Assembly: GCA_001648575.1 (NCBI GenBank)
Contig: LQXN01000060.1
Coordinates: 124,001-188,000, forward strand
Source of the DNA: Sutcliffiella horikoshii DSM 8719
GTDB lineage: Bacteria > Bacillota > Bacilli > Bacillales > Bacillaceae_I
Length of the DNA: 64,000 bases
Direction of reading: 5' to 3'
The notes beneath the pieces are model-generated. The model worked only from the letters and a program-made list of their open reading frames with translations, searched no databases and was not told where the DNA came from. Each line of letters starts with the position of its first letter. The first letter of the stretch is position 1. The translations under genes and the position numbers were made by a program. Shown one piece after another: positions 1-64,000 of the stretch.

Positions 1-605
1 TCGCCATCAATTTTTGCATAAACAACGAATACGTCAGCAAATCCAGCATTTGTGATCCATTGCTTTTCTCCATTCAATACATAGTGGGTGCCTTCGACAT
101 TCAATTTTGCAGTCGTTTTCGCACCAAGTGCATCAGATCCGGAACCTGGCTCTGTTAAGGCGTACGCTGCAAGCAATTCACCGGAAGAGAGTTTTGGAAG
201 GTATTTTTGCTTTTGGTCTTCATTACCGAAAAGAACGATTGGAAGGGATCCGATTCCAACGTGTGCTCCGTAGGATAAGGAGAAGCCGCCAGCTCTTGAG
301 AATTTTTCTGTGATCAGGGATGAGCTGATTTTATCAAGGCCGAATCCGCCGTACTCTTCTTGTACGTCTGCTCCTAAGAGGCCTAGTTCGCCTGCTTCTT
401 TTAATAGTTTTACGGAGATGTCGAAGTTGTGGTGTTCGATTTCTTCCAGGTTGGGTACTACTTCATTTAGGACGAATTCTTCTGTTGTTTTGGCAATTAG
501 TTTGTGTTCGTCTGAGAAGTCCTCTGGTGTGAAGACTTTTTCTGCGGCGATGTCGTCAAGTAGGAAGCTTCCGCCTTTGATTATGTTTTCTAATGTGTTT
601 GACAT
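1..605 (-). CDS. fadE: Acyl-CoA dehydrogenase FadE, N-terminal part (cut by window edge)
   Basis: The first ~201 residues of an acyl-CoA dehydrogenase, which performs the first (alpha,beta-desaturating) step of fatty acid beta-oxidation with FAD. The visible part carries the N-terminal helical domain and the start of the middle domain, including the family-typical stretch LTEPGSGSDA and later GEKQWITNAG. The ATG at 605 follows a GGGAGGAAAAC ribosome binding site. It lies downstream of fadA on the same strand in the B. subtilis order fadN-fadA-fadE (yusLKJ), which together with the family match supports the name. The rest of the gene lies off the left edge. Confidence 0.9.
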   Translation of the reverse strand, partial: MSNTLENIIKGGSFLLDDIAAEKVFTPEDFSDEHKLIAKTTEEFVLNEVVPNLEEIEHHNFDISVKLLKEAGELGLLGADVQEEYGGFGLDKISSSLITEKFSRAGGFSLSYGAHVGIGSLPIVLFGNEDQKQKYLPKLSSGELLAAYALTEPGSGSDALGAKTTAKLNVEGTHYVLNGEKQWITNAGFADVFVVYAKIDG

Positions 606-652
606 TTTGTTTTCCTCCCGTTTGGTTACTAAATTAGGGTAACTTTTACACC

Positions 653-777
653 GCTGTTGATTTCCGCACCGGGCTTCGCTTTCCTAGGGGCTGACGAGAG
701 CCTCCTCACTTCGTTGCGGGGTCTCCACCTAACGCTATCTCCCTCAGGAGTCTTCGCCCTGTGCTCCAATCAACAGC
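653..777. repeat. Intergenic repeat core, copy 1 (between fadA and fadE)
   Basis: One member of a family of ~125-bp repeats found about ten times in this window. It is bounded by the inverted arms GCTGTTGATT and AATCAACAGC and has the shared inner blocks GCTTTCC, GAGCCTCCTCACTTCGTTGC, GGGGTCT and AGGAGTC. It fills the gap between fadA and fadE, so it is probably co-transcribed inside the operon. Confidence 0.85.
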
Positions 778-801
778 TAAGTTATTTTATAAACAATCTA
801 T

Positions 802-1980
802 TTATGCCAGTAGTTCGAATACGCCTGCGGCTCCCATTCCGCCGCCGATACACATGCTGACTATGCCAAACTGTTCGTTGCGGCGTTGCATTTCGTGTAG
901 GAGGGTCAGGGTCAGTTTGGAACCTGTGCATCCAAGTGGGTGTCCGAGTGCGATTGCCCCGCCGTTTACGTTTACTTTGTCTTCATCAAGACCAAGTTCG
1001 CGCATGACTTGGATTGCTTGGGATGCGAAGGCTTCGTTCAACTCCAGTAAGCCGATATCGGAAAGTTCCAAGCCTGCCAGTTTAAGTGCTTTTGGAATGG
1101 CTACTACCGGGCCGATTCCCATTACTTCCGGTGGTACGCCGCCTACTGCGAAGGATCGGAATTTAGCGATTGGTTTTAGACCAAGTGCTTCCGCTCTCTC
1201 TCTTTCCATCACAAGTACAGATGCTGCCCCGTCACTTGTTTGAGAAGAGTTTCCTGCTGTTACGGAGCCTTTGACATTAAATGCCGGGCGCAGTTTGCTC
1301 AATATTTCCATGGAAGTGCCCGCTCTTACTCCTTCATCCTGGCTGAAAGTGAAAGTGGACTCTTGCAATTTGTGGTTGGCTCCAACCTTGCGCATCGTTA
1401 CATCCACAGGCACGATCTCATCCACAAATTTACCTTCTTGGATCGCTCTTGCAGCACGTTCATGACTGCGAACTGCGAATGCGTCCTGGTCTTCACGGCT
1501 TACACCGTATTTTGTTGCAACCTGTTCTGCCGTGTGTCCCATTCCCATGTAATATTCAGGAGCTGAGTCGACAAGTCGTGCATTCGGACGGACTGTATGA
1601 CCTGTCATCGGCACCATGCTCATGGATTCCGCTCCGCCTGCGATGATGGATTCAGAGTGTCCAAGCATGATTCGTTCAGCCGCATAGGCGATAGTTTGCA
1701 AGCCTGAAGAACAATATCTATTGATGGTAATCGCAGGTACGCTTGATGGAAGTCCAGCCAATCCTCCGATGTTTCTTGCCATGTTCAGTCCTTGTTCCGC
1801 TTCCGGCATCGCACATCCGAAAATCAGGTCATCGATTGGACCATCATAATTGCCTGCTCTTTTCAGTGTTTCTTTAACTACTAATGCCCCTAGATCATCT
1901 GGTCGAACTGTAGCTAGTGATCCTTTTCTTGATCTTCCGACTGGTGTTCTTGCACCAGCAACAATAACGGCTTCTTTCAA
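802..1980 (-). CDS. fadA: 3-ketoacyl-CoA thiolase FadA
   Basis: A 392-residue thiolase for the last step of beta-oxidation, cleaving 3-ketoacyl-CoA to acetyl-CoA and a shortened acyl-CoA. The nucleophilic cysteine is Cys90 in RYCSSG, and the base residues are His347 (GHPLGCTG) and Cys377 (CIGGGMG). Length equals the B. subtilis protein (about 391). The start is TTG at 1980 behind GAGGGGAG. It is the middle gene of the fadNAE operon, and both flanking gaps are filled by a copy of the intergenic repeat. Confidence 0.95.
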
Positions 1981-2035
1981 AATGCTCCCCTCGCTTTTCT
2001 AGTAGTTTAGTAGAATTAATTCTGCTTTTAACACC

Positions 2036-2163
2036 GCTGTTGATTTCCACAAATGGCTTCGCTTTCCTAGGGGCGCTGCTGGAGCCTCCTCGGCTTCGCC
2101 TGCGGGGTCTCCAGCTAGCGCTATCTCCCTCAGGAGTCTACGCCTTTTGCTCCAATCAACAGC
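2036..2163. repeat. Intergenic repeat core, copy 2 (between fadN and fadA)
   Basis: Same family and orientation as the copy at 653-777, with the arms GCTGTTGATT and AATCAACAGC. The centre reads CTCGGCTTCGCCTGCGGGGTC. It occupies most of the fadN-fadA intergenic gap inside the operon. Confidence 0.85.
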
Positions 2164-2193
2164 TAAGAATTTTATCTAACATTATGAGTTGGT

Positions 2194-4578
2194 TTAGTTA
2201 CGCAATGGTTTTCCTTTTACTAGCATGTGTTGCATGCGTTGTTGGGATTTTGCTTCTCCAACTAGGCTCAGGAATGCTTCACGTTCAAGATCCAGCAGGT
2301 ACTGTTCATCGACTTCTGTTCCGTACGGTACATTTCCGCCTGCGATGACATGGGCAAGCTTTTTGGCAATCTTTAAGTCGTGTTCGGATATGAATCCGGA
2401 ATACTGCATGTTGTGTGCTCCAAGCATTAGAGTTGCATAGCCTGTTTCGCCAACCACAGGTATTTTTTTGCGGACAGGTGCTGTGTAACCTGCATCATAA
2501 AGGCTTGTTACTGCCTGTTTCGCGTCATGAATCAAGTGGTCACCGTTGAAACTGATTTGATCTTTATTGTTTAACATGTGCAGGTCTCTTGCTTCAGCGG
2601 CGGAGGTGGATACTTTTGCAGTCGCAATTTGTTCAAATACTTTATTCGCGACTTTTTGCAGATCGTACTCGAGACCTTGTGGCATGCTGTTCAAGTGTTT
2701 GATGTAAAGCTCTTTGTTTCCGCCTCCACCAGGAATCAAGCCGACTCCTACTTCTACAAGACCCATATAGGTTTCACTGGATGCCTGCAGTTGGCTTGTC
2801 GGTAGGCAGATTTCTGTTCCTCCACCTAGGGTCATGCCAAATGGTGCTGCCACAACAGGCTTTGAGTTGTATTTTATTTTCATCATGGCTTGTTGGAAGT
2901 GCTTTACAACCATGTCTATTTCAAAATAATTGTCATCTTGCGCTTCCATCAGGATCATGGCAAGGTTTGCACCAACACAGAAGTTCTTGCCTTGGTTTCC
3001 GATCACAAGCCCTTTGTAGTTTTTATCCACTTCCTCCAATGCGTAGTTCACCATTTGAATGATATCGAGCCCAATGGCATTGTTCGGAGATTGGAATTCA
3101 AGTAAGGCTACATCGTCCCCGAGGTCGATTAAGCTTGCCCCTGAATTTTTCTTGATCACACCATTTGTTTCTTTAAGTGTTTTCAAGTGAACTACTTTGG
3201 GGTTAACCTCTAGTGACTTGTAAGTACCATTGTCGTAAAAGAGTGTTGTTCCGCCATCTTTTTTGTAGAAGGATCGGTGACCATTCGCCAACATTTCGTC
3301 TACCCATTTTGGCACAGTAATTCCGTCTTCTTTCATCTTCATGACCGACTCTTCTAGTCCTATGGCATCCCATGTTTCAAATGGTCCATGGTCCCAGCCG
3401 AACCCCCATTTCATTGCTTGGTCAATCGCCACGATGTCATCGGCGATTTCACCAAGTAACTCAGCAGAATAGCTTAATACCGATGCAAGAATGCTCCAGA
3501 TAAGATTCCCTGCTCGATCATCAGCATATACAAGCGCTTTCATTTTGTTGCTGTAGCCCTTAGCTTGTTTGCTCATTTCCAGCGCTGGAGTTTTCAACTT
3601 TTTACGTTCTGTATATTCCAATGTTTCTGGGTTAAGTTCCTTGATTTCTTTTCCTTGTTTCAGGAAGAAGCCTTGACCAGACTTGGAGCCCAACCAACCT
3701 TTTTCCTTCATCTTGTTCATGAAGTCTGGAATTCGGAATACTTCTTGTTCCTTTCCTTCCACTTTTTCATAAACATTGTTTGCTACATGGATGAATGTGT
3801 CCAACCCAACTACATCCAGGGTACGGAAGGTTGCACTTTTTGGTCTGCCAATTGCAGGACCTGTTACGGAGTCCACTTCCCCAACACTATATCCGCCTTC
3901 AAGCATTTCATTTACTGTAACAAGTAATCCATATGTTCCGATACGGTTGGCAATGAAGTTTGGCGTATCTTTTGCAAGTACGATTCCTTTTCCTAGTACA
4001 TCTTCTCCAAAAGCTTTAATGAAGTTTACAACTTCCGGGTTCGTAGCTTTTGTCGGTATCACTTCTAGCAATTTCAAGTAACGTGGTGGATTGAAGAAGT
4101 GTGTGCCAAGGAAATTCTTTTGGAAATCTTCAGAACGTCCTTCCGCCATCGCTTCAATGGATATTCCTGAAGTGTTGGAGCTGATGATGCTTCCTGGTTT
4201 GCGGTGTGCATCCACCTTTTCAAAAAGCTGCTTTTTGATTTCCAGATTTTCTACGATTACTTCAATTACCCAGTCACAATCTGCAATCTTTTCCAAATCG
4301 TCTTCAAGGTTTCCTGCTTCAATAAGAGCAAGATTAGATTTTGATGTAAGTGGAGCTGGTTTTTGCTTTAATAATTTTTGCAAAGCTGTATCTGTGAATT
4401 TGTTGCGGATTGCTTTATCAGAGAGTGTTAAGCCCTTTTGTTCTTCTTCACTCGTTAATTTGTTAGGAACGATATCTAACAAGATTGTAGGAATGCCAAC
4501 GTTTGCTAAGTGTGCGGCGATTCCGGATCCCATAACTCCAGATCCGATTACAGCAGCCTTTTTAATACTTTGTTTCAT
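2194..4578 (-). CDS. fadN: Bifunctional 3-hydroxyacyl-CoA dehydrogenase / enoyl-CoA hydratase FadN
   Basis: A 794-residue two-domain protein for the hydration and NAD-dependent oxidation steps of fatty acid beta-oxidation. The N-terminal Rossmann motif GSGVMG lies at residues 12-17, followed by the dehydrogenase domain with NTSG and THFFNPP. The C-terminal part is a crotonase fold (GKNFCVGANL, TLGGGTEICLP). The chosen ATG at 4578 follows GGGGGAGGAAG and gives the family-typical start; a longer reading to 4641 would run through the operator. It is the first gene of fadNAE. Confidence 0.95.
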   Translation of the reverse strand: MKQSIKKAAVIGSGVMGSGIAAHLANVGIPTILLDIVPNKLTSEEEQKGLTLSDKAIRNKFTDTALQKLLKQKPAPLTSKSNLALIEAGNLEDDLEKIADCDWVIEVIVENLEIKKQLFEKVDAHRKPGSIISSNTSGISIEAMAEGRSEDFQKNFLGTHFFNPPRYLKLLEVIPTKATNPEVVNFIKAFGEDVLGKGIVLAKDTPNFIANRIGTYGLLVTVNEMLEGGYSVGEVDSVTGPAIGRPKSATFRTLDVVGLDTFIHVANNVYEKVEGKEQEVFRIPDFMNKMKEKGWLGSKSGQGFFLKQGKEIKELNPETLEYTERKKLKTPALEMSKQAKGYSNKMKALVYADDRAGNLIWSILASVLSYSAELLGEIADDIVAIDQAMKWGFGWDHGPFETWDAIGLEESVMKMKEDGITVPKWVDEMLANGHRSFYKKDGGTTLFYDNGTYKSLEVNPKVVHLKTLKETNGVIKKNSGASLIDLGDDVALLEFQSPNNAIGLDIIQMVNYALEEVDKNYKGLVIGNQGKNFCVGANLAMILMEAQDDNYFEIDMVVKHFQQAMMKIKYNSKPVVAAPFGMTLGGGTEICLPTSQLQASSETYMGLVEVGVGLIPGGGGNKELYIKHLNSMPQGLEYDLQKVANKVFEQIATAKVSTSAAEARDLHMLNNKDQISFNGDHLIHDAKQAVTSLYDAGYTAPVRKKIPVVGETGYATLMLGAHNMQYSGFISEHDLKIAKKLAHVIAGGNVPYGTEVDEQYLLDLEREAFLSLVGEAKSQQRMQHMLVKGKPLRN

Positions 4579-4626
4579 TCTTCCTCCCCCTTGATAGTTG
4601 GTTTTAATGGTAAGTGATAGTTTTTT

Positions 4627-4644
4627 TGAATGAATGCTCATTCA
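4627..4644. promoter_or_regulatory. FadR-like operator upstream of fadN
   Basis: TGAATGAATGCTCATTCA is a perfect inverted repeat (TGAATGA, four bases, TCATTCA). It resembles the operator of the TetR-family repressor FadR of Bacillus, which releases DNA on binding long-chain acyl-CoA. It sits ~50 bp upstream of the fadN start, where it would block transcription. No fadR gene is in the window. Confidence 0.8.
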
Positions 4645-4813
4645 TTTTTACCGCAAAAAAATATCTCCTTTACAAGAGTTTCCTTGGTTTTAACTATAAA
4701 GTATTTTGAAAATTTTCGCAATAAATAAATAGGAATTTACCATATTATTTTCTAAGGACGGCTGCATGTTGCTTTTTGGTGTGGGAAAAATGAAAAGGTG
4801 GAGGTGATACATC

Positions 4814-4960
4814 ATGGCAAAAATGAAAAAACAACCTTCTCAGGCTGCAAAAAGTGCAGCTAGTGTAAAAGGAAATGCAGGTCCTACCATTGAAATGGAC
4901 TATAGCGGAAAAAAGACGAGCAACAATCAACAGTACGGGAAACAAAACATGCAAGACTAA
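4814..4960 (+). CDS. yuzL: YuzL family small protein
   Basis: A 48-residue, basic, glutamine- and serine-rich protein starting MAKMKKQPSQAAKSAAS. The ATG is preceded by the strong site GGAGGTGAT. It is divergent from fadN and lies between fadN and the proline dehydrogenase gene, the position that yuzL occupies in B. subtilis. Composition resembles the small proteins found in Bacillus spores, but the function is not known. The naming rests on position and a remembered family resemblance. Confidence 0.7.
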   Translation: MAKMKKQPSQAAKSAASVKGNAGPTIEMDYSGKKTSNNQQYGKQNMQD

Positions 4961-5007
4961 ATTTCCTTATAACTGCTGATCTCCGTATTAGGGATTGCTA
5001 TAAAAAT

Positions 5008-5032
5008 AAGAGCGTGCATTTCGCACGCTCTT
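5008..5032 (+). terminator. Hairpin after yuzL, left duplicate
   Basis: A 10-bp stem AAGAGCGTGC / GCACGCTCTT with loop ATTTC. No T-run follows on the plus strand (ACATTATG). A near copy of the same stem lies on the other side of the repeat at 5251-5271. Confidence 0.6.
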
Positions 5033-5250
5033 ACATTATGTAGACAAAGATAGTTACTCTTCAAAATGATGCGATTCTCATGTTGATCGTAGTGGAAGGC
5101 GCGCAGACTCCAGCGGGAGGAAGGGACAGGTAAGACCCCGCAACGGAGTGAGGAGGCTTACGGACCGCCCGCAGGAAAGCGAAGCGCCTGGAACGAAGAT
5201 CAACAAGAAAATGCAAATCTTAAGTTGATTAGGGTTCTTCAACAGTCTAA
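5033..5250. repeat. MITE-like element carrying repeat core, copy 3
   Basis: The core (5081-5205) is in the opposite orientation to copies 1 and 2, with outer arms TGTTGATC and GATCAACA and the blocks GCGGGAGGAAGGGACAGG, GACCCCGCAACGGAGTGAGG and GGAAAGCGAAGC. It is nearly identical to the copy at 62570-62693. The whole 218-bp unit lies exactly between two near-identical hairpins, between the convergent genes yuzL and fadM. Confidence 0.75.
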
Positions 5251-5271
5251 GGGCGTGCAATTCGCACGCTC
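5251..5271 (-). terminator. Hairpin after proline dehydrogenase, right duplicate
   Basis: Stem GGGCGTGC / GCACGCTC with loop AATTC, 4 bases beyond the stop of the minus-strand proline dehydrogenase gene. The stem shares GCGTGC/GCACGCTC with the hairpin at 5008-5032. No clear T-run follows on the minus strand, so terminator function is uncertain. Confidence 0.55.
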
Positions 5272-5275
5272 TCAC

Positions 5276-6193
5276 TTATTTCTTGATGATTCCCTTTAGA
5301 ACAAACGCGACATTTGCAGGACGTTCAGCCAGGCGGCGCATGAAGTAACCATACCAGTCTGTGCCGTATGGAACGTAAACACGCATTCTGTAGCCTTCTT
5401 TCACCAGTTCTAACTGGCGTTCCGGACGGATTCCGTATAGCATTTGGAATTCGAATTGGTCCTTTGAGATGCCGTGCTTCTTCACTAGATCTTTTGTATA
5501 TTCAATCATGGTATCATCATGGGTGGCAACTGCTGTGTAGTTCCCGTTCAATAGGTGCATCTCGATAATTTTCTTGAAATTGTCATCCACATCTTTTTTC
5601 TCGGGAAACGCAACTTCTGGCGATTCCTTGTAAGCACCTTTTACAAGACGGAGATTCGGACTGTATTGGTTAAGATCTTCCATGTCCTTAATCGTACGGT
5701 ATAAATAGGACTGGATGACTGTTCCAACATTGTCATAATCCTCTCTTAGCTTTTTGAAGATATCAATTGTTTTTCCACAGCGGGAGTAATCCTCCATGTC
5801 AATTGTGACAAATACACCATACTCCTTTGCAGCATCAAGGATTCTGCGCATGTTTCGCATAACCACTTCTTCTGAGATATCCAGTCCCATGGAAGTCATT
5901 TTCAAAGATAATTGAGAATCCAGGTTTTCGATTCCGATTGCACGAATGGCTTCGATGGAGTTGTCTGCCATTTCATTTGCTTCTTCTACGGTATCAATGA
6001 ACTCACCCAAATAATCAATGGTGACACAAAGGTCTTTTTGGTTGAGCTCCTGGATGCATTTTACCGCTTGATCAATTCTTTCCCCTGCCACAAACCTTCC
6101 TGCCCCAAAGCGCAAACCGTATTTTCTTGCCATTTTTGTTAATGCCTTATTCTTTGATAGATATAAAAATGTATTGCGCATTACTTGTTCCAT
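5276..6193 (-). CDS. fadM: Proline dehydrogenase (FadM/PutB type)
   Basis: A 305-residue monofunctional proline dehydrogenase, a flavoprotein that oxidises proline to pyrroline-5-carboxylate. Family features include the barrel strands VTIDYLGE, FVTIDMEDYSR, LRLVKGAYKE and ATHDD, and the C-terminal LAERPANVAFVLK. The ATG at 6193 follows GGGAGG. In B. subtilis the homologue yusM (fadM) sits beside fadN, as here, while the dedicated proline operon lies elsewhere. A cre-like site and a 14-bp palindrome lie upstream, which fits carbon-source control. Confidence 0.9.
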   Translation of the reverse strand: MEQVMRNTFLYLSKNKALTKMARKYGLRFGAGRFVAGERIDQAVKCIQELNQKDLCVTIDYLGEFIDTVEEANEMADNSIEAIRAIGIENLDSQLSLKMTSMGLDISEEVVMRNMRRILDAAKEYGVFVTIDMEDYSRCGKTIDIFKKLREDYDNVGTVIQSYLYRTIKDMEDLNQYSPNLRLVKGAYKESPEVAFPEKKDVDDNFKKIIEMHLLNGNYTAVATHDDTMIEYTKDLVKKHGISKDQFEFQMLYGIRPERQLELVKEGYRMRVYVPYGTDWYGYFMRRLAERPANVAFVLKGIIKK

Positions 6194-6338
6194 GTTCTTT
6201 TTCCTCCCGCTTTTCTTGGTGTCCCTCTCCGATTGCTTGTGCTATTTTTCTGAAAATTTCACTGCTTTTTTCACATTAATTCTGAATGCCGACTTGTTAC
6301 TCATCATCAGCACAAGCATTGTTGAAAAAAGCTTGTAT

Positions 6339-6353
6339 AGTAAACGCTTTCAT
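6339..6353. promoter_or_regulatory. cre-like site upstream of proline dehydrogenase
   Basis: On the minus strand this reads ATGAAAGCGTTTACT, which matches the catabolite-responsive element consensus WTGNNARCGNWWWCA at all but the last base. It lies ~150 bp upstream of the fadM start. CcpA repression is the likely role. Confidence 0.55.
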
Positions 6354-6393
6354 TGAGTGCAAAAATTGAATTACAACCTCATTTTATCATCTT

Positions 6394-6407
6394 TTCAAAT
6401 ATTTGAA
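6394..6407. promoter_or_regulatory. Perfect palindrome TTCAAATATTTGAA
   Basis: A 14-bp perfect palindrome in the 355-bp gap between the divergent fadM and coat-like genes, close to an A+T-rich promoter-like stretch (GATAAAAT on the minus strand). It may be an operator; no factor can be assigned. Apart from this and the cre-like site I see nothing else in 6194-6548. Confidence 0.4.
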
Positions 6408-6548
6408 TACAAATTATTTGTCGGGAAATAGTGTTGTTTGCTGTCGTTTTTTGTGCTAAATAGAGCTAGACTATTTTTCCCGATTCATACATAATTTTCA
6501 GCTAAAAGGTTACTCTACATTTGATAGATTATGATAGGAGGTCGTTGT

Positions 6549-6830
6549 ATGCAACAGCAACAACCACAGCAAAATACTAACAGCAAGCAAAGCTACTACC
6601 CGCAGCCGCCAAATGTCGTGACGACAAAAGATTCCTTATATTTTGCAGATATGCTTTCATGGAACTTGCTTGCGATGAAAAAAGCCCATTTCTTTGCAAG
6701 CCAATGCCAGGATCAAGACGTCGTGAGTGCCATCGAAAAAGCTGGCCAAATGCATCAAAGGCATTATCAAAAGATCCTGACCCATGTACAAGGTCAAAAT
6801 CAAATGCAGCAACAGCAACCACTACAATAG
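6549..6830 (+). CDS. Spore coat CotF-like protein, small
   Basis: A 93-residue protein with a glutamine-rich N-terminus (MQQQQPQQN) and C-terminus around a helical core (SLYFADMLSWNLLAMKKAHFFASQ...HQRHYQKIL) that resembles the CotF/ferritin-like coat family. The ATG at 6549 follows AGGAGG. It is 17 bp upstream of a second coat-like gene, so the pair is probably one sporulation operon. Function in the coat is inferred from family only. Confidence 0.65.
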   Translation: MQQQQPQQNTNSKQSYYPQPPNVVTTKDSLYFADMLSWNLLAMKKAHFFASQCQDQDVVSAIEKAGQMHQRHYQKILTHVQGQNQMQQQQPLQ

Positions 6831-6847
6831 GAAGGGGGAAAACCTAC

Positions 6848-7186
6848 ATGAGCCAACAAAAAATCCAGAATCCCGAAACACAGGTTGCCAAGACGCCTCA
6901 AATGAATGAGCGCGATTTCATTAACGATATGCTCTCGACGGAGAAATACATGACTGCTTCTTACAGCACGGCACTTAATGAAGCAAGCAACCAGCATATA
7001 TATAACGACCTGCTTGCCATCTTTAATGAAACGCAGAACTGTCAGCGTGAGCTATACAATATGATGTTTCAGAAAGGCTGGTATAGTCTAGAACCTGCCG
7101 ATCAGATGAAACTGCAACAGGAATATCAACAGTTTCAAGGCTACACGAACCAGTTTCCCTACAGAGCTAACGGGATGACGCAATAA
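6848..7186 (+). CDS. yusN: Spore coat protein, CotF family (YusN-like)
   Basis: A 112-residue protein with the CotF-family helical pattern: an ERDFINDMLSTEKYMTASYSTALNEASN block, then YNDLLAIFNETQNCQRELYNMMFQKGWY and a tyrosine/glutamine-rich tail. Length is near that of B. subtilis YusN. It follows the smaller coat-like gene closely and is followed by a clear terminator. Its place next to fadM matches B. subtilis. It is expected on the maturing spore. Confidence 0.75.
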   Translation: MSQQKIQNPETQVAKTPQMNERDFINDMLSTEKYMTASYSTALNEASNQHIYNDLLAIFNETQNCQRELYNMMFQKGWYSLEPADQMKLQQEYQQFQGYTNQFPYRANGMTQ

Positions 7187-7193
7187 AGGGTGA

Positions 7194-7237
7194 AACGACG
7201 GAATAGCCGGTAAATACGGCGTCCGTTGTTTTTTTTT
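7194..7237 (+). terminator. Rho-independent terminator after coat genes
   Basis: Stem AACGACGGA / TCCGTTGTT with an inner GCCG/CGGC helix, followed by a run of T. Confidence 0.85.
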
Positions 7238-7382
7238 GTTCCATAAGGTATGTATAAAACGTATCTTCCACTCTACCCTTTAGCATCATTTCCAAAACAC
7301 AATATTCCTTCTTAAAGTATATTTTTACAGGAATTTTGTGGTAATATTATACAAATAGTGCCATTATATGGAGGGGATGTTG

Positions 7383-8028
7383 GTGAGACGTGTATTTTTA
7401 GTACTTATGATCGGAGTGTTGTTCAGCGGTTGTTCTGATTCAGAAATTCACCAAGAAAAAGTAACAGAATTAGAAAAAGAAATAGCTGAAGTATATGCGC
7501 AGTTAGAGGATAAAGATTCGGAGATAAAGACGCTTTCTCAAAAGCCGGTGGAAGAGGAGGCTGGAGAGTTCTTCACAATTCCTAAAGATGAAGTACCCCG
7601 TTTATGGCAAGATGCAGATGCCCAACTTTGGGAGTACTTATTAGATTTTTCATTAGCTGAAGAGAATGGCTGGAAAAGAGGAGTTACAAATTGGCGGGAG
7701 TGGGATGGGGGATATGATCAGGCACTTGGTACTGCCAATAAGATTTGGGAAGATCCGGGGTTGTTGAATGAATGCATGGATGTTGGATGTAGAGATAAGT
7801 AAAGGACTAGGTATGTATGTATGGGAAATCAACACAAGGATTGCTTATTCTGATGAGGTGAAGGCGGAAGGATATATCATGAGCTATGGAATGCGCGAAG
7901 ACTCAGTTTCTGGAAGCGATATTAGATTAACCATGCTGAAGGAAAGTGACTTTTGGTACATAGATAGAGCAGAAATTCGTGACAGGTGCTCAAGAAATGT
8001 TAGTGAGGATGAAGACCTCTGTTTGTAG
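7383..8028 (+). pseudogene. Lipoprotein gene with a frame break
   Basis: The first frame (to 7802) encodes a signal peptide with lipobox LFSGCSDS, a short coiled-coil-like stretch, then PRLWQDADAQLWEYLLDFSLAEENGWKRG and WEDPGLLNE. Near 7765-7800 the sense jumps by +1 frame into WMLDVEISKGLGMYVWEINTRIAYSDE and continues to 8028. Together the two read as one secreted lipoprotein of about 215 residues. The GTG at 7383, seven bases after GGAGGGG, is the likely start. The break may be a true pseudogene or a sequencing error. The family is not recognised. Confidence 0.6.
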
Positions 8029-8058
8029 GCATTGAAATGGGCAGTGAAGATGCAAACA

Positions 8059-8223
8059 ATGGATATATGGCCTTTTAGGATGGATATATAGAATTTAGAA
8101 TGGATAAGTTGGCCTGTCCCATGGATATATCGAGTTACAATGGATAAGTTGGCCTTTTCCATGGATAAAACGTACGAGTAGTATGGATAAATCTCTTTTA
8201 TAATGGATAACCGACCGACATAG
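8059..8223. repeat. Array of eight ATGGATA units, ~21-bp spacing
   Basis: ATGGATA starts at 8059, 8080, 8100, 8121, 8140, 8161, 8183 and 8203, so spacing is 19-22 bp. Two units share ATAAGTTGGCCT. The array fills the gap between the broken lipoprotein gene and the convergent yusU gene. No coding sense is apparent on either strand. Confidence 0.8.
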
Positions 8224-8290
8224 GTGGGGATTTTCCCACCTGAAAAGTAATGGAGCCCTGATTTGCATGATTGCAAGTCAAGGCTCTCTT

Positions 8291-8542
8291 TCATTTCCCG
8301 CTCTTGGCACGGTGGGCATCATTCAGTTCTTTGATTTCTTTAATCAATGTCATCATTTCCTGCTTGGCGTCAGGATATTGCTCATTCCAATGCTTCACAA
8401 GTGGCGGCATTGATTTGGCGATGTATGTATAGAGCACCCATGCTTTCACATTTTCCTTGTGCTCCTCATTCGCTTCTCCTAAAAGAAGCTCTGTGTATTT
8501 CTCCAGTAATCCATCTAACTGCTGTTCGAGTTTTTCGTTCAT
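8291..8542 (-). CDS. yusU: YusU-like small cytoplasmic protein (DUF2573)
   Basis: An 83-residue helical, acidic protein (MNEKLEQQLDGLLEKYTELLLGE...VLYTYIAKSMPPLVKHWNEQYPDAKQEM). It closely resembles B. subtilis YusU, whose gene lies beside the siderophore ATPase gene yusV, as here. Function is unknown. The site AGGGGAGG precedes the ATG. Confidence 0.75.
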   Translation of the reverse strand: MNEKLEQQLDGLLEKYTELLLGEANEEHKENVKAWVLYTYIAKSMPPLVKHWNEQYPDAKQEMMTLIKEIKELNDAHRAKSGK

Positions 8543-8588
8543 ATGCCGAACCTCCCCTTAAGCTTTTGTTCCATTATAGTGAAGTCAA

Positions 8589-9341
8589 TCACATATTACA
8601 ATTCAATGGACAGGTCGAGCATCGAGAGCCCTCGATATTGGTTTTATAATAGTAGCAGCAGGTTGTTCGCACTCTCATTTCAGCCTGATGCTTCTCTACA
8701 AACGTTTTTGGTTTGTAAAATGTTGCTGCAGGATTTCTTCTCATCCCAAAATAAGCCGGATCAGCCTCCAGAAGGCTTGAAAAATCCTCTTCTTGGTAAG
8801 GCATATCCATCTCCAGGTTTGGCAAGATAGACTCATACATCCAATAAACATAAAGCACGACATTTTCCCATAATGTTTGACGGGATACCTTCGCTTCTTT
8901 TGCCATCCGATTGATAAGTGGCGAAAAGATACCTCCGAAAAGCTCCTCGAAATGATGTTGTCGCCATGCCTCCCGATTCTCAAATGTTCCCGCTTCAAGA
9001 GCCTGCACCTTCGTATAGCGAAGTTTTGGAAGCCAGATGTCATTTTCTATACAGGAGTCGATCCAGATGGTCGATGGGTCCACCTTCAAGGTTTTATTAA
9101 ATGCAGACATCGAAAGCAGGCAATTAACGGCAAGAAATCCGAGTCTTTTCATGAGAAGTGATGCGGCAACGTCCATTTCATCCGTACCCAAAGCATCCTG
9201 AACCTTCAACAAATACTCTTCCGTTCCATCATGGATAAGAGAATAAAGGGAAATCGTATCTTCCACTTTCGCCTCCCCTGCTACAAAGCGACAGCTTTCT
9301 TCCAGAAAACGAAATTCTTGTTGGGTCAGTGTACTCATCAT
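8589..9341 (-). CDS. FhuF-type siderophore-iron reductase
   Basis: A 250-residue cytoplasmic protein ending in [10 protein letters not shown]...GSRCSTCPL. This pair of adjacent cysteines followed by CxxC is the [2Fe-2S] ligand signature of FhuF-like ferric reductases, which release iron from imported siderophores. The ATG at 9341 follows GGAGGG and overlaps the TGA of the upstream ATPase gene (ATGA), implying translational coupling. It is the last gene of the Fur-controlled uptake operon. The N-terminal two thirds are poorly conserved, as usual for the family. Confidence 0.8.
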
Positions 9342-10156
9342 GCTCTCAGTCCCTCCAGATTTGGCACCAGACATCTACCGCGACCGTGCGGAATGCATAG
9401 TGGTGTGCCAAAAAGCGGATCAGTGGTCACCTGGCAATTCATATCAAACACATTTTTCACAAGATCACAGTTAATTACTTCCTCAGGCTTGCCTTGAGCA
9501 AAAATCTGTTTGTCACGGATGGCAACTAAGTGGTGAGCATAACGGCAGGCAAGATTAAGATCATGCAGGACCATGATGATGGTACGGTTTTCTTTTTCAT
9601 TCAGTTCGAAAAGCAAATCAAGTATTTCTATTTGATGTGTAAGATCAAGATATGTTGTCGGCTCATCCAACAAAATCACATCCGTTTCTTGCGCTAGCGT
9701 CATGGCAATCCATGCGCGCTGACGCTGGCCACCGGACAAGGAATCGACCGTTCTCTCAGCCAACTCTTCCATGCCTGTTGCACGAAGGGAATCCCAGACC
9801 ACTTTTTCATCATGCTCAGACCATTGCTTTAACCATGATTGATATGGGTATCGCCCCTGTTTAACAAGCTGGAGCACGGATAATCCTTCCGGTGCAGTCG
9901 GGCCTTGTGGAAGGATGGCAAGCTGTTTGGCAATCTCTTTTGTGGATTGTCCGGAAATCGCTTTTCCCTCAAGGAGTACATTACCTTGCCTTGGCTTTAA
10001 CAAACGAGCTAACGAACGAAGAAGGGTGGATTTCCCACAGCCATTTCCACCGATAAAGACTGTTATCTCCCCTTTAGGGATTTGCAGATCCAGTTCCTCT
10101 ATAATGATGGATTCACCATATGATAATGTAAGTGACCGGGTTTCTAATGCATGCAT
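9338..10156 (-). CDS. yusV: Iron-siderophore ABC transporter ATPase (YusV-like)
   Basis: A 272-residue FecE/FhuC-type ATPase. Walker [10 protein letters not shown] is at residues 36-44, the signature LSGGQ at 140-144 and Walker B VILLDEP at 160-166. It energises the two permeases encoded just upstream. In B. subtilis, YusV powers several hydroxamate and catecholate siderophore systems from a separate locus; here it is joined to YfiZ/YfhA-like permeases in one operon. Confidence 0.9.
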
Positions 10157-10173
10157 GTTACTTCCACCTCTCG

Positions 10174-11229
10174 TTAAGAATTTCTCGTTTTGTAAAGCAA
10201 ATAAATAAAGTATGGCGCTCCGATTGAAGCGGTAAACACACCTGCTGGAATTTCAAGTGGGGAGAACAGGGTCCGGCCGATCAAATCAGCGAGCATGACC
10301 AGGAATCCTCCAATAAATGCCGATGTGGGTATCAGAACCCCGAAGGAAGAACCGACAAGCCGGCGGGCTATGTGTGGAGCCATCAAGCCGACAAATCCGA
10401 TGCCCCCTGCAAAAGCGACGGCGCCGCCTGTCAATGCCGTGCTCAGGAATAGCAGACCCATCCGATGTTTGTTGACGGCTCCGCCAACACCTGTTGCTAC
10501 CTCGTCCCCAAGTTCTTGTATATTCAGCTGCCTTACTGCCATAAAGCTGACAATGATCAGCAAGATGGTCCAAGGCAATAAAATTTTTACATGACTCCAA
10601 TTTGACCCATATACTGTCCCGGTAATCCAAATGTTTGCTTGGCTTGCACGATAGATCGGTCCAAGCAACATGAATAATGTTGTCAGCGCCTGCATCAATG
10701 TTGAAATCCCGATGCCTATCAGCACCAGCCTTATTGGCGATAATCCATTTTTCCAGGCAAGGGAGTAAACGATGATCGCGATGGCAGTCGCACCGACAAA
10801 TGCACTTAATGGAAGCCATTGGATGCTGACAGTCAAAGAGTTGTTGCTATCACTGAAAAGCGCCAGAAACAGGACAACCGCTGTCGAAGCACCGCCAGTC
10901 AATCCTATAATATCAGGAGATGCGAGTGGATTCCGAATTATTCCCTGTAAAATGGCCCCGGCAACCGCCAGCGAAATGCCGACAAGCAGCGCAATGATGA
11001 TCCGTGGCAATCTGAATGATTGGACAACAAGCGTTTCCATGGAGTCTCCTTGACCAAAGAATACCTTTATGACATTCCAAGGCGAGATCTTCATGTCCCC
11101 CATCCCTGTACTAAGGATGAAAAGGGAAGCTACCGCCAACGCTAAACCAACGATGGTGAGAATCGCTTTCTTATCCATAAAAAAGGATAAGCGGCCATCC
11201 CCGGTTCTAAATGTTTTATAATTTTTCAT
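10174..11229 (-). CDS. yfhA: FecCD-family iron-siderophore permease (YfhA-like)
   Basis: A 351-residue polytopic permease of the BtuCD/FecCD family. The hallmark stretch [37 protein letters not shown] lies near residue 95, and a cytoplasmic coupling region ([17 protein letters not shown]) lies near the C-terminus. Its ATG overlaps the stop of the upstream permease by 4 bp. It forms the channel with the YfiZ-like subunit. Confidence 0.85.
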
Positions 11230-12230
11230 TTTCCATGGAACCCCCTTCGAGCAATATAAATGAAGAATGGAGTTCCAATGATTGCCGTCATGACACCGAC
11301 AGGGATCTCTTGGGGCATGATGATATAACGTGCTCCAATATCAGCCGTCAACAGGAGGATACCCCCTAGAATTCCGCAGTATGGAGCAAGCCAGCGGTGG
11401 TCATTCCCGACAAAGTAACGGGCAACATGCGGAATGACAATGCCGATGAAGACGATCGGCCCTGCAATCGCAACCGCACCTCCAGCCAAGAGAATGATGA
11501 TGACCGCTGTGATCAATTTCACAAAACCTGTTTTCACTCCAAGGCTTGTTGCCACATCATCCCCCATTGCTAGCAGGTTGATCTTTTTCCCTATAAAAAA
11601 GGAGGCAATCCAGGCAACCGTTATATAAGGAAGAACTGCGTAAACCATATTGAGGCTTCTCCCCTGTACAGAACCGGCAAGCCAGAAAAGCACTTGATCC
11701 AAAGCAGTCTCATTTACAACTAGCAACCCCTGTGTAAGAGAAGAGAACATGGCTGCAAAAGCTGCTCCCGCAAGCGTCAGCTTCATAGGAGTCAGACCCT
11801 CACGTCCAATGGAGCCGATGAAATAAACGGCAAAAGCTGCAACCGCTGCTCCGGCAAATGCAAGCCAGGTGTATGTTTGCAAAGAGGTGACCGAGAAAAA
11901 AGAAACCGCCACGACTATAAAGAAGCTTGCACCTGCGTTAATACCGAAGATACCTGGTGATGCCAACGGATTCTTGGTTAACGCCTGCATCCAGAGGCCG
12001 GCAATGGCCAAACTTCCACCTACCAAAGCTGCAATGATCGCCCTTGGAAGGCGAACAGATTGAATGATGATATGTTCATTGGATCCGTCAAAATTGCGGA
12101 ATGCATCAATCGCAAGGGACAGGCTCGTATTTGTATATCCATATATGATACTTGCCACAAAACTGAAGAATAATAGAATTACTCCTATAATCAATCCCAG
12201 TACTTTATGGCTATTTTTCCGGAGTAACAT
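11226..12230 (-). CDS. yfiZ: FecCD-family iron-siderophore permease (YfiZ-like)
   Basis: A 334-residue permease with the same family motifs (SVRLPRAIIAALVGGSLAIAGLWMQALTKNPLASPG; GIVIPHVARYFVG). It is the first gene of the four-gene uptake operon and has the site AGAAGGT before the ATG. A promoter (TTGACA, 17 bp, TAAACT) and a Fur box lie between it and the divergent binding-protein gene. Confidence 0.85.
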   Translation of the reverse strand: MLLRKNSHKVLGLIIGVILLFFSFVASIIYGYTNTSLSLAIDAFRNFDGSNEHIIIQSVRLPRAIIAALVGGSLAIAGLWMQALTKNPLASPGIFGINAGASFFIVVAVSFFSVTSLQTYTWLAFAGAAVAAFAVYFIGSIGREGLTPMKLTLAGAAFAAMFSSLTQGLLVVNETALDQVLFWLAGSVQGRSLNMVYAVLPYITVAWIASFFIGKKINLLAMGDDVATSLGVKTGFVKLITAVIIILLAGGAVAIAGPIVFIGIVIPHVARYFVGNDHRWLAPYCGILGGILLLTADIGARYIIMPQEIPVGVMTAIIGTPFFIYIARRGFHGK

Positions 12231-12271
12231 AATTGTACCTTCTATCTATTTATAACTTTTATCCAACTATA

Positions 12272-12300
12272 AGTTTAGGAGAATTAGAAGGAAGTGTCAA
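12272..12300 (-). promoter_or_regulatory. Sigma-A-type promoter for the yfiZ operon
   Basis: Minus strand TTGACA (12295-12300), 17-bp spacer, TAAACT (12272-12277). The Fur box at 12307-12321 lies directly upstream of the -35. Confidence 0.6.
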
Positions 12301-12306
12301 TGACTT

Positions 12307-12321
12307 TGAAAATCATTCTCA
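12307..12321. promoter_or_regulatory. Fur box 1
   Basis: TGAAAATCATTCTCA differs at two positions from the Fur 7-1-7 consensus TGATAATNATTATCA. It lies between the two divergent promoters of the iron uptake genes. Confidence 0.75.
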
Positions 12322-12330
12322 CAAAAGTTA

Positions 12331-12359
12331 TTGACATCATTTCTCATCAGGAGTACTAT
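12331..12359 (+). promoter_or_regulatory. Sigma-A-type promoter for the siderophore-binding protein gene
   Basis: TTGACA (12331-12336), 17-bp spacer, TACTAT (12354-12359), bracketed by the two Fur boxes. Confidence 0.65.
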
Positions 12360-12371
12360 TTATCTTGTGAA

Positions 12372-12386
12372 TGAAAATCATTATCA
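12372..12386. promoter_or_regulatory. Fur box 2
   Basis: TGAAAATCATTATCA has one mismatch to the Fur consensus. It lies just downstream of the -10 hexamer, a position where bound Fur would block transcription. Confidence 0.85.
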
Positions 12387-12409
12387 TTAATTTACGGGGG
12401 CTACATATC

Positions 12410-13402
12410 ATGTTGAACAACAAAAAACTTTTTACATTATTTCTACTTAGTATAGTTACTTCACTCGTTTTAGCTGCTTGTTCCGGAAACAACGGCAATA
12501 ACGGGAATCAAGATGAGGGTGCTTCTGGCTCTGGAGATACGCCAACAGAAGACACTTCTTATGAAATAGAGCATGCAATGGGAACAACGCCTATCGATAA
12601 AACTCCTGAGCGAGTTGTTATTTTAACAAATGAAGGAACAGAAGCATTGCTTGCAATGGGTGTAAAACCTGTCGGAGCTGTTCAATCTTGGTTAGGCGAC
12701 ACTTGGTATGATCATATCAAAGCAGACATGGATGGCGTTGAAGTTGTCGGGACAGAAAGTGCAGTAAACCTTGAGGCGATTGCTGCTCTAAAGCCTGATC
12801 TGATTATTGGAAACAAACTTCGTCAAGAAGACGTGTATGAGCAACTGAATGCGATTGCTCCAACGGTTTTTGCTGAGACGTTAAAAGGTGACTGGAAAGA
12901 AAACTTCGAGTTATATGCAAAAGCATTGAACAAAGAAGAAGAAGGCAAGAAAGTGATGGACGACTTTGATGCACGCGTGGCAGAAATGAGCGAGCAGCTT
13001 GGCGAAAAGAAAGAGCAGGAAGTATCGATTGTCCGTTTCACCGCTGGGGACGTTCGTATCTATCACAAAGATTCCTTCTCTGGAATCATCCTGAATCAGC
13101 TTGGCTTTGCACGTCCTGAATCCCAGGACGTAGATGACTTTGCAGAAATGAATGCAACAAAAGAAAGAATCCCTGCAATGGACGGAGATATTCTATTCCA
13201 CTTCTCCTTTGAAACTGGAGACGGGGAAGCGACAAAAATCAAAGATGAGTGGCTAGAGGATCCATTGTTCAATAACCTTGAAGTTGCCAAGGCTGGAAAT
13301 ATCCATGAAGTTAGTGACGCAGTATGGAACACTGCCGGTGGCGTCCTTGCGGCAAACATCATGCTGGATGATATCGAGGAAGTATTTTTAGGGGAAGAAT
13401 AA
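12410..13402 (+). CDS. yfiY: Iron-siderophore substrate-binding lipoprotein (YfiY-like)
   Basis: A 330-residue periplasmic-binding-protein-like lipoprotein with signal peptide and lipobox LAAC at Cys24, followed by a Gly/Asn-rich linker and a FecB-type two-lobed domain (TPERVVILTNEGTEALLAMG, LEAIAALKPDLIIGN). The start at 12410 is chosen because the upstream in-frame ATG at 12371 lies inside the Fur box. It delivers ferric siderophore to the divergently encoded permeases; in B. subtilis, YfiY binds schizokinen/arthrobactin-type siderophores. Confidence 0.85.
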   Translation: MLNNKKLFTLFLLSIVTSLVLAACSGNNGNNGNQDEGASGSGDTPTEDTSYEIEHAMGTTPIDKTPERVVILTNEGTEALLAMGVKPVGAVQSWLGDTWYDHIKADMDGVEVVGTESAVNLEAIAALKPDLIIGNKLRQEDVYEQLNAIAPTVFAETLKGDWKENFELYAKALNKEEEGKKVMDDFDARVAEMSEQLGEKKEQEVSIVRFTAGDVRIYHKDSFSGIILNQLGFARPESQDVDDFAEMNATKERIPAMDGDILFHFSFETGDGEATKIKDEWLEDPLFNNLEVAKAGNIHEVSDAVWNTAGGVLAANIMLDDIEEVFLGEE

Positions 13403-13410
13403 TTTGAAGG

Positions 13411-13443
13411 GAGCCGGCGCGAGTGATGCGCCGGCTCTTTTTT
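13411..13443 (+). terminator. Terminator after the siderophore-binding protein gene
   Basis: A 10-bp G+C-rich stem GAGCCGGCGC / GCGCCGGCTC with loop GAGTGAT, followed by TTTTTT. Confidence 0.95.
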
Positions 13444-13530
13444 AAAATAATGAGCAAGATCTTAATGCCCTTTTCCGGAGACGATGTTCCATAATTCTTT
13501 GAGTTCCCCAGGGCGCCCATCTTCAGCAGG

Positions 13531-14508
13531 TTAGGACTCTTCCTCAGAAGTCTGGTCAGAAATCTCGGTTCCTTCTTTTACATAACGAAACGTACTTAAT
13601 GTATCTAGGTCCATCATTTGCAACGTATCTTCATGGAAAGCCTGAAGATCCATTGTGATGGTACGGAGTCCTCCTTCATGTTCAAATGTGAGTATCTCCC
13701 TTAGATAATCGTATGACCAAATCCCATCTACGCTTGGAGTAGATTCCCCATTCGCAAAACCTTGATAAGTTCCATCATCATTCAATATTATCCCCATCTG
13801 GAAGCTACCATCTTCCTCATGCCTCCCCCACTTTCCGACAAGTTCAGGTCCTTCCACCGAAACATTAAGTAGTACACTGTCACGGTCGATCCCTGCATTC
13901 TTATCTAATGCTTTGAGGTCCGCCGTAGTAGTCGTTCCATCTCCCACCGGACGATCATAAGTCAGGGAAAGTAATGAATTGGCCCGGTTCCATAATAGCT
14001 CCCCCATTTCCAGATGACCTGCACCGGAGGCAATAATACTAAGATCCTCTTTATCGAGGGCGTCCCTCATGTGGACAAGAAACACTTGAAACTCTTCCAT
14101 CGATTGCTCATAGACCCCATCTACCTCGGCATATGTTTCTTTAGATTCCATTGCCACAATTTCCTTGGTTAACTGCTCCATGCTGTCAATCTCGTCATAC
14201 CATTCATTTTTCATTTGTTGATCAATCACACCCGCTTGATTCATATCATTTATTGTCTTGGCAAGCCTCTCGATGAATTCCTGTGTCTTTTCTGTTATCG
14301 CTACCTCATACTCTTCTTTGTCCATCATGTTCACTTCCACCGGATCTTCTGCAGAGGCTTTCTCTTCTGCATCAGCTGCTGCACGTTCATAGCCCTCTTT
14401 AAAGCCCTCCCTAAAATCTTCCACCACCTGACAACCTGATAAGACAAAGGTAAGTATCACAATTCCGAAAACTGCTACAAATTTCACTCTCAACAACCGT
14501 TCCCCCAT
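13531..14508 (-). CDS. Secreted lipoprotein of unknown function
   Basis: About 325 residues: a signal peptide with lipobox FVLSGCQ, an acidic helical middle (residues ~20-170) and a C-terminal beta-rich part (LVGKWGRHEEDGSFQMGIILNDDGTYQGFANG) that looks like a lipocalin-like or DUF-type domain. The start is uncertain; ATG 14508 is used, but nearby TTG or GTG codons behind GGGGGAA are possible. A longer reading to 14601 would run into the preceding terminator. No family is recognised. Confidence 0.7.
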   Translation of the reverse strand: MGERLLRVKFVAVFGIVILTFVLSGCQVVEDFREGFKEGYERAAADAEEKASAEDPVEVNMMDKEEYEVAITEKTQEFIERLAKTINDMNQAGVIDQQMKNEWYDEIDSMEQLTKEIVAMESKETYAEVDGVYEQSMEEFQVFLVHMRDALDKEDLSIIASGAGHLEMGELLWNRANSLLSLTYDRPVGDGTTTTADLKALDKNAGIDRDSVLLNVSVEGPELVGKWGRHEEDGSFQMGIILNDDGTYQGFANGESTPSVDGIWSYDYLREILTFEHEGGLRTITMDLQAFHEDTLQMMDLDTLSTFRYVKEGTEISDQTSEEES

Positions 14509-14568
14509 TCCATTTTTTATAACTATTGTAACCTTTTCCCTTTTACCAACAACTAGAAACGACAACAT

Positions 14569-14597
14569 AAAAAAAAGCACACTGATTAGTGCGCTTC
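14569..14597 (-). terminator. Terminator after the YueD-like gene
   Basis: Minus-strand stem GAAGCGCACT / AGTGTGCTT with loop AATC, then a run of eight T, starting one base past the stop codon. Confidence 0.9.
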
Positions 14598-15356
14598 TCA
14601 AAGAAATTCCTTTATATCGTAGACTGTCCCGTTTTCCACTTGGTCGGATAAGATAAGCTCTATCATTTTCTCGGCTACAAACGACGGACTTCTTAATTGC
14701 CCTTCTTCATGGTAGGATTTGAATGTTTCCACATTAGTGAAATCCTCTTTGTCAGAGCTGCGGATGACTCCTTGCATGCCTGTATCCATTACCCCTGGTG
14801 AAAAAGAGAGAATGGTTGTCGGATGTTCTGCTTGGCTTTGCTCAAGTCCCACCGTTTTCGTGAACATATCCAGCCCAGCCTTTGTTGTGCAATAGGTGTT
14901 CCAACCATGGATTGGGTGATTCGCTGCACCGGAACTGATATTAACAATGACCTTTTTGCAAGCCCAGTCTTCCGTCAGCCGAATAAATTCATTTGTCATC
15001 AGCATCGGTGTAAGAAGATTTAGGTGAACAGCTTTGGTCATTTCTGACTCATCCGCTTTACCGGCAGGCTTAATCGGATCCACCATTCCAGCATTATTGA
15101 TCAGGTAAACCTCTGCTGCCTCATCATCCTCCTCGATTTTGGACAAAAGATATTGCATAATCCCGGTCACCCGTTCATGCTTGCTTAAATCTTCTTTCAA
15201 AAAGGTGATTTCTGCTCCGCTCTCTTTTGCTGCAAGTTCTAAATCTTTATTTTCATTTCTGGCAATGCATATTAAATGGTGTTTTTCTTTTAATAGTAGT
15301 TTTACAGTAGCTTCTCCAAGCCCTTTAGATGAACCTGTGACAATAAAATAGTTCAT
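14598..15356 (-). CDS. yueD: Short-chain dehydrogenase/reductase, YueD (benzil reductase)-like
   Basis: A 252-residue NADP(H)-dependent SDR with cofactor motif TGSSKGLG at residues 7-14, NNAG near 89, catalytic Ser in NISSGAA and YCTTK as the Tyr-x-x-x-Lys pair. The short C-terminus and overall pattern match the sepiapterin-reductase-like subgroup that includes B. subtilis YueD, which reduces benzil to (S)-benzoin. The natural substrate is unknown. It has its own terminator. Confidence 0.8.
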   Translation of the reverse strand: MNYFIVTGSSKGLGEATVKLLLKEKHHLICIARNENKDLELAAKESGAEITFLKEDLSKHERVTGIMQYLLSKIEEDDEAAEVYLINNAGMVDPIKPAGKADESEMTKAVHLNLLTPMLMTNEFIRLTEDWACKKVIVNISSGAANHPIHGWNTYCTTKAGLDMFTKTVGLEQSQAEHPTTILSFSPGVMDTGMQGVIRSSDKEDFTNVETFKSYHEEGQLRSPSFVAEKMIELILSDQVENGTVYDIKEFL

Positions 15357-15371
15357 TATCTCACTCCCAAT

Positions 15372-15827
15372 CTATCTGTTTTTTACTATACCGATCAGCG
15401 AAGACACAATCTGCCAACCGTCCGAACGTTTTTCTCCCAGTTTAAAAGGAATAAGATTTACGATACCGATCCAAAGGCTGAAATAGACAAATAAGGCGGA
15501 AAAGGAAAAATGGAATGGCGTCCAAAAGGGTAAAACCAGCAAGATGGACAGTAGGTTAAATACAGGGCCACCAAAAGATATTAACGCTGTCTCTTTGGCA
15601 GATAACTTGCCTTCATGGTCATTGCTAGAGTATCCTCCCAAAAACGGGATGATGTTGACCTGAATGCGCGTCCCTATAAAACAGAAATCCAATACCTTTG
15701 GACCCACCCCAATCCCAATCACCGTGTTTTTCACCTTATACAATTTTGCCACACCCACATGACCAGCCTCATGAATCAGATGCACAAGCGGAACCACCAA
15801 ATAAAAAAACATCAAAGTATCAAGCAT
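15372..15827 (-). CDS. Small M50 (site-2 protease-like) membrane protein
   Basis: A 151-residue protein with several predicted membrane segments. The zinc-protease motif HEAGH in VHLIHEAGHVGVAKLY is near residue 20, and a second family stretch FNLLSILL and the helix LWIGIVNLIPFKLGEKRSDGWQI carry the late GEKRSDGW in the place of the usual Asp ligand motif. ATG 15827 follows AGAAGGT; an upstream TTG lacks spacing. It is shorter than known site-2 proteases, so activity is uncertain. Confidence 0.7.
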   Translation of the reverse strand: MLDTLMFFYLVVPLVHLIHEAGHVGVAKLYKVKNTVIGIGVGPKVLDFCFIGTRIQVNIIPFLGGYSSNDHEGKLSAKETALISFGGPVFNLLSILLVLPFWTPFHFSFSALFVYFSLWIGIVNLIPFKLGEKRSDGWQIVSSLIGIVKNR

Positions 15828-15882
15828 ACAAGGCAACCTTCTTTTTTAGTCGTTGGTTTTATTATACATGAGCAATAAGAAA

Positions 15883-15919
15883 AAAACTCCTGTCGGGGTC
15901 AGACCCCGACAGGAGTTTT
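15883..15919. terminator. Bidirectional terminator
   Basis: A 17-bp perfect stem (AAAACTCCTGTCGGGGT and its complement) with a 3-base loop and A/T runs on both sides, between the protease gene and the TSUP gene. Confidence 0.85.
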
Positions 15920-15955
15920 ACTATTTATCTAGAATACAATAATGTTAAGTCATCA

Positions 15956-16738
15956 TCAGATGATATCGAGCCATATTTTTATAGTGGTTGCTAGTATTAA
16001 GAGTGCTAGTATCCACTGCAGTACTTTCGTATTCATCTTCTGTCCAAGCTTTGCTCCAATTGGTGCAGCGATGATGCTGGCGATGACCATGACGATAGCA
16101 GGTATCAATAACACTTGGCCAGTCGTGATCTTCCCGACGGTACTGCCGATAGAGGAGATGAATGTGATGGCAAGTGAAGTTGCGATCGTCATTCGTGTCG
16201 GGATTTTCAATACAACAAGCATGATCGGTACGAGCAGGAATGCCCCAGCCGCTCCGACAATGCCGGAGCCGATACCCACAATGAACGCTAGCACAGCAGC
16301 CAGCACCTTATTAAAGGTAACTTGATCGAGCGGTATTTCATCAATGCCTTTTTTAGGAACGAACATCATAATAACAGCTATAAGAGCAAGAATACCGTAA
16401 ACCATATTAATACCATCAGCGCTCATAAGGCGGGAACCATATCCTCCAATAAAACTACCAATCAGGATACTTACTCCCATATAAATGATAAGATCTTTAT
16501 TTAAATAGCCGCCTTTGCGATAGGCCCATACACCTGAGATGGTGGCGAAAAACACCTGAACTGCACTGACACCGGACACCTCATGCGCCGTGAGTGCGGT
16601 AAGACCGAGCATCGGTGGAATATACAAAAGCATCGGATACTTGATGATCGAACCACCAATACCAACCATCCCCGACACAAACGAACCAATGAAACCTATC
16701 GCAAACAAAGCTACAAGCCACATAATATCAAATTCCAT
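15956..16738 (-). CDS. TSUP (TauE/SafE) family anion exporter, YrkJ-like
   Basis: A 260-residue membrane protein with about eight hydrophobic segments and the family signature [16 protein letters not shown] near the N-terminus plus its repeat [23 protein letters not shown] proteins carry sulfite, thiosulfate or sulfoacetate. It lies downstream of persulfide-handling genes, as yrkJ does in B. subtilis, so export of sulfite or thiosulfate formed from persulfide is likely. A repeat copy separates it from the preceding gene. The site AAGGAGGG precedes the ATG. Confidence 0.85.
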
Positions 16739-16787
16739 AAAGCATCCCTCCTTCTAGGTCTAACTAGTACGGTGTAACATATTACTC

Positions 16788-16913
16788 AGTTAATTTCCGT
16801 TCCGGATGTTCGCTTTCCGCGGGGCGATGCTTGAGCCTCCTCACAACGCTTCAGGGGTCTCAAGCTACCGCTACCTCCCGCCGGAGTCTCACATCCTGCA
16901 CTACAATTAACTG
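16788..16913. repeat. Intergenic repeat core, copy 4
   Basis: Same family with the outer arms CAGTTAATT and AATTAACTG. The inner blocks GCTTTCCGCGGGGCG, GAGCCTCCTCACAACGC, GGGGTCTCAAGC and GGAGTCTC are conserved. It lies between the persulfide dioxygenase gene and the TSUP gene. Confidence 0.85.
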
Positions 16914-16953
16914 GGGGACCATTATTTATGGATAACTGCCCTTTAATGAATTT

Positions 16954-16980
16954 TTCCGCCCTTCGACACGAAGGGCGGAA
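16954..16980. terminator. Strong hairpin after the persulfide dioxygenase gene
   Basis: A 12-bp stem TTCCGCCCTTCG / CGAAGGGCGGAA with loop ACA. No T-run follows on the minus strand, so it may stabilise or process the message rather than terminate it. Confidence 0.6.
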
Positions 16981-17017
16981 TTCCTTTAAGGGTCTGACCC
17001 CTCTTCACAAATATTTT

Positions 17018-18145
17018 TTATCCGTGCACCGCGCAACGGTTGGGACCGATTTCCATGTCGCGTTGTTCGTCGTCGGTTGGGTTGATTTGGCCCATGTTTA
17101 GTTGGCGGATTTCTTGGTATGCGTTTGGTTGTGGTGGCAGGTTTTCGGAGACGAGTTTGCGGAATTCCGCTTCGTCTTCGATGTTCAACCCTGCGTTATT
17201 TTTAAACAGGTCACCAAGGCGTGCTGCCACTAGTCCACCTTCACCAACTTCGGACATCGTACCGAAGTGAGCCGGAAGTACAACCAGATCTTCAGACAAT
17301 TCTTTGTAGCGGGAGTAAAGTGTTTCGCGTAAATCTGCTACCCAGTCCTCTGCTTTTCCTGCTAGGTCAGGTCGACCAATGGATTCTACGAACAAGATGT
17401 CACCACTTAACAAGAAGCGGTTATCCACGACAAATGACGTACTTCCGATTGTGTGACCAGGAGAGTAAATCGCCTGCACAGCAACCTTCGTCGTACCAAC
17501 CGTGATTTCCACTCCATCTTCAAGTGCTGCATAATCAAACGTTACTTCTTCTGCATCCTTTGGAGGTAACCAGTACGTCGCATTTGTTGCTTCACGAAGC
17601 ATGCGTCCACCGGAGATGTGGTCGGCATGCAAGTGCGTGTCCGCCACATGTACGACTTTCAAACCTTTCGCCTCAGCAAATGAAATGTATTGATCTACCA
17701 TACGTGTGGAATCGATGATCATCGCAGAGCCATCAGATTCAACTAGGTAACTCAAACAGCCTTTTCCGATACGAACGAACTGCCACAGTGTACCGCCATC
17801 CTTAAGATCTGCTACCTTAACTGGCTCCAGGTACTCACTCCAAGCCTTCATTCCACCTTGCAAGTAAGAAACATTTTTCACGCCGGCTTCCACTAACATC
17901 TCACCAACAAAGATAGAAGAACCCTCTTTCGCACATACAACTAACACATTTTCAGATGGAATTTGACCTAAGATTTCTTCTACGCCATCCATCAAATCAA
18001 AGTAAGGTACATTCTTATGCTCCACAGATGCGCCTTCAATTTTCCAATCAGCAAATGCATCTTCGTTTCGCACATCTAAAATAAATAATGATTCATTAGC
18101 CAAAATCTTTTTCGTTACATCTTTTGCAGTCATTGCGTTTAACAT
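17018..18145 (-). CDS. Rhodanese-persulfide dioxygenase fusion (YrkH-like, ETHE1-type MBL)
   Basis: A 375-residue fusion. Residues ~5-105 form a rhodanese domain with Cys71 in the active loop CAKEGSS. Residues ~118-340 form a metallo-beta-lactamase fold of the ETHE1 persulfide dioxygenase type, with DTHLHADH (His171, His173, Asp175, His176) and YSPGHTIGS. It oxidises low-molecular-weight persulfides to sulfite; the rhodanese part may pass sulfane sulfur on to sulfite to form thiosulfate. The same domain pair occurs in other order in CstB of Staphylococcus. A CstR-type operator overlaps its ribosome binding site. Confidence 0.88.
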
Positions 18146-18151
18146 GAATAA

Positions 18152-18167
18152 ATACCCCCTATGGTAT
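18152..18167. promoter_or_regulatory. CstR-like operator 7, overlapping the persulfide dioxygenase ribosome binding site
   Basis: ATACCCCCTATGGTAT is the same palindrome class as the sites near cstR. On the minus strand the GGGGG of the site is the Shine-Dalgarno sequence, nine bases before the ATG at 18145. Repressor binding here could act as a roadblock inside the operon or on an internal promoter. Confidence 0.6.
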
Positions 18168-18196
18168 AATTTATTTTAAAAAAATTTATATAATTG

Positions 18197-18748
18197 TTAA
18201 GCCGTAGGACCTTCCCACTTGCTCATTCCAGGTACAACATTCACTACATTTGTAAAACCTAGTTCAGTCAATTTCTGTGCGGCCATATCACTGCGGCTTC
18301 CTGTACGGCAAACGACATATGTTTCTTTTTCTTTGTCTAATTCAGCAATTCCGCCTTCTAAGTCACCTAATGGAACGGATACTGCACCAGGAATGTGTCC
18401 GAATAAGTACTCGGCTGGTTCACGGACATCCAATACGGTTATGCCTGCTTCCAATTTCGCAGCCAACTCTTCGTTCGTTGCTACATAAGGATAGTTTTGC
18501 TCTTCTTTTTCCTCTTCTGATCTTGCTTTACGGATATAATGTTTCAGTACATCGCCTTCTTCAAGCGTTCCTAAATATTGATGGCCGATTTTATCTGCCC
18601 ATGCTTTAATATCCGCCTTTGAACCTTTATCTGTTGCTAATACTTCCAATACTTCTCCAGATTCAATCTGATCAATCGCCTTTTTCGTACGCACGATTGG
18701 CATCGGACATGCCAACCCTTTTGCGTCTAATGTCAAGTTTACATTCAT
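18197..18748 (-). CDS. TusA-rhodanese fusion (YrkF-like sulfur carrier)
   Basis: A 183-residue fusion. Residues 1-75 are a TusA-type sulfur carrier with the persulfide cysteine in GLACPMPIVRTKKA. Residues ~90-183 are a rhodanese with active loop CRTGSRS. The domain order equals B. subtilis YrkF and the N-terminal part of CstA of Staphylococcus. It moves sulfane sulfur between carriers in the cytoplasm. The neighbouring genes encode single-domain versions of both modules. Confidence 0.9.
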   Translation of the reverse strand: MNVNLTLDAKGLACPMPIVRTKKAIDQIESGEVLEVLATDKGSKADIKAWADKIGHQYLGTLEEGDVLKHYIRKARSEEEKEEQNYPYVATNEELAAKLEAGITVLDVREPAEYLFGHIPGAVSVPLGDLEGGIAELDKEKETYVVCRTGSRSDMAAQKLTELGFTNVVNVVPGMSKWEGPTA

Positions 18749-18778
18749 CAGTAGGTCATCTCCTTTTATGAAAAATAA

Positions 18779-19075
18779 TTATTCTACGTTACCTTCCCAC
18801 TCAAGCATTCCGCCAACCATATTGATAACGTCAAAACCTTGGGCTGCCAAGAACATGGAGGCCTTCCCACTTCTTCCACCTGAACGGCATACCATGAAAT
18901 GTGTTTTGGATTTATCAATATCTTGCGTGCGGAACTCTAATAAACTTAACGGGATGTTCACCGCTTGCGGGATCTTCCCTGCAGCAACTTCCTCTGCTTC
19001 ACGTACATCAATAATCGATACCTGCTCGCCAGCTGCAAGCTTTGCTTCTAATTCCTGTGGTGTAATCTCTTTCAT
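18779..19075 (-). CDS. Single-domain rhodanese
   Basis: A 98-residue cytoplasmic rhodanese with the active loop CRSGGRS and the preceding strand HFMVCRSG; the N-terminal part IDVREAEE is the usual structural motif. Part of the persulfide cluster, 30 bp upstream of the TusA-rhodanese gene. It is likely a thiosulfate or polysulfide sulfurtransferase. Confidence 0.9.
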   Translation of the reverse strand: MKEITPQELEAKLAAGEQVSIIDVREAEEVAAGKIPQAVNIPLSLLEFRTQDIDKSKTHFMVCRSGGRSGKASMFLAAQGFDVINMVGGMLEWEGNVE

Positions 19076-19102
19076 GTTTGACAGCTCCTTTTCTATTTAA
19101 AA

Positions 19103-19459
19103 TTACCAGGCGTTCATGCCGCCTTTTACATTTACAAGCTTCGTGAATCCTGCTTTCTTCAATTGCTTCACTGCTGCATTACTGCGCATACCGCTTTGAC
19201 AAATCACAATAGTCTCTTTGTCTTTAGAAAGTTTATCGACGTTGTTTCCAATAGTGTTCAAAGGGATATTCTGAAACTGTCGAATGTGATTCCCTTTGTA
19301 TTCCATCGGTGTACGAACATCAATGAATTGTTTGTTCTTGTCGTTTAATTCCTGTTTTAATTCAGCTGTTGTTATCTGACGGACGCCGGCAGTCGGCTTC
19401 ATTCTGCTGATCAGAAATACCACCGCCAGCCCCATTAAAATATAAGGAAGAAACTCCAT
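19103..19459 (-). CDS. Membrane-anchored rhodanese
   Basis: A 118-residue rhodanese with an N-terminal membrane helix (residues 1-19, MEFLPYILMGLAVVFLISRM) and a catalytic loop CQSGMRS near Cys87. The domain most likely faces the cytoplasm. It probably handles persulfide formed at the membrane, for example by sulfide:quinone oxidoreductase; no such gene is in the window. Confidence 0.88.
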   Translation of the reverse strand: MEFLPYILMGLAVVFLISRMKPTAGVRQITTAELKQELNDKNKQFIDVRTPMEYKGNHIRQFQNIPLNTIGNNVDKLSKDKETIVICQSGMRSNAAVKQLKKAGFTKLVNVKGGMNAW

Positions 19460-19474
19460 CTAGCCACACCCCTT

Positions 19475-19963
19475 TTAGATGAATAAGTTCACATTACCTT
19501 CAGAAGCATCGCCTAAATATGCGCCAACCCCTGCATACTCAATTCCGTCGATCATCTCTTCGTGCTTCAGGCCAAGTAAGTCTACCGTCATTTGGCAGCC
19601 GACAAGTTTAACATCCTGCTCTTTTGCCATTTCGATCAAGCTCGGTAAAGACTGTACATTATGCTTTTTCATAATTCCTTTAATCATTTTCGGGCCCATG
19701 CCAGCCATGTTCATCGTAGATAATGGCAACTTGTTGGCCCCGCGTGGCATCATTTTGCCAAACATTTTTTCAATAAAGTTTTTCTTAACTGGAACAAGCT
19801 CCTCTTTACGAAGTGCATTCAAGCCCCAGAATGTGTGGAAAATCGTTACTTCGTGATCATATGCTGCAGCACCGTTCGCAATAATATAGGCTGCCATCGC
19901 TTTGTCATAATCACCGCTGAAAAGTACAATCGTTGTTTTCTTCTTTTCCATTGTCATCATCAA
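19475..19963 (-). CDS. DsrE/DsrF-like sulfur carrier (YrkE-like)
   Basis: A 162-residue peroxiredoxin-like-fold protein of the DsrE2 family with the motif VKLVGCQMTVDLLGL around its conserved cysteine. The basic segment EKMFGKMMPRGANKLPLSTMNM is typical of the YrkE subgroup. It follows the TusA gene by 8 bp, and TusA-DsrE pairs exchange persulfide. The site GGAGAGG lies before the ATG. Confidence 0.88.
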   Translation of the reverse strand: MMMTMEKKKTTIVLFSGDYDKAMAAYIIANGAAAYDHEVTIFHTFWGLNALRKEELVPVKKNFIEKMFGKMMPRGANKLPLSTMNMAGMGPKMIKGIMKKHNVQSLPSLIEMAKEQDVKLVGCQMTVDLLGLKHEEMIDGIEYAGVGAYLGDASEGNVNLFI

Positions 19964-19971
19964 TCCTCTCC

Positions 19972-20199
19972 TTACGCTTTTTTAATATAGAAAGTATATA
20001 CGCCGTTTTCTTCTTTCATGTCCAATAACTCATTGCCAGTTGCTTTGCACCATGCAGTAAGGTCAGTCTTAGCACCTTTGTCTGTGGAGATAACCTCTAA
20101 AATCTCACCGCTGTTTACTTCACCTAAAGCTTTCTTCGTTTTCACCAATGGCATTGGGCAAGCTAATCCTTTAGCGTCTAATACTTTGTTTACATTCAT
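19972..20199 (-). CDS. TusA-type sulfur carrier protein (YrkI-like)
   Basis: A 75-residue TusA family carrier with the persulfide-forming Cys14 in GLACPMPLVKTKKA. First gene of the sulfur operon after cstR. Its site AGGAGGAATT is next to operator 1. It receives sulfane sulfur and passes it to DsrE or rhodanese partners. Confidence 0.92.
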   Translation of the reverse strand: MNVNKVLDAKGLACPMPLVKTKKALGEVNSGEILEVISTDKGAKTDLTAWCKATGNELLDMKEENGVYTFYIKKA

Positions 20200-20218
20200 T
20201 TGTAATTCCTCCTGTTTT

Positions 20219-20232
20219 TACCCCCAGGGGTA
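20219..20232. promoter_or_regulatory. CstR-like operator 1
   Basis: TACCCCCAGGGGTA, 20 bp upstream of the tusA start; a G+C tract between TA arms, as bound by CsoR/CstR repressors. A TTGACA (minus, 20236-20241) lies just upstream. Confidence 0.75.
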
Positions 20233-20256
20233 TTTTGTCAATTAAAAAAATCCCTT

Positions 20257-20272
20257 ATACCTGGTAGGGTAT
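20257..20272. promoter_or_regulatory. CstR-like operator 2
   Basis: ATACCTGGTAGGGTAT, a degenerate member of the palindrome class with intact ATACC and GGTAT arms. Confidence 0.6.
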
Positions 20273-20303
20273 TTTTTACTTTAAAAAAATATACAACTCT
20301 TAA

Positions 20304-20319
20304 ATACCCATAGGGGTAT
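20304..20319. promoter_or_regulatory. CstR-like operator 3
   Basis: ATACCCATAGGGGTAT, close to the consensus ATACCCCnnnGGGTAT. Confidence 0.7.
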
Positions 20320-20358
20320 ACTAACATGCAAAAAAATATAATGCAACCCGCTATTTAA

Positions 20359-20374
20359 ATACCCTAGAGGGTAT
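20359..20374. promoter_or_regulatory. CstR-like operator 4
   Basis: ATACCCTAGAGGGTAT, with perfect 7-bp arms. Confidence 0.75.
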
Positions 20375-20384
20375 CAATATGCTT

Positions 20385-20413
20385 ATAATATACCACTTGG
20401 GGTATATTATCAA
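20385..20413 (-). promoter_or_regulatory. Sulfur operon promoter with CstR-like operator 5 in the spacer
   Basis: Minus-strand TTGATA (20408-20413), 17-bp spacer and TATTAT (20385-20390). The palindrome TATACCACTTGGGGTATA (20389-20406) fills the spacer, so bound repressor would exclude RNA polymerase. Operators 1-4 lie downstream of this promoter. Confidence 0.7.
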
Positions 20414-20425
20414 GAACTTTTTTGA

Positions 20426-20686
20426 CTACCTGCTTTTAATAAGAAGATCGACAGCTTGTTTGACCATTTCACTGGAATCTTCGCCTTTTTCCACGCTTTC
20501 CCTTACACACTGTTCTAGGTTGGTACTTACGATGACACCAATGGCACGTTCAATTGCAGTGGTTGCTGCATTCAACTGTGCGACAACGTCTCGGCAATCT
20601 TCCCCTTGCTCCATCATATGAAGTACTCCGCGAATTTGCCCTTCAGCACGTTTCAAACGGTTCTTCACTTGGTTGGTATATTCCAT
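20426..20686 (-). CDS. cstR: CstR-type persulfide-sensing repressor (CsoR family)
   Basis: An 86-residue all-helical repressor. From the chosen ATG at 20686 the two sensing cysteines fall at Cys31 (GEDCRDVV) and Cys60 (NLEQCVRE), the same numbers as in S. aureus CstR. The histidine that copper-sensing CsoR has four residues before the second cysteine is Asn56 here, so this is a sulfane-sulfur sensor rather than a copper sensor. An inter-subunit di- or polysulfide bridge would release DNA. A GTG at 20698 would sit on the Shine-Dalgarno sequence and is rejected. B. subtilis YrkD is the likely counterpart. Confidence 0.92.
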   Translation of the reverse strand: MEYTNQVKNRLKRAEGQIRGVLHMMEQGEDCRDVVAQLNAATTAIERAIGVIVSTNLEQCVRESVEKGEDSSEMVKQAVDLLIKSR

Positions 20687-20737
20687 ACTGGCTCGCACCT
20701 CCTCTGTAAATCAAGTAGTTACTTGTCTATGCACATT

Positions 20738-20766
20738 ATATTATACCCCTAAGGGTATATTGTCAA
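20738..20766 (-). promoter_or_regulatory. cstR promoter with operator 6 in the spacer
   Basis: Minus-strand TTGACA (20761-20766), 17-bp spacer and TAATAT (20738-20743). ATACCCCTAAGGGTAT (20743-20758) occupies the spacer, which indicates autorepression. Confidence 0.8.
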
Positions 20767-20805
20767 CCATTAAAATTATCAATAATAAATTCAGTTCAAG
20801 CAAAT

Positions 20806-20817
20806 AAAAACGTTTCA
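20806..20817. promoter_or_regulatory. Weak LacI-family operator upstream of GH35 gene
   Basis: AAAAACGTTTCA centred at 20811.5, half-matching TCGAAACGTTTCRA. It is 56 bp upstream of a perfect site. Confidence 0.5.
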
Positions 20818-20861
20818 ACAAAATGCTATTTATGATAGGATTATTTTAGTATAACAACTAA

Positions 20862-20873
20862 CGAAACGTTTCG
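20862..20873. promoter_or_regulatory. LacI-family operator upstream of GH35 gene
   Basis: CGAAACGTTTCG, a perfect 12-bp palindrome 55 bp before the GH35 start. The same site recurs at 29.4, 36.7, 49.3 and 53.5 kb. Confidence 0.75.
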
Positions 20874-20885
20874 AATTCACTTTAT

Positions 20886-20899
20886 TGTAAGCGCTTTTC
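20886..20899. promoter_or_regulatory. cre-like site in the GH35 leader
   Basis: TGTAAGCGCTTTTC matches the cre consensus TGWAANCGNTNWCA at 12 of 14 positions and contains the palindrome AAGCGCTT. It lies between the operator and the start codon. Confidence 0.5.
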
Positions 20900-20927
20900 T
20901 ATTTTATTATTGAAGGGATGAAAAGAC

Positions 20928-23354
20928 ATGATTGAAATAAAAAATAAACAGATACTCATAGATGGAAAACCAGTACTTATTATGTGCGGAGAGATACATT
21001 ATTACCGATTGGAACGAAAAGACTGGCAGGATCGCATCGATAAATTGAAGGATGCGGGCTGTAATGCCGTGGCAACTTATATCCCATGGCTATGCCATGA
21101 ACCTGCGGAAGGTCAGATGGATCTAGATGGCCACACTCGACCTGAATTGGACTTGGGTGCATTTATCGACCTTTGTGCCGAAAATGACTTATATTTCTTT
21201 GCCAGACCCGGCCCGTTCATCATGGCCGAAATGAAAAATGAAGGGATACCTCATTGGGTATCTGAAAAGCACCCGGAAGTTGTTCCAGTCGGTTGGGATG
21301 GAAATGCAGCAACAACGCCTACACTTGATTACTTGGCTCCAAACTTCTTAAAAGAAACAAAAAAGTGGTATGAGGCAGTAATGGCAGTAATCGCTCCACG
21401 CTTGCATACAAATGGCGGGAATATCATCGGCGTTCAACTGGATAATGAAATCGGCATGTTATCATGGGTCAGCAATTGTCCTGATTTAACAGAGCAATTA
21501 TTAGAAGACTTTTCTCTTTGGTTACAAAAAAAATATACAGAAGCTGAGCTAAAACAACGTTATCCATTTAACCTGCATAATGCAGCCGAAAGAATCGCCG
21601 GAATTCGTTCTCCAAAAGAAGAGTATGCAGCGGAACTATTGCGGGATCTTGGTCATTACATGCGGGACCGTTTTACCCGCTATGTCGCCATTTTGCGCGA
21701 GTTTGCTGAAGAGTTTGGTATAAAGGACATCCCTTTCATCGTCAATATCCATGGCACAGGCGGTGGCCGCGGATTGACATATCCAATCGGTATCTCTCAG
21801 CTTTATGAATCCTACACACAAGACGATGGATACTTGTCCGGGTCTGACATCTATTTTGGGGATCTGGATATGGAATCCTTCCAAGATTTATACTTGATCA
21901 ATGGTTTTATGGACGCGGTCCACAACCCAGATCAGCCTTTGACTAGCGTCGAGTTCAACTGTGGAGACGGCAACTTTGGGGAAACATACGGGGGTCGCTA
22001 TGATGTTTCCGCAGCCGATTTCAAAACAAGAATGTGTGTCGCACAAGGAAATCGCCTGATCAACTATTACCTGTTTACTGGTGGGTATAACTATAAAATG
22101 GATGAGGCAACAGGCGACGGAAATGGACGAATCGCATCTACGGGAGAACGTCACGGTTTCGCCGCACCCGTGAATCCCGAGGGCAAGCTCAACTACACAT
22201 TCCCACGCATGGCCCGCTCCATCAAAACGATGATGGCAGTCGGGGACAAGCTCGCCGCAATGGATGAGGACCGAGATTCTGTAGCATTTGCATTCATCCC
22301 GGACTATTATATGACTGAATACCGCTATCCCGATAGTACGAAAATGCGGGAGATCGTAGACAATATCACGATGCATCGTGGGGCAGGCGCATGGGAAATT
22401 GTTGCAAGAGCCATGTTACTTGCTAGCTACCGTTTCAGTTCCGTCGATGTACAAAACAAAGAATTGGATCCGAAAGTGACCAAGGCTCTTGTTCTCCCCT
22501 CTGCCCGCTACATGGATAGAGAGATACAGTTGAAATTGGTGCGATATTTGCAGAGTGGTGGAGGAATTCTTTTGTACGGAGAGGTACCGACCTTTGATAT
22601 GGAAGGGAAACCTTTCACTGCTTTAGCTAATGCGCTTGGTGTGAAGCCTTTAGGCGTAACATTCAATGAACATGGTCACTTTATGTCATTAACGGCTGAC
22701 GGTTGGGCAGCAGAGCGACCTGAAATTCGCACTTATTTTACACAAACTTTTGAGCTTGGTTCTACCTCCAATGTTGAAGCCATCATGCGTGTCACGGAAT
22801 CGGAGGATATATGTGGTTTTGACGCGAAGGTTGGCGAAGGGCGTGCGATTGTGCTTGCAACAGCTTATCGCTGTGATATCGACTTATTCAAAACTGCGCT
22901 GGAGCGACTTGGTGCGGTGGCGGGACTGACTCATGATTGCGAGTACCATGGAATATTCTCGACTTCTGTTTCAAGTGGCGATGAGCGTTTCGTTCATCTA
23001 TTGAATTTGGACGGTTTTGAAAAGGAAATTCAGGTTCGTTTAGACGATGAAAAACTCTTGGGAGGCCGCCCATTCACCCTTCAAAGTAAAGACGGTGTGA
23101 TGCTTCCTGTGAATGTAACATTGGAAAAAACGGGAGTGAAAGTAGTTTATTCTACTGCTGAAATTATGGAGGTATCTGTTGACTCCATTGCCTTCCGACT
23201 AACTCAAAGCAGTGACAGCATTCTCTTGGTAACAAACAGGGTTGTGCTGGTGGATGCAGATTATCAAGTGGAAGAGGTTGATTCCTCAAAAGTTTTGATT
23301 ACTTCTAAGAAACATGGGAAAATTGATGATCATTTGGTGATCAAATTTAAATAA
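20928..23354 (+). CDS. GH35 family beta-galactosidase-like enzyme
   Basis: An 808-residue intracellular glycoside hydrolase (no signal peptide). GH35 motifs are GEIHYYR at the N-terminus, FARPGPFIMAEMKNEGIPHW, the acid/base Glu174 in QLDNEIG and the likely nucleophile Glu342 in TSVEFNCG. The family removes terminal beta-galactose or, in some members, glucosamine. It is the only plus-strand gene of the carbohydrate region and is divergent from cstR. LacI-type and cre-like sites precede it. Substrate is not fixed; a beta-galactosyl cap on imported oligosaccharides is possible. Confidence 0.85.
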   Translation: MIEIKNKQILIDGKPVLIMCGEIHYYRLERKDWQDRIDKLKDAGCNAVATYIPWLCHEPAEGQMDLDGHTRPELDLGAFIDLCAENDLYFFARPGPFIMAEMKNEGIPHWVSEKHPEVVPVGWDGNAATTPTLDYLAPNFLKETKKWYEAVMAVIAPRLHTNGGNIIGVQLDNEIGMLSWVSNCPDLTEQLLEDFSLWLQKKYTEAELKQRYPFNLHNAAERIAGIRSPKEEYAAELLRDLGHYMRDRFTRYVAILREFAEEFGIKDIPFIVNIHGTGGGRGLTYPIGISQLYESYTQDDGYLSGSDIYFGDLDMESFQDLYLINGFMDAVHNPDQPLTSVEFNCGDGNFGETYGGRYDVSAADFKTRMCVAQGNRLINYYLFTGGYNYKMDEATGDGNGRIASTGERHGFAAPVNPEGKLNYTFPRMARSIKTMMAVGDKLAAMDEDRDSVAFAFIPDYYMTEYRYPDSTKMREIVDNITMHRGAGAWEIVARAMLLASYRFSSVDVQNKELDPKVTKALVLPSARYMDREIQLKLVRYLQSGGGILLYGEVPTFDMEGKPFTALANALGVKPLGVTFNEHGHFMSLTADGWAAERPEIRTYFTQTFELGSTSNVEAIMRVTESEDICGFDAKVGEGRAIVLATAYRCDIDLFKTALERLGAVAGLTHDCEYHGIFSTSVSSGDERFVHLLNLDGFEKEIQVRLDDEKLLGGRPFTLQSKDGVMLPVNVTLEKTGVKVVYSTAEIMEVSVDSIAFRLTQSSDSILLVTNRVVLVDADYQVEEVDSSKVLITSKKHGKIDDHLVIKFK

Positions 23355-23361
23355 GAGCTGT

Positions 23362-23408
23362 CCAGATGCCCTCTCTCTTCAAAACGAGTCCGGTATCTGG
23401 GCATTTTT
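23362..23408 (+). terminator. Terminator after GH35 gene
   Basis: Stem CCAGATGCC / GGTATCTGG (one G-T pair) with a 21-base loop, followed by GCATTTTT. Confidence 0.6.
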
Positions 23409-23422
23409 ATAGTGATGTAACT

Positions 23423-23527
23423 GAGTTCGTGCGGAAACAAGGTGAGTTCGTGCGGAAACACCCCAAGTTCGTGCCAAAACGAGGTGAGTTCGTGACAAAA
23501 CCCATCAAGTTGATGCCGATTCCCAAT
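23423..23527. repeat. Exact 21-bp tandem array, five units
   Basis: Units with the core GAGTTCGTG start at 23423, 23444, 23465, 23486 and 23507, an exact 21-bp period; the last unit is diverged (AAGTTGATG). On the minus strand each unit reads as a heptad like HELTxFP. It lies between convergent genes. Confidence 0.85.
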
Positions 23528-23533
23528 ATCCAT

Positions 23534-23575
23534 AAAAAAAACAGGAAGCCCCCATACCACGGCGGCCACCTGTTA
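23534..23575 (-). terminator. Terminator after TIM-barrel isomerase gene
   Basis: Minus-strand AACAGG...CCTGTT with a G+C-rich interior, then a run of eight T. Confidence 0.6.
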
Positions 23576-23584
23576 CACAAAATA

Positions 23585-24343
23585 TTATATCTTCTCCATC
23601 ATCCCTTTGAGATTCCCAATACTCACACGCAAACTGTCCAAAGGATTGCCTGGACATATGTCCTGCTCAATGATGTACCAATCAACGCCGTTCTCTTCTC
23701 CCCAGCGCAATACCGGTTCAAAGTCGATGACACCAGTTCCTACCTCCGCAAAGCTTCCTTCTTCACCAGGAGCCATATCCTTCACATGTAGCGTTGGAAC
23801 ACGGCCAGCTAAAGGTGACAAAAATTCCAGTACATCGTGACCAGCTTTGGTTACCCAATAAACGTCCAGTTCGGCATGCAACAAGTTATCAGAACTTGGC
23901 TCTAATAGATATTCCAAAACTACCTTCCCATCTATTTCCTTATGAAACTCGAAATCATGGTTATGATAGCTGATGGTGTAGCCGTCTTTTTTCAACACAG
24001 CAGCAAGTTCGTTCAACTCTGCCTTAAGAGAAACATAATAATCCTCTGTACGGTCCTCTTCCACCACATATGGCATGACAAGATGCTTTGTGCCAAACAA
24101 CTCTGCTTCATCCAACACGGCAGGAAGCTCATTGCGTAATCGATCTACCCCCACGTGCATACCGGCAACCGATAATTCCAATTCGTTCAAGGCAGCGGCG
24201 ATTTCCTTTGGGTCATGGCCGTAAAGTCCTGCCATTTCCACTCCTGAAAAGCCCATGTCTTTTAATTCTTTAAGTACGCCGATAAAATCTTTCTCTAATA
24301 AATCACGCACTGTATAAAGTTGTGCAGCAATTTTATGTTTCAT
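23585..24343 (-). CDS. Sugar phosphate isomerase/epimerase-like TIM barrel protein 1
   Basis: A 252-residue AP-endonuclease-2/xylose-isomerase-like barrel. Metal-binding strands are visible: VEMAG, YHNHDFEF, AELDVYWV, LHVKDM and IIEQD. Such proteins act on free sugars or keto-sugars as isomerases, epimerases or hydrolyases. It is a separate unit downstream of the second barrel gene (24593-25561), with a terminator between them. In the context of Gfo/Idh and ThuA genes it may process a 3-keto-glucoside; this is inference. Confidence 0.75.
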   Translation of the reverse strand: MKHKIAAQLYTVRDLLEKDFIGVLKELKDMGFSGVEMAGLYGHDPKEIAAALNELELSVAGMHVGVDRLRNELPAVLDEAELFGTKHLVMPYVVEEDRTEDYYVSLKAELNELAAVLKKDGYTISYHNHDFEFHKEIDGKVVLEYLLEPSSDNLLHAELDVYWVTKAGHDVLEFLSPLAGRVPTLHVKDMAPGEEGSFAEVGTGVIDFEPVLRWGEENGVDWYIIEQDICPGNPLDSLRVSIGNLKGMMEKI

Positions 24344-24546
24344 CTTCTATCCGCCTCCAATTTTATAAAAGGTTGTTTTCGATGTTTTGTTAACTCAATT
24401 TAGCGTTTATGTTACTTACTGTCGTGCTCTTTTCTCTATTTTACGTAGCATACTACTTGGAATTTCTAGATTGTTTAATCTGTAAAAAGTCCAATTGCCG
24501 ACTTTTTACTAAGGAATAACTCCAATAGTTGAGAAAAAAGCTTTAT

Positions 24547-24577
24547 AAAAAACAAGCAACCAAGAGCCTTGGTTGCT
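24547..24577 (-). terminator. Terminator after TIM-barrel isomerase gene 2
   Basis: Minus-strand stem AGCAACCAAG / CTTGGTTGCT with loop GCT, then TGTTTTTT. Confidence 0.92.
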
Positions 24578-24592
24578 GCTTCTGTTATATCC

Positions 24593-25561
24593 TTACACCC
24601 ACCACATATCAGCAGGTTGTTCTTTGATCAATACAGACTGAAGATTTGATACCGCACGGGCAAAGCCCTCTTCAATCGACATGATCGGATCTTCGTGCTC
24701 GATGCTGACTACATAATCGTAGCCATAAGTACGAAGTGCACTCATCATATCCGACCACTCTTGGACACTATGGCCGCAGCCGACAGAACGGAAGCTCCAT
24801 GCACGAGTCTGTACTTCGCCGTATGGCTGCATGTCTGTCAAGCCGTACATGTTCACATTGTCCTGATCGATGTATGTGTCTTTTGCGTGGAAATGATGGA
24901 TTGCTCCAGCTTTTCCTAAGATTTTGATTGCTGCAACAGGGTCGATTCCTTGCCACCAAAGATGGCTTGGATCTAAGTTTGCACCGATTGCAGGGGATGT
25001 CAACTCACGAAGTTTCAGCATCGTGTGCGGTGTATGTACCAGGAATCCGCCGTGCAGCTCAAGACCGATTTTGATGTTACGTTCTTCTGCATACTTCCCT
25101 ACTTCTTTCCAGTAAGGAACAAGCTTTGTTTCCCACTGCCATGTTAATACGTCGCCATACTCATTTGGCCATGGAGCAACAGGCCAGTTCGGCGCTTTTG
25201 CCGTTTCACTGTCACCAGGGACGCCGGAGAAACAGTTAACCACTTCCACTCCTGTCAAAGCAGCAAGGTCAATCGTTTTCAACAATGTCTCATGGGACTC
25301 TTTTGCAAAAGCCTCATCCGGTGAAATTGGGTTACCGTGGCAGCTGAATGCACTGATCTGCAACCCGCGGGAATGGATTTCCTCCATATAGGCATTGCGT
25401 GCCCCTTCGTCTTCTAAAAGAGTATCTATAGGACAATGGTTGTTGCCAGGGTAGCAGCCTGTACCGATCTCGACTGCCTCAAGCCCTGCCGCTTTGACAT
25501 GATCAAGCATTTCGGTAAAAGATTTATTTGCAAAAAGGACTGTAAATACGCCTAGTTTCAT
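24593..25561 (-). CDS. Sugar phosphate isomerase/epimerase-like TIM barrel protein 2
   Basis: A 322-residue member of the same superfamily, larger than protein 1, with motifs GLEAVEIGTG, GLELHGGFLVHTP, IGANLDPSHLWWQG, HFHAKD and VSIEHEDP providing the usual Glu/His/Asp metal ligands. Last gene of a ThuA - Gfo/Idh - isomerase operon; the site AAGGAG lies before ATG 25561. The trio of barrel, dehydrogenase and ThuA is common in loci for oxidative breakdown of disaccharides via 3-keto sugars. Confidence 0.78.
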   Translation of the reverse strand: MKLGVFTVLFANKSFTEMLDHVKAAGLEAVEIGTGCYPGNNHCPIDTLLEDEGARNAYMEEIHSRGLQISAFSCHGNPISPDEAFAKESHETLLKTIDLAALTGVEVVNCFSGVPGDSETAKAPNWPVAPWPNEYGDVLTWQWETKLVPYWKEVGKYAEERNIKIGLELHGGFLVHTPHTMLKLRELTSPAIGANLDPSHLWWQGIDPVAAIKILGKAGAIHHFHAKDTYIDQDNVNMYGLTDMQPYGEVQTRAWSFRSVGCGHSVQEWSDMMSALRTYGYDYVVSIEHEDPIMSIEEGFARAVSNLQSVLIKEQPADMWWV

Positions 25562-25576
25562 TAGTGTTCACGCTCC

Positions 25577-26614
25577 TTAATTCAATTCGTTTTTGATGTT
25601 GACAATCTTCTTCGTTTCGTTGGATTCAAGGGCTCCTAAAATAACCATCAAGGAGTTCTTTCCTTCGTTTCCGTCTATAAGCACTTCTTTGTCTTCTAAA
25701 ATGCTTGCTACGAAGTGGTCGACAACATGGGAACCTGTTTGTCCGCCTGCATCATTGCTTTGAATTCTGCCTAATTCGTAGCGTACGGTTTCACCAGTTG
25801 CATATTGTACGACTAAAGAGTGAGTCGGATCGTCTTCAAGGCGAAGAACCGCTTTTTCCGCATAGATGATCGTGGAATTATCCTCCCGCTTGTAAGACCA
25901 GCTTGCAGCTAACGTACCAACGATACCGCTTTCTGTTCTTAACGCGCAAACTGCCGTGTCGTCCACATCTGTGTTTTCTTTTGCAGAAGTTTCGATGAAT
26001 GCTCCCACTTCCACGATTTCTTCTCCTAAAAGATAACGCATCAAGTCGGACTTGTGGACACCTAGATCCCCCATCGCACCGATGAATGCTTCTTCTTTAC
26101 GGAAGAACCAGCTGTCTTTTCCGTCCACGCTCCAGCCTTCTGGCCCAGGGTGTCCGAATGCCGTACGGAAGCTGTAAATCTTCCCGATTTCGCCGCTTTC
26201 GATCAGTTGTTTCGCTTTTTGGTGGGATGGAACAAAGCGTTGGTTGTGCGCGATCATCAGCTTTTTGCCAGATGCTTTTGCTGCAGCGATCATTTCATCT
26301 GCTTCTTCTTTTGACGTTGCCATCGGTTTTTCACATAAAACGTGCGCTCCAGCTTTGGAAGCATAAATGGATACAGGGGCATGCAGGTAGTTAGGCGTGC
26401 ATACACTCACAACATCCAGTTCTTCACTGTCGATCATTTCTTGATAGCTTTCATATGCTTTCCCGCCGTATGTTTCAACAGCTTGCTCCGCGCGTTCCCT
26501 CACGACATCACATAATGCCACAAGCTCTACATTTTGGTTTGCATGGTACTCCGGTAAATGGCGGTGTTTTGCGATACTTCCGCACCCTACTACTCCAACT
26601 CGTAATTTCTTCAT
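25577..26614 (-). CDS. Gfo/Idh/MocA family oxidoreductase 1
   Basis: A 345-residue NAD(P)-dependent sugar oxidoreductase. The Rossmann motif GVVGCGSIAKHRHLPEY is at residues 8-24 and the EKPMATS motif near 97; the C-terminal barrel has the DLGVHKSDLMRYLLG segment with the catalytic-type His. The family oxidises secondary alcohols of sugars or inositols. It sits between thuA and the isomerase gene, 12-15 bp from each. Confidence 0.85.
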   Translation of the reverse strand: MKKLRVGVVGCGSIAKHRHLPEYHANQNVELVALCDVVRERAEQAVETYGGKAYESYQEMIDSEELDVVSVCTPNYLHAPVSIYASKAGAHVLCEKPMATSKEEADEMIAAAKASGKKLMIAHNQRFVPSHQKAKQLIESGEIGKIYSFRTAFGHPGPEGWSVDGKDSWFFRKEEAFIGAMGDLGVHKSDLMRYLLGEEIVEVGAFIETSAKENTDVDDTAVCALRTESGIVGTLAASWSYKREDNSTIIYAEKAVLRLEDDPTHSLVVQYATGETVRYELGRIQSNDAGGQTGSHVVDHFVASILEDKEVLIDGNEGKNSLMVILGALESNETKKIVNIKNELN

Positions 26615-26626
26615 TATATTAACCCC

Positions 26627-27349
26627 CTATTTGCTTTTGATCTCTTCTAATGGTTTTGCATTTCCATAATAAACGTCGCCGATCGTCGTCGGCTTTGCCC
26701 AATTAACGGCATTCTTGATGACTTTTTGTACTTTTTCATGATAGTAAGTCGGATATGTCTCATGACCTGGACGGAAATAAAACACTTTTCCTTTGCCGCG
26801 TTTATACGTGCAGCCGCTTCGGAAAACCTCTCCGCCTTCAAACCAACTGACAAAAACCAGCTCGTCCGGATCTGGAATATCGAAGTGCTCGCCATACATT
26901 TCCTCGCGCTCGATATCGATGTGCTCCCCGATTCCTTCTGCGATTGGATGGCCCGGTGATACTACCCAGATGCGTTCTTTCTCGTCCGCTTCTCTCCATT
27001 TCAGGTCACATGTCGTACCCATCAATGTTTTGAAGATTTTGGAGAAATGACCAGAGTGAAGAACGATCAATCCCATTCCGTCTAGTACTCTATTTTTCAC
27101 GCGAGTGACGATTTCATCGCTTACATCGTCATGTGCTAAATGGCCCCACCATAATAGGACATCGGTGCTGTTAAGTACTTCTTCCGTAAGTCCGTGCTCA
27201 GGCTCGTCCAATGTTGCAGTCCTTACTTCGTAGTCTTCTTCTTTCAGGAAGGAAGCAATGGCTCCGTGGATACCTTCTGGATATACTTCTTTCACTTTTT
27301 CGTTTGTTTGTTCATGACGGTTTTCATTCCATACTGTTACTCTGATCAT
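26627..27349 (-). CDS. ThuA-like protein (trehalose utilisation family)
   Basis: A 240-residue glutamine-amidotransferase-like fold of the ThuA family: [68 protein letters not shown]. In rhizobia, ThuA acts with the Gfo/Idh enzyme ThuB on disaccharides through 3-keto intermediates. First gene of this operon. Two palindromes of the LacI-operator type lie 150-190 bp upstream. Confidence 0.85.
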
Positions 27350-27497
27350 TGTTTGTTTCCCCTTTCTTTGCTTGCAATATTATGTGTCAGCTTTCTTACC
27401 AGGCTTTGCCTCACCCTTACTCACCAGTCAGGTTACCTCTGATCTACTTCTATTTTTGTAAAATCTCTAACTCTATTGATTTATTGTGGTTAGTCGT

Positions 27498-27538
27498 ATG
27501 GGAACGTTTCCATATTGCGGTGCATATAACGTTTCGAT
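27498..27538. promoter_or_regulatory. Paired LacI-type operators upstream of thuA
   Basis: ATGGGAACGTTTCCAT (27498-27513) and a weaker ATAACGTTTCGAT (centre 27530.5), 25 bp apart. The remaining 27350-27691 gap holds A+T-rich sequence and no further feature that I can support. Confidence 0.6.
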
Positions 27539-27691
27539 ACAACTCTATTACATTATAAAGGGTCAATAAAGCGTTTTCAATGTTAAAGTCCGAACTATAT
27601 AGTAAAATTCCGACTTGATGATTGAAAGTGTGGGATTTGCTTAACAGGACAAGTCTTAATTTCTATCCTCTTGCAGGTTGTTTCTGCTTTT

Positions 27692-28168
27692 TTATTTATA
27701 TAGTCCTCTAAAAATAAGATTTGCGGTTACGGGCTTCCGTCCCATTTCCCTTGCCCATATAGACAATTGGCCAATGTGGTGTATTTCGTGGGCTAATATA
27801 TGGCGCATTATTTCACCGTGCTTCAAAGTGGTGCTTTGGCCATCGGAATTGATAACTGTATTGGTCCGCAGTTCCATTTCATCTGTCCAAGACAAAACGA
27901 ACGGCTCGACCTCTTCATGGAATCGGGCGGATAAGGCTTTCACCTTTTCCAGGCTGGAGTATTCCTCAAACGGCGGTTCTCCGAGATCTTGTTGTGTTTT
28001 CATAAAGTGGATCCAGCTCTGTTCCACATCGATAATATGGAATAGGGTATACAGGATGTTACCGACCCCACCCACGCGTTCTTTAAGTAATTCTTCCTCT
28101 GGTATATCTTGACACCATAAAAACCAATCATCCCTAACCTGCCAGTTATACTGAAATAGCGTTTTCAT
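27692..28168 (-). CDS. DinB-family protein (YizA-like)
   Basis: A 158-residue four-helix-bundle DinB/YfiT-superfamily protein. Metal ligand candidates are the His in LYTLFHIIDVEQSW and the pair in HILAHEIHHIGQLSIW. Several members are bacillithiol- or mycothiol-dependent transferases. It lies between lacI-like and thuA on the same strand, but no clear role in sugar metabolism follows. GGGAGCTC precedes the ATG. Confidence 0.8.
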   Translation of the reverse strand: MKTLFQYNWQVRDDWFLWCQDIPEEELLKERVGGVGNILYTLFHIIDVEQSWIHFMKTQQDLGEPPFEEYSSLEKVKALSARFHEEVEPFVLSWTDEMELRTNTVINSDGQSTTLKHGEIMRHILAHEIHHIGQLSIWAREMGRKPVTANLIFRGLYK

Positions 28169-28278
28169 TTAAGAGCTCCCACCCATCCTATATTTTTTAG
28201 ACATACTATATGTAAGAGTTCTATATGGATGCCCTAAACTCCCCCTTGGAGTGAAGAATAAGTTATAAACAAAACAAA

Positions 28279-28307
28279 GCCCTTCCTGTCATAACTACAG
28301 GAAAGGC
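28279..28307 (-). terminator. Terminator after LacI regulator gene
   Basis: Minus-strand stem GCCTTTCCTGT / ACAGGAAGGGC, then TTTGTTTTG. Confidence 0.85.
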
Positions 28308-28319
28308 TCCATCCTCATT

Positions 28320-29306
28320 TCACTTTACTGACTTGCGCTCCACGATTTCTGTGGATAGCTTGTAATAGTTCTCCACAGTCTCTTCTTTGGCCAACGCCTG
28401 GAATACGACATGCACCGCCAGCGCACCGACCTCATACTTAGGCTGTCTTACCGTAGTAAGCGGAGGGTTCACATATTCAGCCAGCTGGATATCATCGTAA
28501 CCGATGATGGAAATATCATCAGGCACACTGATTTTGTTTTCTTTGAATGCTTGCAATCCACCGACGGCCATCTCATCGTTTGCATAGAAAATCGCTTCAG
28601 GAAGCTGAGGCTGGGCGATCAGCATTTTTGTTGCACGGTAACCACCTTCACGCGTAAAGTCCCCGAACACCTTCCATTTATTTTGAAACTTGATGCCGTG
28701 TTCCTTTAAGGCGCTCATATATCCTTCATAGCGCATTTGGTTATCATGGGAATTTAAAGGTCCGCTCACATAACCTATTTCACGGTGGCCTTTGGTTATT
28801 AAATATTCAGTTGCCAAGTAGCCGCCATGAATGTTGTCCACTTCGACTTGATAGACAAACTCGTGATTGAGCTTTCTGTCGAGGAGGACGATCGGGAAGC
28901 CTTCTCTGGCCGAGTCCAATATTATATCGTTTGTTATATTATGGGCAAGGATGATCGCTCCATCCACCCGTTTTTCTTTTAAAAATTTCGCTGCCGTCGA
29001 CTGCGCTCCTCCTACGGAACTGCATGCTATCAGGTCGTAGCCATTTGTCATGGAAACTTCCTGTACCCCTTTGATGAGTTCAGAATAGAAAGGACCGGAA
29101 AGATCCCTTAATATGAGTGCAATCGTATTTGTCTTTGTTCTTTTTAAATCGGATGCGAAGCCATTTTTGAAGTAGTTCAATTCCCTTGCAGCTTCCTGCA
29201 CCTTTTTCATGGTCGCAGGACTTACTTTATTTACATTGTTCAGCGCGTAGGATGCCGTTGAGACAGCCACTCCTGCCAGCTTTGCCACATCTTTGATTGT
29301 TGCCAC
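28320..29306 (-). CDS. LacI-family transcriptional regulator of the glucan regulon
   Basis: A 328-residue regulator with the N-terminal helix-turn-helix IKDVAKLAGVAVSTASYALNN (residues ~4-24), a hinge helix region and a periplasmic-binding-like effector domain. The start is GTG at 29306 behind AGGGGGAT. The palindrome TTCGAAACGTTTCAA lies 63 bp upstream of its start, suggesting autoregulation, and recurs before the GH35, GH3, binding-protein and esterase genes. Effector is probably a sophorose-series sugar or a breakdown product; this is inferred from the locus. Confidence 0.9.
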   Translation of the reverse strand: MATIKDVAKLAGVAVSTASYALNNVNKVSPATMKKVQEAARELNYFKNGFASDLKRTKTNTIALILRDLSGPFYSELIKGVQEVSMTNGYDLIACSSVGGAQSTAAKFLKEKRVDGAIILAHNITNDIILDSAREGFPIVLLDRKLNHEFVYQVEVDNIHGGYLATEYLITKGHREIGYVSGPLNSHDNQMRYEGYMSALKEHGIKFQNKWKVFGDFTREGGYRATKMLIAQPQLPEAIFYANDEMAVGGLQAFKENKISVPDDISIIGYDDIQLAEYVNPPLTTVRQPKYEVGALAVHVVFQALAKEETVENYYKLSTEIVERKSVK

Positions 29307-29368
29307 CTTGCATATCCCCCTTAGAAAGACAGGCCAGTTGTCAAAAATGACATATTGGCCTGCCCCTG

Positions 29369-29383
29369 TTCGAAACGTTTCAA
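29369..29383. promoter_or_regulatory. LacI-family operator in its own promoter region
   Basis: TTCGAAACGTTTCAA. A second, weaker site TGTAAACGTTATTA at 29403-29416 resembles a cre half. Confidence 0.7.
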
Positions 29384-29467
29384 TCTCCTATCTATAGCAT
29401 AATGTAAACGTTATTATTATTCAATAGTTTATGACTTCCAATGAGGGGATTCTTAAATGTGCCCTCC

Positions 29468-30583
29468 TCAGTTTTTAAACAATACCTGATTTTCCTGACT
29501 CAAGCCAAAAGGGAGGATTTCAGGACGTGCACAGCCATTTTTTATTGGAAGATGCTTTCCTTCTTTTGAAGACTCGTGGATTGCATGCATTACCTCTAGG
29601 ACCTGTAGAGCCATATGTCCATTGGCCCTGTGGGGTCTGTCCGCCCTAATGGCATGTGCCATATCTGCCGCACCGATTCCTCGGCTGTTATCTGTGTAGC
29701 CATACTCCATCGGCACATCCTTAAAGTTGTTTTCCCCTACACCTCTCACCCCGATTGCACCGCCAAAATTGTTGGGATCCGGGACACTTAGCGTTCCCTT
29801 TGTTCCGTAGATTTCCATGCAAGGCAGCTGCGTTCCACCCATCACATCAAAACTTGTGATAAGCGTTCCTACCGCTCCATTTTCAAAATTAAGCAATCCG
29901 GTCACATGTGTGGGTGTGTTCACTTGAATTTTTCGTCCATAATCTTCTTTTCTTGTCACGGTCCGTTTCTCAAAGGCTGATTGAGTAGAACCTGTCACCC
30001 GTTTGATCGGACCCAGCAGGTGAATGAAAGCAGTCAAGTAATACGGACCCATGTCAAACATTGGTCCGCCACCTTTCTGGTAGTAGAAATCTGGAGCAGG
30101 ATGCCAGCCTTCCGGACCAGCACCAAGCATGAAACCTGTTGCGGCAACAGGTTTGCCGATAACTCCTTCATCGATTAGTTTGCGACAGGTTTGCAGAGCT
30201 CCGCCAAGGAAGGTATCCGGGGCACAACCAACACGGAGTCCTTTTTGCTCAGCTAGTTCTAAAAGTTTTCTTCCTTCCTCGACCTCTATCGTCAATGGTT
30301 TTTCCACAAAAACGTGCTTGCCTGCCTCAAGTGCGGCAAGGGTCACTTCATAATGTGCTTTAGGGATGGTCAGGTTAATGACCATTTCAATTTCAGGATC
30401 TGCTAACAATTCCTCAACTGTATAGACTTTCCCCACGTTATATTCAGCAGCCTTCTCTTTCGCGCGTTCCAGATTTAAGTCTGCTACTGCGACAATATCC
30501 AAAATCGAAAATTTAGATGGTGCTTCTAAATAGATTCCACTGATGGTGCCTGTTCCGATAACTCCCACTTTAACTTTTTTCAC
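29468..30583 (-). CDS. Gfo/Idh/MocA family oxidoreductase 2
   Basis: A 371-residue sugar oxidoreductase with GVIGTGTISGIYLEAP at residues 8-23, EKPLTIE near 96 and GGPMFDMGPYYLTAFIHLLG in the substrate domain. The start is GTG 30583 after GAGGAGAG. It is separated from the upstream GH94 gene by a hairpin and is likely co-transcribed at a lower level. It differs clearly from oxidoreductase 1, so the locus has two distinct oxidation steps. Confidence 0.85.
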   Translation of the reverse strand: MKKVKVGVIGTGTISGIYLEAPSKFSILDIVAVADLNLERAKEKAAEYNVGKVYTVEELLADPEIEMVINLTIPKAHYEVTLAALEAGKHVFVEKPLTIEVEEGRKLLELAEQKGLRVGCAPDTFLGGALQTCRKLIDEGVIGKPVAATGFMLGAGPEGWHPAPDFYYQKGGGPMFDMGPYYLTAFIHLLGPIKRVTGSTQSAFEKRTVTRKEDYGRKIQVNTPTHVTGLLNFENGAVGTLITSFDVMGGTQLPCMEIYGTKGTLSVPDPNNFGGAIGVRGVGENNFKDVPMEYGYTDNSRGIGAADMAHAIRADRPHRANGHMALQVLEVMHAIHESSKEGKHLPIKNGCARPEILPFGLSQENQVLFKN

Positions 30584-30604
30584 GATATTCTCTCCTCATA
30601 AAGA

Positions 30605-30634
30605 AATACGGCGTAAATAAATCCACGCCGCATT
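30605..30634 (-). terminator. Hairpin between GH94 and oxidoreductase 2 genes
   Basis: Minus-strand stem AATGCGGCGT / ACGCCGTATT followed by TCTTTATG; a weak T-run suggests partial termination. Confidence 0.55.
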
Positions 30635-30683
30635 CTTATTTAAATTGGTATCTTCCTATTTTACCTTATAGTGGTAAAAATGA

Positions 30684-33600
30684 TTATAAATATACCTCAA
30701 TTTTATTTACACCATCAACCAAGTGCTGGTTCAGATCTTCTTTGCTGATGACTAAACCTCCATTACGATAGCGGTTGGAAACCTCTGCTCCCGCCACTGC
30801 TTTCCCATTTACACGGACTTGCTTTTGCTCTTTGCCTAAGTGATAGACAAATTGAACATCATGTCCGTTCACTTTATAGGTGAAGTGCAGCCCGTCAAAC
30901 TCTGCTGGAAGTACAGGGTCCATTACAAGGTCTCCGGCTTGGAAGCGGATGCCAAGGCAATTGGAAATCAGCTGGTTCATGTAGATTCCAGGTCCGCTAG
31001 AATAGATTCTCCAGCCGCCTTTTACTTTTACTGAACCATCGCGCAGCTTACCGAACTGTTCTTGTGCCTCGTAACGGTCGTTAAATTGTCCGTCAGAAGA
31101 ACTGAAGTAGGCATTGCTTTGTCGGCGCTCTGCGTTTGGCACTGCCTGCTGGATATTGATCGGATTGATTGTATTTAACCCTTTCCAAACTTCATCTGTC
31201 TTCCCAAGCTTGGCCATTGCTTCCACATAGCGGATATGTGCGTGCACATATTGAAGACCGATTTCACGGCCGAAGTTTGCCGCCTGTTCTGCACGTTTGA
31301 AGTGAGTGCTGACCCCGCCTGCATAGTTTGCCGGGCGGTTCATGAGGCGTACGCCGTCCGGGCAGTACAACTCCTTCTTGATCAGATCAAAGTGTGCTTT
31401 CGCTTGTTCAGGTGTTAATAGTTCACTGATCATGCTGCGGGTCATAGGCAGCAAACGATAATGAATGCCTGTTTTCGTATCTTCTGGGTGAACCATCAAT
31501 TCCGGCTTATCCTGATCTTCCATGTAGACGAAACCAGGAATTACTTCTGATCCAAGCATGTATTTATTAAAGTCGATTTCAATTCCTTTTGCCAAAGCTT
31601 TCAATTCATCTGCTTCTTCTGTTAATACACCTTCAAGCGCTTTGGAAAGAGTATTCAATACTTGATATGTCAAGGACACTGTCCAACTCGATACCATGAA
31701 TTGTTTTAGCTGGGCATTTGCCGGTTGCAGTGTATCATCCCAGTCCCCGTCCCCGTAGGAAGATAAGAATGTATCATGCAGGAAGTGATCCTTTATGAAT
31801 TGAATTTCTTTTTTCGCATGCTCCAACACAGTTGCTTTTTCTTCTGTGAAGTGGAAGGCACCACGAACAGTGTACGGAACCTTTTCTTCTAAAATGGAGT
31901 AATCCTTTGTGATCGTAAGGTAATCACTTAACACTTTAAGTGGCCATACGATGATATCTCCATGACTTTCTTCACTTTGAATGCGGAAGTATTTATCGAA
32001 CATGAACCATTGCGGCCAGTTCCCAGTATCCTCATATTGATGAGTGTACACCTTTTTGATGATTTCCTTCACGCCTTCGTAGTTTTGTGTTGCCATGAAA
32101 TATTCGGTCGGCCCCTGGCAAACATCGCGCGTTCCCCATGCCGCTCCACCGTACTGCTCAAGGCCATGTGGAACAGAGTAGTGAACAAGCATGTTGTGCG
32201 TATACCACCATGCAGTGGCATTCATTTTTTCTAACTCTTCCTTGCTTTCACCGCCCAATGTCAGCTTGAATCCGTTCATTACTTTTTCAAAAAATTCACG
32301 GTAACGCTCTGTTTCCGCTTTAAAATCACGAACGGTAAATTCTCTATCTTCACCATGCAATAACCCTTGAACCGTCATCGTCCAGCTTGCTGTTGCTTCT
32401 GTTTCCAATACCACAAGGGAAGCAGAACCAGGTGCCATTCCTTCTGCAAGCTTCGTTTCGTCGCTTACAGTAAAGTCTGTGCCTTCCAAAGTCAGTTTGT
32501 ATGCAAGGTCCGGATATACGTGCTTACTGTCTGATCCTTCCACTGCTGTAAATGTCAGCACCTTGCCATCCTCTTTCATGTCATAGGCAACAATCAACTC
32601 ATTGTTATTCATGCAGATTTGGTTTGTAACAAGGAAACGGTAGTTCTTGCCGCTCTCAGAAGCTACCTCTAAGTTAATATCAGGAGAATCGAGTACTGTA
32701 TAGTTTGTGACTACAATGACATCGTCCGCTGTTTTGTAATACCAACGGGAATAGTTAAATCCGATCTCGAACAATGTAGGCATTGTTAAAAGCTTGTACT
32801 GACCTTCCACTTCCACAAAGATGCGCTGTCCGGAAGTTTTCATGACATTCAATGCGTTACGGGCATTTGTCATCATCTTATGGAAAGAAGTGTTCCCTAC
32901 CACAAGCTGCGAGTTGAAGATCCCGTACATATAAGAAGTGGAGGTGATGATGTTCTCTGTCATTTTGTCATTATTGCCTGACATGATGATATGGCCATGT
33001 GGACGCTCCACAACAAGCTCTTTTTCTTTTAACACGATATGTTCATACGTATCAGTGAAGAAGGATAGCAAAGTATCTCCTTCCCATTCCTCTTGCTGGC
33101 GAACGGGGAAGTACTTATCTAATTCGTCTTTTGTAAAAGAAGCTCCGGAAAGCACACCGGATAGGTTGGCATTTGCCGTAACTTTCTCCAGCTCATCAGT
33201 TGAGTCAGATGTTAACCCCTTCACTTCTTCCCAAGCCTGTGCGACTTCGGCAGTGAACTCAAGCTCTGTTACTGCTTCCTGATGGTTTTCTTTGAACAGG
33301 CCGTAGAATACGAAGTTTCCTTGTCCATCAAGCAAGATCTTTTCGGATTGTAGCCCTGTAAAGGCAAATTCATATTGATAGATTTCATTTGCAAGTGTTT
33401 CTTTTGAGAGAACTTCTGGTTGGTTTGTTTCTTTGTATGAAAGACCAAAGAATTGGAAGCCATCCGTTGAGTAGCCAACTGCATTTGTCAGGGAACCTTG
33501 TTGCAGGTAAGGGAAACCTCCCGGCTGTGGCTGATTTTGACGGGAGCAGACTACATATCCATTCTGCCCGTCTTCAAATACTGTGTGGTCGATGTATTGA

Positions 33601-34028
33601 GACAGATAAGATTCGTTAGTACGGACAAGTCCTTTGCTTCCGATTCCAACGTCTTGGCCGTAAACGATATCGATTGTTTGGCCAGCGCCGTTTACGTTTA
33701 CATCCCAGAACCAGATGCCTTTATCAGATAGACGGAAGTTCACGGAATAGTCGATGTCAGCAACTGTTCCTTCCCATTTGATCTCGTTTTGAGAATGGCT
33801 TGTGTTGCTGGTTGATTTTACGCCTAGTAATGGGTAAGCTTTGATGCCGCTTTCGCCGTGAACGCGAAGGTATAGATTATTCAATGCACCGTCGATCGGG
33901 TTGGACATCCATTGGTTGATCATGATTTCTTTGTGTGTTGCTTCGAAGAGGTCACCGCTGTTCAGGAAAGTAAAGCGGACGTTTCCGGCTTCTATATTAA
34001 TCTTTTGATTGGGTGTTGTTGTTTGCAT
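30684..34028 (-). CDS. GH94 1,2-beta-oligoglucan phosphorylase
   Basis: A 1114-residue intracellular GH94 enzyme. Size and pattern match 1,2-beta-oligoglucan (sophorooligosaccharide) phosphorylase of Listeria innocua, which splits beta-1,2-glucan chains with phosphate to glucose 1-phosphate. The N-terminal ~300 residues are beta-rich; the (alpha/alpha)6 barrel follows, with AAWGTRDVCQGPTEY and the acid catalyst region GDGDWDDT near residue 760. The Listeria gene lies next to a GH3 beta-glucosidase and a sugar-binding-protein gene, and the same set is present here. AAGGAGGACC precedes the ATG. Confidence 0.85.
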   Translation of the reverse strand: MQTTTPNQKINIEAGNVRFTFLNSGDLFEATHKEIMINQWMSNPIDGALNNLYLRVHGESGIKAYPLLGVKSTSNTSHSQNEIKWEGTVADIDYSVNFRLSDKGIWFWDVNVNGAGQTIDIVYGQDVGIGSKGLVRTNESYLSQYIDHTVFEDGQNGYVVCSRQNQPQPGGFPYLQQGSLTNAVGYSTDGFQFFGLSYKETNQPEVLSKETLANEIYQYEFAFTGLQSEKILLDGQGNFVFYGLFKENHQEAVTELEFTAEVAQAWEEVKGLTSDSTDELEKVTANANLSGVLSGASFTKDELDKYFPVRQQEEWEGDTLLSFFTDTYEHIVLKEKELVVERPHGHIIMSGNNDKMTENIITSTSYMYGIFNSQLVVGNTSFHKMMTNARNALNVMKTSGQRIFVEVEGQYKLLTMPTLFEIGFNYSRWYYKTADDVIVVTNYTVLDSPDINLEVASESGKNYRFLVTNQICMNNNELIVAYDMKEDGKVLTFTAVEGSDSKHVYPDLAYKLTLEGTDFTVSDETKLAEGMAPGSASLVVLETEATASWTMTVQGLLHGEDREFTVRDFKAETERYREFFEKVMNGFKLTLGGESKEELEKMNATAWWYTHNMLVHYSVPHGLEQYGGAAWGTRDVCQGPTEYFMATQNYEGVKEIIKKVYTHQYEDTGNWPQWFMFDKYFRIQSEESHGDIIVWPLKVLSDYLTITKDYSILEEKVPYTVRGAFHFTEEKATVLEHAKKEIQFIKDHFLHDTFLSSYGDGDWDDTLQPANAQLKQFMVSSWTVSLTYQVLNTLSKALEGVLTEEADELKALAKGIEIDFNKYMLGSEVIPGFVYMEDQDKPELMVHPEDTKTGIHYRLLPMTRSMISELLTPEQAKAHFDLIKKELYCPDGVRLMNRPANYAGGVSTHFKRAEQAANFGREIGLQYVHAHIRYVEAMAKLGKTDEVWKGLNTINPINIQQAVPNAERRQSNAYFSSSDGQFNDRYEAQEQFGKLRDGSVKVKGGWRIYSSGPGIYMNQLISNCLGIRFQAGDLVMDPVLPAEFDGLHFTYKVNGHDVQFVYHLGKEQKQVRVNGKAVAGAEVSNRYRNGGLVISKEDLNQHLVDGVNKIEVYL

Positions 34029-34069
34029 GATTATGGTCCTCCTTTAATGTATGGGCTGCTTATACTAGG

Positions 34070-34344
34070 CAGTGATTTCCGAAATAGACTTCGCTTACGC
34101 GCGATGTGCTGGAGCTTCGTCCCTTTTTTCGAAGCCACTGAAAAAGTCTTTAATTTAAGGTGTTGTTTTGGGACCGCTGTTGATTTCCGCAAATGGCTTC
34201 GCTTTCCTAGGGGCGCCGCTGGAGCCTCCTCGGCTACGCCAAGGGGTCTCCACCTAGCGCTATCTCCCTCAGGAGTCTTCGCCTTTTGCTCCAATCTACA
34301 GCTAGAAATCTAAAATATGATTAGTTATTGAGTGTTTCAGTGGC
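34070..34344. repeat. Nested repeat: truncated core plus TIR-bounded full core (copy 5)
   Basis: A truncated core (34070-34133) is interrupted by GCCACTGAAAAAGT (34134-34147). A full core follows (34176-34302, arms GCTGTTGATT and AATCTACAGC) and ends with GTGTTTCAGTGGC (34332-34344), which is the inverted complement of the left end. The unit lies between GH3 and GH94 genes inside the operon and fills most of the 378-bp gap. Confidence 0.75.
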
Positions 34345-34406
34345 TTAACTTTGTATACGGGGCAATTTTCTTTACCCTCCTGCTTACACTGCGCTTGCGT
34401 TCATTA

Positions 34407-36566
34407 TCACTTATTTAAAATGAACTCTTTTATCATCAGTTCGTTGCTGTTCGGCCCGACCATGGCATGGAATTTGCCTTTGTCGCTTTTGAAGGACAGG
34501 TCAGAATGGTAGTAACGCAGTTGATCTTCTGTGATGGTGAAGGTCACTTGTTTTGATTCACCAGGTGTTAGCCATACTTTTTCATAACCCTTTAATTCTT
34601 TTAGCGGGCGGACAATTTCCCCTGAAAGGTCACGGATATAGAATTGAACCGTTTCTTCACCGGCACGTTCACCTGTGTTCGATACATTAAGGGAAACCTC
34701 GATACTGGAGTCTTCTGTTAAGCTGTCTGCTGACAGGCTAACCTCGCTGTAATCGAATGTTGTATAACTCAATCCGAATCCAAACTGCAATAAAGGTTCA
34801 TTTGGGATATCAAGGTAATGGGTCACATAGCGTTCCTGCTTGTTTTCGCCTTGCGGGCGTCCAGTATTGAAGCAGTTATAGTAGACCGGCACCTGTCCGA
34901 CGGAATATGGGAAGCTCATCGTAAGTCGTCCGGATGGGTTCGCTTCTCCAAACAACAAGTCTGCAATGGCTGATCCAGCTTCTGTACCCGGATACCAGGC
35001 TTCAAGTAATGCATCGGATTGATCGATTACTCCATGAAGATCTAATGGTCGTCCATTGAAAAGTACTGTCACTACAGGTTTTCCAAGCTCCTTCATTTTC
35101 GCGACAAGCTTTAATTGAGCTTCCGGCAGGCGGATATCTGCGCGGCAGCCGCCTTCCCCGCTCATTTCGGAGGCTTCCCCAAGTGCAAGGACAAGGACAT
35201 CTGCTGCCTTGGCTGCTTCCACAGCTTGTGAGAGTTGCTCTTCTGTCACCGTTTCAATATCAGATCCTTGTGCAAACAAGAGGTTGTCACCGGATGTTTT
35301 AGCTAGCATGCCGTCAAATACTTGTACGGCCGCTTCCTTGGATCCTTGCCAGGACCAAGGGCCAAGCACGTCCCCATTTTTCGCAAATGGACCAATCAAT
35401 GCGATTTTTTGCTCTTTTTGCAAGGGGAGAATCTCATCATTCTTTAAAAGAACGCTAGATTTGACGGCAAGTTCCTTTGCAGCTTGACGATGTTCAGTAG
35501 ACATGATGATTTCTTTTTCTAATTCCTCGCTTGTCCCGCGATATGGATTTTCGAAAAGTCCAAGCTTGTTTTTCAGGTTTAAGATACGTAATACCGATTC
35601 ATCGACAAGTTCTTCTGAAAGCTCGCCGCTCTCTACAAGGTCTTGAAGATTCTTCGTGTAGCAGGCGGTCATCATTTCAATATCCACCCCTGCTTCAAGT
35701 CCCTTAAGGGCTGCTTCCCGTTCGTCCTCGGCAACACCGTGAGGGATGAGTTCTTTCACTGCTCCCCAATCAGAGATCATGACGCCGTCAAAGCCCCATT
35801 CATCACGTAGAAGGTCTCGCATCAGCTTTTTGTTTCCTGATGCAGGAATGCCGTCGACAGTATTAAAAGCTGTCATCACCATCTCACAGCCTTCATCAAG
35901 CGCCGCTTTGTACGCTGGCAGATAAGACTCGCGTAGCTGTCTTTCCGACATGTTGACCGTGTTATAGTCGCGGCCGCCTTCTGGTGCGCCGTATGCTGCA
36001 AAATGCTTCACACATGCTGCAACACGGTGAGTGTCATTGGTCAAGTCCTCTCCTTGAAAGCCCCGTACAAAGGCCTTGGCAAAGACACTGTTCAGATAAG
36101 GATCTTCACCGGTTGATTCCATCACACGGCCCCATCTTGGATCACGCACCAAGTCGACCATCGGAGCGAAAGTGACATGCACGCCTGAAACAGCTGCTTC
36201 TTTTGCCGCTATCTCTGCACTTTTTTCTGCAAGTTCTGCATCCCATGAGCACCCGATCGCAAGAGGCACCGGAAAGATGGTTTTAAAACCGTGGACAATA
36301 TCTGCCATCATCAGTAATGGAATACCCAGACGGTTATCCGCAAGGTGCTCTCGTTGAATATTTGCAACCTCCCAAGCTCCTGATGCACCTAAAACGGATC
36401 CGCTGTTTTGAACCACATCATTCGAGATCCCCATATCCTCAAGGGGACCGGTAATTTCTCCATCTCCTGCTGCACCTTTATAGAAAAATGTTGCCAGCTG
36501 CATGAGCTGGGATATTTTTTCCTCTAACGTCATTTGTTCTAAAAGGCTTTCCATGTTTTTAACCAT
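34407..36566 (-). CDS. GH3 beta-glucosidase (sophorose-type)
   Basis: A 719-residue GH3 enzyme without signal peptide. Family landmarks are DPRWGRVMESTGEDPYL near residue 142, KHFAAYGAPEGGRD near 187, the nucleophile Asp266 in GVMISDWGAV, the GH3 C-terminal domain, and a fibronectin-III-like tail. It closely parallels the L. innocua enzyme encoded beside its 1,2-beta-oligoglucan phosphorylase, which hydrolyses sophorose and longer beta-1,2 chains to glucose. It is the first gene of the GH3-GH94 operon, preceded by two palindromic operators. Confidence 0.88.
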   Translation of the reverse strand: MVKNMESLLEQMTLEEKISQLMQLATFFYKGAAGDGEITGPLEDMGISNDVVQNSGSVLGASGAWEVANIQREHLADNRLGIPLLMMADIVHGFKTIFPVPLAIGCSWDAELAEKSAEIAAKEAAVSGVHVTFAPMVDLVRDPRWGRVMESTGEDPYLNSVFAKAFVRGFQGEDLTNDTHRVAACVKHFAAYGAPEGGRDYNTVNMSERQLRESYLPAYKAALDEGCEMVMTAFNTVDGIPASGNKKLMRDLLRDEWGFDGVMISDWGAVKELIPHGVAEDEREAALKGLEAGVDIEMMTACYTKNLQDLVESGELSEELVDESVLRILNLKNKLGLFENPYRGTSEELEKEIIMSTEHRQAAKELAVKSSVLLKNDEILPLQKEQKIALIGPFAKNGDVLGPWSWQGSKEAAVQVFDGMLAKTSGDNLLFAQGSDIETVTEEQLSQAVEAAKAADVLVLALGEASEMSGEGGCRADIRLPEAQLKLVAKMKELGKPVVTVLFNGRPLDLHGVIDQSDALLEAWYPGTEAGSAIADLLFGEANPSGRLTMSFPYSVGQVPVYYNCFNTGRPQGENKQERYVTHYLDIPNEPLLQFGFGLSYTTFDYSEVSLSADSLTEDSSIEVSLNVSNTGERAGEETVQFYIRDLSGEIVRPLKELKGYEKVWLTPGESKQVTFTITEDQLRYYHSDLSFKSDKGKFHAMVGPNSNELMIKEFILNK

Positions 36567-36600
36567 CCTTGACTACCTCCCTGATCGAGTTACCAGTTTG

Positions 36601-36613
36601 TGAAACGTTTTTA
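36601..36613. promoter_or_regulatory. Weak LacI-family operator upstream of GH3 gene
   Basis: TGAAACGTTTTTA, centred at 36606.5, 67 bp from the perfect site. Confidence 0.5.
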
Positions 36614-36666
36614 TGAAAAATCATGAATAAATATAAGTGTTTATATAATGTAATCGACATCTTTTG

Positions 36667-36680
36667 TCGAAACGTTTCTA
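36667..36680. promoter_or_regulatory. LacI-family operator upstream of GH3 gene
   Basis: TCGAAACGTTTCTA. The overlapping TTTTGTCGAA also matches a Spo0A box, which may be chance. Confidence 0.7.
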
Positions 36681-36688
36681 TTTTATTC

Positions 36689-36718
36689 GATAAAGAGGCC
36701 AAATCGGCACTCTTTATC
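36689..36718. terminator. Hairpin after the transporter operon
   Basis: Stem GATAAAGAG / CTCTTTATC plus inner GCC/GGC, directly after the stop of the permease gene. No T-run follows, so it may limit read-through only partly. Confidence 0.5.
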
Positions 36719-36720
36719 CT

Positions 36721-37680
36721 TTATTCACCCGCAATACCAGAGCGGTCGACACCTTCGACAAACCAGCGTTGCGTAATGGCGTAAACAAGAAGCATCGGCA
36801 AGATTGTCATCACCGTACCTGCCATATTTATGCCTTCATTGATTTCAGAAGTGTCTCCTCCACTTTGCGGATACATCTGTTGATAGGTCGCTACGAACTT
36901 TTGCAGTTCAAGCGGTAAGGTTGTTAGCGAGTTACCAAAATAGATCGCTGCAAGATATGTTTCATTCCAATACCAGACAAATGAGAATAAAAATGAAATG
37001 ATGATCGCAGGCGCAGCCATCGGAAGCGCAAGCGTCAAGAATATGCGTAAATATCCCGCTCCATCAAGCTGGGCTGCTTCCTCAAGTGCTTTAGGCATCA
37101 TTTTAAAGAATTGGTAGAAAATCAGAATGAAGATCGCACTGTTGATTCCTTGTCCAAGCAATGCTGGAAACAAGAAAGCTTGAATGCTTCCCAAAATTCC
37201 AATCTCGTTAAAAAATACATAACGAGGGATGACCGTAACTTGAGGTGGAATGATGAACGTTGCCAATACCAGTACAAACATGGTTCGTTTGAATGGAAAG
37301 TCAAAGCGCGCAAAACCATAACCAACAACTGCACATACCGCCGTTTGAACAATAGCCGGAATGGCTGTTACATATAAGGATTCCACCAATGTAGGAAGAA
37401 ACTTCAACACCGCATAAGCAGATTGATAGTTATCGAGATAAACTTGAGTAGGTATCCAGTTTACAAGTGGATTCAGTATGTCATCTAAGCTTTTCAAACT
37501 ATAAGAAATCATATAAAGCAACGGGAATAAGTATACAAAGCCGATCCCGATCAACAAGCCGTAAATAAATAACTTATAAAGAAGGCCGTCATTCCCTTTC
37601 ATTCCGAAAGCGAGCTTTTTCAACCTGGTTACGATGCCTGTCCCTTTTGGTTTGCGGTTAGTCAGCGATTCGCTTGCCAT
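36721..37680 (-). CDS. CUT1-type sugar ABC permease, MalG-like (set 1)
   Basis: A 319-residue inner-membrane permease with six predicted helices. The EAA coupling loop reads EEAAQLDGAGYLRIFLTLALPMAAP. Last gene of the transporter operon. It pairs with the MalF-like permease encoded just upstream. No ATPase gene lies in the window, so a shared MsmX-type ATPase is expected. Confidence 0.88.
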   Translation of the reverse strand: MASESLTNRKPKGTGIVTRLKKLAFGMKGNDGLLYKLFIYGLLIGIGFVYLFPLLYMISYSLKSLDDILNPLVNWIPTQVYLDNYQSAYAVLKFLPTLVESLYVTAIPAIVQTAVCAVVGYGFARFDFPFKRTMFVLVLATFIIPPQVTVIPRYVFFNEIGILGSIQAFLFPALLGQGINSAIFILIFYQFFKMMPKALEEAAQLDGAGYLRIFLTLALPMAAPAIIISFLFSFVWYWNETYLAAIYFGNSLTTLPLELQKFVATYQQMYPQSGGDTSEINEGINMAGTVMTILPMLLVYAITQRWFVEGVDRSGIAGE

Positions 37681-37694
37681 GATAACGGCCTCCT

Positions 37695-38558
37695 TTAAGC
37701 ATAATTTTTCTTACCTCTTACTGTTAACAGTGCTACGGAAATTGCCAAAGCAGCTGCAATCAATAAGAAGTAGATCCAAGATAGGGCTGAGGCATAGCCA
37801 AAGCCTGTATTAATTTGAAACATATTTGTTTGGATATGATCGATGACTGGATTCAATGAGAAAATCGAAAATGTCACAATCGTATACACCGTATTGACGA
37901 CGATCATTGGGAAGATGCTTGGAAGTGTGACCTTCCAGAAGCATTCCCAATTGGAGGCGCCATCAATTTTGGCAGCTTCATAGACCTGTGTATCTATTTT
38001 TTGCAAGGCTGCCAGGAAAATCAAGAACTGCACTCCTGAAAACCATAAAATGATGATCAGGTTATCCATCAAATACAAGAGCACGCTGCTGAATATTGAA
38101 TCCGCTGAAAGCATCGTTTCAAAAACCGCATAATCCTTGATGGACGGGATGGATGTCACACCTTGAGAGATCAGCTCATTGATAACCGGGCCACTTGCAA
38201 TGATAACCGGAAGAAAGAAAATCATCCGGAAGAAATTGCGGAAGCGGATCGGCTGATTCAAAAGAATGGCGATTATTAGTGAAAAGACAATGATGATCGG
38301 TACGGACAATACTAGTTCCTGTACAAACGTCAATAGCTTTTGTGTAAACAAAGCGTCCACTGTAAAAGCATCTTTATAATTATCAAATTTCACAAAGGTT
38401 GTCTGAATTCCCTCTGTTGTGATCCGCACCTTTTGAAAGCTTAAATACAACGAATAGAAAAGGGGATAAGCTGTGAATAAGAGAAAACCTAGAATCCATG
38501 GTGAGATGAACATTAAACCAGTCAGCGTATTCTTAGAGCGCATGGATAGCTGTTTCAT
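37695..38558 (-). CDS. CUT1-type sugar ABC permease, MalF-like (set 1)
   Basis: A 287-residue permease with the N-terminal MalF signature WILGFLLFTAYPLFYSLYLSF and EAA loop YEAAKIDGASNWECFWKVTLPSIFP. It is 14 bp upstream of its MalG-like partner and 2 bp from the DUF5696 gene. Together with the second permease pair, this operon carries genes for two complete channels. Confidence 0.88.
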   Translation of the reverse strand: MKQLSMRSKNTLTGLMFISPWILGFLLFTAYPLFYSLYLSFQKVRITTEGIQTTFVKFDNYKDAFTVDALFTQKLLTFVQELVLSVPIIIVFSLIIAILLNQPIRFRNFFRMIFFLPVIIASGPVINELISQGVTSIPSIKDYAVFETMLSADSIFSSVLLYLMDNLIIILWFSGVQFLIFLAALQKIDTQVYEAAKIDGASNWECFWKVTLPSIFPMIVVNTVYTIVTFSIFSLNPVIDHIQTNMFQINTGFGYASALSWIYFLLIAAALAISVALLTVRGKKNYA

Positions 38559-38560
38559 GC

Positions 38561-40822
38561 TTAATTCCCCCCTTCTTTTAAGGTAAATGACGTTGCAGCA
38601 ACAGTTGTTCCGTCAATGTTGATGTCAGATCCCGTGTAATTGACGATGATGGAGACACCATTTTCATAAATGACTTCCGACACCCCTTGTTGATGGACAA
38701 TCCGGTCAACGATGGAGCTGTTCTCTACTTTACCGAGACTTTCTTTGATTTGACTGTATTGACTGATCACTTCTTCCTTCCAACTATCAAACTCGGAAGT
38801 ATATAAACCTCTTGAAGGAGTCTTCATCAATAGTTGTGCGGACTCCCTTGTCAGATAAAAGGATGGGTAAGCACCAAACTCGATCATTCTCAACACTTCT
38901 TCCATCGGATTATGGGAGAAGTTGGAGAAGGTTGCATAGTACGGCGTGTATCCCTTCAAGACGATCTGTAAGAATGGTACCGTGTCTGTCACAAACATAT
39001 AGTTTGAAGAGTACATCGGCATATCCAAGTACTTGTCCATATAGCCCCAAGCATAGTCGTTCGGTCTGTATAAAGATAGATTGATATTTTGTTCTTGATA
39101 ATGAGCAAATAACTCCTGATTCAGGTCGATCATTTCTGCTCTTGAAGACGACATCCCCTTGTTGAAATCAGAGAACAGTTTGCTTCCAGTCGTTTCAATC
39201 GCAATGTTTTTTACTCCATGATCCTTGAAATCAGCCGCATCTTTTTGGGCCATTTCAAGTGATTTTTCCGGACTGAGATAGTAGCTGCTATAGCCATACT
39301 GACTTTTAATCATAGGCTGTCCGTTTATTTTCTTGGAAACGTCCTTGCTTCCGGAAAAACCAGAAGCTCCGTCAAAAGCAGTCGTGAAGTCTGTATGCAG
39401 GTAGAAAGGAATTTCTTTTTCCTCTAACGTTTGGATGGTTTCCTCCAAGTCTCCCTTGCTGCCAACTTTTTTTTCTATCGGAAACTTCTGCGGCAACGTT
39501 CCTGTCAGACCGCCTTTTGTCCAACCTCTTAAGACAACGTGGAAATTATCTACATCGTTTTGCTCTAACTCTTCTACAAAACGGGGAATGTCCTGAATTT
39601 CTGTCATTTGCTCAACAGAATTCCAAATCAATCCTTTTTTAGTTTCCCCACCAAGAAGCTCCAGGCGAAGATCAACCTTGTCTTCATTTGTACTAGAAAG
39701 GGTGCCTTTGTCCTCTAAATGCTGCTGATATCTGTTGGCCATCCCAACATAATCCGCTTCTTCATCGGATAAGAACATGACTTTCTGTTTGATGTTGAAG
39801 TTGTTCTTTTCGTCTTGATAGACATTAAATCCACCCATGCTCTTACTTGTAGGCTGAAAATAATTAAAACGATACTGATAATCGGATGTTACCCAAAAGA
39901 AATCAGTAGATGCACCGGATGGGTAAGCAAGAACCCGCCCGTAGCTTTGCCCTTCCTCGACGGAAGTGATGAAGGCATTTTGCTTTACACCATGTACAGC
40001 TCCGTATACAGGTATGGAAATTGTCTGTGCCGGGTAAGTATATACATTTTCTGTGCTTTTCGGTCTTGAAAACCCTTCATCTTCCCCATAAATGGAACCG
40101 ATGAATGGAGTATCTGAGCGAAAGGCACTTTTTTCAAATCTCATCAGCGCACCGCTTCCGTCCGGAATGAACAAATATCCGGTGATATCATCCATATGCG
40201 CCGCCCCAAGAAACGGGTAAACCTTCATATTTACAATTCTATTGTAGGTGCCATCCTGGACTCCCTCGTTTGGAATGTCAATGACAATGCTGTCTTCCTC
40301 AAGCGTAACGTTCAGCTCTATTTCAATGCTCGATCCGCGGAAGTCGACCTCTGCTTTAAAGCCGTTTTCATTCATTTGAATGCTTGGGACCGTATCTTCC
40401 GTCAGAATGCTTTCCGTCTTGATATTCCCGCGTCGATCCAAATAATCAATCGTGATGGCGGATTGGACCATATCTGTCCAGGTGTTATTCAAGCGGTAGT
40501 TCTCAGCATTGTCGACACCAGAGTGCCAGACATAACCTGTTTCTTTGTTCTGGATTTTAATTGCCAACGATTCTTCTTGCACGTAAAGCGCAAGCTTGTC
40601 ATTTTCCGTTACCTTTGTAAAACCATCAAGGCTTACATCCGGCAGCGGTTTATTTTCACCCTCTGGCTGTGTGAACTGATTGGAATCAAAGCGGAGGGTT
40701 TCTTCCCCGATCTCTGTTTCCACTTCGATTTCTTCCAATTCTTCTTTTGATGTAAGTGATTCAGCAAAAACGGACACCGGAAGTATGGCTATCAGCATCG
40801 CTAGCAGAATTTTTTTATACAC
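38561..40822 (-). CDS. DUF5696-type secreted protein
   Basis: A 753-residue exported protein with signal peptide (MYKKILLAMLIAILPVSVFAE). Residues ~60-330 look beta-rich (galactose-mutarotase-like), and residues ~380-700 resemble a TIM barrel (FHVVLRGWTKGG, YLHTDF, IAIETTGSKLFSDFN, NLSLYRPNDYAWGYMDKYLD). The start is GTG 40822 after AGGAGGTGATT and overlaps the upstream stop. DUF5696 proteins recur in sugar transport operons of Bacilli. An extracytoplasmic glycosidase role is suggested by fold-like features only. Confidence 0.65.
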   Translation of the reverse strand: MYKKILLAMLIAILPVSVFAESLTSKEELEEIEVETEIGEETLRFDSNQFTQPEGENKPLPDVSLDGFTKVTENDKLALYVQEESLAIKIQNKETGYVWHSGVDNAENYRLNNTWTDMVQSAITIDYLDRRGNIKTESILTEDTVPSIQMNENGFKAEVDFRGSSIEIELNVTLEEDSIVIDIPNEGVQDGTYNRIVNMKVYPFLGAAHMDDITGYLFIPDGSGALMRFEKSAFRSDTPFIGSIYGEDEGFSRPKSTENVYTYPAQTISIPVYGAVHGVKQNAFITSVEEGQSYGRVLAYPSGASTDFFWVTSDYQYRFNYFQPTSKSMGGFNVYQDEKNNFNIKQKVMFLSDEEADYVGMANRYQQHLEDKGTLSSTNEDKVDLRLELLGGETKKGLIWNSVEQMTEIQDIPRFVEELEQNDVDNFHVVLRGWTKGGLTGTLPQKFPIEKKVGSKGDLEETIQTLEEKEIPFYLHTDFTTAFDGASGFSGSKDVSKKINGQPMIKSQYGYSSYYLSPEKSLEMAQKDAADFKDHGVKNIAIETTGSKLFSDFNKGMSSSRAEMIDLNQELFAHYQEQNINLSLYRPNDYAWGYMDKYLDMPMYSSNYMFVTDTVPFLQIVLKGYTPYYATFSNFSHNPMEEVLRMIEFGAYPSFYLTRESAQLLMKTPSRGLYTSEFDSWKEEVISQYSQIKESLGKVENSSIVDRIVHQQGVSEVIYENGVSIIVNYTGSDINIDGTTVAATSFTLKEGGN

Positions 40823-42839
40823 GGAGAATCACCTCCTGGATGATTGCTGTTACAAAGTCCATTACTTGATCCATCAATACATAAATAATGAAGCAAACCA
40901 ATACGATGATGATCATGCAGAAAATCGTGGTGAAAATATTTCTTATCGTTCCCCAGAACTCAAATGCATGGATTTCTTTAATCATGATGAACAGGATAAC
41001 AAACGACCATCCCACCATCACTTGCATAAAGAAGACATATAAAAAGTATTCATTCAGCGTAAGTACATTGGACATCAGAGTAATCGGTACTAAAAGCACA
41101 ATAATCGGTGCCAACGAATAAATGGTTCCGATATAGATATCTGAGAACTTCCCTTCTCCATCATTGATTGTACTCACTAGATAGTTAGAAACAATGAAGA
41201 GGATGATTGGCAGGAATAAAAGGATGAACTCCATACCGAAATTTATTTGCTCAAGTGTGATACCGCCCCTGAAAATGAAGCCTGTGAAGTATTTCATGAA
41301 CAGGAATTCTAAATAAAGTATGATATAAAGGATGGTCGCCGATAAAACGGACACCCTTCTCTGTCTTTTAATATAATAAAAGCTGTCTATTGGATTACGT
41401 AAAAACTTGCCTAGGAAAAACAGCTCGCTCAATAGCTTTCTGCTTTTGAATGCCTGCCACCTTTTCCGTACCGGCGCTAAGATCCCTTTTTTCTTATCTG
41501 CAAAAAGCAAGGTCGCCCTGATAGCGAATAATCCAATGAGAATGGTGAAAACAACTCCGAGGTTTTCATTCATCCATTGGTTCCTGATTTCCCAGAAGGA
41601 ATCTGAATACCCTGCCACATTTCCGACCAACTCAAAGGATTGGAGGGCATCTTCATACTCCTGCTGCTTATAATAAGCTTCCCCCATTGCATTATGTGCA
41701 AGACCGATGGAAGAGTTCATGCGCAATACTTCACTCCAGTATTGCTCACTCTCGATATATAAACCTTGGGCATAAAGTGAGATCCCGCCATGGAGCATTT
41801 CTGCAAAAGCTGTCGGCTCCAACAGTTGAATCGTTCCCCGCTCCCTGTCTGTCACAAAAATCCGACCAAGATTATCTGTTGCAATTCCCGATGGATCCAT
41901 GAACAATCCCAGACGGTTTGTACCATCATCTTTTCCGCCAAATAAGAAGAGCATGTTTCCAAAACTATCAAATTCAATAATTCTGCCGCTATTGTCGATG
42001 ACAAAGAAATTGCCTATCGGACCAATAGTAATATCGCTTAAATTAGAAGAGTCCAAGATTCCTGAGGGAAGAATGTTTCCACCAGCAATATTTAACTTTC
42101 TAATGGTTTCAAAGCTTGTACCCGCCGTAATGGTGTACACAAGCCCTTTTTCATCAATCGTGATATTCGTCGGCGCTGGCGGCACTTTCAAGAACATGCT
42201 TGAGCGCTGCTGATCTGTTGTCAGGGCATCCTGGATAACAGACATTAACGACGGCCTTGTACGGTTAACCCCGAAGAATCCGAGAAATGTACCATCCTGG
42301 CCAACCTGGATGATCCCATTTGTCGAACCCTCTCCAATAATATAGAGGTTGCCACGTTTGTCGACAGTGATTTTTTGCGGTTTATATGGAGTCCTTGTCC
42401 CAAACAGCGGCGAATCCGGTCTTCCGTATTCTTGAAGCATTTCGCCTTCTTCAGAAAAACGATAGACTTTTTCATTTGTATAATCCGCCACATAAATTTG
42501 CTGTTCTTCATCCACAAATACACCAGTTGGCATTTGCAGGATTCCTTCTCCGACCTCTAACAGCTTTCTGCCATTCTCATCAAACTTGGTGATTTTCTTC
42601 GTACCGGAATCAGCTACATATACATCGTTGTTCTTGTCGATATAGACATCTTCTGGGCTGACCAATTCACTTGTACTTCCGAAAAGCCCCACCGGGATAT
42701 ATGCGGTCTGTGTCTCAATGATATCCCCTTCTGTTGATACCGTCTCTGTAGTATATGGAACAGACAGGGCTGCAAAAGATTGCAAAGGAGAAAGGAGGAT
42801 CAACCATACAGTCAATAAGCCAATGAAAATGCGCTTCAT
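40815..42839 (-). CDS. NHL-propeller / YIP1 membrane protein
   Basis: A 674-residue protein: signal peptide, then an extracellular beta-propeller of NHL-like repeats (residues ~40-340; units such as PEDVYIDKNNDVYVADSGTKKITKFDENG and PTGVFVDEEQQIYVADYTNEKVYRF), a short TPR-like segment (GLAHNAMGEAYYKQQEYEDALQSF), then about five membrane helices of the YIP1 type. It overlaps the DUF5696 gene by 8 bp. It may hold or sense glucan at the membrane surface. Not described in a known glucan system that I can name. Confidence 0.7.
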   Translation of the reverse strand: MKRIFIGLLTVWLILLSPLQSFAALSVPYTTETVSTEGDIIETQTAYIPVGLFGSTSELVSPEDVYIDKNNDVYVADSGTKKITKFDENGRKLLEVGEGILQMPTGVFVDEEQQIYVADYTNEKVYRFSEEGEMLQEYGRPDSPLFGTRTPYKPQKITVDKRGNLYIIGEGSTNGIIQVGQDGTFLGFFGVNRTRPSLMSVIQDALTTDQQRSSMFLKVPPAPTNITIDEKGLVYTITAGTSFETIRKLNIAGGNILPSGILDSSNLSDITIGPIGNFFVIDNSGRIIEFDSFGNMLFLFGGKDDGTNRLGLFMDPSGIATDNLGRIFVTDRERGTIQLLEPTAFAEMLHGGISLYAQGLYIESEQYWSEVLRMNSSIGLAHNAMGEAYYKQQEYEDALQSFELVGNVAGYSDSFWEIRNQWMNENLGVVFTILIGLFAIRATLLFADKKKGILAPVRKRWQAFKSRKLLSELFFLGKFLRNPIDSFYYIKRQRRVSVLSATILYIILYLEFLFMKYFTGFIFRGGITLEQINFGMEFILLFLPIILFIVSNYLVSTINDGEGKFSDIYIGTIYSLAPIIVLLVPITLMSNVLTLNEYFLYVFFMQVMVGWSFVILFIMIKEIHAFEFWGTIRNIFTTIFCMIIIVLVCFIIYVLMDQVMDFVTAIIQEVILRV

Positions 42840-42857
42840 ACTCTTTTTCTCCCCCTT

Positions 42858-43736
42858 CTACTTGATGCCCGAATGTGCCATCGTATTCATTACTTGACTT
42901 TGTAAGATGATAAAGATGATTAAGTTTGGAATGAACATAATCAATGAAGCCGCTGCCGCCATCCCTTGACCTGCAACTGTGTTTCCGCTTGTGGCTGAAG
43001 ATAATGTCGACATATAAAAGGCAAAGGTTTTCAGATTTTCATTATCGACGAACAAGGTCGAAGTCTCTGTGTTGTTCCATACAAGCTGGAACGACAAGAT
43101 GGCAATTGTCGCAATCGCTGGTTTGACCAGCGGTATGATGATTTTCCTGAAAATCTGATAATCTGTTGCCCCGTCCATCTGTGCGGCTTCTATTAATTCG
43201 TTCGGTATTTGATCAATGAATTGTTTTACCAAGAAAAGCCCGATCGGCATGGCAATCAGCGGGAATATATGAACAAGGAATGTGTCCAGTAACCCTACCT
43301 TTTCAATTAATAAATACCGTGGGATCACCACTGCCGCCGAAACGAACATTAAAGCAAGCGTGTTGATTTCAAAGATGGTTTTCTTTAATCTGAAGCGTTT
43401 TTTCGATAAAGCGTACCCTGCCATCGTACTTATCAATACGGTTACAAATACGACGATCAGGGTAATGGAAATACTATTGAATAAATATCGTGACATCGGG
43501 ACACCCGATGTACTTGTATTGTTCATCAAGTCTATGAAGTTTTGCATCGTCGGCTTTTGCACAAAGAAGCGCGGCGGATAAGCGAAAAGCTCATCGATCG
43601 GCTTAAAGGCGTGAGAAAAGACAAAGACGATGGGCATAGCCATAAAGATGGCGAGCGGTAATAAAAATGCATAGAACTTTAATTGGCTTTTGTGAAAACG
43701 GTCTGGATTGATTTTCGTTCCATGGAATGCCGACAC
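42858..43736 (-). CDS. CUT1-type sugar ABC permease, MalG-like (set 2)
   Basis: About 292 residues, six helices, EAA loop [28 protein letters not shown] 43736 is preferred because GGGAG lies eight to nine bases upstream; GTG 43745 lacks room for a ribosome binding site. It pairs with the permease at 43969-44862, from which it is separated by a repeat copy. Confidence 0.85.
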
Positions 43737-43800
43737 ATCATTCACTCCCTACATTATTAGTAGTTTTATAGCTAAACTGTTTCCAACTAGTGAATCGATT

Positions 43801-43937
43801 GGTAGATTGACCGTTGCTTTTCGCTGCAGGTACTCGCTTTCCGCGGGGAGGGCCGGGAGCCCCCTCACTTCGTTGCGGGGTCTCCCGTTTCCCTCTACCT
43901 CCCGCAGGAGTCGAGTACCTTCCGCTTTAATCCACTC
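43801..43937. repeat. Intergenic repeat core, copy 6
   Basis: Diverged copy with TCGCTTTCCGCGGGGAGG, CCCCTCACTTCGTTGCGGGGTC and CTCCCGCAGGAGTCGAGTACC blocks. It separates the two permease genes of set 2. Confidence 0.8.
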
Positions 43938-43968
43938 ATTCACTTTTCCCTAGAAAACAGCCATCTCT

Positions 43969-44862
43969 TTAGTCTTTTTCACCGAATAAACGCCAGGCGA
44001 TTTTTGAGAAGATATATACGAATAATAGTAATAGAACGGATATTGCTGCTGCATATCCCATTTCGTAACGGATGAAACCATAGTCTTCTAAGTGGTTGAC
44101 CATTAACTGACCTGCATATTGAGGCGTCGGGTTGGCACCGGATAGTGCCACCCCGATGGCGCCTGCCTGGAATGTCCCGACCACGGCCATCACGGCCCCG
44201 AACAGCATTTGCGGCTTCATCGATGGAATGGTGATATAAATGATTTCTTGGAATCTATTTTTGATGCCGTCGATATAACCAGCTTCATAGATTTCCCTAT
44301 TGATATTCAAGACACCTGATAGCATGGCAAGAAATCCTACCCCCATGCTTCCCCAAAGTGTAACGACGATCATGATGGTCATTAGATGATCTGGTGATTG
44401 CAGCCATTGAACAGGCTCAAGGATGACACCAATCGTTATCAATAGACTGTTCAAGTAACCTGTTTGATCCCCACTGAATATGATCGTCCATACCACAGCC
44501 ATCGCGATCCCGGCTGTCATGGATGGAGAATAGATGATCAGTGCCAGAACCGTTCTTGGGACTTTTGAAATTTGTGCCAGCATCCATGCAAGCAGGAAGG
44601 ATAAAATATACCCTCCCGGCCCGACGATTACAGCAAACATCAATGTATTCGGCAAGACTCGCTGCATGAAGACTTCATCCTGTGTAAGCACACTGACATA
44701 GTTGGCAAGCCCGATGAAGCCGGGCATCTCAATCGCATTGAAGTAAGTGAACGATAAGAGGATTGCCACTACCACCGGGATGATGATAAAGGTAAAGAAA
44801 AAGATTAAATATGGTGCAAGAAAGATCGATGTACTTGCATGCTTTTGAAGGCTACTCCTCAT
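43969..44862 (-). CDS. CUT1-type sugar ABC permease, MalF-like (set 2)
   Basis: A 297-residue permease: N-terminal [25 protein letters not shown] and EAA loop [26 protein letters not shown], in which the usual Ala is Gly. Its start overlaps the stop of the giant binding-protein gene by 11 bp, so the two are translationally coupled and likely partners. Confidence 0.87.
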
Positions 44863-47791
44863 TTTCTTCCACCCAGCTTTCTACTTGTTCAATCGTTGGA
44901 ATTGGATAGTTCTTAACGATCTTTCCGTTTTTCATATATCCGAATTCCTCCATCTTCCGTCTCATTTCACGGTCGATGGTCACCACGGCATCGTCTACGG
45001 CTGAACGGGTATTCGCCCCGTCAAAGACAACCTTATTCCAGATATTACTTATTTCACGTTCCACCATATAGGTGTAAGGAGTTTTCGGTACTTCCCTTAA
45101 ATATTCCCATTGCTCCAGGATCACTTCTTTATGTTCCTCTGGCCATGGCAATTGTTTAAAGGCATCAAGATTGGCAGTATTCCACATATAGGATGGACCG
45201 TACATGATTTGCAAGGTGGTGGCAAAGTCTGTTTGTGTTTCCGTTGACATCCACCATTTCAGCGCCTGCCATGCCTCGTCCTTATTTTTACTGCCGTTGA
45301 AAATCATTCCTGCCTGCCCAGATCCCGTTGCCCATCTTTCCACGTCTCCATTCTCATTTTCCACACCAGGATGTAGGGAGATATCCCACCAGCCGGAGAT
45401 TTCCGGTGCTGCAGATGTCAGCTCCACATATGTCTGGAAGTTGGAAACGCCAATCGGCAATGTGGAGTAACGGAAATGGTTATAGAAATTCGGCACTTGT
45501 AACGGAGTGCTGTAAATAGTGTTTAAATCCGTCATAAGCTGAATGCCTCGAACCGTTTCATCACTGTCGATCGTGGTACCCATGCCATTCTCTTTATACA
45601 AGTCCCCTTGATGTTGATAGATGAAAGGTGACGTTGCCTGGAACGGCTTGAACGCAACTGCCCCTGCGATCGGTGTATAGTAGTTCAGCCCAAAGCGTTG
45701 CAGCTCCGGCAAGACATCTACCACTTCCTCCCATGTATCAGGAACAGGGACATCCAGGGCACTTAAAATATCTTTTCTATAATACTGTACAAAGAAATCC
45801 TGTGTTTCAGGTAAACCATATACCTCATCTTCAATCATCATTGGCAAGAACGCACCAGGTGAGAAATTGCCAAGTGTTTCATTGAAGTCGTCAAATTGTC
45901 TTAAGTCATATGCAGCTCCACGGATAGCAAGCTCATATGGCAGCCAGCTGCTGATTCCAAGCGCCAGATCCGGCTGGCTGTTAGCAGCATTGGCCAAAAT
46001 CAACTTTTGCTCGGAAGGCATGATAGAAAATCTTACCTTTATTCCTGTTTGCGGGGTGAAATTCTGATCCACCATATTCTGCATCAATTCAACATATTGT
46101 CGTGGTCTGTTCACCCAAACATTCACGACATCATCATCCACTTTTTCCGTAGCAAGTGTATTGGATTGGAAGGAGTGGAAGAATTGCAAGACAGATTCTT
46201 TTGTTTTCGCGAAAAATCCAAGTTCCGGTTTTGGTAACTTTTCGTCACCGTGAATATATATTCGATCCATTATTAATGGCTGTTTTTTCAATTCAAGTGT
46301 TGCATTTCCAAGAAGCTGTGCGACAGAGCTAGAGCCTTCTGAAAGTTGTGTCAGTCGCGCCGGGATTTTATCAGGATCTGCTGCAAGCTCCCTTAACCGT
46401 TCGACGGCAATGTTGAGCGATACAATTTCCACTGATTCTCTCCCACCACTTAACCCAAGCAGGTACTCACTTTCTCCTTCAAGCTTATCCGCCCAGGAAG
46501 TAAGTTCCCCTTCAATCTCTGGCATGTACTCCGTGATTCTCCAACCGCGGGAGCGATCTTGGTTGTTTCCGGTTAAACGTTTAATGGATAAGGAGAGCTG
46601 TTCAATGCCCTTCATCACTTCATCCATTTCGAATAACGTGCGATTAACAGGTGACGCGTCACCTTTTAGTGTCAGGGTGTTTTTCCCCTTTTCAAAATAA
46701 AAATAATACGGTTCCCCGTCTTCATTGCCTAGTGTTTCATTTATCCAGCTTTTTTTCTGTTCGAAAGAGTAGCTTTCCACTTCTTCAAAAGGTACTTCCC
46801 CATTGATCATGACTGTCCGGAACACCGGAAAGCCTGATTGTTTCTCTTGTAAAACCTTTAAGGAAATTTGGTAGTAGCCTGCTTCCTCCACTTCCACTTC
46901 CCATGTGGCAGTCTGGCCGCTTGTTTCCCATGATTCTCCGCCGATTGCATTCAACAGGCGCTTATCGCGTTCATAAGGAACAACAGAAGCATCCTGTCTA
47001 TTCACAGGTCTAATAAAAGAGCTGTTCTTCTTAAGCGGGTGCTCCGCTTCTATTGTTACTGTGTTTGTTTCAGTGAGATCTCCAGGTTGGATATTTCGAT
47101 ATTCTTCATATGAAGGGATCGTTCCCACACCGCTCACATAGATATTTCCAAGAAGCATTTCTCCCCGGATATTCGTCAAGGTGATAGTGTTCTTTCCTTC
47201 ATTTAATTGATACTTCAATGGTCTTGCTTGCAGATAGCTGGAATCCTCCGCTTTGATAAAATGCCACTGCTCGATCGGCAGCTGCCCAGGAATGATTTCA
47301 TCCCCAAAACGGTCCTGCTCAAATTCATTTGTCGCACTTCTCCAGTCCTTCGGAAAAAGGATCCTGCGACTTTCAAAATACGGATATTCGCCATTCACTT
47401 CGATGGAACCTTCGATCGGAACAATCCCTTCACCTAAAGGGTAATAGTCAAAGCCAAGCTCATATAAGCCCTCTTCCTCTACTTCCACTTCTATTGTGAG
47501 AGCATTACGGTTCCCCCAACGGTATACCTGATTGCCATAATCCTTGCTTTCTCCGCCAGAAAGGAGGCTATTCTCATCAATGGACAAAAAATCAGCGGGA
47601 GTGACAACGCGCTCGAAATCTTGCGCGTCGTCTTGTCCCACTTCATTCCACTGCTTAAGGATTGATAGATAGCGTGGCTCAATGACTTGTTCTGCCACCT
47701 GCTCTAGGCTCTTCTCTTCATCAGCAAATGCGAATTGGCCTGGTACTAGCAATAGCAGTATTAATGACCAGAACATCATTTTACGTTTCAT
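44852..47791 (-). CDS. Giant extracellular solute-binding protein with CBM-like N-terminal modules
   Basis: A 979-residue exported protein, about twice the length of a normal binding protein. After a signal peptide (to about residue 23) there are two jelly-roll-like modules (residues ~85-230, with [18 protein letters not shown] and [11 protein letters not shown] type edges; and ~245-385, with [18 protein letters not shown]), then a helical linker. Residues ~540-979 form a type-1 sugar-binding domain ([23 protein letters not shown]..., WALKWW-like helix). It is coupled to the set 2 permeases. No lipobox is seen; a hydrophobic N-terminus may anchor it. Confidence 0.7.
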
Positions 47792-47858
47792 ATCTAATCC
47801 CCATCCCCTTCACAGTTGAGCTCTTTTCTAAAATATTGATGCGAAACAGTCACACACC

Positions 47859-49238
47859 TTATTGACCAATCGCTTCTTTGCCTTCTTGGTACTTTTGATT
47901 CGCTAATTCGTTGATTTGTGCCGCATAGTCTTCGATCTTGATTTCGCCTCTGACACTTGCATCGATTAATCCAGCAATGTTTGCGTTAGGATTGTCGCCT
48001 ACCGCTACACCAGTTGGCGCTTCCCATCTGGACTGAACGAAACCTGGAACTGTTTTTACAGGTTCAACAATACCGTTTTCTAAGTTGTCATATGCAGTAC
48101 GTAAACCAGGTACATCCTGCACTTCAAAGAATGCATCCAGAACTTCTTCATCTTGTGTTACAGGCAGGTTGTTCAATGCCTTGTCATTTTCAACCGCTAA
48201 ATCGATACGCTTTAAGTAACCTTCTTTACCAAAGCTCATCCACTTCGCAAAAAGGAATGCTTCCTCTTGGTGCTTAGTAGATTTAGAGATTCCCATGAAA
48301 TCATTTACGATTACCGTTCTTCCGCCAGGCGTTCCGACGAAATCCCAGTCAAAATCAAGATTAGTAGAGAAGTTCTCAACTGCCCATGAACCATCCCAGT
48401 TAAGTCCGATTCCGCCTCCAGCAAATACTTCACCGGCATTCTCACCATTGAAGTTAGCTTTTTGCTCATCAGATAAATTTTCATAAGAATAACCGTTTGT
48501 TACAAAGTTACTTGTAAGGTTAACACCGGAAATGAATTCGTTGCTGTTCAAGTGGTACTCTTCATCACTGAATGTATACCAGCCAATCTCTTCGTTTACT
48601 GAAGATGGATACCAATCCACAATTGCAAATGGATTATTTAAACCAACCACTCCACTGTTCACATTTGTCACAGAGCGTACAGAGTCTGTGAAATCATCAA
48701 TGGAGAAGCCATATTCAGGCACATCCAGGTTTGCCTGGTTGAATAAATCTTTATTTACAAAATAACCAAGGAAATGCTGCGCACTAGGAATTGCATAAAC
48801 AGAATCATTGTATGTAACAGAATCTGTTACTACTTCAGGGATATTTGCAAAATCCTCATCTTCACCCGCAAGCTCTGTTACATCTAGCAACCAGTCATTC
48901 GCAAGTCCAGTCGGTACTTGAGATACCATGAAAACATCAGGCATTGCATTTGCACTTGCTGCAGAAGAAAGGGAGTTATTCCAGTCATCCGTCGCAATTG
49001 ACTCATCAATCTCAACATTGATGTTCGGGTATTTCTCCTCAAACTCATCAATCATCAAGCGCTCGATATTTTGATCCTCTTCCGTTCCAAGCGCCCAGCT
49101 TGCAAACTTAATTGTTACTTGATCCTCATTATTTGCTTCATTGTTCTTATTATCGTTTGATGCGTTATCTGAATTACTGCAACCAACCACAAGCATGAAC
49201 GAAGCAACAATAGCAATACTAGATTTCATCCACTTCAT
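47859..49238 (-). CDS. Sugar ABC transporter binding lipoprotein
   Basis: A 459-residue CUT1-type binding protein with lipobox VVGC at Cys20, an Asn-rich linker and a two-lobe fold (IKFASWALGTEEDQNIERLMIDEFEEKYPNINVEID; GNIGLNWDGSWAVENF-like lobe). First gene of the eight-gene transporter operon. It is the probable counterpart of the sophorooligosaccharide-binding protein encoded beside the Listeria phosphorylase. AAGGGGTG precedes the ATG. Confidence 0.87.
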   Translation of the reverse strand: MKWMKSSIAIVASFMLVVGCSNSDNASNDNKNNEANNEDQVTIKFASWALGTEEDQNIERLMIDEFEEKYPNINVEIDESIATDDWNNSLSSAASANAMPDVFMVSQVPTGLANDWLLDVTELAGEDEDFANIPEVVTDSVTYNDSVYAIPSAQHFLGYFVNKDLFNQANLDVPEYGFSIDDFTDSVRSVTNVNSGVVGLNNPFAIVDWYPSSVNEEIGWYTFSDEEYHLNSNEFISGVNLTSNFVTNGYSYENLSDEQKANFNGENAGEVFAGGGIGLNWDGSWAVENFSTNLDFDWDFVGTPGGRTVIVNDFMGISKSTKHQEEAFLFAKWMSFGKEGYLKRIDLAVENDKALNNLPVTQDEEVLDAFFEVQDVPGLRTAYDNLENGIVEPVKTVPGFVQSRWEAPTGVAVGDNPNANIAGLIDASVRGEIKIEDYAAQINELANQKYQEGKEAIGQ

Positions 49239-49276
49239 GAACCAAACACCCCTTTTTTATAATTTCCTTGCTTTTA

Positions 49277-49290
49277 TCGAAACGTTTCAA
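49277..49290. promoter_or_regulatory. LacI-family operator upstream of transporter operon
   Basis: TCGAAACGTTTCAA, 39 bp upstream of the binding-protein start. Confidence 0.75.
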
Positions 49291-49349
49291 TTTGTTCGTA
49301 AAAATAAAAAGGACGATTACTCAGCCTTTTATACCTGTCTAACTGCAAT

Positions 49350-49362
49350 TGATACGTTTCAC
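49350..49362. promoter_or_regulatory. Weak second operator upstream of transporter operon
   Basis: TGATACGTTTCAC, centred at 49355.5, 72 bp from the perfect site. Confidence 0.5.
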
Positions 49363-49566
49363 TATCGTAATTATACTCCCTCTTGAAAACGATTACAATA
49401 TCATTTTCAAAATATTTTCGTAGTTTGATATAATTGTTCGAAAAGTCATAATACATAAGGGTTTGGTAGGTATTACCTATGTTTCTAGGTTTATGAAAAA
49501 TAGAAAAAAGAACCGATTCTTTGGAGTAGAATCGATTCGATTTATTGAATATTTACGTAAGACACC

Positions 49567-49904
49567 GCTGTTGATTTCCGCAAATGGCTTCGCTTTCCTA
49601 GGGGCTGACGAGAGCCTCCTCGGCTTCGTCAAGGCCACTGAAAAAGTACAATATTTTAGTTATCTGTTTCATACCGCTGTTGATTTCCGCAAACGGCTGC
49701 GCTTTCCGCGGGGCGACCTTGAGCCTCCTCGGGCTGCGCCCTGCGGGGTCTCAAGATTGTCGCTATCCCCCCGCAGGACAAGGAAGGCTGCGACAGCGAT
49801 ACATCGCACGCAGAAAATGCTTGCATTTTCAAGGAGTCTTCGCCTTTTGCTCCAATCTACAGCTAGGAATCATAAGAAGTTAAGTTATAGGTGTTTCAGT
49901 GGCC
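49567..49904. repeat. Nested repeat: truncated core plus TIR-bounded full core (copies 7 and 8)
   Basis: A truncated core (49567-49632) ends at GGCCACTGAAAAAGT (49633-49647). A full, expanded core follows (49676-49863, arms GCTGTTGATT and AATCTACAGC, with an extra ~60-bp palindrome-rich insert), and the unit ends at GGTGTTTCAGTGGCC (49890-49904), the inverted complement of the left end. It has the same architecture as the 34 kb locus. The rest of the 735-bp gap holds the two operators and A+T-rich sequence. Confidence 0.75.
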
Positions 49905-49973
49905 ACCAACACTTAAAGGGCATAAACAACCGCCAACTCGCGCTGGAATCTGGGTAATTTGCTCCTATCTAGC

Positions 49974-50468
49974 CTATATCACTTTGGATAACTCTTTTCT
50001 GCTGTGCATATCCAGTTCTTTGTAGCTTGTGATCTCACATCTCTTGCCGTCCATGTCGGTGATGATGATCCGGTTTGGCGGAAGTAAGTCAAGATGCTCG
50101 TGAATGTTCCGCATCATCAGCTTTAATGGGCCTCTGTCTGTGTCGAGTTCAAATACCCAAAGTCCCGGTTCTTCTTTAATCGATCGGATCTTTTTAACTT
50201 CAGGAACCACATAACGAACGTGCAGTTCCCTCTTGATTACATCTTTACTCCCGGCCTCTAACTGCTCCACATCTTTTATGACACCAAGCTCTGTATCCCC
50301 GTCCCAGATGGAGATATACTCGTAGGGCTTGGAAAAGGGAAAGGTCCGGAAGATACCGATATTGTGATAAACCTTGTCCATATTTTTAAAGTGTACGGTT
50401 GTACCCGTGCCGTAGGAAAATTGTATTTTTCCCGGATCAAAGTATGTGATATCGAATAATTCACTCAT
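49974..50468 (-). CDS. DUF1854 family protein
   Basis: A 164-residue cytoplasmic protein with the DUF1854 pattern: PFSKPYEYISIWDGDTELGVIKDVEQL, RELHVRYVVPEVKKIRSIKEEPGLWVFELDTDRGP, NIHEHLDLLPPNRIIITDMDGKRCEI. Its start overlaps the stop of the ABC exporter gene by 4 bp. DUF1854 proteins accompany ABC exporters in other bacteria, including cyanophycin-linked loci; the biochemical role is unknown. Confidence 0.75.
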   Translation of the reverse strand: MSELFDITYFDPGKIQFSYGTGTTVHFKNMDKVYHNIGIFRTFPFSKPYEYISIWDGDTELGVIKDVEQLEAGSKDVIKRELHVRYVVPEVKKIRSIKEEPGLWVFELDTDRGPLKLMMRNIHEHLDLLPPNRIIITDMDGKRCEITSYKELDMHSRKELSKVI

Positions 50469-52657
50469 CCAACCTCTACTCCTTTAATTTGTGACATCTC
50501 TTTTTGCGCTTCCACAAGCTTATAATAAATTCCCTCTTTTTCTAGCAATTCCTCATGAGTTCCCATCTCGGCAATGACACCCTTGTCCACAACTACAAGG
50601 CGATCAGCATTGCGGAGGGTGGATAATCTGTGGGCAATCGCAAAAGTGGTCCTTCCTTTTACAAGCCTTGAGATGGCTTCTTGAATCTTTTTCTCGGTTT
50701 CTGTATCAACAGACGCGGTAGCCTCATCCAAAATAAGTATCCGCGGATCATGCAGTATGGCCCTTGCGATCGCTATTCTCTGCTTTTGTCCGCCGGATAA
50801 ACGGTGCCCCCGCTCCCCGACTTTTGTATCATAGCCATCAGACATCTTCACCACGAATTCATGGGCATTGGCGATCTTGGCCGCCCGCATGATTTCCTCG
50901 GGTGTAGCATCTTCCTTGGAATAAGCAATATTTTCCGATATCGTCCCATCAAATAAAAAAGTCTCCTGCAAGACCACACCAATATTTTGGTGGAGCTGTT
51001 CTTGCTTTAATTTCCTTAAATCGACACCATCAAGTAAAATTTTCCCCTCATTCGGATCATAAAAGCGGGTGATCAAGTTGATTAAAGTGGATTTCCCTGC
51101 ACCGGAATGACCGACAAGCCCGATCATTTCACCAGCCTTAACATCAAGGTCAATATTTTTGATGACAGGTTGATGCTTCTCATACCCAAATGTCACCTTT
51201 TCTATTTGAACACGGCCTTTAATGTTATCCAATACGACGGCATCCTTATTGTCCGGGACTTCAGAAGGCGCATCAATGATTTCAAATATACGGTTGGCTG
51301 ATGAAATCGCCCTGGTCACCCAGCTGATCATCTGATTGAACCACTGCAACGGCCCAAAGAACATGCCAAGATAAGCAACGAATGCAAGCAAGGTTCCAAG
51401 GGTGATATCATCACTTATGACGGACAAACCTCCAAAGTACCAAACCAAAAGCATCCCTGAACCAGTAATGAAGGAAAATAGCGGGAACACCCCTTGCCAG
51501 AGTCCATCCGTCTTCATGGTCTGACTGACCACTGCCTGATTGCCTTGCATATAGCGATCCTGCTCCTGTCCTTCCTGACCAAATGCTTTCACCACCCGGA
51601 TACCCTGAAGCGTATCTCCGACAATCATATTCAGCTTATTGATGGATTGCCATTGCTTATACCAAAGGTGCTGGACTCTCGGCCAAATGAAAACAGAGAA
51701 AATCAATACAATAGGCGAAGGTAAAAGAGCGAACAACGCAAGCTTCCAATCCAAGCTGAACATCATGACAATAATGGCAAGTAAGAGCATCACTTGTCCG
51801 ATTATATACAAGACTCCATCCGTCAGAAACTGTCTGATGGACTCCGCATCACTATTAACCCTCCCGATAAATTGAGATGTTTGCCTGCGATCGAAATAAC
51901 TCACAGAAAGGCGCATGAGAGATTGATAGATTTCTTTTCTCATATCCCCCATAATCTTGCTTCCGATCCAAACACCCAATACTCCTTTTAAGAATTGCAT
52001 GAGCGCTAGGACCATACCAGTGGCTCCTAAAAGTAAAACAAGGATGAATAAAGAGCTTCCCAGATCTTTTGGCTCCAACACATCATCCACGATTATTTTC
52101 GTCAAGTAAGGCGGTGCCAGTTCCAAAAGCGTTGCAACCAACAAGAACACCACTGCAAGCGATATCTTTCCACGATAGGGCTTAGTGAAATCCATTATTC
52201 TTCCCAATACCTTTTTCTTATCCACACAAACAGAACAAATCTCTGTCCCGTCTTCAAAAGGTCGCTGACACTTTTGGCAAATCCTTGGCTGCTCTGTTCT
52301 TGATAATTGCGGGATTGGTTCATTTTTGATTAAACAATTGATGAACTTTTCCGCGATCGAGAATTTTTGCATATAAGATGAGGAGCACCGCAAGAGGACC
52401 TCATTCACTTCTTCATCCCCGCGAGTAATGATGAACGCCCCGGCTCCGATGAATCGTTCCATCTTTACGGAACGAATGCTGTCTAACTCTACTTTCTTCT
52501 TCATCTCCCCACTGTTTGAATACAGTTGGATCACCTTATCAGAAAGTGCCAGCCAGCTGTCTCCAAACTGGCCATCAACATCCATATCTGTCTTTGCCAA
52601 ATATAATAACTCTCCATCTATATGTATCTGAAAGTGACACGATTCAATAAACGACAT
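50465..52657 (-). CDS. ABC exporter with N-terminal PH-like and zinc-ribbon extension
   Basis: A 730-residue half-transporter. Residues 1-115 form a beta-rich domain that looks PH/GRAM-like, residues 127-144 a four-cysteine ribbon (CxxC...CxxC), residues ~155-440 six membrane helices, and the C-terminal nucleotide-binding domain has GHSGAGKST, LSGGQKQR and ILILDEATA. It is coupled to the DUF1854 gene and lies downstream of an esterase gene whose promoter carries the LacI-type operator. A substrate such as a lipid, peptide or glucan cannot be assigned. Exporters of this class also move cyclic beta-1,2-glucan in other bacteria. Confidence 0.82.
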   Translation of the reverse strand: MSFIESCHFQIHIDGELLYLAKTDMDVDGQFGDSWLALSDKVIQLYSNSGEMKKKVELDSIRSVKMERFIGAGAFIITRGDEEVNEVLLRCSSSYMQKFSIAEKFINCLIKNEPIPQLSRTEQPRICQKCQRPFEDGTEICSVCVDKKKVLGRIMDFTKPYRGKISLAVVFLLVATLLELAPPYLTKIIVDDVLEPKDLGSSLFILVLLLGATGMVLALMQFLKGVLGVWIGSKIMGDMRKEIYQSLMRLSVSYFDRRQTSQFIGRVNSDAESIRQFLTDGVLYIIGQVMLLLAIIVMMFSLDWKLALFALLPSPIVLIFSVFIWPRVQHLWYKQWQSINKLNMIVGDTLQGIRVVKAFGQEGQEQDRYMQGNQAVVSQTMKTDGLWQGVFPLFSFITGSGMLLVWYFGGLSVISDDITLGTLLAFVAYLGMFFGPLQWFNQMISWVTRAISSANRIFEIIDAPSEVPDNKDAVVLDNIKGRVQIEKVTFGYEKHQPVIKNIDLDVKAGEMIGLVGHSGAGKSTLINLITRFYDPNEGKILLDGVDLRKLKQEQLHQNIGVVLQETFLFDGTISENIAYSKEDATPEEIMRAAKIANAHEFVVKMSDGYDTKVGERGHRLSGGQKQRIAIARAILHDPRILILDEATASVDTETEKKIQEAISRLVKGRTTFAIAHRLSTLRNADRLVVVDKGVIAEMGTHEELLEKEGIYYKLVEAQKEMSQIKGVEVG

Positions 52658-52669
52658 ATAGTCCCCCTG

Positions 52670-53425
52670 TTAAAGCTGTTTTTCAAAAAATCCCAATACA
52701 TCCTGGATGTGCTTATCCCAATATCCCCAATCATGGCCACCAGGACCATCAGAGAAAGTAAGATCTAATCCAGCTTGTACGGCATGATCTCTGAAACGAA
52801 TATTCGCTTCATAGTTATGATCTTCCGTGCCGCAGCACTGATAGAGCTTTGGAGCCTTTTCTCCAATTGTTGTTGCAAGATGATAAAGGTCATCCCCACT
52901 TCCCAATATAGGGCGGTCACCGAATATGTACTTAAAATCCCTTGGGAATGCCGGCAATCGTTCATTGATATCCACCGAGCCTGACATGCTTGCCGCCGCT
53001 GCAAATTTTTCCGGATTTCTAAGCGCTACTTTAAAAGCCCCATAACCACCCATGGAAAGTCCCGCTATAAAGTTTTCTTCTCTTTTATCAGATAGTGGAA
53101 AAAAACTTTGGGCAAGGGCGGGAACCTCTTCGCTGACAAACTTGTAAAAATCATATCCATGCTCCATATCCGTATAAAAACTTCTCCCCGCAGCAGGCAT
53201 CACGATTGCCCATCCCATGGCAGAAGCATATCGTTCGATGGACGTAAATCTTGTCCAGATCGTATGGTCATCTGACAAGCCATGCAGTAAATAGAGTGTA
53301 GGATGTTTCTTTTGTTTAATTTTAGTTGATACCCCGATTTGTGAGTTCGGCTGTGGCAACAGAACAGTCATCGATGTTGAACATTGCAAAGCCTCCGAGA
53401 AAAAATCGCAAGTAATTCTAGCCAT
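52670..53425 (-). CDS. Alpha/beta-hydrolase esterase (EstA/CE1-like)
   Basis: A 251-residue intracellular esterase. The nucleophile Ser is in GLSMGGYGA, the acid Asp probably in CGTEDHNY and the His in GPGGHDWGYWD. It resembles the tributyrin/acetyl esterases grouped near CE1. ATG 53425 is chosen with GGGAAG upstream. A perfect LacI-type palindrome precedes it, which places it with the glucan genes; deacylation of substituted glucan is possible. The gene is followed within 13 bp by the ABC exporter gene. Confidence 0.82.
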   Translation of the reverse strand: MARITCDFFSEALQCSTSMTVLLPQPNSQIGVSTKIKQKKHPTLYLLHGLSDDHTIWTRFTSIERYASAMGWAIVMPAAGRSFYTDMEHGYDFYKFVSEEVPALAQSFFPLSDKREENFIAGLSMGGYGAFKVALRNPEKFAAAASMSGSVDINERLPAFPRDFKYIFGDRPILGSGDDLYHLATTIGEKAPKLYQCCGTEDHNYEANIRFRDHAVQAGLDLTFSDGPGGHDWGYWDKHIQDVLGFFEKQL

Positions 53426-53450
53426 GATTCTCACTTCCCATTCTAATTAA

Positions 53451-53464
53451 TTGAAACGTTTCGA
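53451..53464. promoter_or_regulatory. LacI-family operator upstream of esterase-exporter operon
   Basis: TTGAAACGTTTCGA, 26 bp before the esterase start. A separate TGTCGAA (53526-53532) upstream matches a Spo0A box core. Confidence 0.72.
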
Positions 53465-53610
53465 CTTAAACCATTATACGAGGTGGTGAATCCGCTTTCA
53501 ATATATTTGTTAGAAAATTCTATTTTGTCGAACGTATGTTCTTTACTTTTCATTTAAATCTAAATATAATGAGGGAGTAATTACATACCCATTGAAAAGG
53601 AGTGTTGAAA

Positions 53611-54024
53611 ATGAAACATCAAGCTGTACCTTATTTATCATTCAACGGCAATGCAAGACAGGCACTTGAGTTTTACAAAGAAGTATTCGAAGGTGAAATC
53701 GCAGGCATCATGACCTTTGGCGAAGCGGACTTCCCGACACCACCTGAAGCTGACAACCTTGTTATGCACGCGCGGTTCGTAAAAGGGAACCTGACACTGA
53801 TGGCATCCGACACATTCCCAGGGCAACCAGTTGAGGTTGGTGGCAACGTCTCCCTAATGCTTGAGATGGAAAGCGAAGAACAGGTTGACACCCTTTATGC
53901 GCGCCTTAGCGAGAACGGAAAGGTATTGATGGAGCTGCAAGATACCTTCTGGGGGGCACGTTACGGCAGTGTTCAAGATTCCTTTGGCGTGAAGTGGGAA
54001 TTAAATTATACGAAGCCGCAATAA
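53611..54024 (+). CDS. VOC-family protein (PhnB/YjdN-like)
   Basis: A 137-residue single vicinal-oxygen-chelate protein: YLSFNGNARQALEFYKEVFEGEI, FVKGNLTLMASDTFPG, FWGARYGSVQDSFGVKWELN. The subgroup (3-demethylubiquinone methyltransferase-like/PhnB) has no assigned reaction. ATG 53611 follows AAGGAG. It is an isolated plus-strand gene with its own terminator. Confidence 0.85.
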   Translation: MKHQAVPYLSFNGNARQALEFYKEVFEGEIAGIMTFGEADFPTPPEADNLVMHARFVKGNLTLMASDTFPGQPVEVGGNVSLMLEMESEEQVDTLYARLSENGKVLMELQDTFWGARYGSVQDSFGVKWELNYTKPQ

Positions 54025-54030
54025 GGATAA

Positions 54031-54066
54031 AAACGCTTCGAGATCCATGAGACTCTCGAAGCGTTT
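54031..54066. terminator. Hairpin between convergent VOC and Mpo1-like genes
   Basis: A 13-bp perfect stem AAACGCTTCGAGA / TCTCGAAGCGTTT flanked by A- and T-rich ends. Confidence 0.8.
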
Positions 54067-54069
54067 AGG

Positions 54070-54378
54070 TCATTTGGGGAGGATCCTTTTCCTTAAAATC
54101 AGCTCAATGGTCCTTATGAAGAACCAACTGAAACCTGCATAAAAGCCAATCAGTGGATATCTAAAAGATGCCGGTTTATTCTTTTCAAAACAAAAGTGGC
54201 CAACCCATGAAAAAACATAGTGCAATAAAGCGAGCACTATAGTCACCCGCCAATTTATGAATATAAAAATCCATGCTAGGAAAGCAAACAAGAAAGCAAA
54301 ATAGTGCAAAAGCTGATTCCATTTGTTAGCATGTGCTTTTTGATATAAGATCAAATCATTCATAACCTTGTCTTTCAT
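54070..54378 (-). CDS. Mpo1-like (DUF962) membrane protein
   Basis: A 102-residue protein with three hydrophobic segments and the family pattern YQKAHANKWNQLLHYFAF, then VGHFCFEKNKPASFRYPLIGFYAGFSW. Yeast Mpo1 of this family is an Fe-dependent dioxygenase acting on 2-hydroxy fatty acids; the His residues in AHANKWNQLLHY and WVGHF are the likely ligands. It lies 6 bp downstream of the SDR gene. A start at 54363 is also possible. Confidence 0.8.
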   Translation of the reverse strand: MKDKVMNDLILYQKAHANKWNQLLHYFAFLFAFLAWIFIFINWRVTIVLALLHYVFSWVGHFCFEKNKPASFRYPLIGFYAGFSWFFIRTIELILRKRILPK

Positions 54379-54384
54379 ACCATG

Positions 54385-55116
54385 TTAACCTTCGTAAATC
54401 ATCTTTCTAGTCATGCCCCCATCAACCGTAATGTTTTCGCCATTGACAAAGTTGTTTTCACTGTCTGTCAAATACAAGCAAGCTCTTGCAATATCGGACG
54501 GTCTTCCGACACGATTGGACAGATGTTGTGCATGATCTTTTTCTCTGAGCTCTTCATAATTTTCATTCTGGATCCACCCTGGCGAAATAGAATTCACGGT
54601 AATATCCCGCTCACTTAAAGAAGCTGCCAGTGCATGTGTCAACGCCACGATACCGCCCTTTGTTGCTGCATAGGCTTCTGAGTTTGGTTCAGACATGGAT
54701 GCCCTCGTGGAAGCTATATTCACGATAGAGCCACCGTTTTTCATATATTTAGATGCTTCTTTGGAGGCAATGAATACACTGCGCAAATTCGTGTTGATCA
54801 CATCGTCCCAAGCTTCAACAGTCAGGTCATGAAGTGGAGTGAACCTGGATACTCCCGCATTATTGATAAGGATATCAATCTGGTGGAAGTGTTCCATGGT
54901 TTTGGTCATCATATGTCGAATGTCTTCTTCTTTTCTGACATCCGTATTAACGAAAAGGGATTTTACCCCAAGCTCCTGTTGAAGGGCATGTCCTGCTTTT
55001 TCATCCATGTCCGCTAGCACCACGTGTGCACCTGCATTGATGTATGCCGTTGCTATCCCCTTGCCAATTCCATTTGCCGCACCAGTAATGATGACAGTTT
55101 TGTTTTGGAGATTCAT
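54385..55116 (-). CDS. Short-chain dehydrogenase/reductase (glucose/3-oxoacyl type)
   Basis: A 243-residue classical SDR with TGAANGIG at residues 11-18, NNAG near 87 and catalytic Ser/YAATK near 134-152. The C-terminal VNGENITVDGGMTRKM is typical of glucose-dehydrogenase-like and fabG-like members. The substrate is unknown. AAGGAGG precedes the ATG. Confidence 0.85.
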   Translation of the reverse strand: MNLQNKTVIITGAANGIGKGIATAYINAGAHVVLADMDEKAGHALQQELGVKSLFVNTDVRKEEDIRHMMTKTMEHFHQIDILINNAGVSRFTPLHDLTVEAWDDVINTNLRSVFIASKEASKYMKNGGSIVNIASTRASMSEPNSEAYAATKGGIVALTHALAASLSERDITVNSISPGWIQNENYEELREKDHAQHLSNRVGRPSDIARACLYLTDSENNFVNGENITVDGGMTRKMIYEG

Positions 55117-55143
55117 GAATATTGCCTCCTTTTAATAGGTATT

Positions 55144-56697
55144 TTAGCCGTCATAAGGCAGGAAAACATCCACTGCCGCACCACCAAGGCTGTTATTCCG
55201 GATACAAATTTCACCATTATGAATCTCTTCTACAACACGTTTGCATATCATCAGCCCAAGCCCGTTGCCGTCTTTTTTGGTAGTGAGAAATGGTTGTCCC
55301 ATCCGCTGCAATATCTGGTCTGGAAAACCATTCCCATCATCACTAAAGCTTATCAAGAGTTGATCATTCCCCCGGGACCTTACACTGATGATGAGTTTTC
55401 CATTCTGCCCAACCGACTCCACGCTATTTTTCACCAGATTGATAAACACCTGCTTCATCTGATTACCATCACAGTAAACAGGCATCACATCATGAAAATC
55501 ATATTGAATATCCACATTTTTTATAATAGCGAAGCTCGTCAGCAATACTTCTATTTCACTGATAAGATCACGAACATCATGCCAATCCTTTTTCTGGACG
55601 GTCGGTCTGGAAAGAACAAGGAACTCATTGGTGATCTGATCGATTCTTTCAATTTCCTTCAACATGATTTCCGGAAAGGCATTACTTGTTCCACCTTCTT
55701 TAAACAACTGTACAAAGCCTTTTAAAGTAGTAAGTGGATTCTTTATTTCATGCGCCACTCCTGCTGCCATCTGCCCTACAATTGCAAGCTTCTCGGCATT
55801 TTGAATATAAGATTCTGTCTTCATATATTCAGTAATATCATGAAGCTGAATCAATGTTCCTTCTTGAAATGGAAAAAAATCTACAAGGCACGTTCTTGTT
55901 TCATGTTTATTTTGAAAAATAATCTTGTAATCTTGGATGACTTCGCCTTTACCGTATTGGTCAAGGACATTACTCAACAGTTTTAATTCATTGATAGTTA
56001 ATGGCTCATCTTTCTGCTTCAAGCCTAAAATATCCCTAGCTTTAGGGTTAATCCTGATAATTTCCCTGCTTTTCTCTACCACAATATAACCGGTATTGGA
56101 TTGCTCCAGCACCATATGGTTCATTTGATCCAAGTAGCGGTTTTTTTCCAAAAGGTCCAATTCCCTCTGAATCGAATCCACAACGGTTTCCAAAGAAGCC
56201 ATGATAAGCGGATTGGCCACCTCGACAAAAGTCATCATGGAAATCGTGCCGACCACTTGGTTTTTATGAAATAACGGTGCACTGTAGCAAGCAGTTTGAT
56301 GTAAAAAGTGATAAAAGTGTTCTTCTCCTATAACTTGAACGGGAATCCCAAGCTCCAGCGCCGCTAAAGGAGAGTTGACCCCTGCTTGCGCTTCAGTGAA
56401 TTGTACACCTTTCTTCAGACCGACCTGATTAACAACCGTATCCTCCATGCTTGGATCGCCAAGATACTCAATAATATTCCCTTTTCGGTCGGTAACAGAA
56501 ACTAGTATCGGAATACCTTTACACTTTTCCAAAAATGTATTCATAAACAATCTGATAATATCCAATGTATCCTTGTAATCATTTTGAATCCCGGACAATT
56601 CCTCATCCGACAAACTATCGAATGTGGGGATTACATGGGGATCTAATTTATTTATATAACAACGCTCACGCATCTTTTTCATATATTCTTCTAGCAT
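55144..56697 (-). CDS. Soluble sensor histidine kinase (sporulation-kinase type)
   Basis: A 517-residue cytoplasmic kinase. Residues ~10-190 form a GAF-like input domain resembling AcoR/sigma-54-activator N-termini, ~205-310 a PAS domain, followed by HisKA with the phospho-His in GVAHEIKNPLTTLKGF, and HATPase with NSVESVG, DDGNGF and GLGLMICKR. No response regulator gene is adjacent, as for phosphorelay kinases that feed Spo0F. ATG 56697 follows AAAGGA; ATG 56730 lacks a site. It could link a metabolic cue to Spo0A and so to the Spo0A-type promoter at sinI. Confidence 0.85.
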   Translation of the reverse strand: MLEEYMKKMRERCYINKLDPHVIPTFDSLSDEELSGIQNDYKDTLDIIRLFMNTFLEKCKGIPILVSVTDRKGNIIEYLGDPSMEDTVVNQVGLKKGVQFTEAQAGVNSPLAALELGIPVQVIGEEHFYHFLHQTACYSAPLFHKNQVVGTISMMTFVEVANPLIMASLETVVDSIQRELDLLEKNRYLDQMNHMVLEQSNTGYIVVEKSREIIRINPKARDILGLKQKDEPLTINELKLLSNVLDQYGKGEVIQDYKIIFQNKHETRTCLVDFFPFQEGTLIQLHDITEYMKTESYIQNAEKLAIVGQMAAGVAHEIKNPLTTLKGFVQLFKEGGTSNAFPEIMLKEIERIDQITNEFLVLSRPTVQKKDWHDVRDLISEIEVLLTSFAIIKNVDIQYDFHDVMPVYCDGNQMKQVFINLVKNSVESVGQNGKLIISVRSRGNDQLLISFSDDGNGFPDQILQRMGQPFLTTKKDGNGLGLMICKRVVEEIHNGEICIRNNSLGGAAVDVFLPYDG

Positions 56698-56822
56698 TCT
56701 ATCATCCTTTGAGACTTTAAATTTGCTCATACTAAAAAGTATATACTACTGAGAGGGGAGATGAAACGATGAAAGACTGGAAGAAAGCATTTAAGGTGGT
56801 TCATGGTGTTTTTAGGCATAAT

Positions 56823-56853
56823 AAAAGACCACACTTGAGTACAGTGTGGTCTT
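56823..56853 (-). terminator. tmRNA terminator
   Basis: Minus-strand stem AAGACCACACT / AGTGTGGTCTT with a 7-base loop, then TTTATT, ~15 bases after the tmRNA 3' end. Confidence 0.9.
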
Positions 56854-56865
56854 CTTACATTAAAA

Positions 56866-57227
56866 TGGAGACGGAGGGAGTCGAACCCTCGTCCAGAAAC
56901 ATCGCCACTTAAGCATCTACGAGTGTAGTCAATATATTAGTATTTCGCTGACCGTTCCGCCTATTGACTGGCATCCTGGCAGCTAGTCTGGTTATTCTCT
57001 TCCTTTGACCTCAGACGGTGATCTCCGGCGTAGCCCACTTAGAGTGAGTCCCTGATCCTACCACATGGGCGATGGAGGGAGGAACCGCTATAGTCTGTTA
57101 TTAAGCAGCTAAAGCGAAGTTGTTGTTTTCTTTGCCAGTTATATTGGCGTTGACGTTGATGACGAGGACGATCCCCCCGACTCGCAACCCAAGCTCGAAC
57201 TATCCCTGTCGAATCCGTAACGTCCCC
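56866..57227 (-). ncRNA. ssrA: Transfer-messenger RNA (tmRNA)
   Basis: A 362-nt tmRNA for rescue of stalled ribosomes. The 5' end GGGGACGTTACGGATTCGAC pairs with 3' CGTCTCCA to form the acceptor stem, and GAGGGTTCGACTCCCTC forms the T arm. The tag reading frame (57101-57136) encodes GKENNNFALAA and ends TAATAA, so the tag with its tRNA alanine is AGKENNNFALAA. The terminal CCA is not encoded (CTCCATTT). It lies downstream of smpB. Confidence 0.95.
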
Positions 57228-57413
57228 TCGATTAAAATGTCCCTGTTGAAGTTTAAATCAACAAAGAGCAATATACGAGGTTCTACGGGAAAGATAATCA
57301 AGCCAATTAGTTGGCTATTCAATTATCAAAGCGCCGCTGTTATCTTAGCGACATCCTTATTATAGCACACTCACATAACTTTGCAATTGTAAGTTACTGT
57401 AAAATGCACCACA

Positions 57414-57881
57414 CTATTCCTTTTGACGTTCACGGAACGCTCTCTCAATATCGCGTTTCGCTTCTTTCTTTTTCAGGTCATCACGCTTGTCGTATTTCTT
57501 TTTCCCTTTACCCAGTCCTATTAACAGCTTGGCGTAGCCATTTTTCAGATAGATTTTCAAGGGAACAAGGGCGTAACCTTCTTCTTTTGTAAGACCGATC
57601 AGTTGATTGATCTGTTTTCGGTGAAGAAGCAGTTTGCGTGTACGAAGCGGATCATGGTTGTAACGGTTTCCTTGCTCATACGGACTGATGTGCAGATTGT
57701 GTAAAAACACTTCCCCGTTCTGAACGCGTGCAAAGGAATCCTTCAAGTTTACCCGGCCGGCACGCATGGACTTGATTTCCGTCCCCTGCAGGACCATTCC
57801 TGTTTCATAAGTCTGTTCGATGAAATAGTCGTGATTGGCTTTTTTGTTGGTACTGATGACCTTACCTGACCCTTTTGGCAT
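57414..57881 (-). CDS. smpB: SsrA-binding protein SmpB
   Basis: A 155-residue protein that binds tmRNA and brings it to stalled ribosomes. The OB-fold core shows [25 protein letters not shown] and [10 protein letters not shown], and the basic C-terminal tail ([30 protein letters not shown]) that enters the mRNA channel is present. AGGGGGAAC precedes the ATG. Gene order rnr-smpB-ssrA is conserved in Bacilli. Confidence 0.97.
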
Positions 57882-57952
57882 TAATGTTCCCCCTCTCTTT
57901 CTTTATAAGGTGTAGTGAATATTTTACCAAATCCACTATCCCGCGACAAGAA

Positions 57953-57986
57953 AGAAGGGTCTTCCTTTGTGAAAAAGACCCTTCTT
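57953..57986 (-). terminator. Terminator after rnr
   Basis: Minus-strand stem AAGAAGGGTCTT / AAGACCCTTCTT with a T-rich tail (TCTTG). It may reduce read-through from rnr to smpB. Confidence 0.7.
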
Positions 57987-58001
57987 CCCAATCAAAGATT
58001 A

Positions 58002-60383
58002 TCACTTCTTCTTTTTACGTTTTTGTTTTGGCGCATTTTCAAAGAATTTTTTGTTTTTCTTTTTCTTTTTACCAGTGCCAGGCTTATCGGTACCTGGCCC
58101 CTTAGTCGTCCAACCAATCTCAAACGTGTAATCATCGATATTGCTTTCATCTTTACGCTTCTGACTGCGGCCTTTGGCTGGCTTCTTGCGTGCGCTCTGA
58201 ATGACACGCGGTGCACTCTTCGTATCAGGGCGACGTGTCCCTTTCATGCCAACTACCTCAAAGTCAATGGAGCGCTCATCTTTGTTTACGTTAATAACAC
58301 GAACGGTAATCTCGTCTCCAATACGGTACACTTTCCCAGTTCGCTCTCCGATCATCGCATAGTGACGCTCATCGTAGCGGTAATAGTCATCAGTTAGATA
58401 ACTCACATGCACAAGACCTTCAATCGTATTCGGCAGCTCGACGAACATCCCGAAGTTTGTAACAGAGCTGATGATGCCATCGTACTCTTCGCCAATCTTA
58501 TCAAGCATGTATTCGGATTTCTTCAGTTCATCTGTTTCACGCTCGGCATCAACGGCACGACGTTCCATGTTGGAGGAATGCTCTGCGATTTCCGGCAGCT
58601 TGTCGCTCCATTTTTCTTGGGTTTTCGCATCCAATTTTTTCTGAATGAGATACGTTCGGATCAAGCGATGCACAATTAAATCCGGATAACGACGGATCGG
58701 TGATGTGAAGTGTGTATAGAACTCTGTGGATAAACCAAAATGTCCTAAGCTTTCTTCATCATATTTCGCCTGCTTCATGGAACGAAGCATGACGGTGGAT
58801 ACCACCATTTCTTCCGGTTTTCCTTGAACTGCCTCGATTACTTCTTGAAGTGCGCGGGGATGGATTTCGTTCCCCTTTCCTTTTACCACATAACCGAAGT
58901 TTGTGATGAATTCGAAGAAGCGCTGCAATTTTTCCTCTTTTGGATCCTCATGGACACGGTAGATGAACGGCACATTCATCCAGTGGAAATGTTCGGCAAC
59001 CGTTTCATTGGCAACAAGCATGAATTCCTCAATCAGACGCTCGGCAACCGAACGCTCACGAAGAACAACATCCTTAGGTGCGCCCTCTTCATCCACGATT
59101 ACTTTCGACTCTTTGAAATCGAAATCAATGGCACCACGCCCCATCCGCTTTTTGCGAAGGACAGCAGCTAGCTCCTCCATCAACTGGAACATCGGAACCA
59201 ATGATTCATAACGAGAAGTTACTTCTTCGTCCTTATCCACTAGAATCTTTTTGACATCTGTATAAGTCATTCGTTCTGTTGTCTTGATTACACTATGGAA
59301 AATTTCGTGTTTCACTACTTCACCGGCATCATTTATCTCCATCTCACAAGAAATGGTGAGGCGGTTCACTTTAGGATTTAACGAGCAAATTCCATTAGAC
59401 AGACGATGAGGAATCATTGGGATTACACGGTCCACAAGGTAAATACTTGTTCCCCGGTCTTGCGCCTCCAAATCAATCGGTGAGCCTTCTGTCACATAAT
59501 GTGTGACATCCGCTATATGGACCCCAAGCTTATAGTTACCATTGTCTAGTTTTGTCACGGTTACCGCGTCATCTAGGTCTTTCGCGTCCGCTCCATCGAT
59601 CGTAACTATAACCTGATCGCGAAGGTCACGACGATCACCTAGATCTTTTTCGTCAATCTCATCCGGTGTTGCGTTCGCCTGATCGAGGACCTCTCTTGGG
59701 AACTCCTGCGGCAGGCCATGCTTATGAATGACAGACAAGATATCTACACCTGGGTCATTTTTATGACCTAGTATGCGGATGACTTCACCCTCGGCACTAA
59801 GTCGGCCTTCCGGATAAGTAACTAGTTTTACAACTACCTTATGTCCTTCAACGGCTCCATTGCTTGCACTATTCGGAATGAAAATATCATTGGCTATCTT
59901 CTTGTCATCTGCAATAACAAAACCAAAGCTTTTACTTTCAGTATATGTACCAACTATCTCTTTGACGCCACGCTCGACTATACGGATAACGGTTCCTTCT
60001 TGTCTCGAATCACCCGCAGCCTTTCTGCTTACGCGAACAAGAACGATATCTCCGTGCATGGCATTGTTCAGCTCGTTCGGTGGAATGAACACATCGTCCA
60101 TATCCGCTTCTTCCGGCATTACAAATGCAAAGCCTTTGGAGTGACCGATTACTTTTCCTTTGATGAGGTTCATTTTTTCTGGTAGGCCATAGCGGTTGCT
60201 TCGTGTTCTCACAATGAGACCCTGGTCTTCCATGAACACTAATGCTTTAACGAAGTCTTTGAATTCTTCTGAGTCTTTAATTCCAAATGCTTGTTCCAGT
60301 TCTTGTGTGGTCAGTGGTTTGTAGGCTTCTTCTTTCATATAGGAAAGTAATTTATCTACGTGTTGTTGAATTATTTCTTCCAT
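58002..60383 (-). CDS. rnr: Ribonuclease R
   Basis: A 793-residue 3'-5' exoribonuclease. N-terminal winged-helix and cold-shock domains, catalytic RNB domain with [14 protein letters not shown] and HIADVTHYV, then an S1 domain ([33 protein letters not shown]) and a lysine-rich tail. It degrades structured RNA and non-stop mRNA released by tmRNA. It lies between est and smpB. Confidence 0.97.
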
Positions 60384-60427
60384 TATATATCCCTCCTCTT
60401 TTCGGGTTATAAATTACTGCAGTACTT

Positions 60428-60552
60428 GCTGGTGATCTACGCAACTGGCTTCGCTTTCCGAGGGGGGTGCTTGAGCCTCCTCACTTTATTGCGGGGTCTC
60501 AACCTACCACTACCTCCCTTCGGAGTCTACGCCTATTGCTCCAATCACCAGC
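60428..60552. repeat. Intergenic repeat core, copy 9
   Basis: Arms GCTGGTGAT and ATCACCAGC, with GGCTTCGCTTTCCGAGGGG, GAGCCTCCTCACTTTATTGC, GGGGTCTCAACC and CGGAGTCTACGCC. It fills the est-rnr gap. The T-to-G change in the left arm is matched by A-to-C in the right arm. Confidence 0.85.
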
Positions 60553-60592
60553 TAGGTTACTTCAATAATAATTAATACTCTTTTATTTAGTA

Positions 60593-61333
60593 TTACCAAT
60601 CCAGCGATTCTAAAAACTCGTATACGTCTTCGTGAAGTTGCTCGCGTTCTTTATCGAGCGTGATGACGTGACCGGATTCTTCGTACCATTTAATTTTCTT
60701 ATCGTCTGATTCCACTTCATTGTAAATAATGTTGGCACTGTCTGTGTTAATCATGTTATCGTGTCGGGCTTGTACAACAAATGTCGGCGAATAGATCATG
60801 TCTACATTATTCCTCACGTCTGCAATCAATTCCTGCAACGCCTTCAATGTACCCATAGGTGCTTTCTCAAATTCCTTCATTTCTTGTTCAATCTGCTCCG
60901 TACTTTTTCCTTCACGGCGCTTAAACTCGCGCGCGTATTCCAAGACACCTTGATACATAATCTCCTCACTCTTGATGTACATCGGAGCACACATAGGCAC
61001 AATACCCTTCACAGGCAGCGTATAACCTAATTTTAATGAGAAAACACCGCCCAATGACAGGCCGACAACCGCAATGCTTTCAAACCCTTTATCCTTCAGA
61101 TACTGATACGCCTCCATCACGTCCTCCCACCAGTCTTCAGGACCAGTGTGCACCAATTCCTCCGGTGGGACACCATGCCCCTTATATTGCGGAGCATGAC
61201 AGGTGTACCCTCTTTTTTCCAGAAAGCGGCCCATCATCCTTACATCGGCTGAATTCCCTGTAAACCCATGTAACATCAATACCGCACGATTACCGCCTTC
61301 AAACGTAAAAGGCTTTGGCAACTTCACTTTCAT
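60593..61333 (-). CDS. est: Carboxylesterase (Est30 / YvaK type)
   Basis: A 246-residue serine carboxylesterase nearly collinear with Geobacillus Est30: [21 protein letters not shown], nucleophile Ser in [16 protein letters not shown], acid Asp in [11 protein letters not shown] and base His in [14 protein letters not shown] 61333 matches the family start; the longer reading to 61354 has no ribosome binding site. In many Bacilli secG lies directly upstream of this gene; here it does not. Confidence 0.95.
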
Positions 61334-61680
61334 CACGTCAGAACACCCTTTCATTCACATGTATTTATAGTATCCAACTTTTAATCAAATATCAGATATG
61401 AATAGTCCGAAAAGAACATTTTACCATAACAGAGTTGGAATAGCTTTTGCAAGGGTTGGGTTAACTACTATTCGCAGGAAGGTTGACGTTTAAGGGGGTC
61501 TTTTTAAGGATCTTGGTTAAATGAATGTTTAGTAGGAGAAAATCGACAAAAATAATGTTTTTCTTTTTTTAATTTTTTACCCTAAATTAGTCATTTTACT
61601 ATTCAAAAAAACGCTACAAAAGGGAAGAACACTGATTTTAAAGACCTTTTATTCCTCAAAGCATTTTTTAAAAATAATAT
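61334..61680. other. Gene-free A+T-rich stretch upstream of sinI
   Basis: No plausible gene on either strand. The only element I see is ATCGACA (61542-61548), one mismatch from the Spo0A box core TTCGACA. A secG gene expected from conserved order is absent. Confidence 0.6.
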
Positions 61681-61686
61681 AGGACA

Positions 61687-61730
61687 TTCGACATTTATCA
61701 GCAACATTCCAATATTAGTTATTTTATAAT
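61687..61730 (+). promoter_or_regulatory. Candidate Spo0A-activated promoter of sinI
   Basis: TTCGACA (61687-61693) is a perfect Spo0A box (TGTCGAA on the other strand). TATAAT lies at 61725-61730. The -35 region at 17-bp spacing (CAACAT) does not match TTGACA, as at activator-dependent promoters. In B. subtilis, sinI is also transcribed from a Spo0A-P-activated promoter. Confidence 0.7.
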
Positions 61731-61799
61731 AAGTTCAGGGTATAGGAAGGACAATGGTAGCAATACCAAAGTTGTATATCGAATGATTCGAAACAACAG

Positions 61800-61900
61800 T
61801 CAAAGGCAAACTTGCTGAAAGGCAAGGACGCAAAGTCTACAGATCTAAAATTTGTAAATTAAGAAAAAGCTTTTACAGATTATGATGGCTGGGCTGCCTG
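61800..61900 (+). promoter_or_regulatory. Class I c-di-GMP (GEMM) riboswitch aptamer in the sinI leader
   Basis: The conserved blocks are all present in order: AGGCAAAC, helix CTTGCT-GAAA-GGCAAG with GAAA tetraloop, GGACGCAAAG, a CAGATCTAAA block (GGCCTAAA in the consensus), helix ATTTGTAAA / TTTTACAGAT, and GGCTGGGCTGCC as tetraloop receptor strand. These match the GEMM-I aptamer that binds cyclic di-GMP. The aptamer is on the same strand as sinI and 33 bases from its start codon. Confidence 0.88.
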
Positions 61901-61924
61901 AAATACCAAAGTATTTTAGGAGGG
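61897..61924 (+). promoter_or_regulatory. Predicted expression platform: Shine-Dalgarno sequestering hairpin
   Basis: CCTGAAAT (61897-61904) can pair without gap with ATTTTAGG (61913-61920): 8 bp including one G-T pair, loop ACCAAAGT. This covers the first part of the ribosome binding site AGGAGGG (61918-61924). The CCT also forms the 3' edge of the aptamer, so the two states should exclude each other. There is no strong T-run, so translational control is more likely than termination. Confidence 0.6.
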
Positions 61925-61933
61925 AAAAGGACA

Positions 61934-62080
61934 ATGGAGAATGTGACATTAGAAATGACTGAAAATTTAGATAAGGAGTGGGTAGATCTTATTAATAATG
62001 CACTAGAAATGGGTATTTCCTCTGCAGAAATTAGAGATTTCTTACATAATTATCGGAATCATAAATCATTTAAACTCTAA
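61934..62080 (+). CDS. sinI: SinI-like antirepressor of SinR
   Basis: A 48-residue protein, MENVTLEMTENLDKEW...MGISSAEIRDFL..., which matches the SinI dimerisation domain (DxEWVxLxxxAxxxxISxxEIRxFL in B. subtilis). SinI binds SinR one-to-one and frees matrix genes from repression. The ATG follows AGGAGGG. It lies 88 bp upstream of sinR on the same strand, as in B. subtilis. It is preceded by a c-di-GMP aptamer. The gene is too short for routine ORF calling. Confidence 0.9.
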   Translation: MENVTLEMTENLDKEWVDLINNALEMGISSAEIRDFLHNYRNHKSFKL

Positions 62081-62115
62081 TTTTGTGAATATTTACGTAT
62101 TTTCGTTCTAAATAT

Positions 62116-62144
62116 CTAACAATTCCTTCGTTATATGCTATAAT
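62116..62144 (+). promoter_or_regulatory. Candidate sinR promoter
   Basis: CTAACA (62116-62121), 17-bp spacer, TATAAT (62139-62144), 25 bp before the sinR start. This would give sinR expression independent of the riboswitch, as in B. subtilis where sinR has its own constitutive promoter. Confidence 0.5.
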
Positions 62145-62168
62145 AAGCATGATAGGAAGGTGAAAGTC

Positions 62169-62504
62169 ATGATTGGTGAACGAATTAAAAAATATAGAGA
62201 ACAACGCAAAATGTCCATGTCAGAATTAGCAGAACGCGCCGGCGTGGCCAAATCATACCTAAGCTCAATTGAACGGAACCTGCAATCTAACCCTTCTGTT
62301 CAGTTTCTTGAAAAAGTCTCATCAGTACTTGGAGTATCCATGAATACTCTGTTACATGATGAAGACGAAGAACAGGCAAAAGAAAACCTTGACCGGGAGT
62401 GGTCAACCCTTGTGAGAGAGGCCATGGACTCCGGTGTAACCAAGGAACAATTCAAAGAATTCTTAGAATTTAATAAATGGAAAATAAATCAAGAAAATAA
62501 ATAA
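62169..62504 (+). CDS. sinR: Biofilm master repressor SinR
   Basis: A 111-residue protein, the same length as B. subtilis SinR and very similar throughout. The Xre-type helix-turn-helix is at residues ~16-37 (MSELAERAGVAKSYLSSIERN), and the C-terminal tetramerisation/SinI-binding helices are EWSTLVREAMDSGVTKEQFKEFLEFNKW. It represses matrix operons (tasA/calY, exopolysaccharide). ATG 62169 after AGGAAGG is chosen over GTG 62160, which sits in the ribosome binding site. Confidence 0.95.
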   Translation: MIGERIKKYREQRKMSMSELAERAGVAKSYLSSIERNLQSNPSVQFLEKVSSVLGVSMNTLLHDEDEEQAKENLDREWSTLVREAMDSGVTKEQFKEFLEFNKWKINQENK

Positions 62505-62529
62505 TCGCCGACCAGAACTGGTCGGCGAT
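62504..62529 (+). terminator. Hairpin after sinR, left duplicate
   Basis: An 11-bp stem ATCGCCGACCA / TGGTCGGCGAT, loop GAAC, starting at the last base of the sinR stop codon. No T-run follows. The same stem is repeated at 62739-62764. Confidence 0.7.
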
Positions 62530-62738
62530 ACATTGTGTAGACAGAGTAATTTTGGAATTATAAATTCTCTGTTGATCGTAGTGGAAGGAGCGTAGACTCC
62601 TGCGGGAGGAAGGGACAGGTAAGACCCCGCAACGGAGTGAGGAGGCTTACGGACCGCCCGCTGGAAAGCGAAGCTCCTGCAACGAAGATCAACCGTAACT
62701 ATCTGATATTAAAGTATTTAGGTTTGTCAACAATTTGA
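62530..62738. repeat. MITE-like element carrying repeat core, copy 10
   Basis: A 209-bp unit exactly between two identical terminator stems. The core (62570-62693) is nearly identical to copy 3. Left end TGTAGACAGAG and right end GGTTTGTCAACAA form an imperfect terminal inverted repeat. It lies between the convergent sinR and zinc-ribbon genes. Confidence 0.75.
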
Positions 62739-62770
62739 ATCGCCGACCAAGGATGGTCGGCGATATTTTT
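62739..62770 (+). terminator. Terminator, right duplicate
   Basis: Stem ATCGCCGACCA / TGGTCGGCGAT, loop AGGA, then ATTTTT. The stem is identical to the one at 62504-62529; only this copy keeps the T-run, so it is probably the working sinR terminator. Confidence 0.85.
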
Positions 62771-62777
62771 ATACCCG

Positions 62778-62981
62778 CTATATTTGATAATTGATTTTGG
62801 ATGATTTAATAACAAACGTTAATTGCTTTGTTAAGGGGAGGACTCTTTTCACAACTGCCCCTTTAGCTACTGTTGCATACTGTGGCGTAAGATCCGTCGC
62901 ACAGACAGGGCATTCCCAATTAAATGTCGAACAGCTGCTATAAGACTTTTGACTGCAAGTCGGACATATTTTCGTGTACAT
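62778..62981 (-). CDS. Small zinc-ribbon protein
   Basis: A 67-residue protein whose first half carries two CxxC pairs (CPTC near residue 6 and CPVC near 24), which together form a zinc ribbon; the C-terminal half is basic. GGGAGG precedes the ATG. It lies between sinR and the CalY-like gene and is convergent with sinR. The family is not recognised. Confidence 0.65.
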   Translation of the reverse strand: MYTKICPTCSQKSYSSCSTFNWECPVCATDLTPQYATVAKGAVVKRVLPLTKQLTFVIKSSKINYQI

Positions 62982-63053
62982 AAGAGCCCTCCCTTCTGTT
63001 CATTTAGTGTGTGTGTAGTGGTAAATGAACGGATTTTTTAAATCAATAACTTA

Positions 63054-63875
63054 TTAATTGGTTCCAGCTACGCGATCTACCTGATTTGCTTCTACATGGA
63101 TCTTAAAGTCCATTTTTGCGTTTTGATATTCGTTGCCTGCAGTTTCCTTAAGGCTAGTTCCGAAAAGGACATGTACATAATGTTGACGGGAAATGGTTTC
63201 ACCAAACAGAATACCTTTTTCCATCACTTTAACCGGATCATGGGACAATGTCCCTACTGAAGCTGCACTAGCTTTCTCTAGCTGAGCTTCAATATATTGC
63301 GCGCTTACAATAGCGGCAACAGGAGTATCCGCTGCTGCTTCTAGAGTTGCTTCAAGTTGCTCTACATCTGCTTCCCCTTCTATCACCACTATCTCCATTT
63401 TAGCGCCGTATAATTCTTGCAACATTTTCTCAAATTCAAGTTCACTCATATCATCTTCTTCTAAGTATGCTCTGAGAGAAGAATCAATAAACTCTGCATC
63501 TTGCACACCACCTGCATCCTTATTGAACACAAAAAGTGCTGTAGATTTATATTGGGAGAAGTCAATATCAGATGAATCTCCATACAGCTTTCCTGTAAAA
63601 CTTGCACTTAAGCTAATGCGGCGATCTGTACTGTTATTTTCAATTGTCTTCCATTCTTCAGCAATCTGAGACCTACTTGGAGCAAGGTAGCCAGAGGAGT
63701 AATCGAAACTAGCTTGTCCTCCACCGACAATCTCCACAATCGCATTTTTCACTTGACCTTGTGCTTTAGTGCTATCTGTAAACCATGAATACGTTCCAAA
63801 TCCCGCTCCTGCCACCAATACCCCTGCCAAAGCTGTACCAAGAACAGCTTTCTTCACACTTTTAATCTTTGTCAT
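63054..63875 (-). CDS. TasA/CalY (camelysin)-family-like secreted matrix protein
   Basis: A 273-residue secreted protein. The N-terminus MTKIKSVKKAVLGTALAGVLVAGAGFGTYSWFTDST is the type processed by signal peptidase SipW in TasA and CalY. The following part (ISLSASFTGKLYGDSSDIDFSQYKSTALFVFN; AKMDFKIHVEANQVD) keeps the beta-rich TasA-like pattern, but the middle with MEIVVIEGEADVEQLEATLEAAAD is longer than in usual camelysin. ATG 63875 after GGGGGAGGAATT is used. Its place near sinR suggests a SinR-controlled fibre or matrix protein. Confidence 0.72.
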   Translation of the reverse strand: MTKIKSVKKAVLGTALAGVLVAGAGFGTYSWFTDSTKAQGQVKNAIVEIVGGGQASFDYSSGYLAPSRSQIAEEWKTIENNSTDRRISLSASFTGKLYGDSSDIDFSQYKSTALFVFNKDAGGVQDAEFIDSSLRAYLEEDDMSELEFEKMLQELYGAKMEIVVIEGEADVEQLEATLEAAADTPVAAIVSAQYIEAQLEKASAASVGTLSHDPVKVMEKGILFGETISRQHYVHVLFGTSLKETAGNEYQNAKMDFKIHVEANQVDRVAGTN

Positions 63876-63931
63876 TACCTTAATTCCTCCCCCAACAATT
63901 TTGATTGCTACCATTTGGTAATATAGTTAAA

Positions 63932-64000
63932 TCAGTCGTTGTTGATTTCGTCCTCATACAACGCACCAAAGTCGATTTGTTTCGCATCAACCATAACAAC
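63932..64000 (-). CDS. C-terminal end of an unidentified protein (cut by window edge)
   Basis: The last 22 codons of an open frame ending in VDAKQIDFGALYEDEINND and a TGA stop. It continues beyond the right edge. It is the gene upstream of the CalY-like gene on the same strand, where a SipW or TasA-family gene would be expected; the visible part is too short to decide. Confidence 0.5.
   Translation of the reverse strand, partial: VVMVDAKQIDFGALYEDEINND

Follow-up and report, generated by a model that had tools for sequence, protein, structure and literature searches.

The covariance model, conservation and the anatomy of the leader give good support to a c-di-GMP riboswitch on sinI, which encodes the antagonist of SinR, downstream of a putative Spo0A-type promoter in Sutcliffiella horikoshii DSM 8719. 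As judged from the genomes compared in this study, the riboswitch on sinI is real and widely conserved. The predicted structure of the leader makes it probable that the element works as a translational ON switch, and its ligand, its direction, its kinetics and its effect on SinR are inferred. In B. subtilis, matrix production has SinI and SinR as its master switch, whose input is taken to be Spo0A~P. All positions refer to the window, that is, the whole stretch of 64,000 nucleotides that was analysed, and the features of the locus are collected in Table 1.

Table 1. Features of the sinI-sinR locus in the window
Feature	Position	Strand	Basis and remarks
Spo0A box TTCGACA (reverse complement TGTCGAA)	61687..61693	+	Letters in sequence; kept in 16/16 genus leaders
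-10 hexamer TATAAT	61725..61730	+	Letters in sequence; TATAAT in 16/16 genus leaders
c-di-GMP-I riboswitch aptamer (RF01051)	61795..61901	+	Covariance model; by homology, G20-equivalent at 61805 and ligand-pairing C (presumed C92-equivalent) at 61897
Predicted expression platform hairpin	61894..61923	+	Arms 61897-61906 and 61911-61920, loop 61907-61910; segment MFE -11.5 kcal/mol, z -6.1, in silico
Shine-Dalgarno AGGAGG of sinI	61918..61923	+	Letters in sequence; pairing probability of the first AGG about 1 in the predicted free leader
sinI, SinR antagonist, 48 aa	61934..62080	+	PF08671 above cut-off; weak matches to SinR/SinI chains 5tn2, 1b0n and 5tmx
Promoter-like site of sinR	62116..62144	+	CTAACA, 17 nt, TATAAT preceded by TG; consensus match 10/12
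sinR	62169..62504	+	ATG at 62169; 1b0n_A, E 4.8e-41, query residues 4-112
TasA/camelysin-like secreted protein, probable SinR target neighbourhood	63054..63914	-	By eye

A c-di-GMP-I aptamer in the sinI leader

When the window was scanned with cmscan against Rfam 15, only two matches reached the gathering score, a tmRNA and the c-di-GMP-I aptamer (RF01051) of the sinI leader, which scored 66.6 bits against a cut-off of 35 (E 7.7e-11) and is full length, covering positions 1-87 of the 87 of the model, uncut. The sequence-only reading had claimed that a 48-codon sinI gene carries a complete class I c-di-GMP aptamer in its leader and had proposed the Rfam GEMM-I model as a check; the match agrees with it in both class and completeness. 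The end of the aptamer is separated from the ATG of sinI by 32 bases. At the ligand-pairing position, whose numbering we take to be C92, the window aptamer has the expected base (C61897). The same holds for G61805, the equivalent of G20 (equivalence taken from PMC9262584); of the 79 leaders overall, 77 have a G here.

No in-register pairing beyond position 94 could be found in the aptamers before sinI for the P1 helix that closes the three-way junction. Since the accepted member Cd1 is also described as having no detectable P1 (PMC9262584), the window aptamer remains a member of RF01051. An earlier model, in which P1 consisted of GG/CC, was dropped because these bases include ligand contacts by homology and because no in-register P1 was found. 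The score of the window aptamer is lower than those of other copies of the family in this genome and its relatives (85.8 bits in locus L001). Just 5' of the aptamer, a possible small hairpin (GUUGU ... ACAAC, 61771-61798) was observed, whose flanking letters are largely conserved in the genus alignment. A mini-ORF starting upstream at 61756 was rejected, as its start codon is not conserved in this alignment.

The source genome contains three c-di-GMP-I riboswitches, which are located in the sinI leader, before a gene that appears EAL-domain-like by eye, and before a short ORF, together with five GGDEF matches. In several genomes of the genus (L003, L025 and L028), another c-di-GMP-I riboswitch precedes a short similar ORF of about 50-65 codons without the SinI motif.

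Promoter, sinI, sinR and their neighbourhood

The perfect Spo0A box and the -10 hexamer reported by the sequence-only reading were confirmed in the letters, the box matching the Spo0A consensus, and transcription would start at about 61737. An exact Spo0A box within 160 nt upstream was found in all 16 leaders of the genus, in 15 of 64 other leaders (shuffle mean 2.4, maximum 8), and in one of 15 riboswitches not linked to sinI. The search was restricted to exact boxes, and diverged ones would escape these counts. According to these sequence counts, the Spo0A box is enriched outside the genus but is not general. The link to Spo0A drawn previously is better supported within the genus than beyond it, where the box is patchy.

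The product of sinI matches PF08671 with 41.2 bits (cut-off 31.4) and is encoded by a short ORF adjoining sinR; it also matches the stricter NCBIfam SinI equivalog NF046031, at a score below its cut-off (41 vs 80). SinR resembles B. subtilis SinR over its full length (1b0n_A), and its best NCBIfam model is SlrR, under the cut-off of that model (83.6 vs 250). On the opposite strand, convergent with sinIR, the window and locus L227 encode secreted proteins that are TasA/camelysin-like by eye and a signal peptidase. The protein encoded at 63054-63914 scored 18.1 bits against TIGR04088 (SipW-dependent signal peptide; cut-off 19) and had no match in Pfam. The signal peptidase-like gene in L227 lies above the TIGR02228 cut-off and below that of the SipW equivalog, and a protein further along the cluster exceeds the cut-off of the model for the SipW-dependent signal peptide and falls short of the one for TasA. 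The locus resembles the layout in B. subtilis, in which sinI is followed by sinR beside a tasA/sipW-type cluster.

Some further features of this region were recorded. Within the tasA/sipW-like cluster, the C-terminal part of the protein at L227:2730-3446 nearly matches the LPxTATN sorting signal (30.9 bits vs 32). Two further SinI-domain matches (L230 and L231; G000:C63:193979-194214) are located about 7.5 kb downstream of sinR, past this cluster, and none of the three c-di-GMP-I riboswitches of the genome is located there. A repeat of about 125 bases (62565-62695) lies directly 3' of sinR and has 44 matches listed in the genome, with 82-100% identity.

Conservation of the aptamer-sinI pair

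We searched 18 genomes of the same family, 16 of them from the same genus, and found the aptamer immediately before sinI in all 16 genomes of the genus. In one further genome of the family (G001), no sinI was seen beside the two of its seven aptamer hits that were fetched. For the order, 150 genomes were drawn, 105 of which have PF08671; six of these belong to the same genus and were counted there, 13 without coordinates were left out, and from the remaining 86 we analysed 114 stretches around listed PF08671 places, with further PF08671 places of these 86 genomes mostly outside the count. Rfam scanning of all 114 stretches (369,408 bases) yielded 65 c-di-GMP aptamer hits, including 48 of class I, 16 of the variant c-di-GMP-I-GGC and one of class II. 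All but two of these hits (63 of 65, the exceptions being in L081 and L103) stand 17-39 nt 5' of a sinI start codon. Within the stretches examined, 60 of the 86 genomes and 26 of the 34 families of the order have a linked aptamer-sinI pair, and 26 genomes and eight families have none. A search of related genomes for the aptamer before sinI, as advocated by the sequence-only reading, was thus positive both within the genus and across the order. The 150 genomes contain 558 matches to RF01051, or about one per Mb, and therefore less than one chance hit is expected in the bases scanned. It was also observed that 16 of the 63 linked aptamers best match the variant family c-di-GMP-I-GGC, RF03167 (L047, L057, L063, L072 and others).

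The aptamer accompanies sinI rather than sinR, because the pair persists in the 16 of 61 linked stretches where sinR is on the opposite strand. In five genomes of one family (f6), the sinI that adjoins sinR has no aptamer, and a sinI located elsewhere has one. In addition, 75 named records showed aptamer-pattern matches before sinI in every case (72 by script and three by eye), although they had been found by a pattern built from sinI leaders (non-coding letters only), so that 75/75 is not an unbiased rate. The aptamer motif itself was found upstream by script in 73 of these 75 records; of the other two, L158 ends at the edge of the locus and L185 has, by eye, a partial aptamer with a long insert.

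Class II aptamers were detected before sinI as well. In family f6, a c-di-GMP-II aptamer precedes sinI at L118:1655-1738 (- strand; 63 bits vs 53.5), and the predicted fold has its 3' end paired with the Shine-Dalgarno sequence, masking the ribosome site. Another one precedes sinI in family f14 (L253:1501-1584, + strand; 72.8 bits). Such arrangements are rare (one of the 30 class II loci retrieved, and one hit in the 114 stretches). That two unrelated aptamer classes recognising the same ligand stand upstream of genes of one kind argues for function. The idea of a swap from class I to class II at one f6 locus was dropped, since L118 has flanking genes unlike those of L121 and L124; the L118 locus is not that of the class I sinI in its genus.

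Predicted expression platform and mechanism

In the free leader, the AGG of the Shine-Dalgarno sequence is predicted to lie inside a hairpin formed with the 3' end of the aptamer, a feature that the sequence-only reading had not included. The predicted mask covers chiefly the first AGG, and the second AGG is mostly free. Among 65 unique segments from the aptamer end to the Shine-Dalgarno sequence, 37 had z < -2 and 43 had z < -1 against shuffles preserving both ends; with z at or above -1 in the other 22, the hairpin is not universal. Covariation of the fixed-register hairpin was not above that of shuffles (379 pairs vs a mean of 372 and a maximum of 387), because the stem hardly varies. When C61897 is kept unpaired to mimic the ligand, one G is freed at a cost of 3.1 kcal/mol; when both C61897 and C61898 are kept unpaired, the cost rises to 6.2 kcal/mol and all but the first A become free. 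No terminator-like site was found on the + strand in 61560-62540. By computation, the leader behaves as a translational riboswitch, in that its ribosome site is masked or open depending on the state and no terminator was found.

These predictions suggest the following course of events. Transcription would start at the Spo0A-type promoter, as the box implies. Without c-di-GMP, the 3' end of the aptamer (61894-61906) would fold onto the Shine-Dalgarno region, and SinI translation would be low according to the predicted structure. By homology with known aptamers, c-di-GMP would pair with C61897 and the pocket would hold the end of the aptamer, so that the AGG of the Shine-Dalgarno sequence is released and SinI is made. 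SinI would then bind SinR and free the matrix genes, as in B. subtilis. At the center of this scheme, c-di-GMP and a G of the Shine-Dalgarno sequence would compete for C61897, the free RNA masking the site and the bound RNA opening it. Such control at the level of translation, not termination, would alter the SinI:SinR ratio with sinR mRNA unchanged. In Cd1, the base captured by the alternative fold is likewise the ligand-pairing C, and the affinity of Cd1 is given as 0.25-1.9 uM (PMC9262584). At equilibrium, a Cd1-like affinity could not pay the computed 3.1-6.2 kcal/mol, and control would therefore be kinetic or aided by tertiary contacts, which the folding program ignores. In B. thuringiensis, high c-di-GMP is stated to have raised sinI expression, in a passage citing unpublished array data (PMC7793685).

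An OFF switch, in which c-di-GMP would lower SinI through a leader arrangement invisible to simple folding, appears unlikely. Its precedent is Vc2, which belongs to the same aptamer family and is described in PMC9262584 as a translational OFF switch, as opposed to the translational ON predicted here, and a bound c-di-GMP-I aptamer can mask a ribosome site; in the sinI leader, however, the predicted mask uses the ligand-pairing C, making binding and masking mutually exclusive, and the class II leader of L118 has the same build. Control of transcription, with the ligand altering premature termination (intrinsic or Rho) or the stability of the leader RNA and with the Shine-Dalgarno hairpin as a secondary feature, is quite improbable. 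Although other Bacillus c-di-GMP riboswitches are described as acting on transcription (Bc2, PMC7423583; Bc1), the + strand around the leader has no terminator-like site, and the short distance between aptamer end and start codon in all 63 linked hits leaves little room for a terminator.

The least probable explanation, and a very unlikely one, is that sinI is under Spo0A alone and that its aptamer either recognises a different dinucleotide (cGAMP, for instance) or is a ligand-less relic. The comparatively low score and the missing P1 of the window aptamer would fit with such a view. The substitution described as favouring cGAMP is G20A (PMC6274999), yet the G is kept in the window and in almost all leaders, and the persistence of the aptamer across 26 families, like the use of a second riboswitch class, would be hard to reconcile with a relic. 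The translational ON switch remains the preferred reading of the leader.

Relation to known systems and implications

The statement of the sequence-only reading that no sinI under a c-di-GMP riboswitch had been described needs to be withdrawn, since Table 4 of Irla et al. 2015 lists "(c-di-GMP)-sinI" for B. methanolicus MGA3, an annotation based on RNA sequencing (PMC4342826). As in the present case, the entry is a putative c-di-GMP riboswitch before sinI, and the role given is control of biofilm formation; it differs in being an annotation for which the passages concerned give no mechanism, direction, conservation or Spo0A link. No other statement of a link between a c-di-GMP riboswitch and sinI was seen in the open-licence literature that was searched. 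As far as these searches show, the riboswitch on sinI is in print for one species, and an experimental test was not found in the open-licence literature. The 14 control genomes, a set that names B. subtilis among its PF08671 matches, contained no match to RF01051, which is probably why the sinI riboswitch has been neglected.

Several systems share parts of the predicted arrangement. Transcription of sinI under Spo0A control is described for sinIR of B. subtilis (PMC3163267). Cd1 is a c-di-GMP-I member that is described as having no detectable P1 and as having its ligand-pairing C in an alternative fold (PMC9262584), but it acts on transcription, whereas translational ON control is predicted for the sinI leader. 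Bc2, which precedes cbpA in the B. cereus group, is likewise a c-di-GMP-I riboswitch of the ON type in Bacillus (PMC7423583); it switches on the transcription of an adhesin gene, whereas the sinI leader would control an antirepressor, through a platform predicted to mask the Shine-Dalgarno sequence. The predicted wiring of the sinI riboswitch would be unusual for a known kind of riboswitch.

The broader picture, in which we place about even confidence, is that across much of the order, B. subtilis excepted, c-di-GMP sets the biofilm decision directly through RNA. The sensor would be a P1-less aptamer whose ligand-pairing C is part of the anti-Shine-Dalgarno sequence, and the same wiring would have arisen again with class II. 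Together with the Spo0A box, where present, it would form an AND gate on SinI with c-di-GMP and the sporulation phosphorelay as inputs, and the textbook circuit of B. subtilis would be the exception. Present on sinI in 26 of the 34 sampled families, a c-di-GMP sensor would put the second messenger atop the matrix decision of the order, and it would explain how c-di-GMP can promote biofilm in these bacteria.
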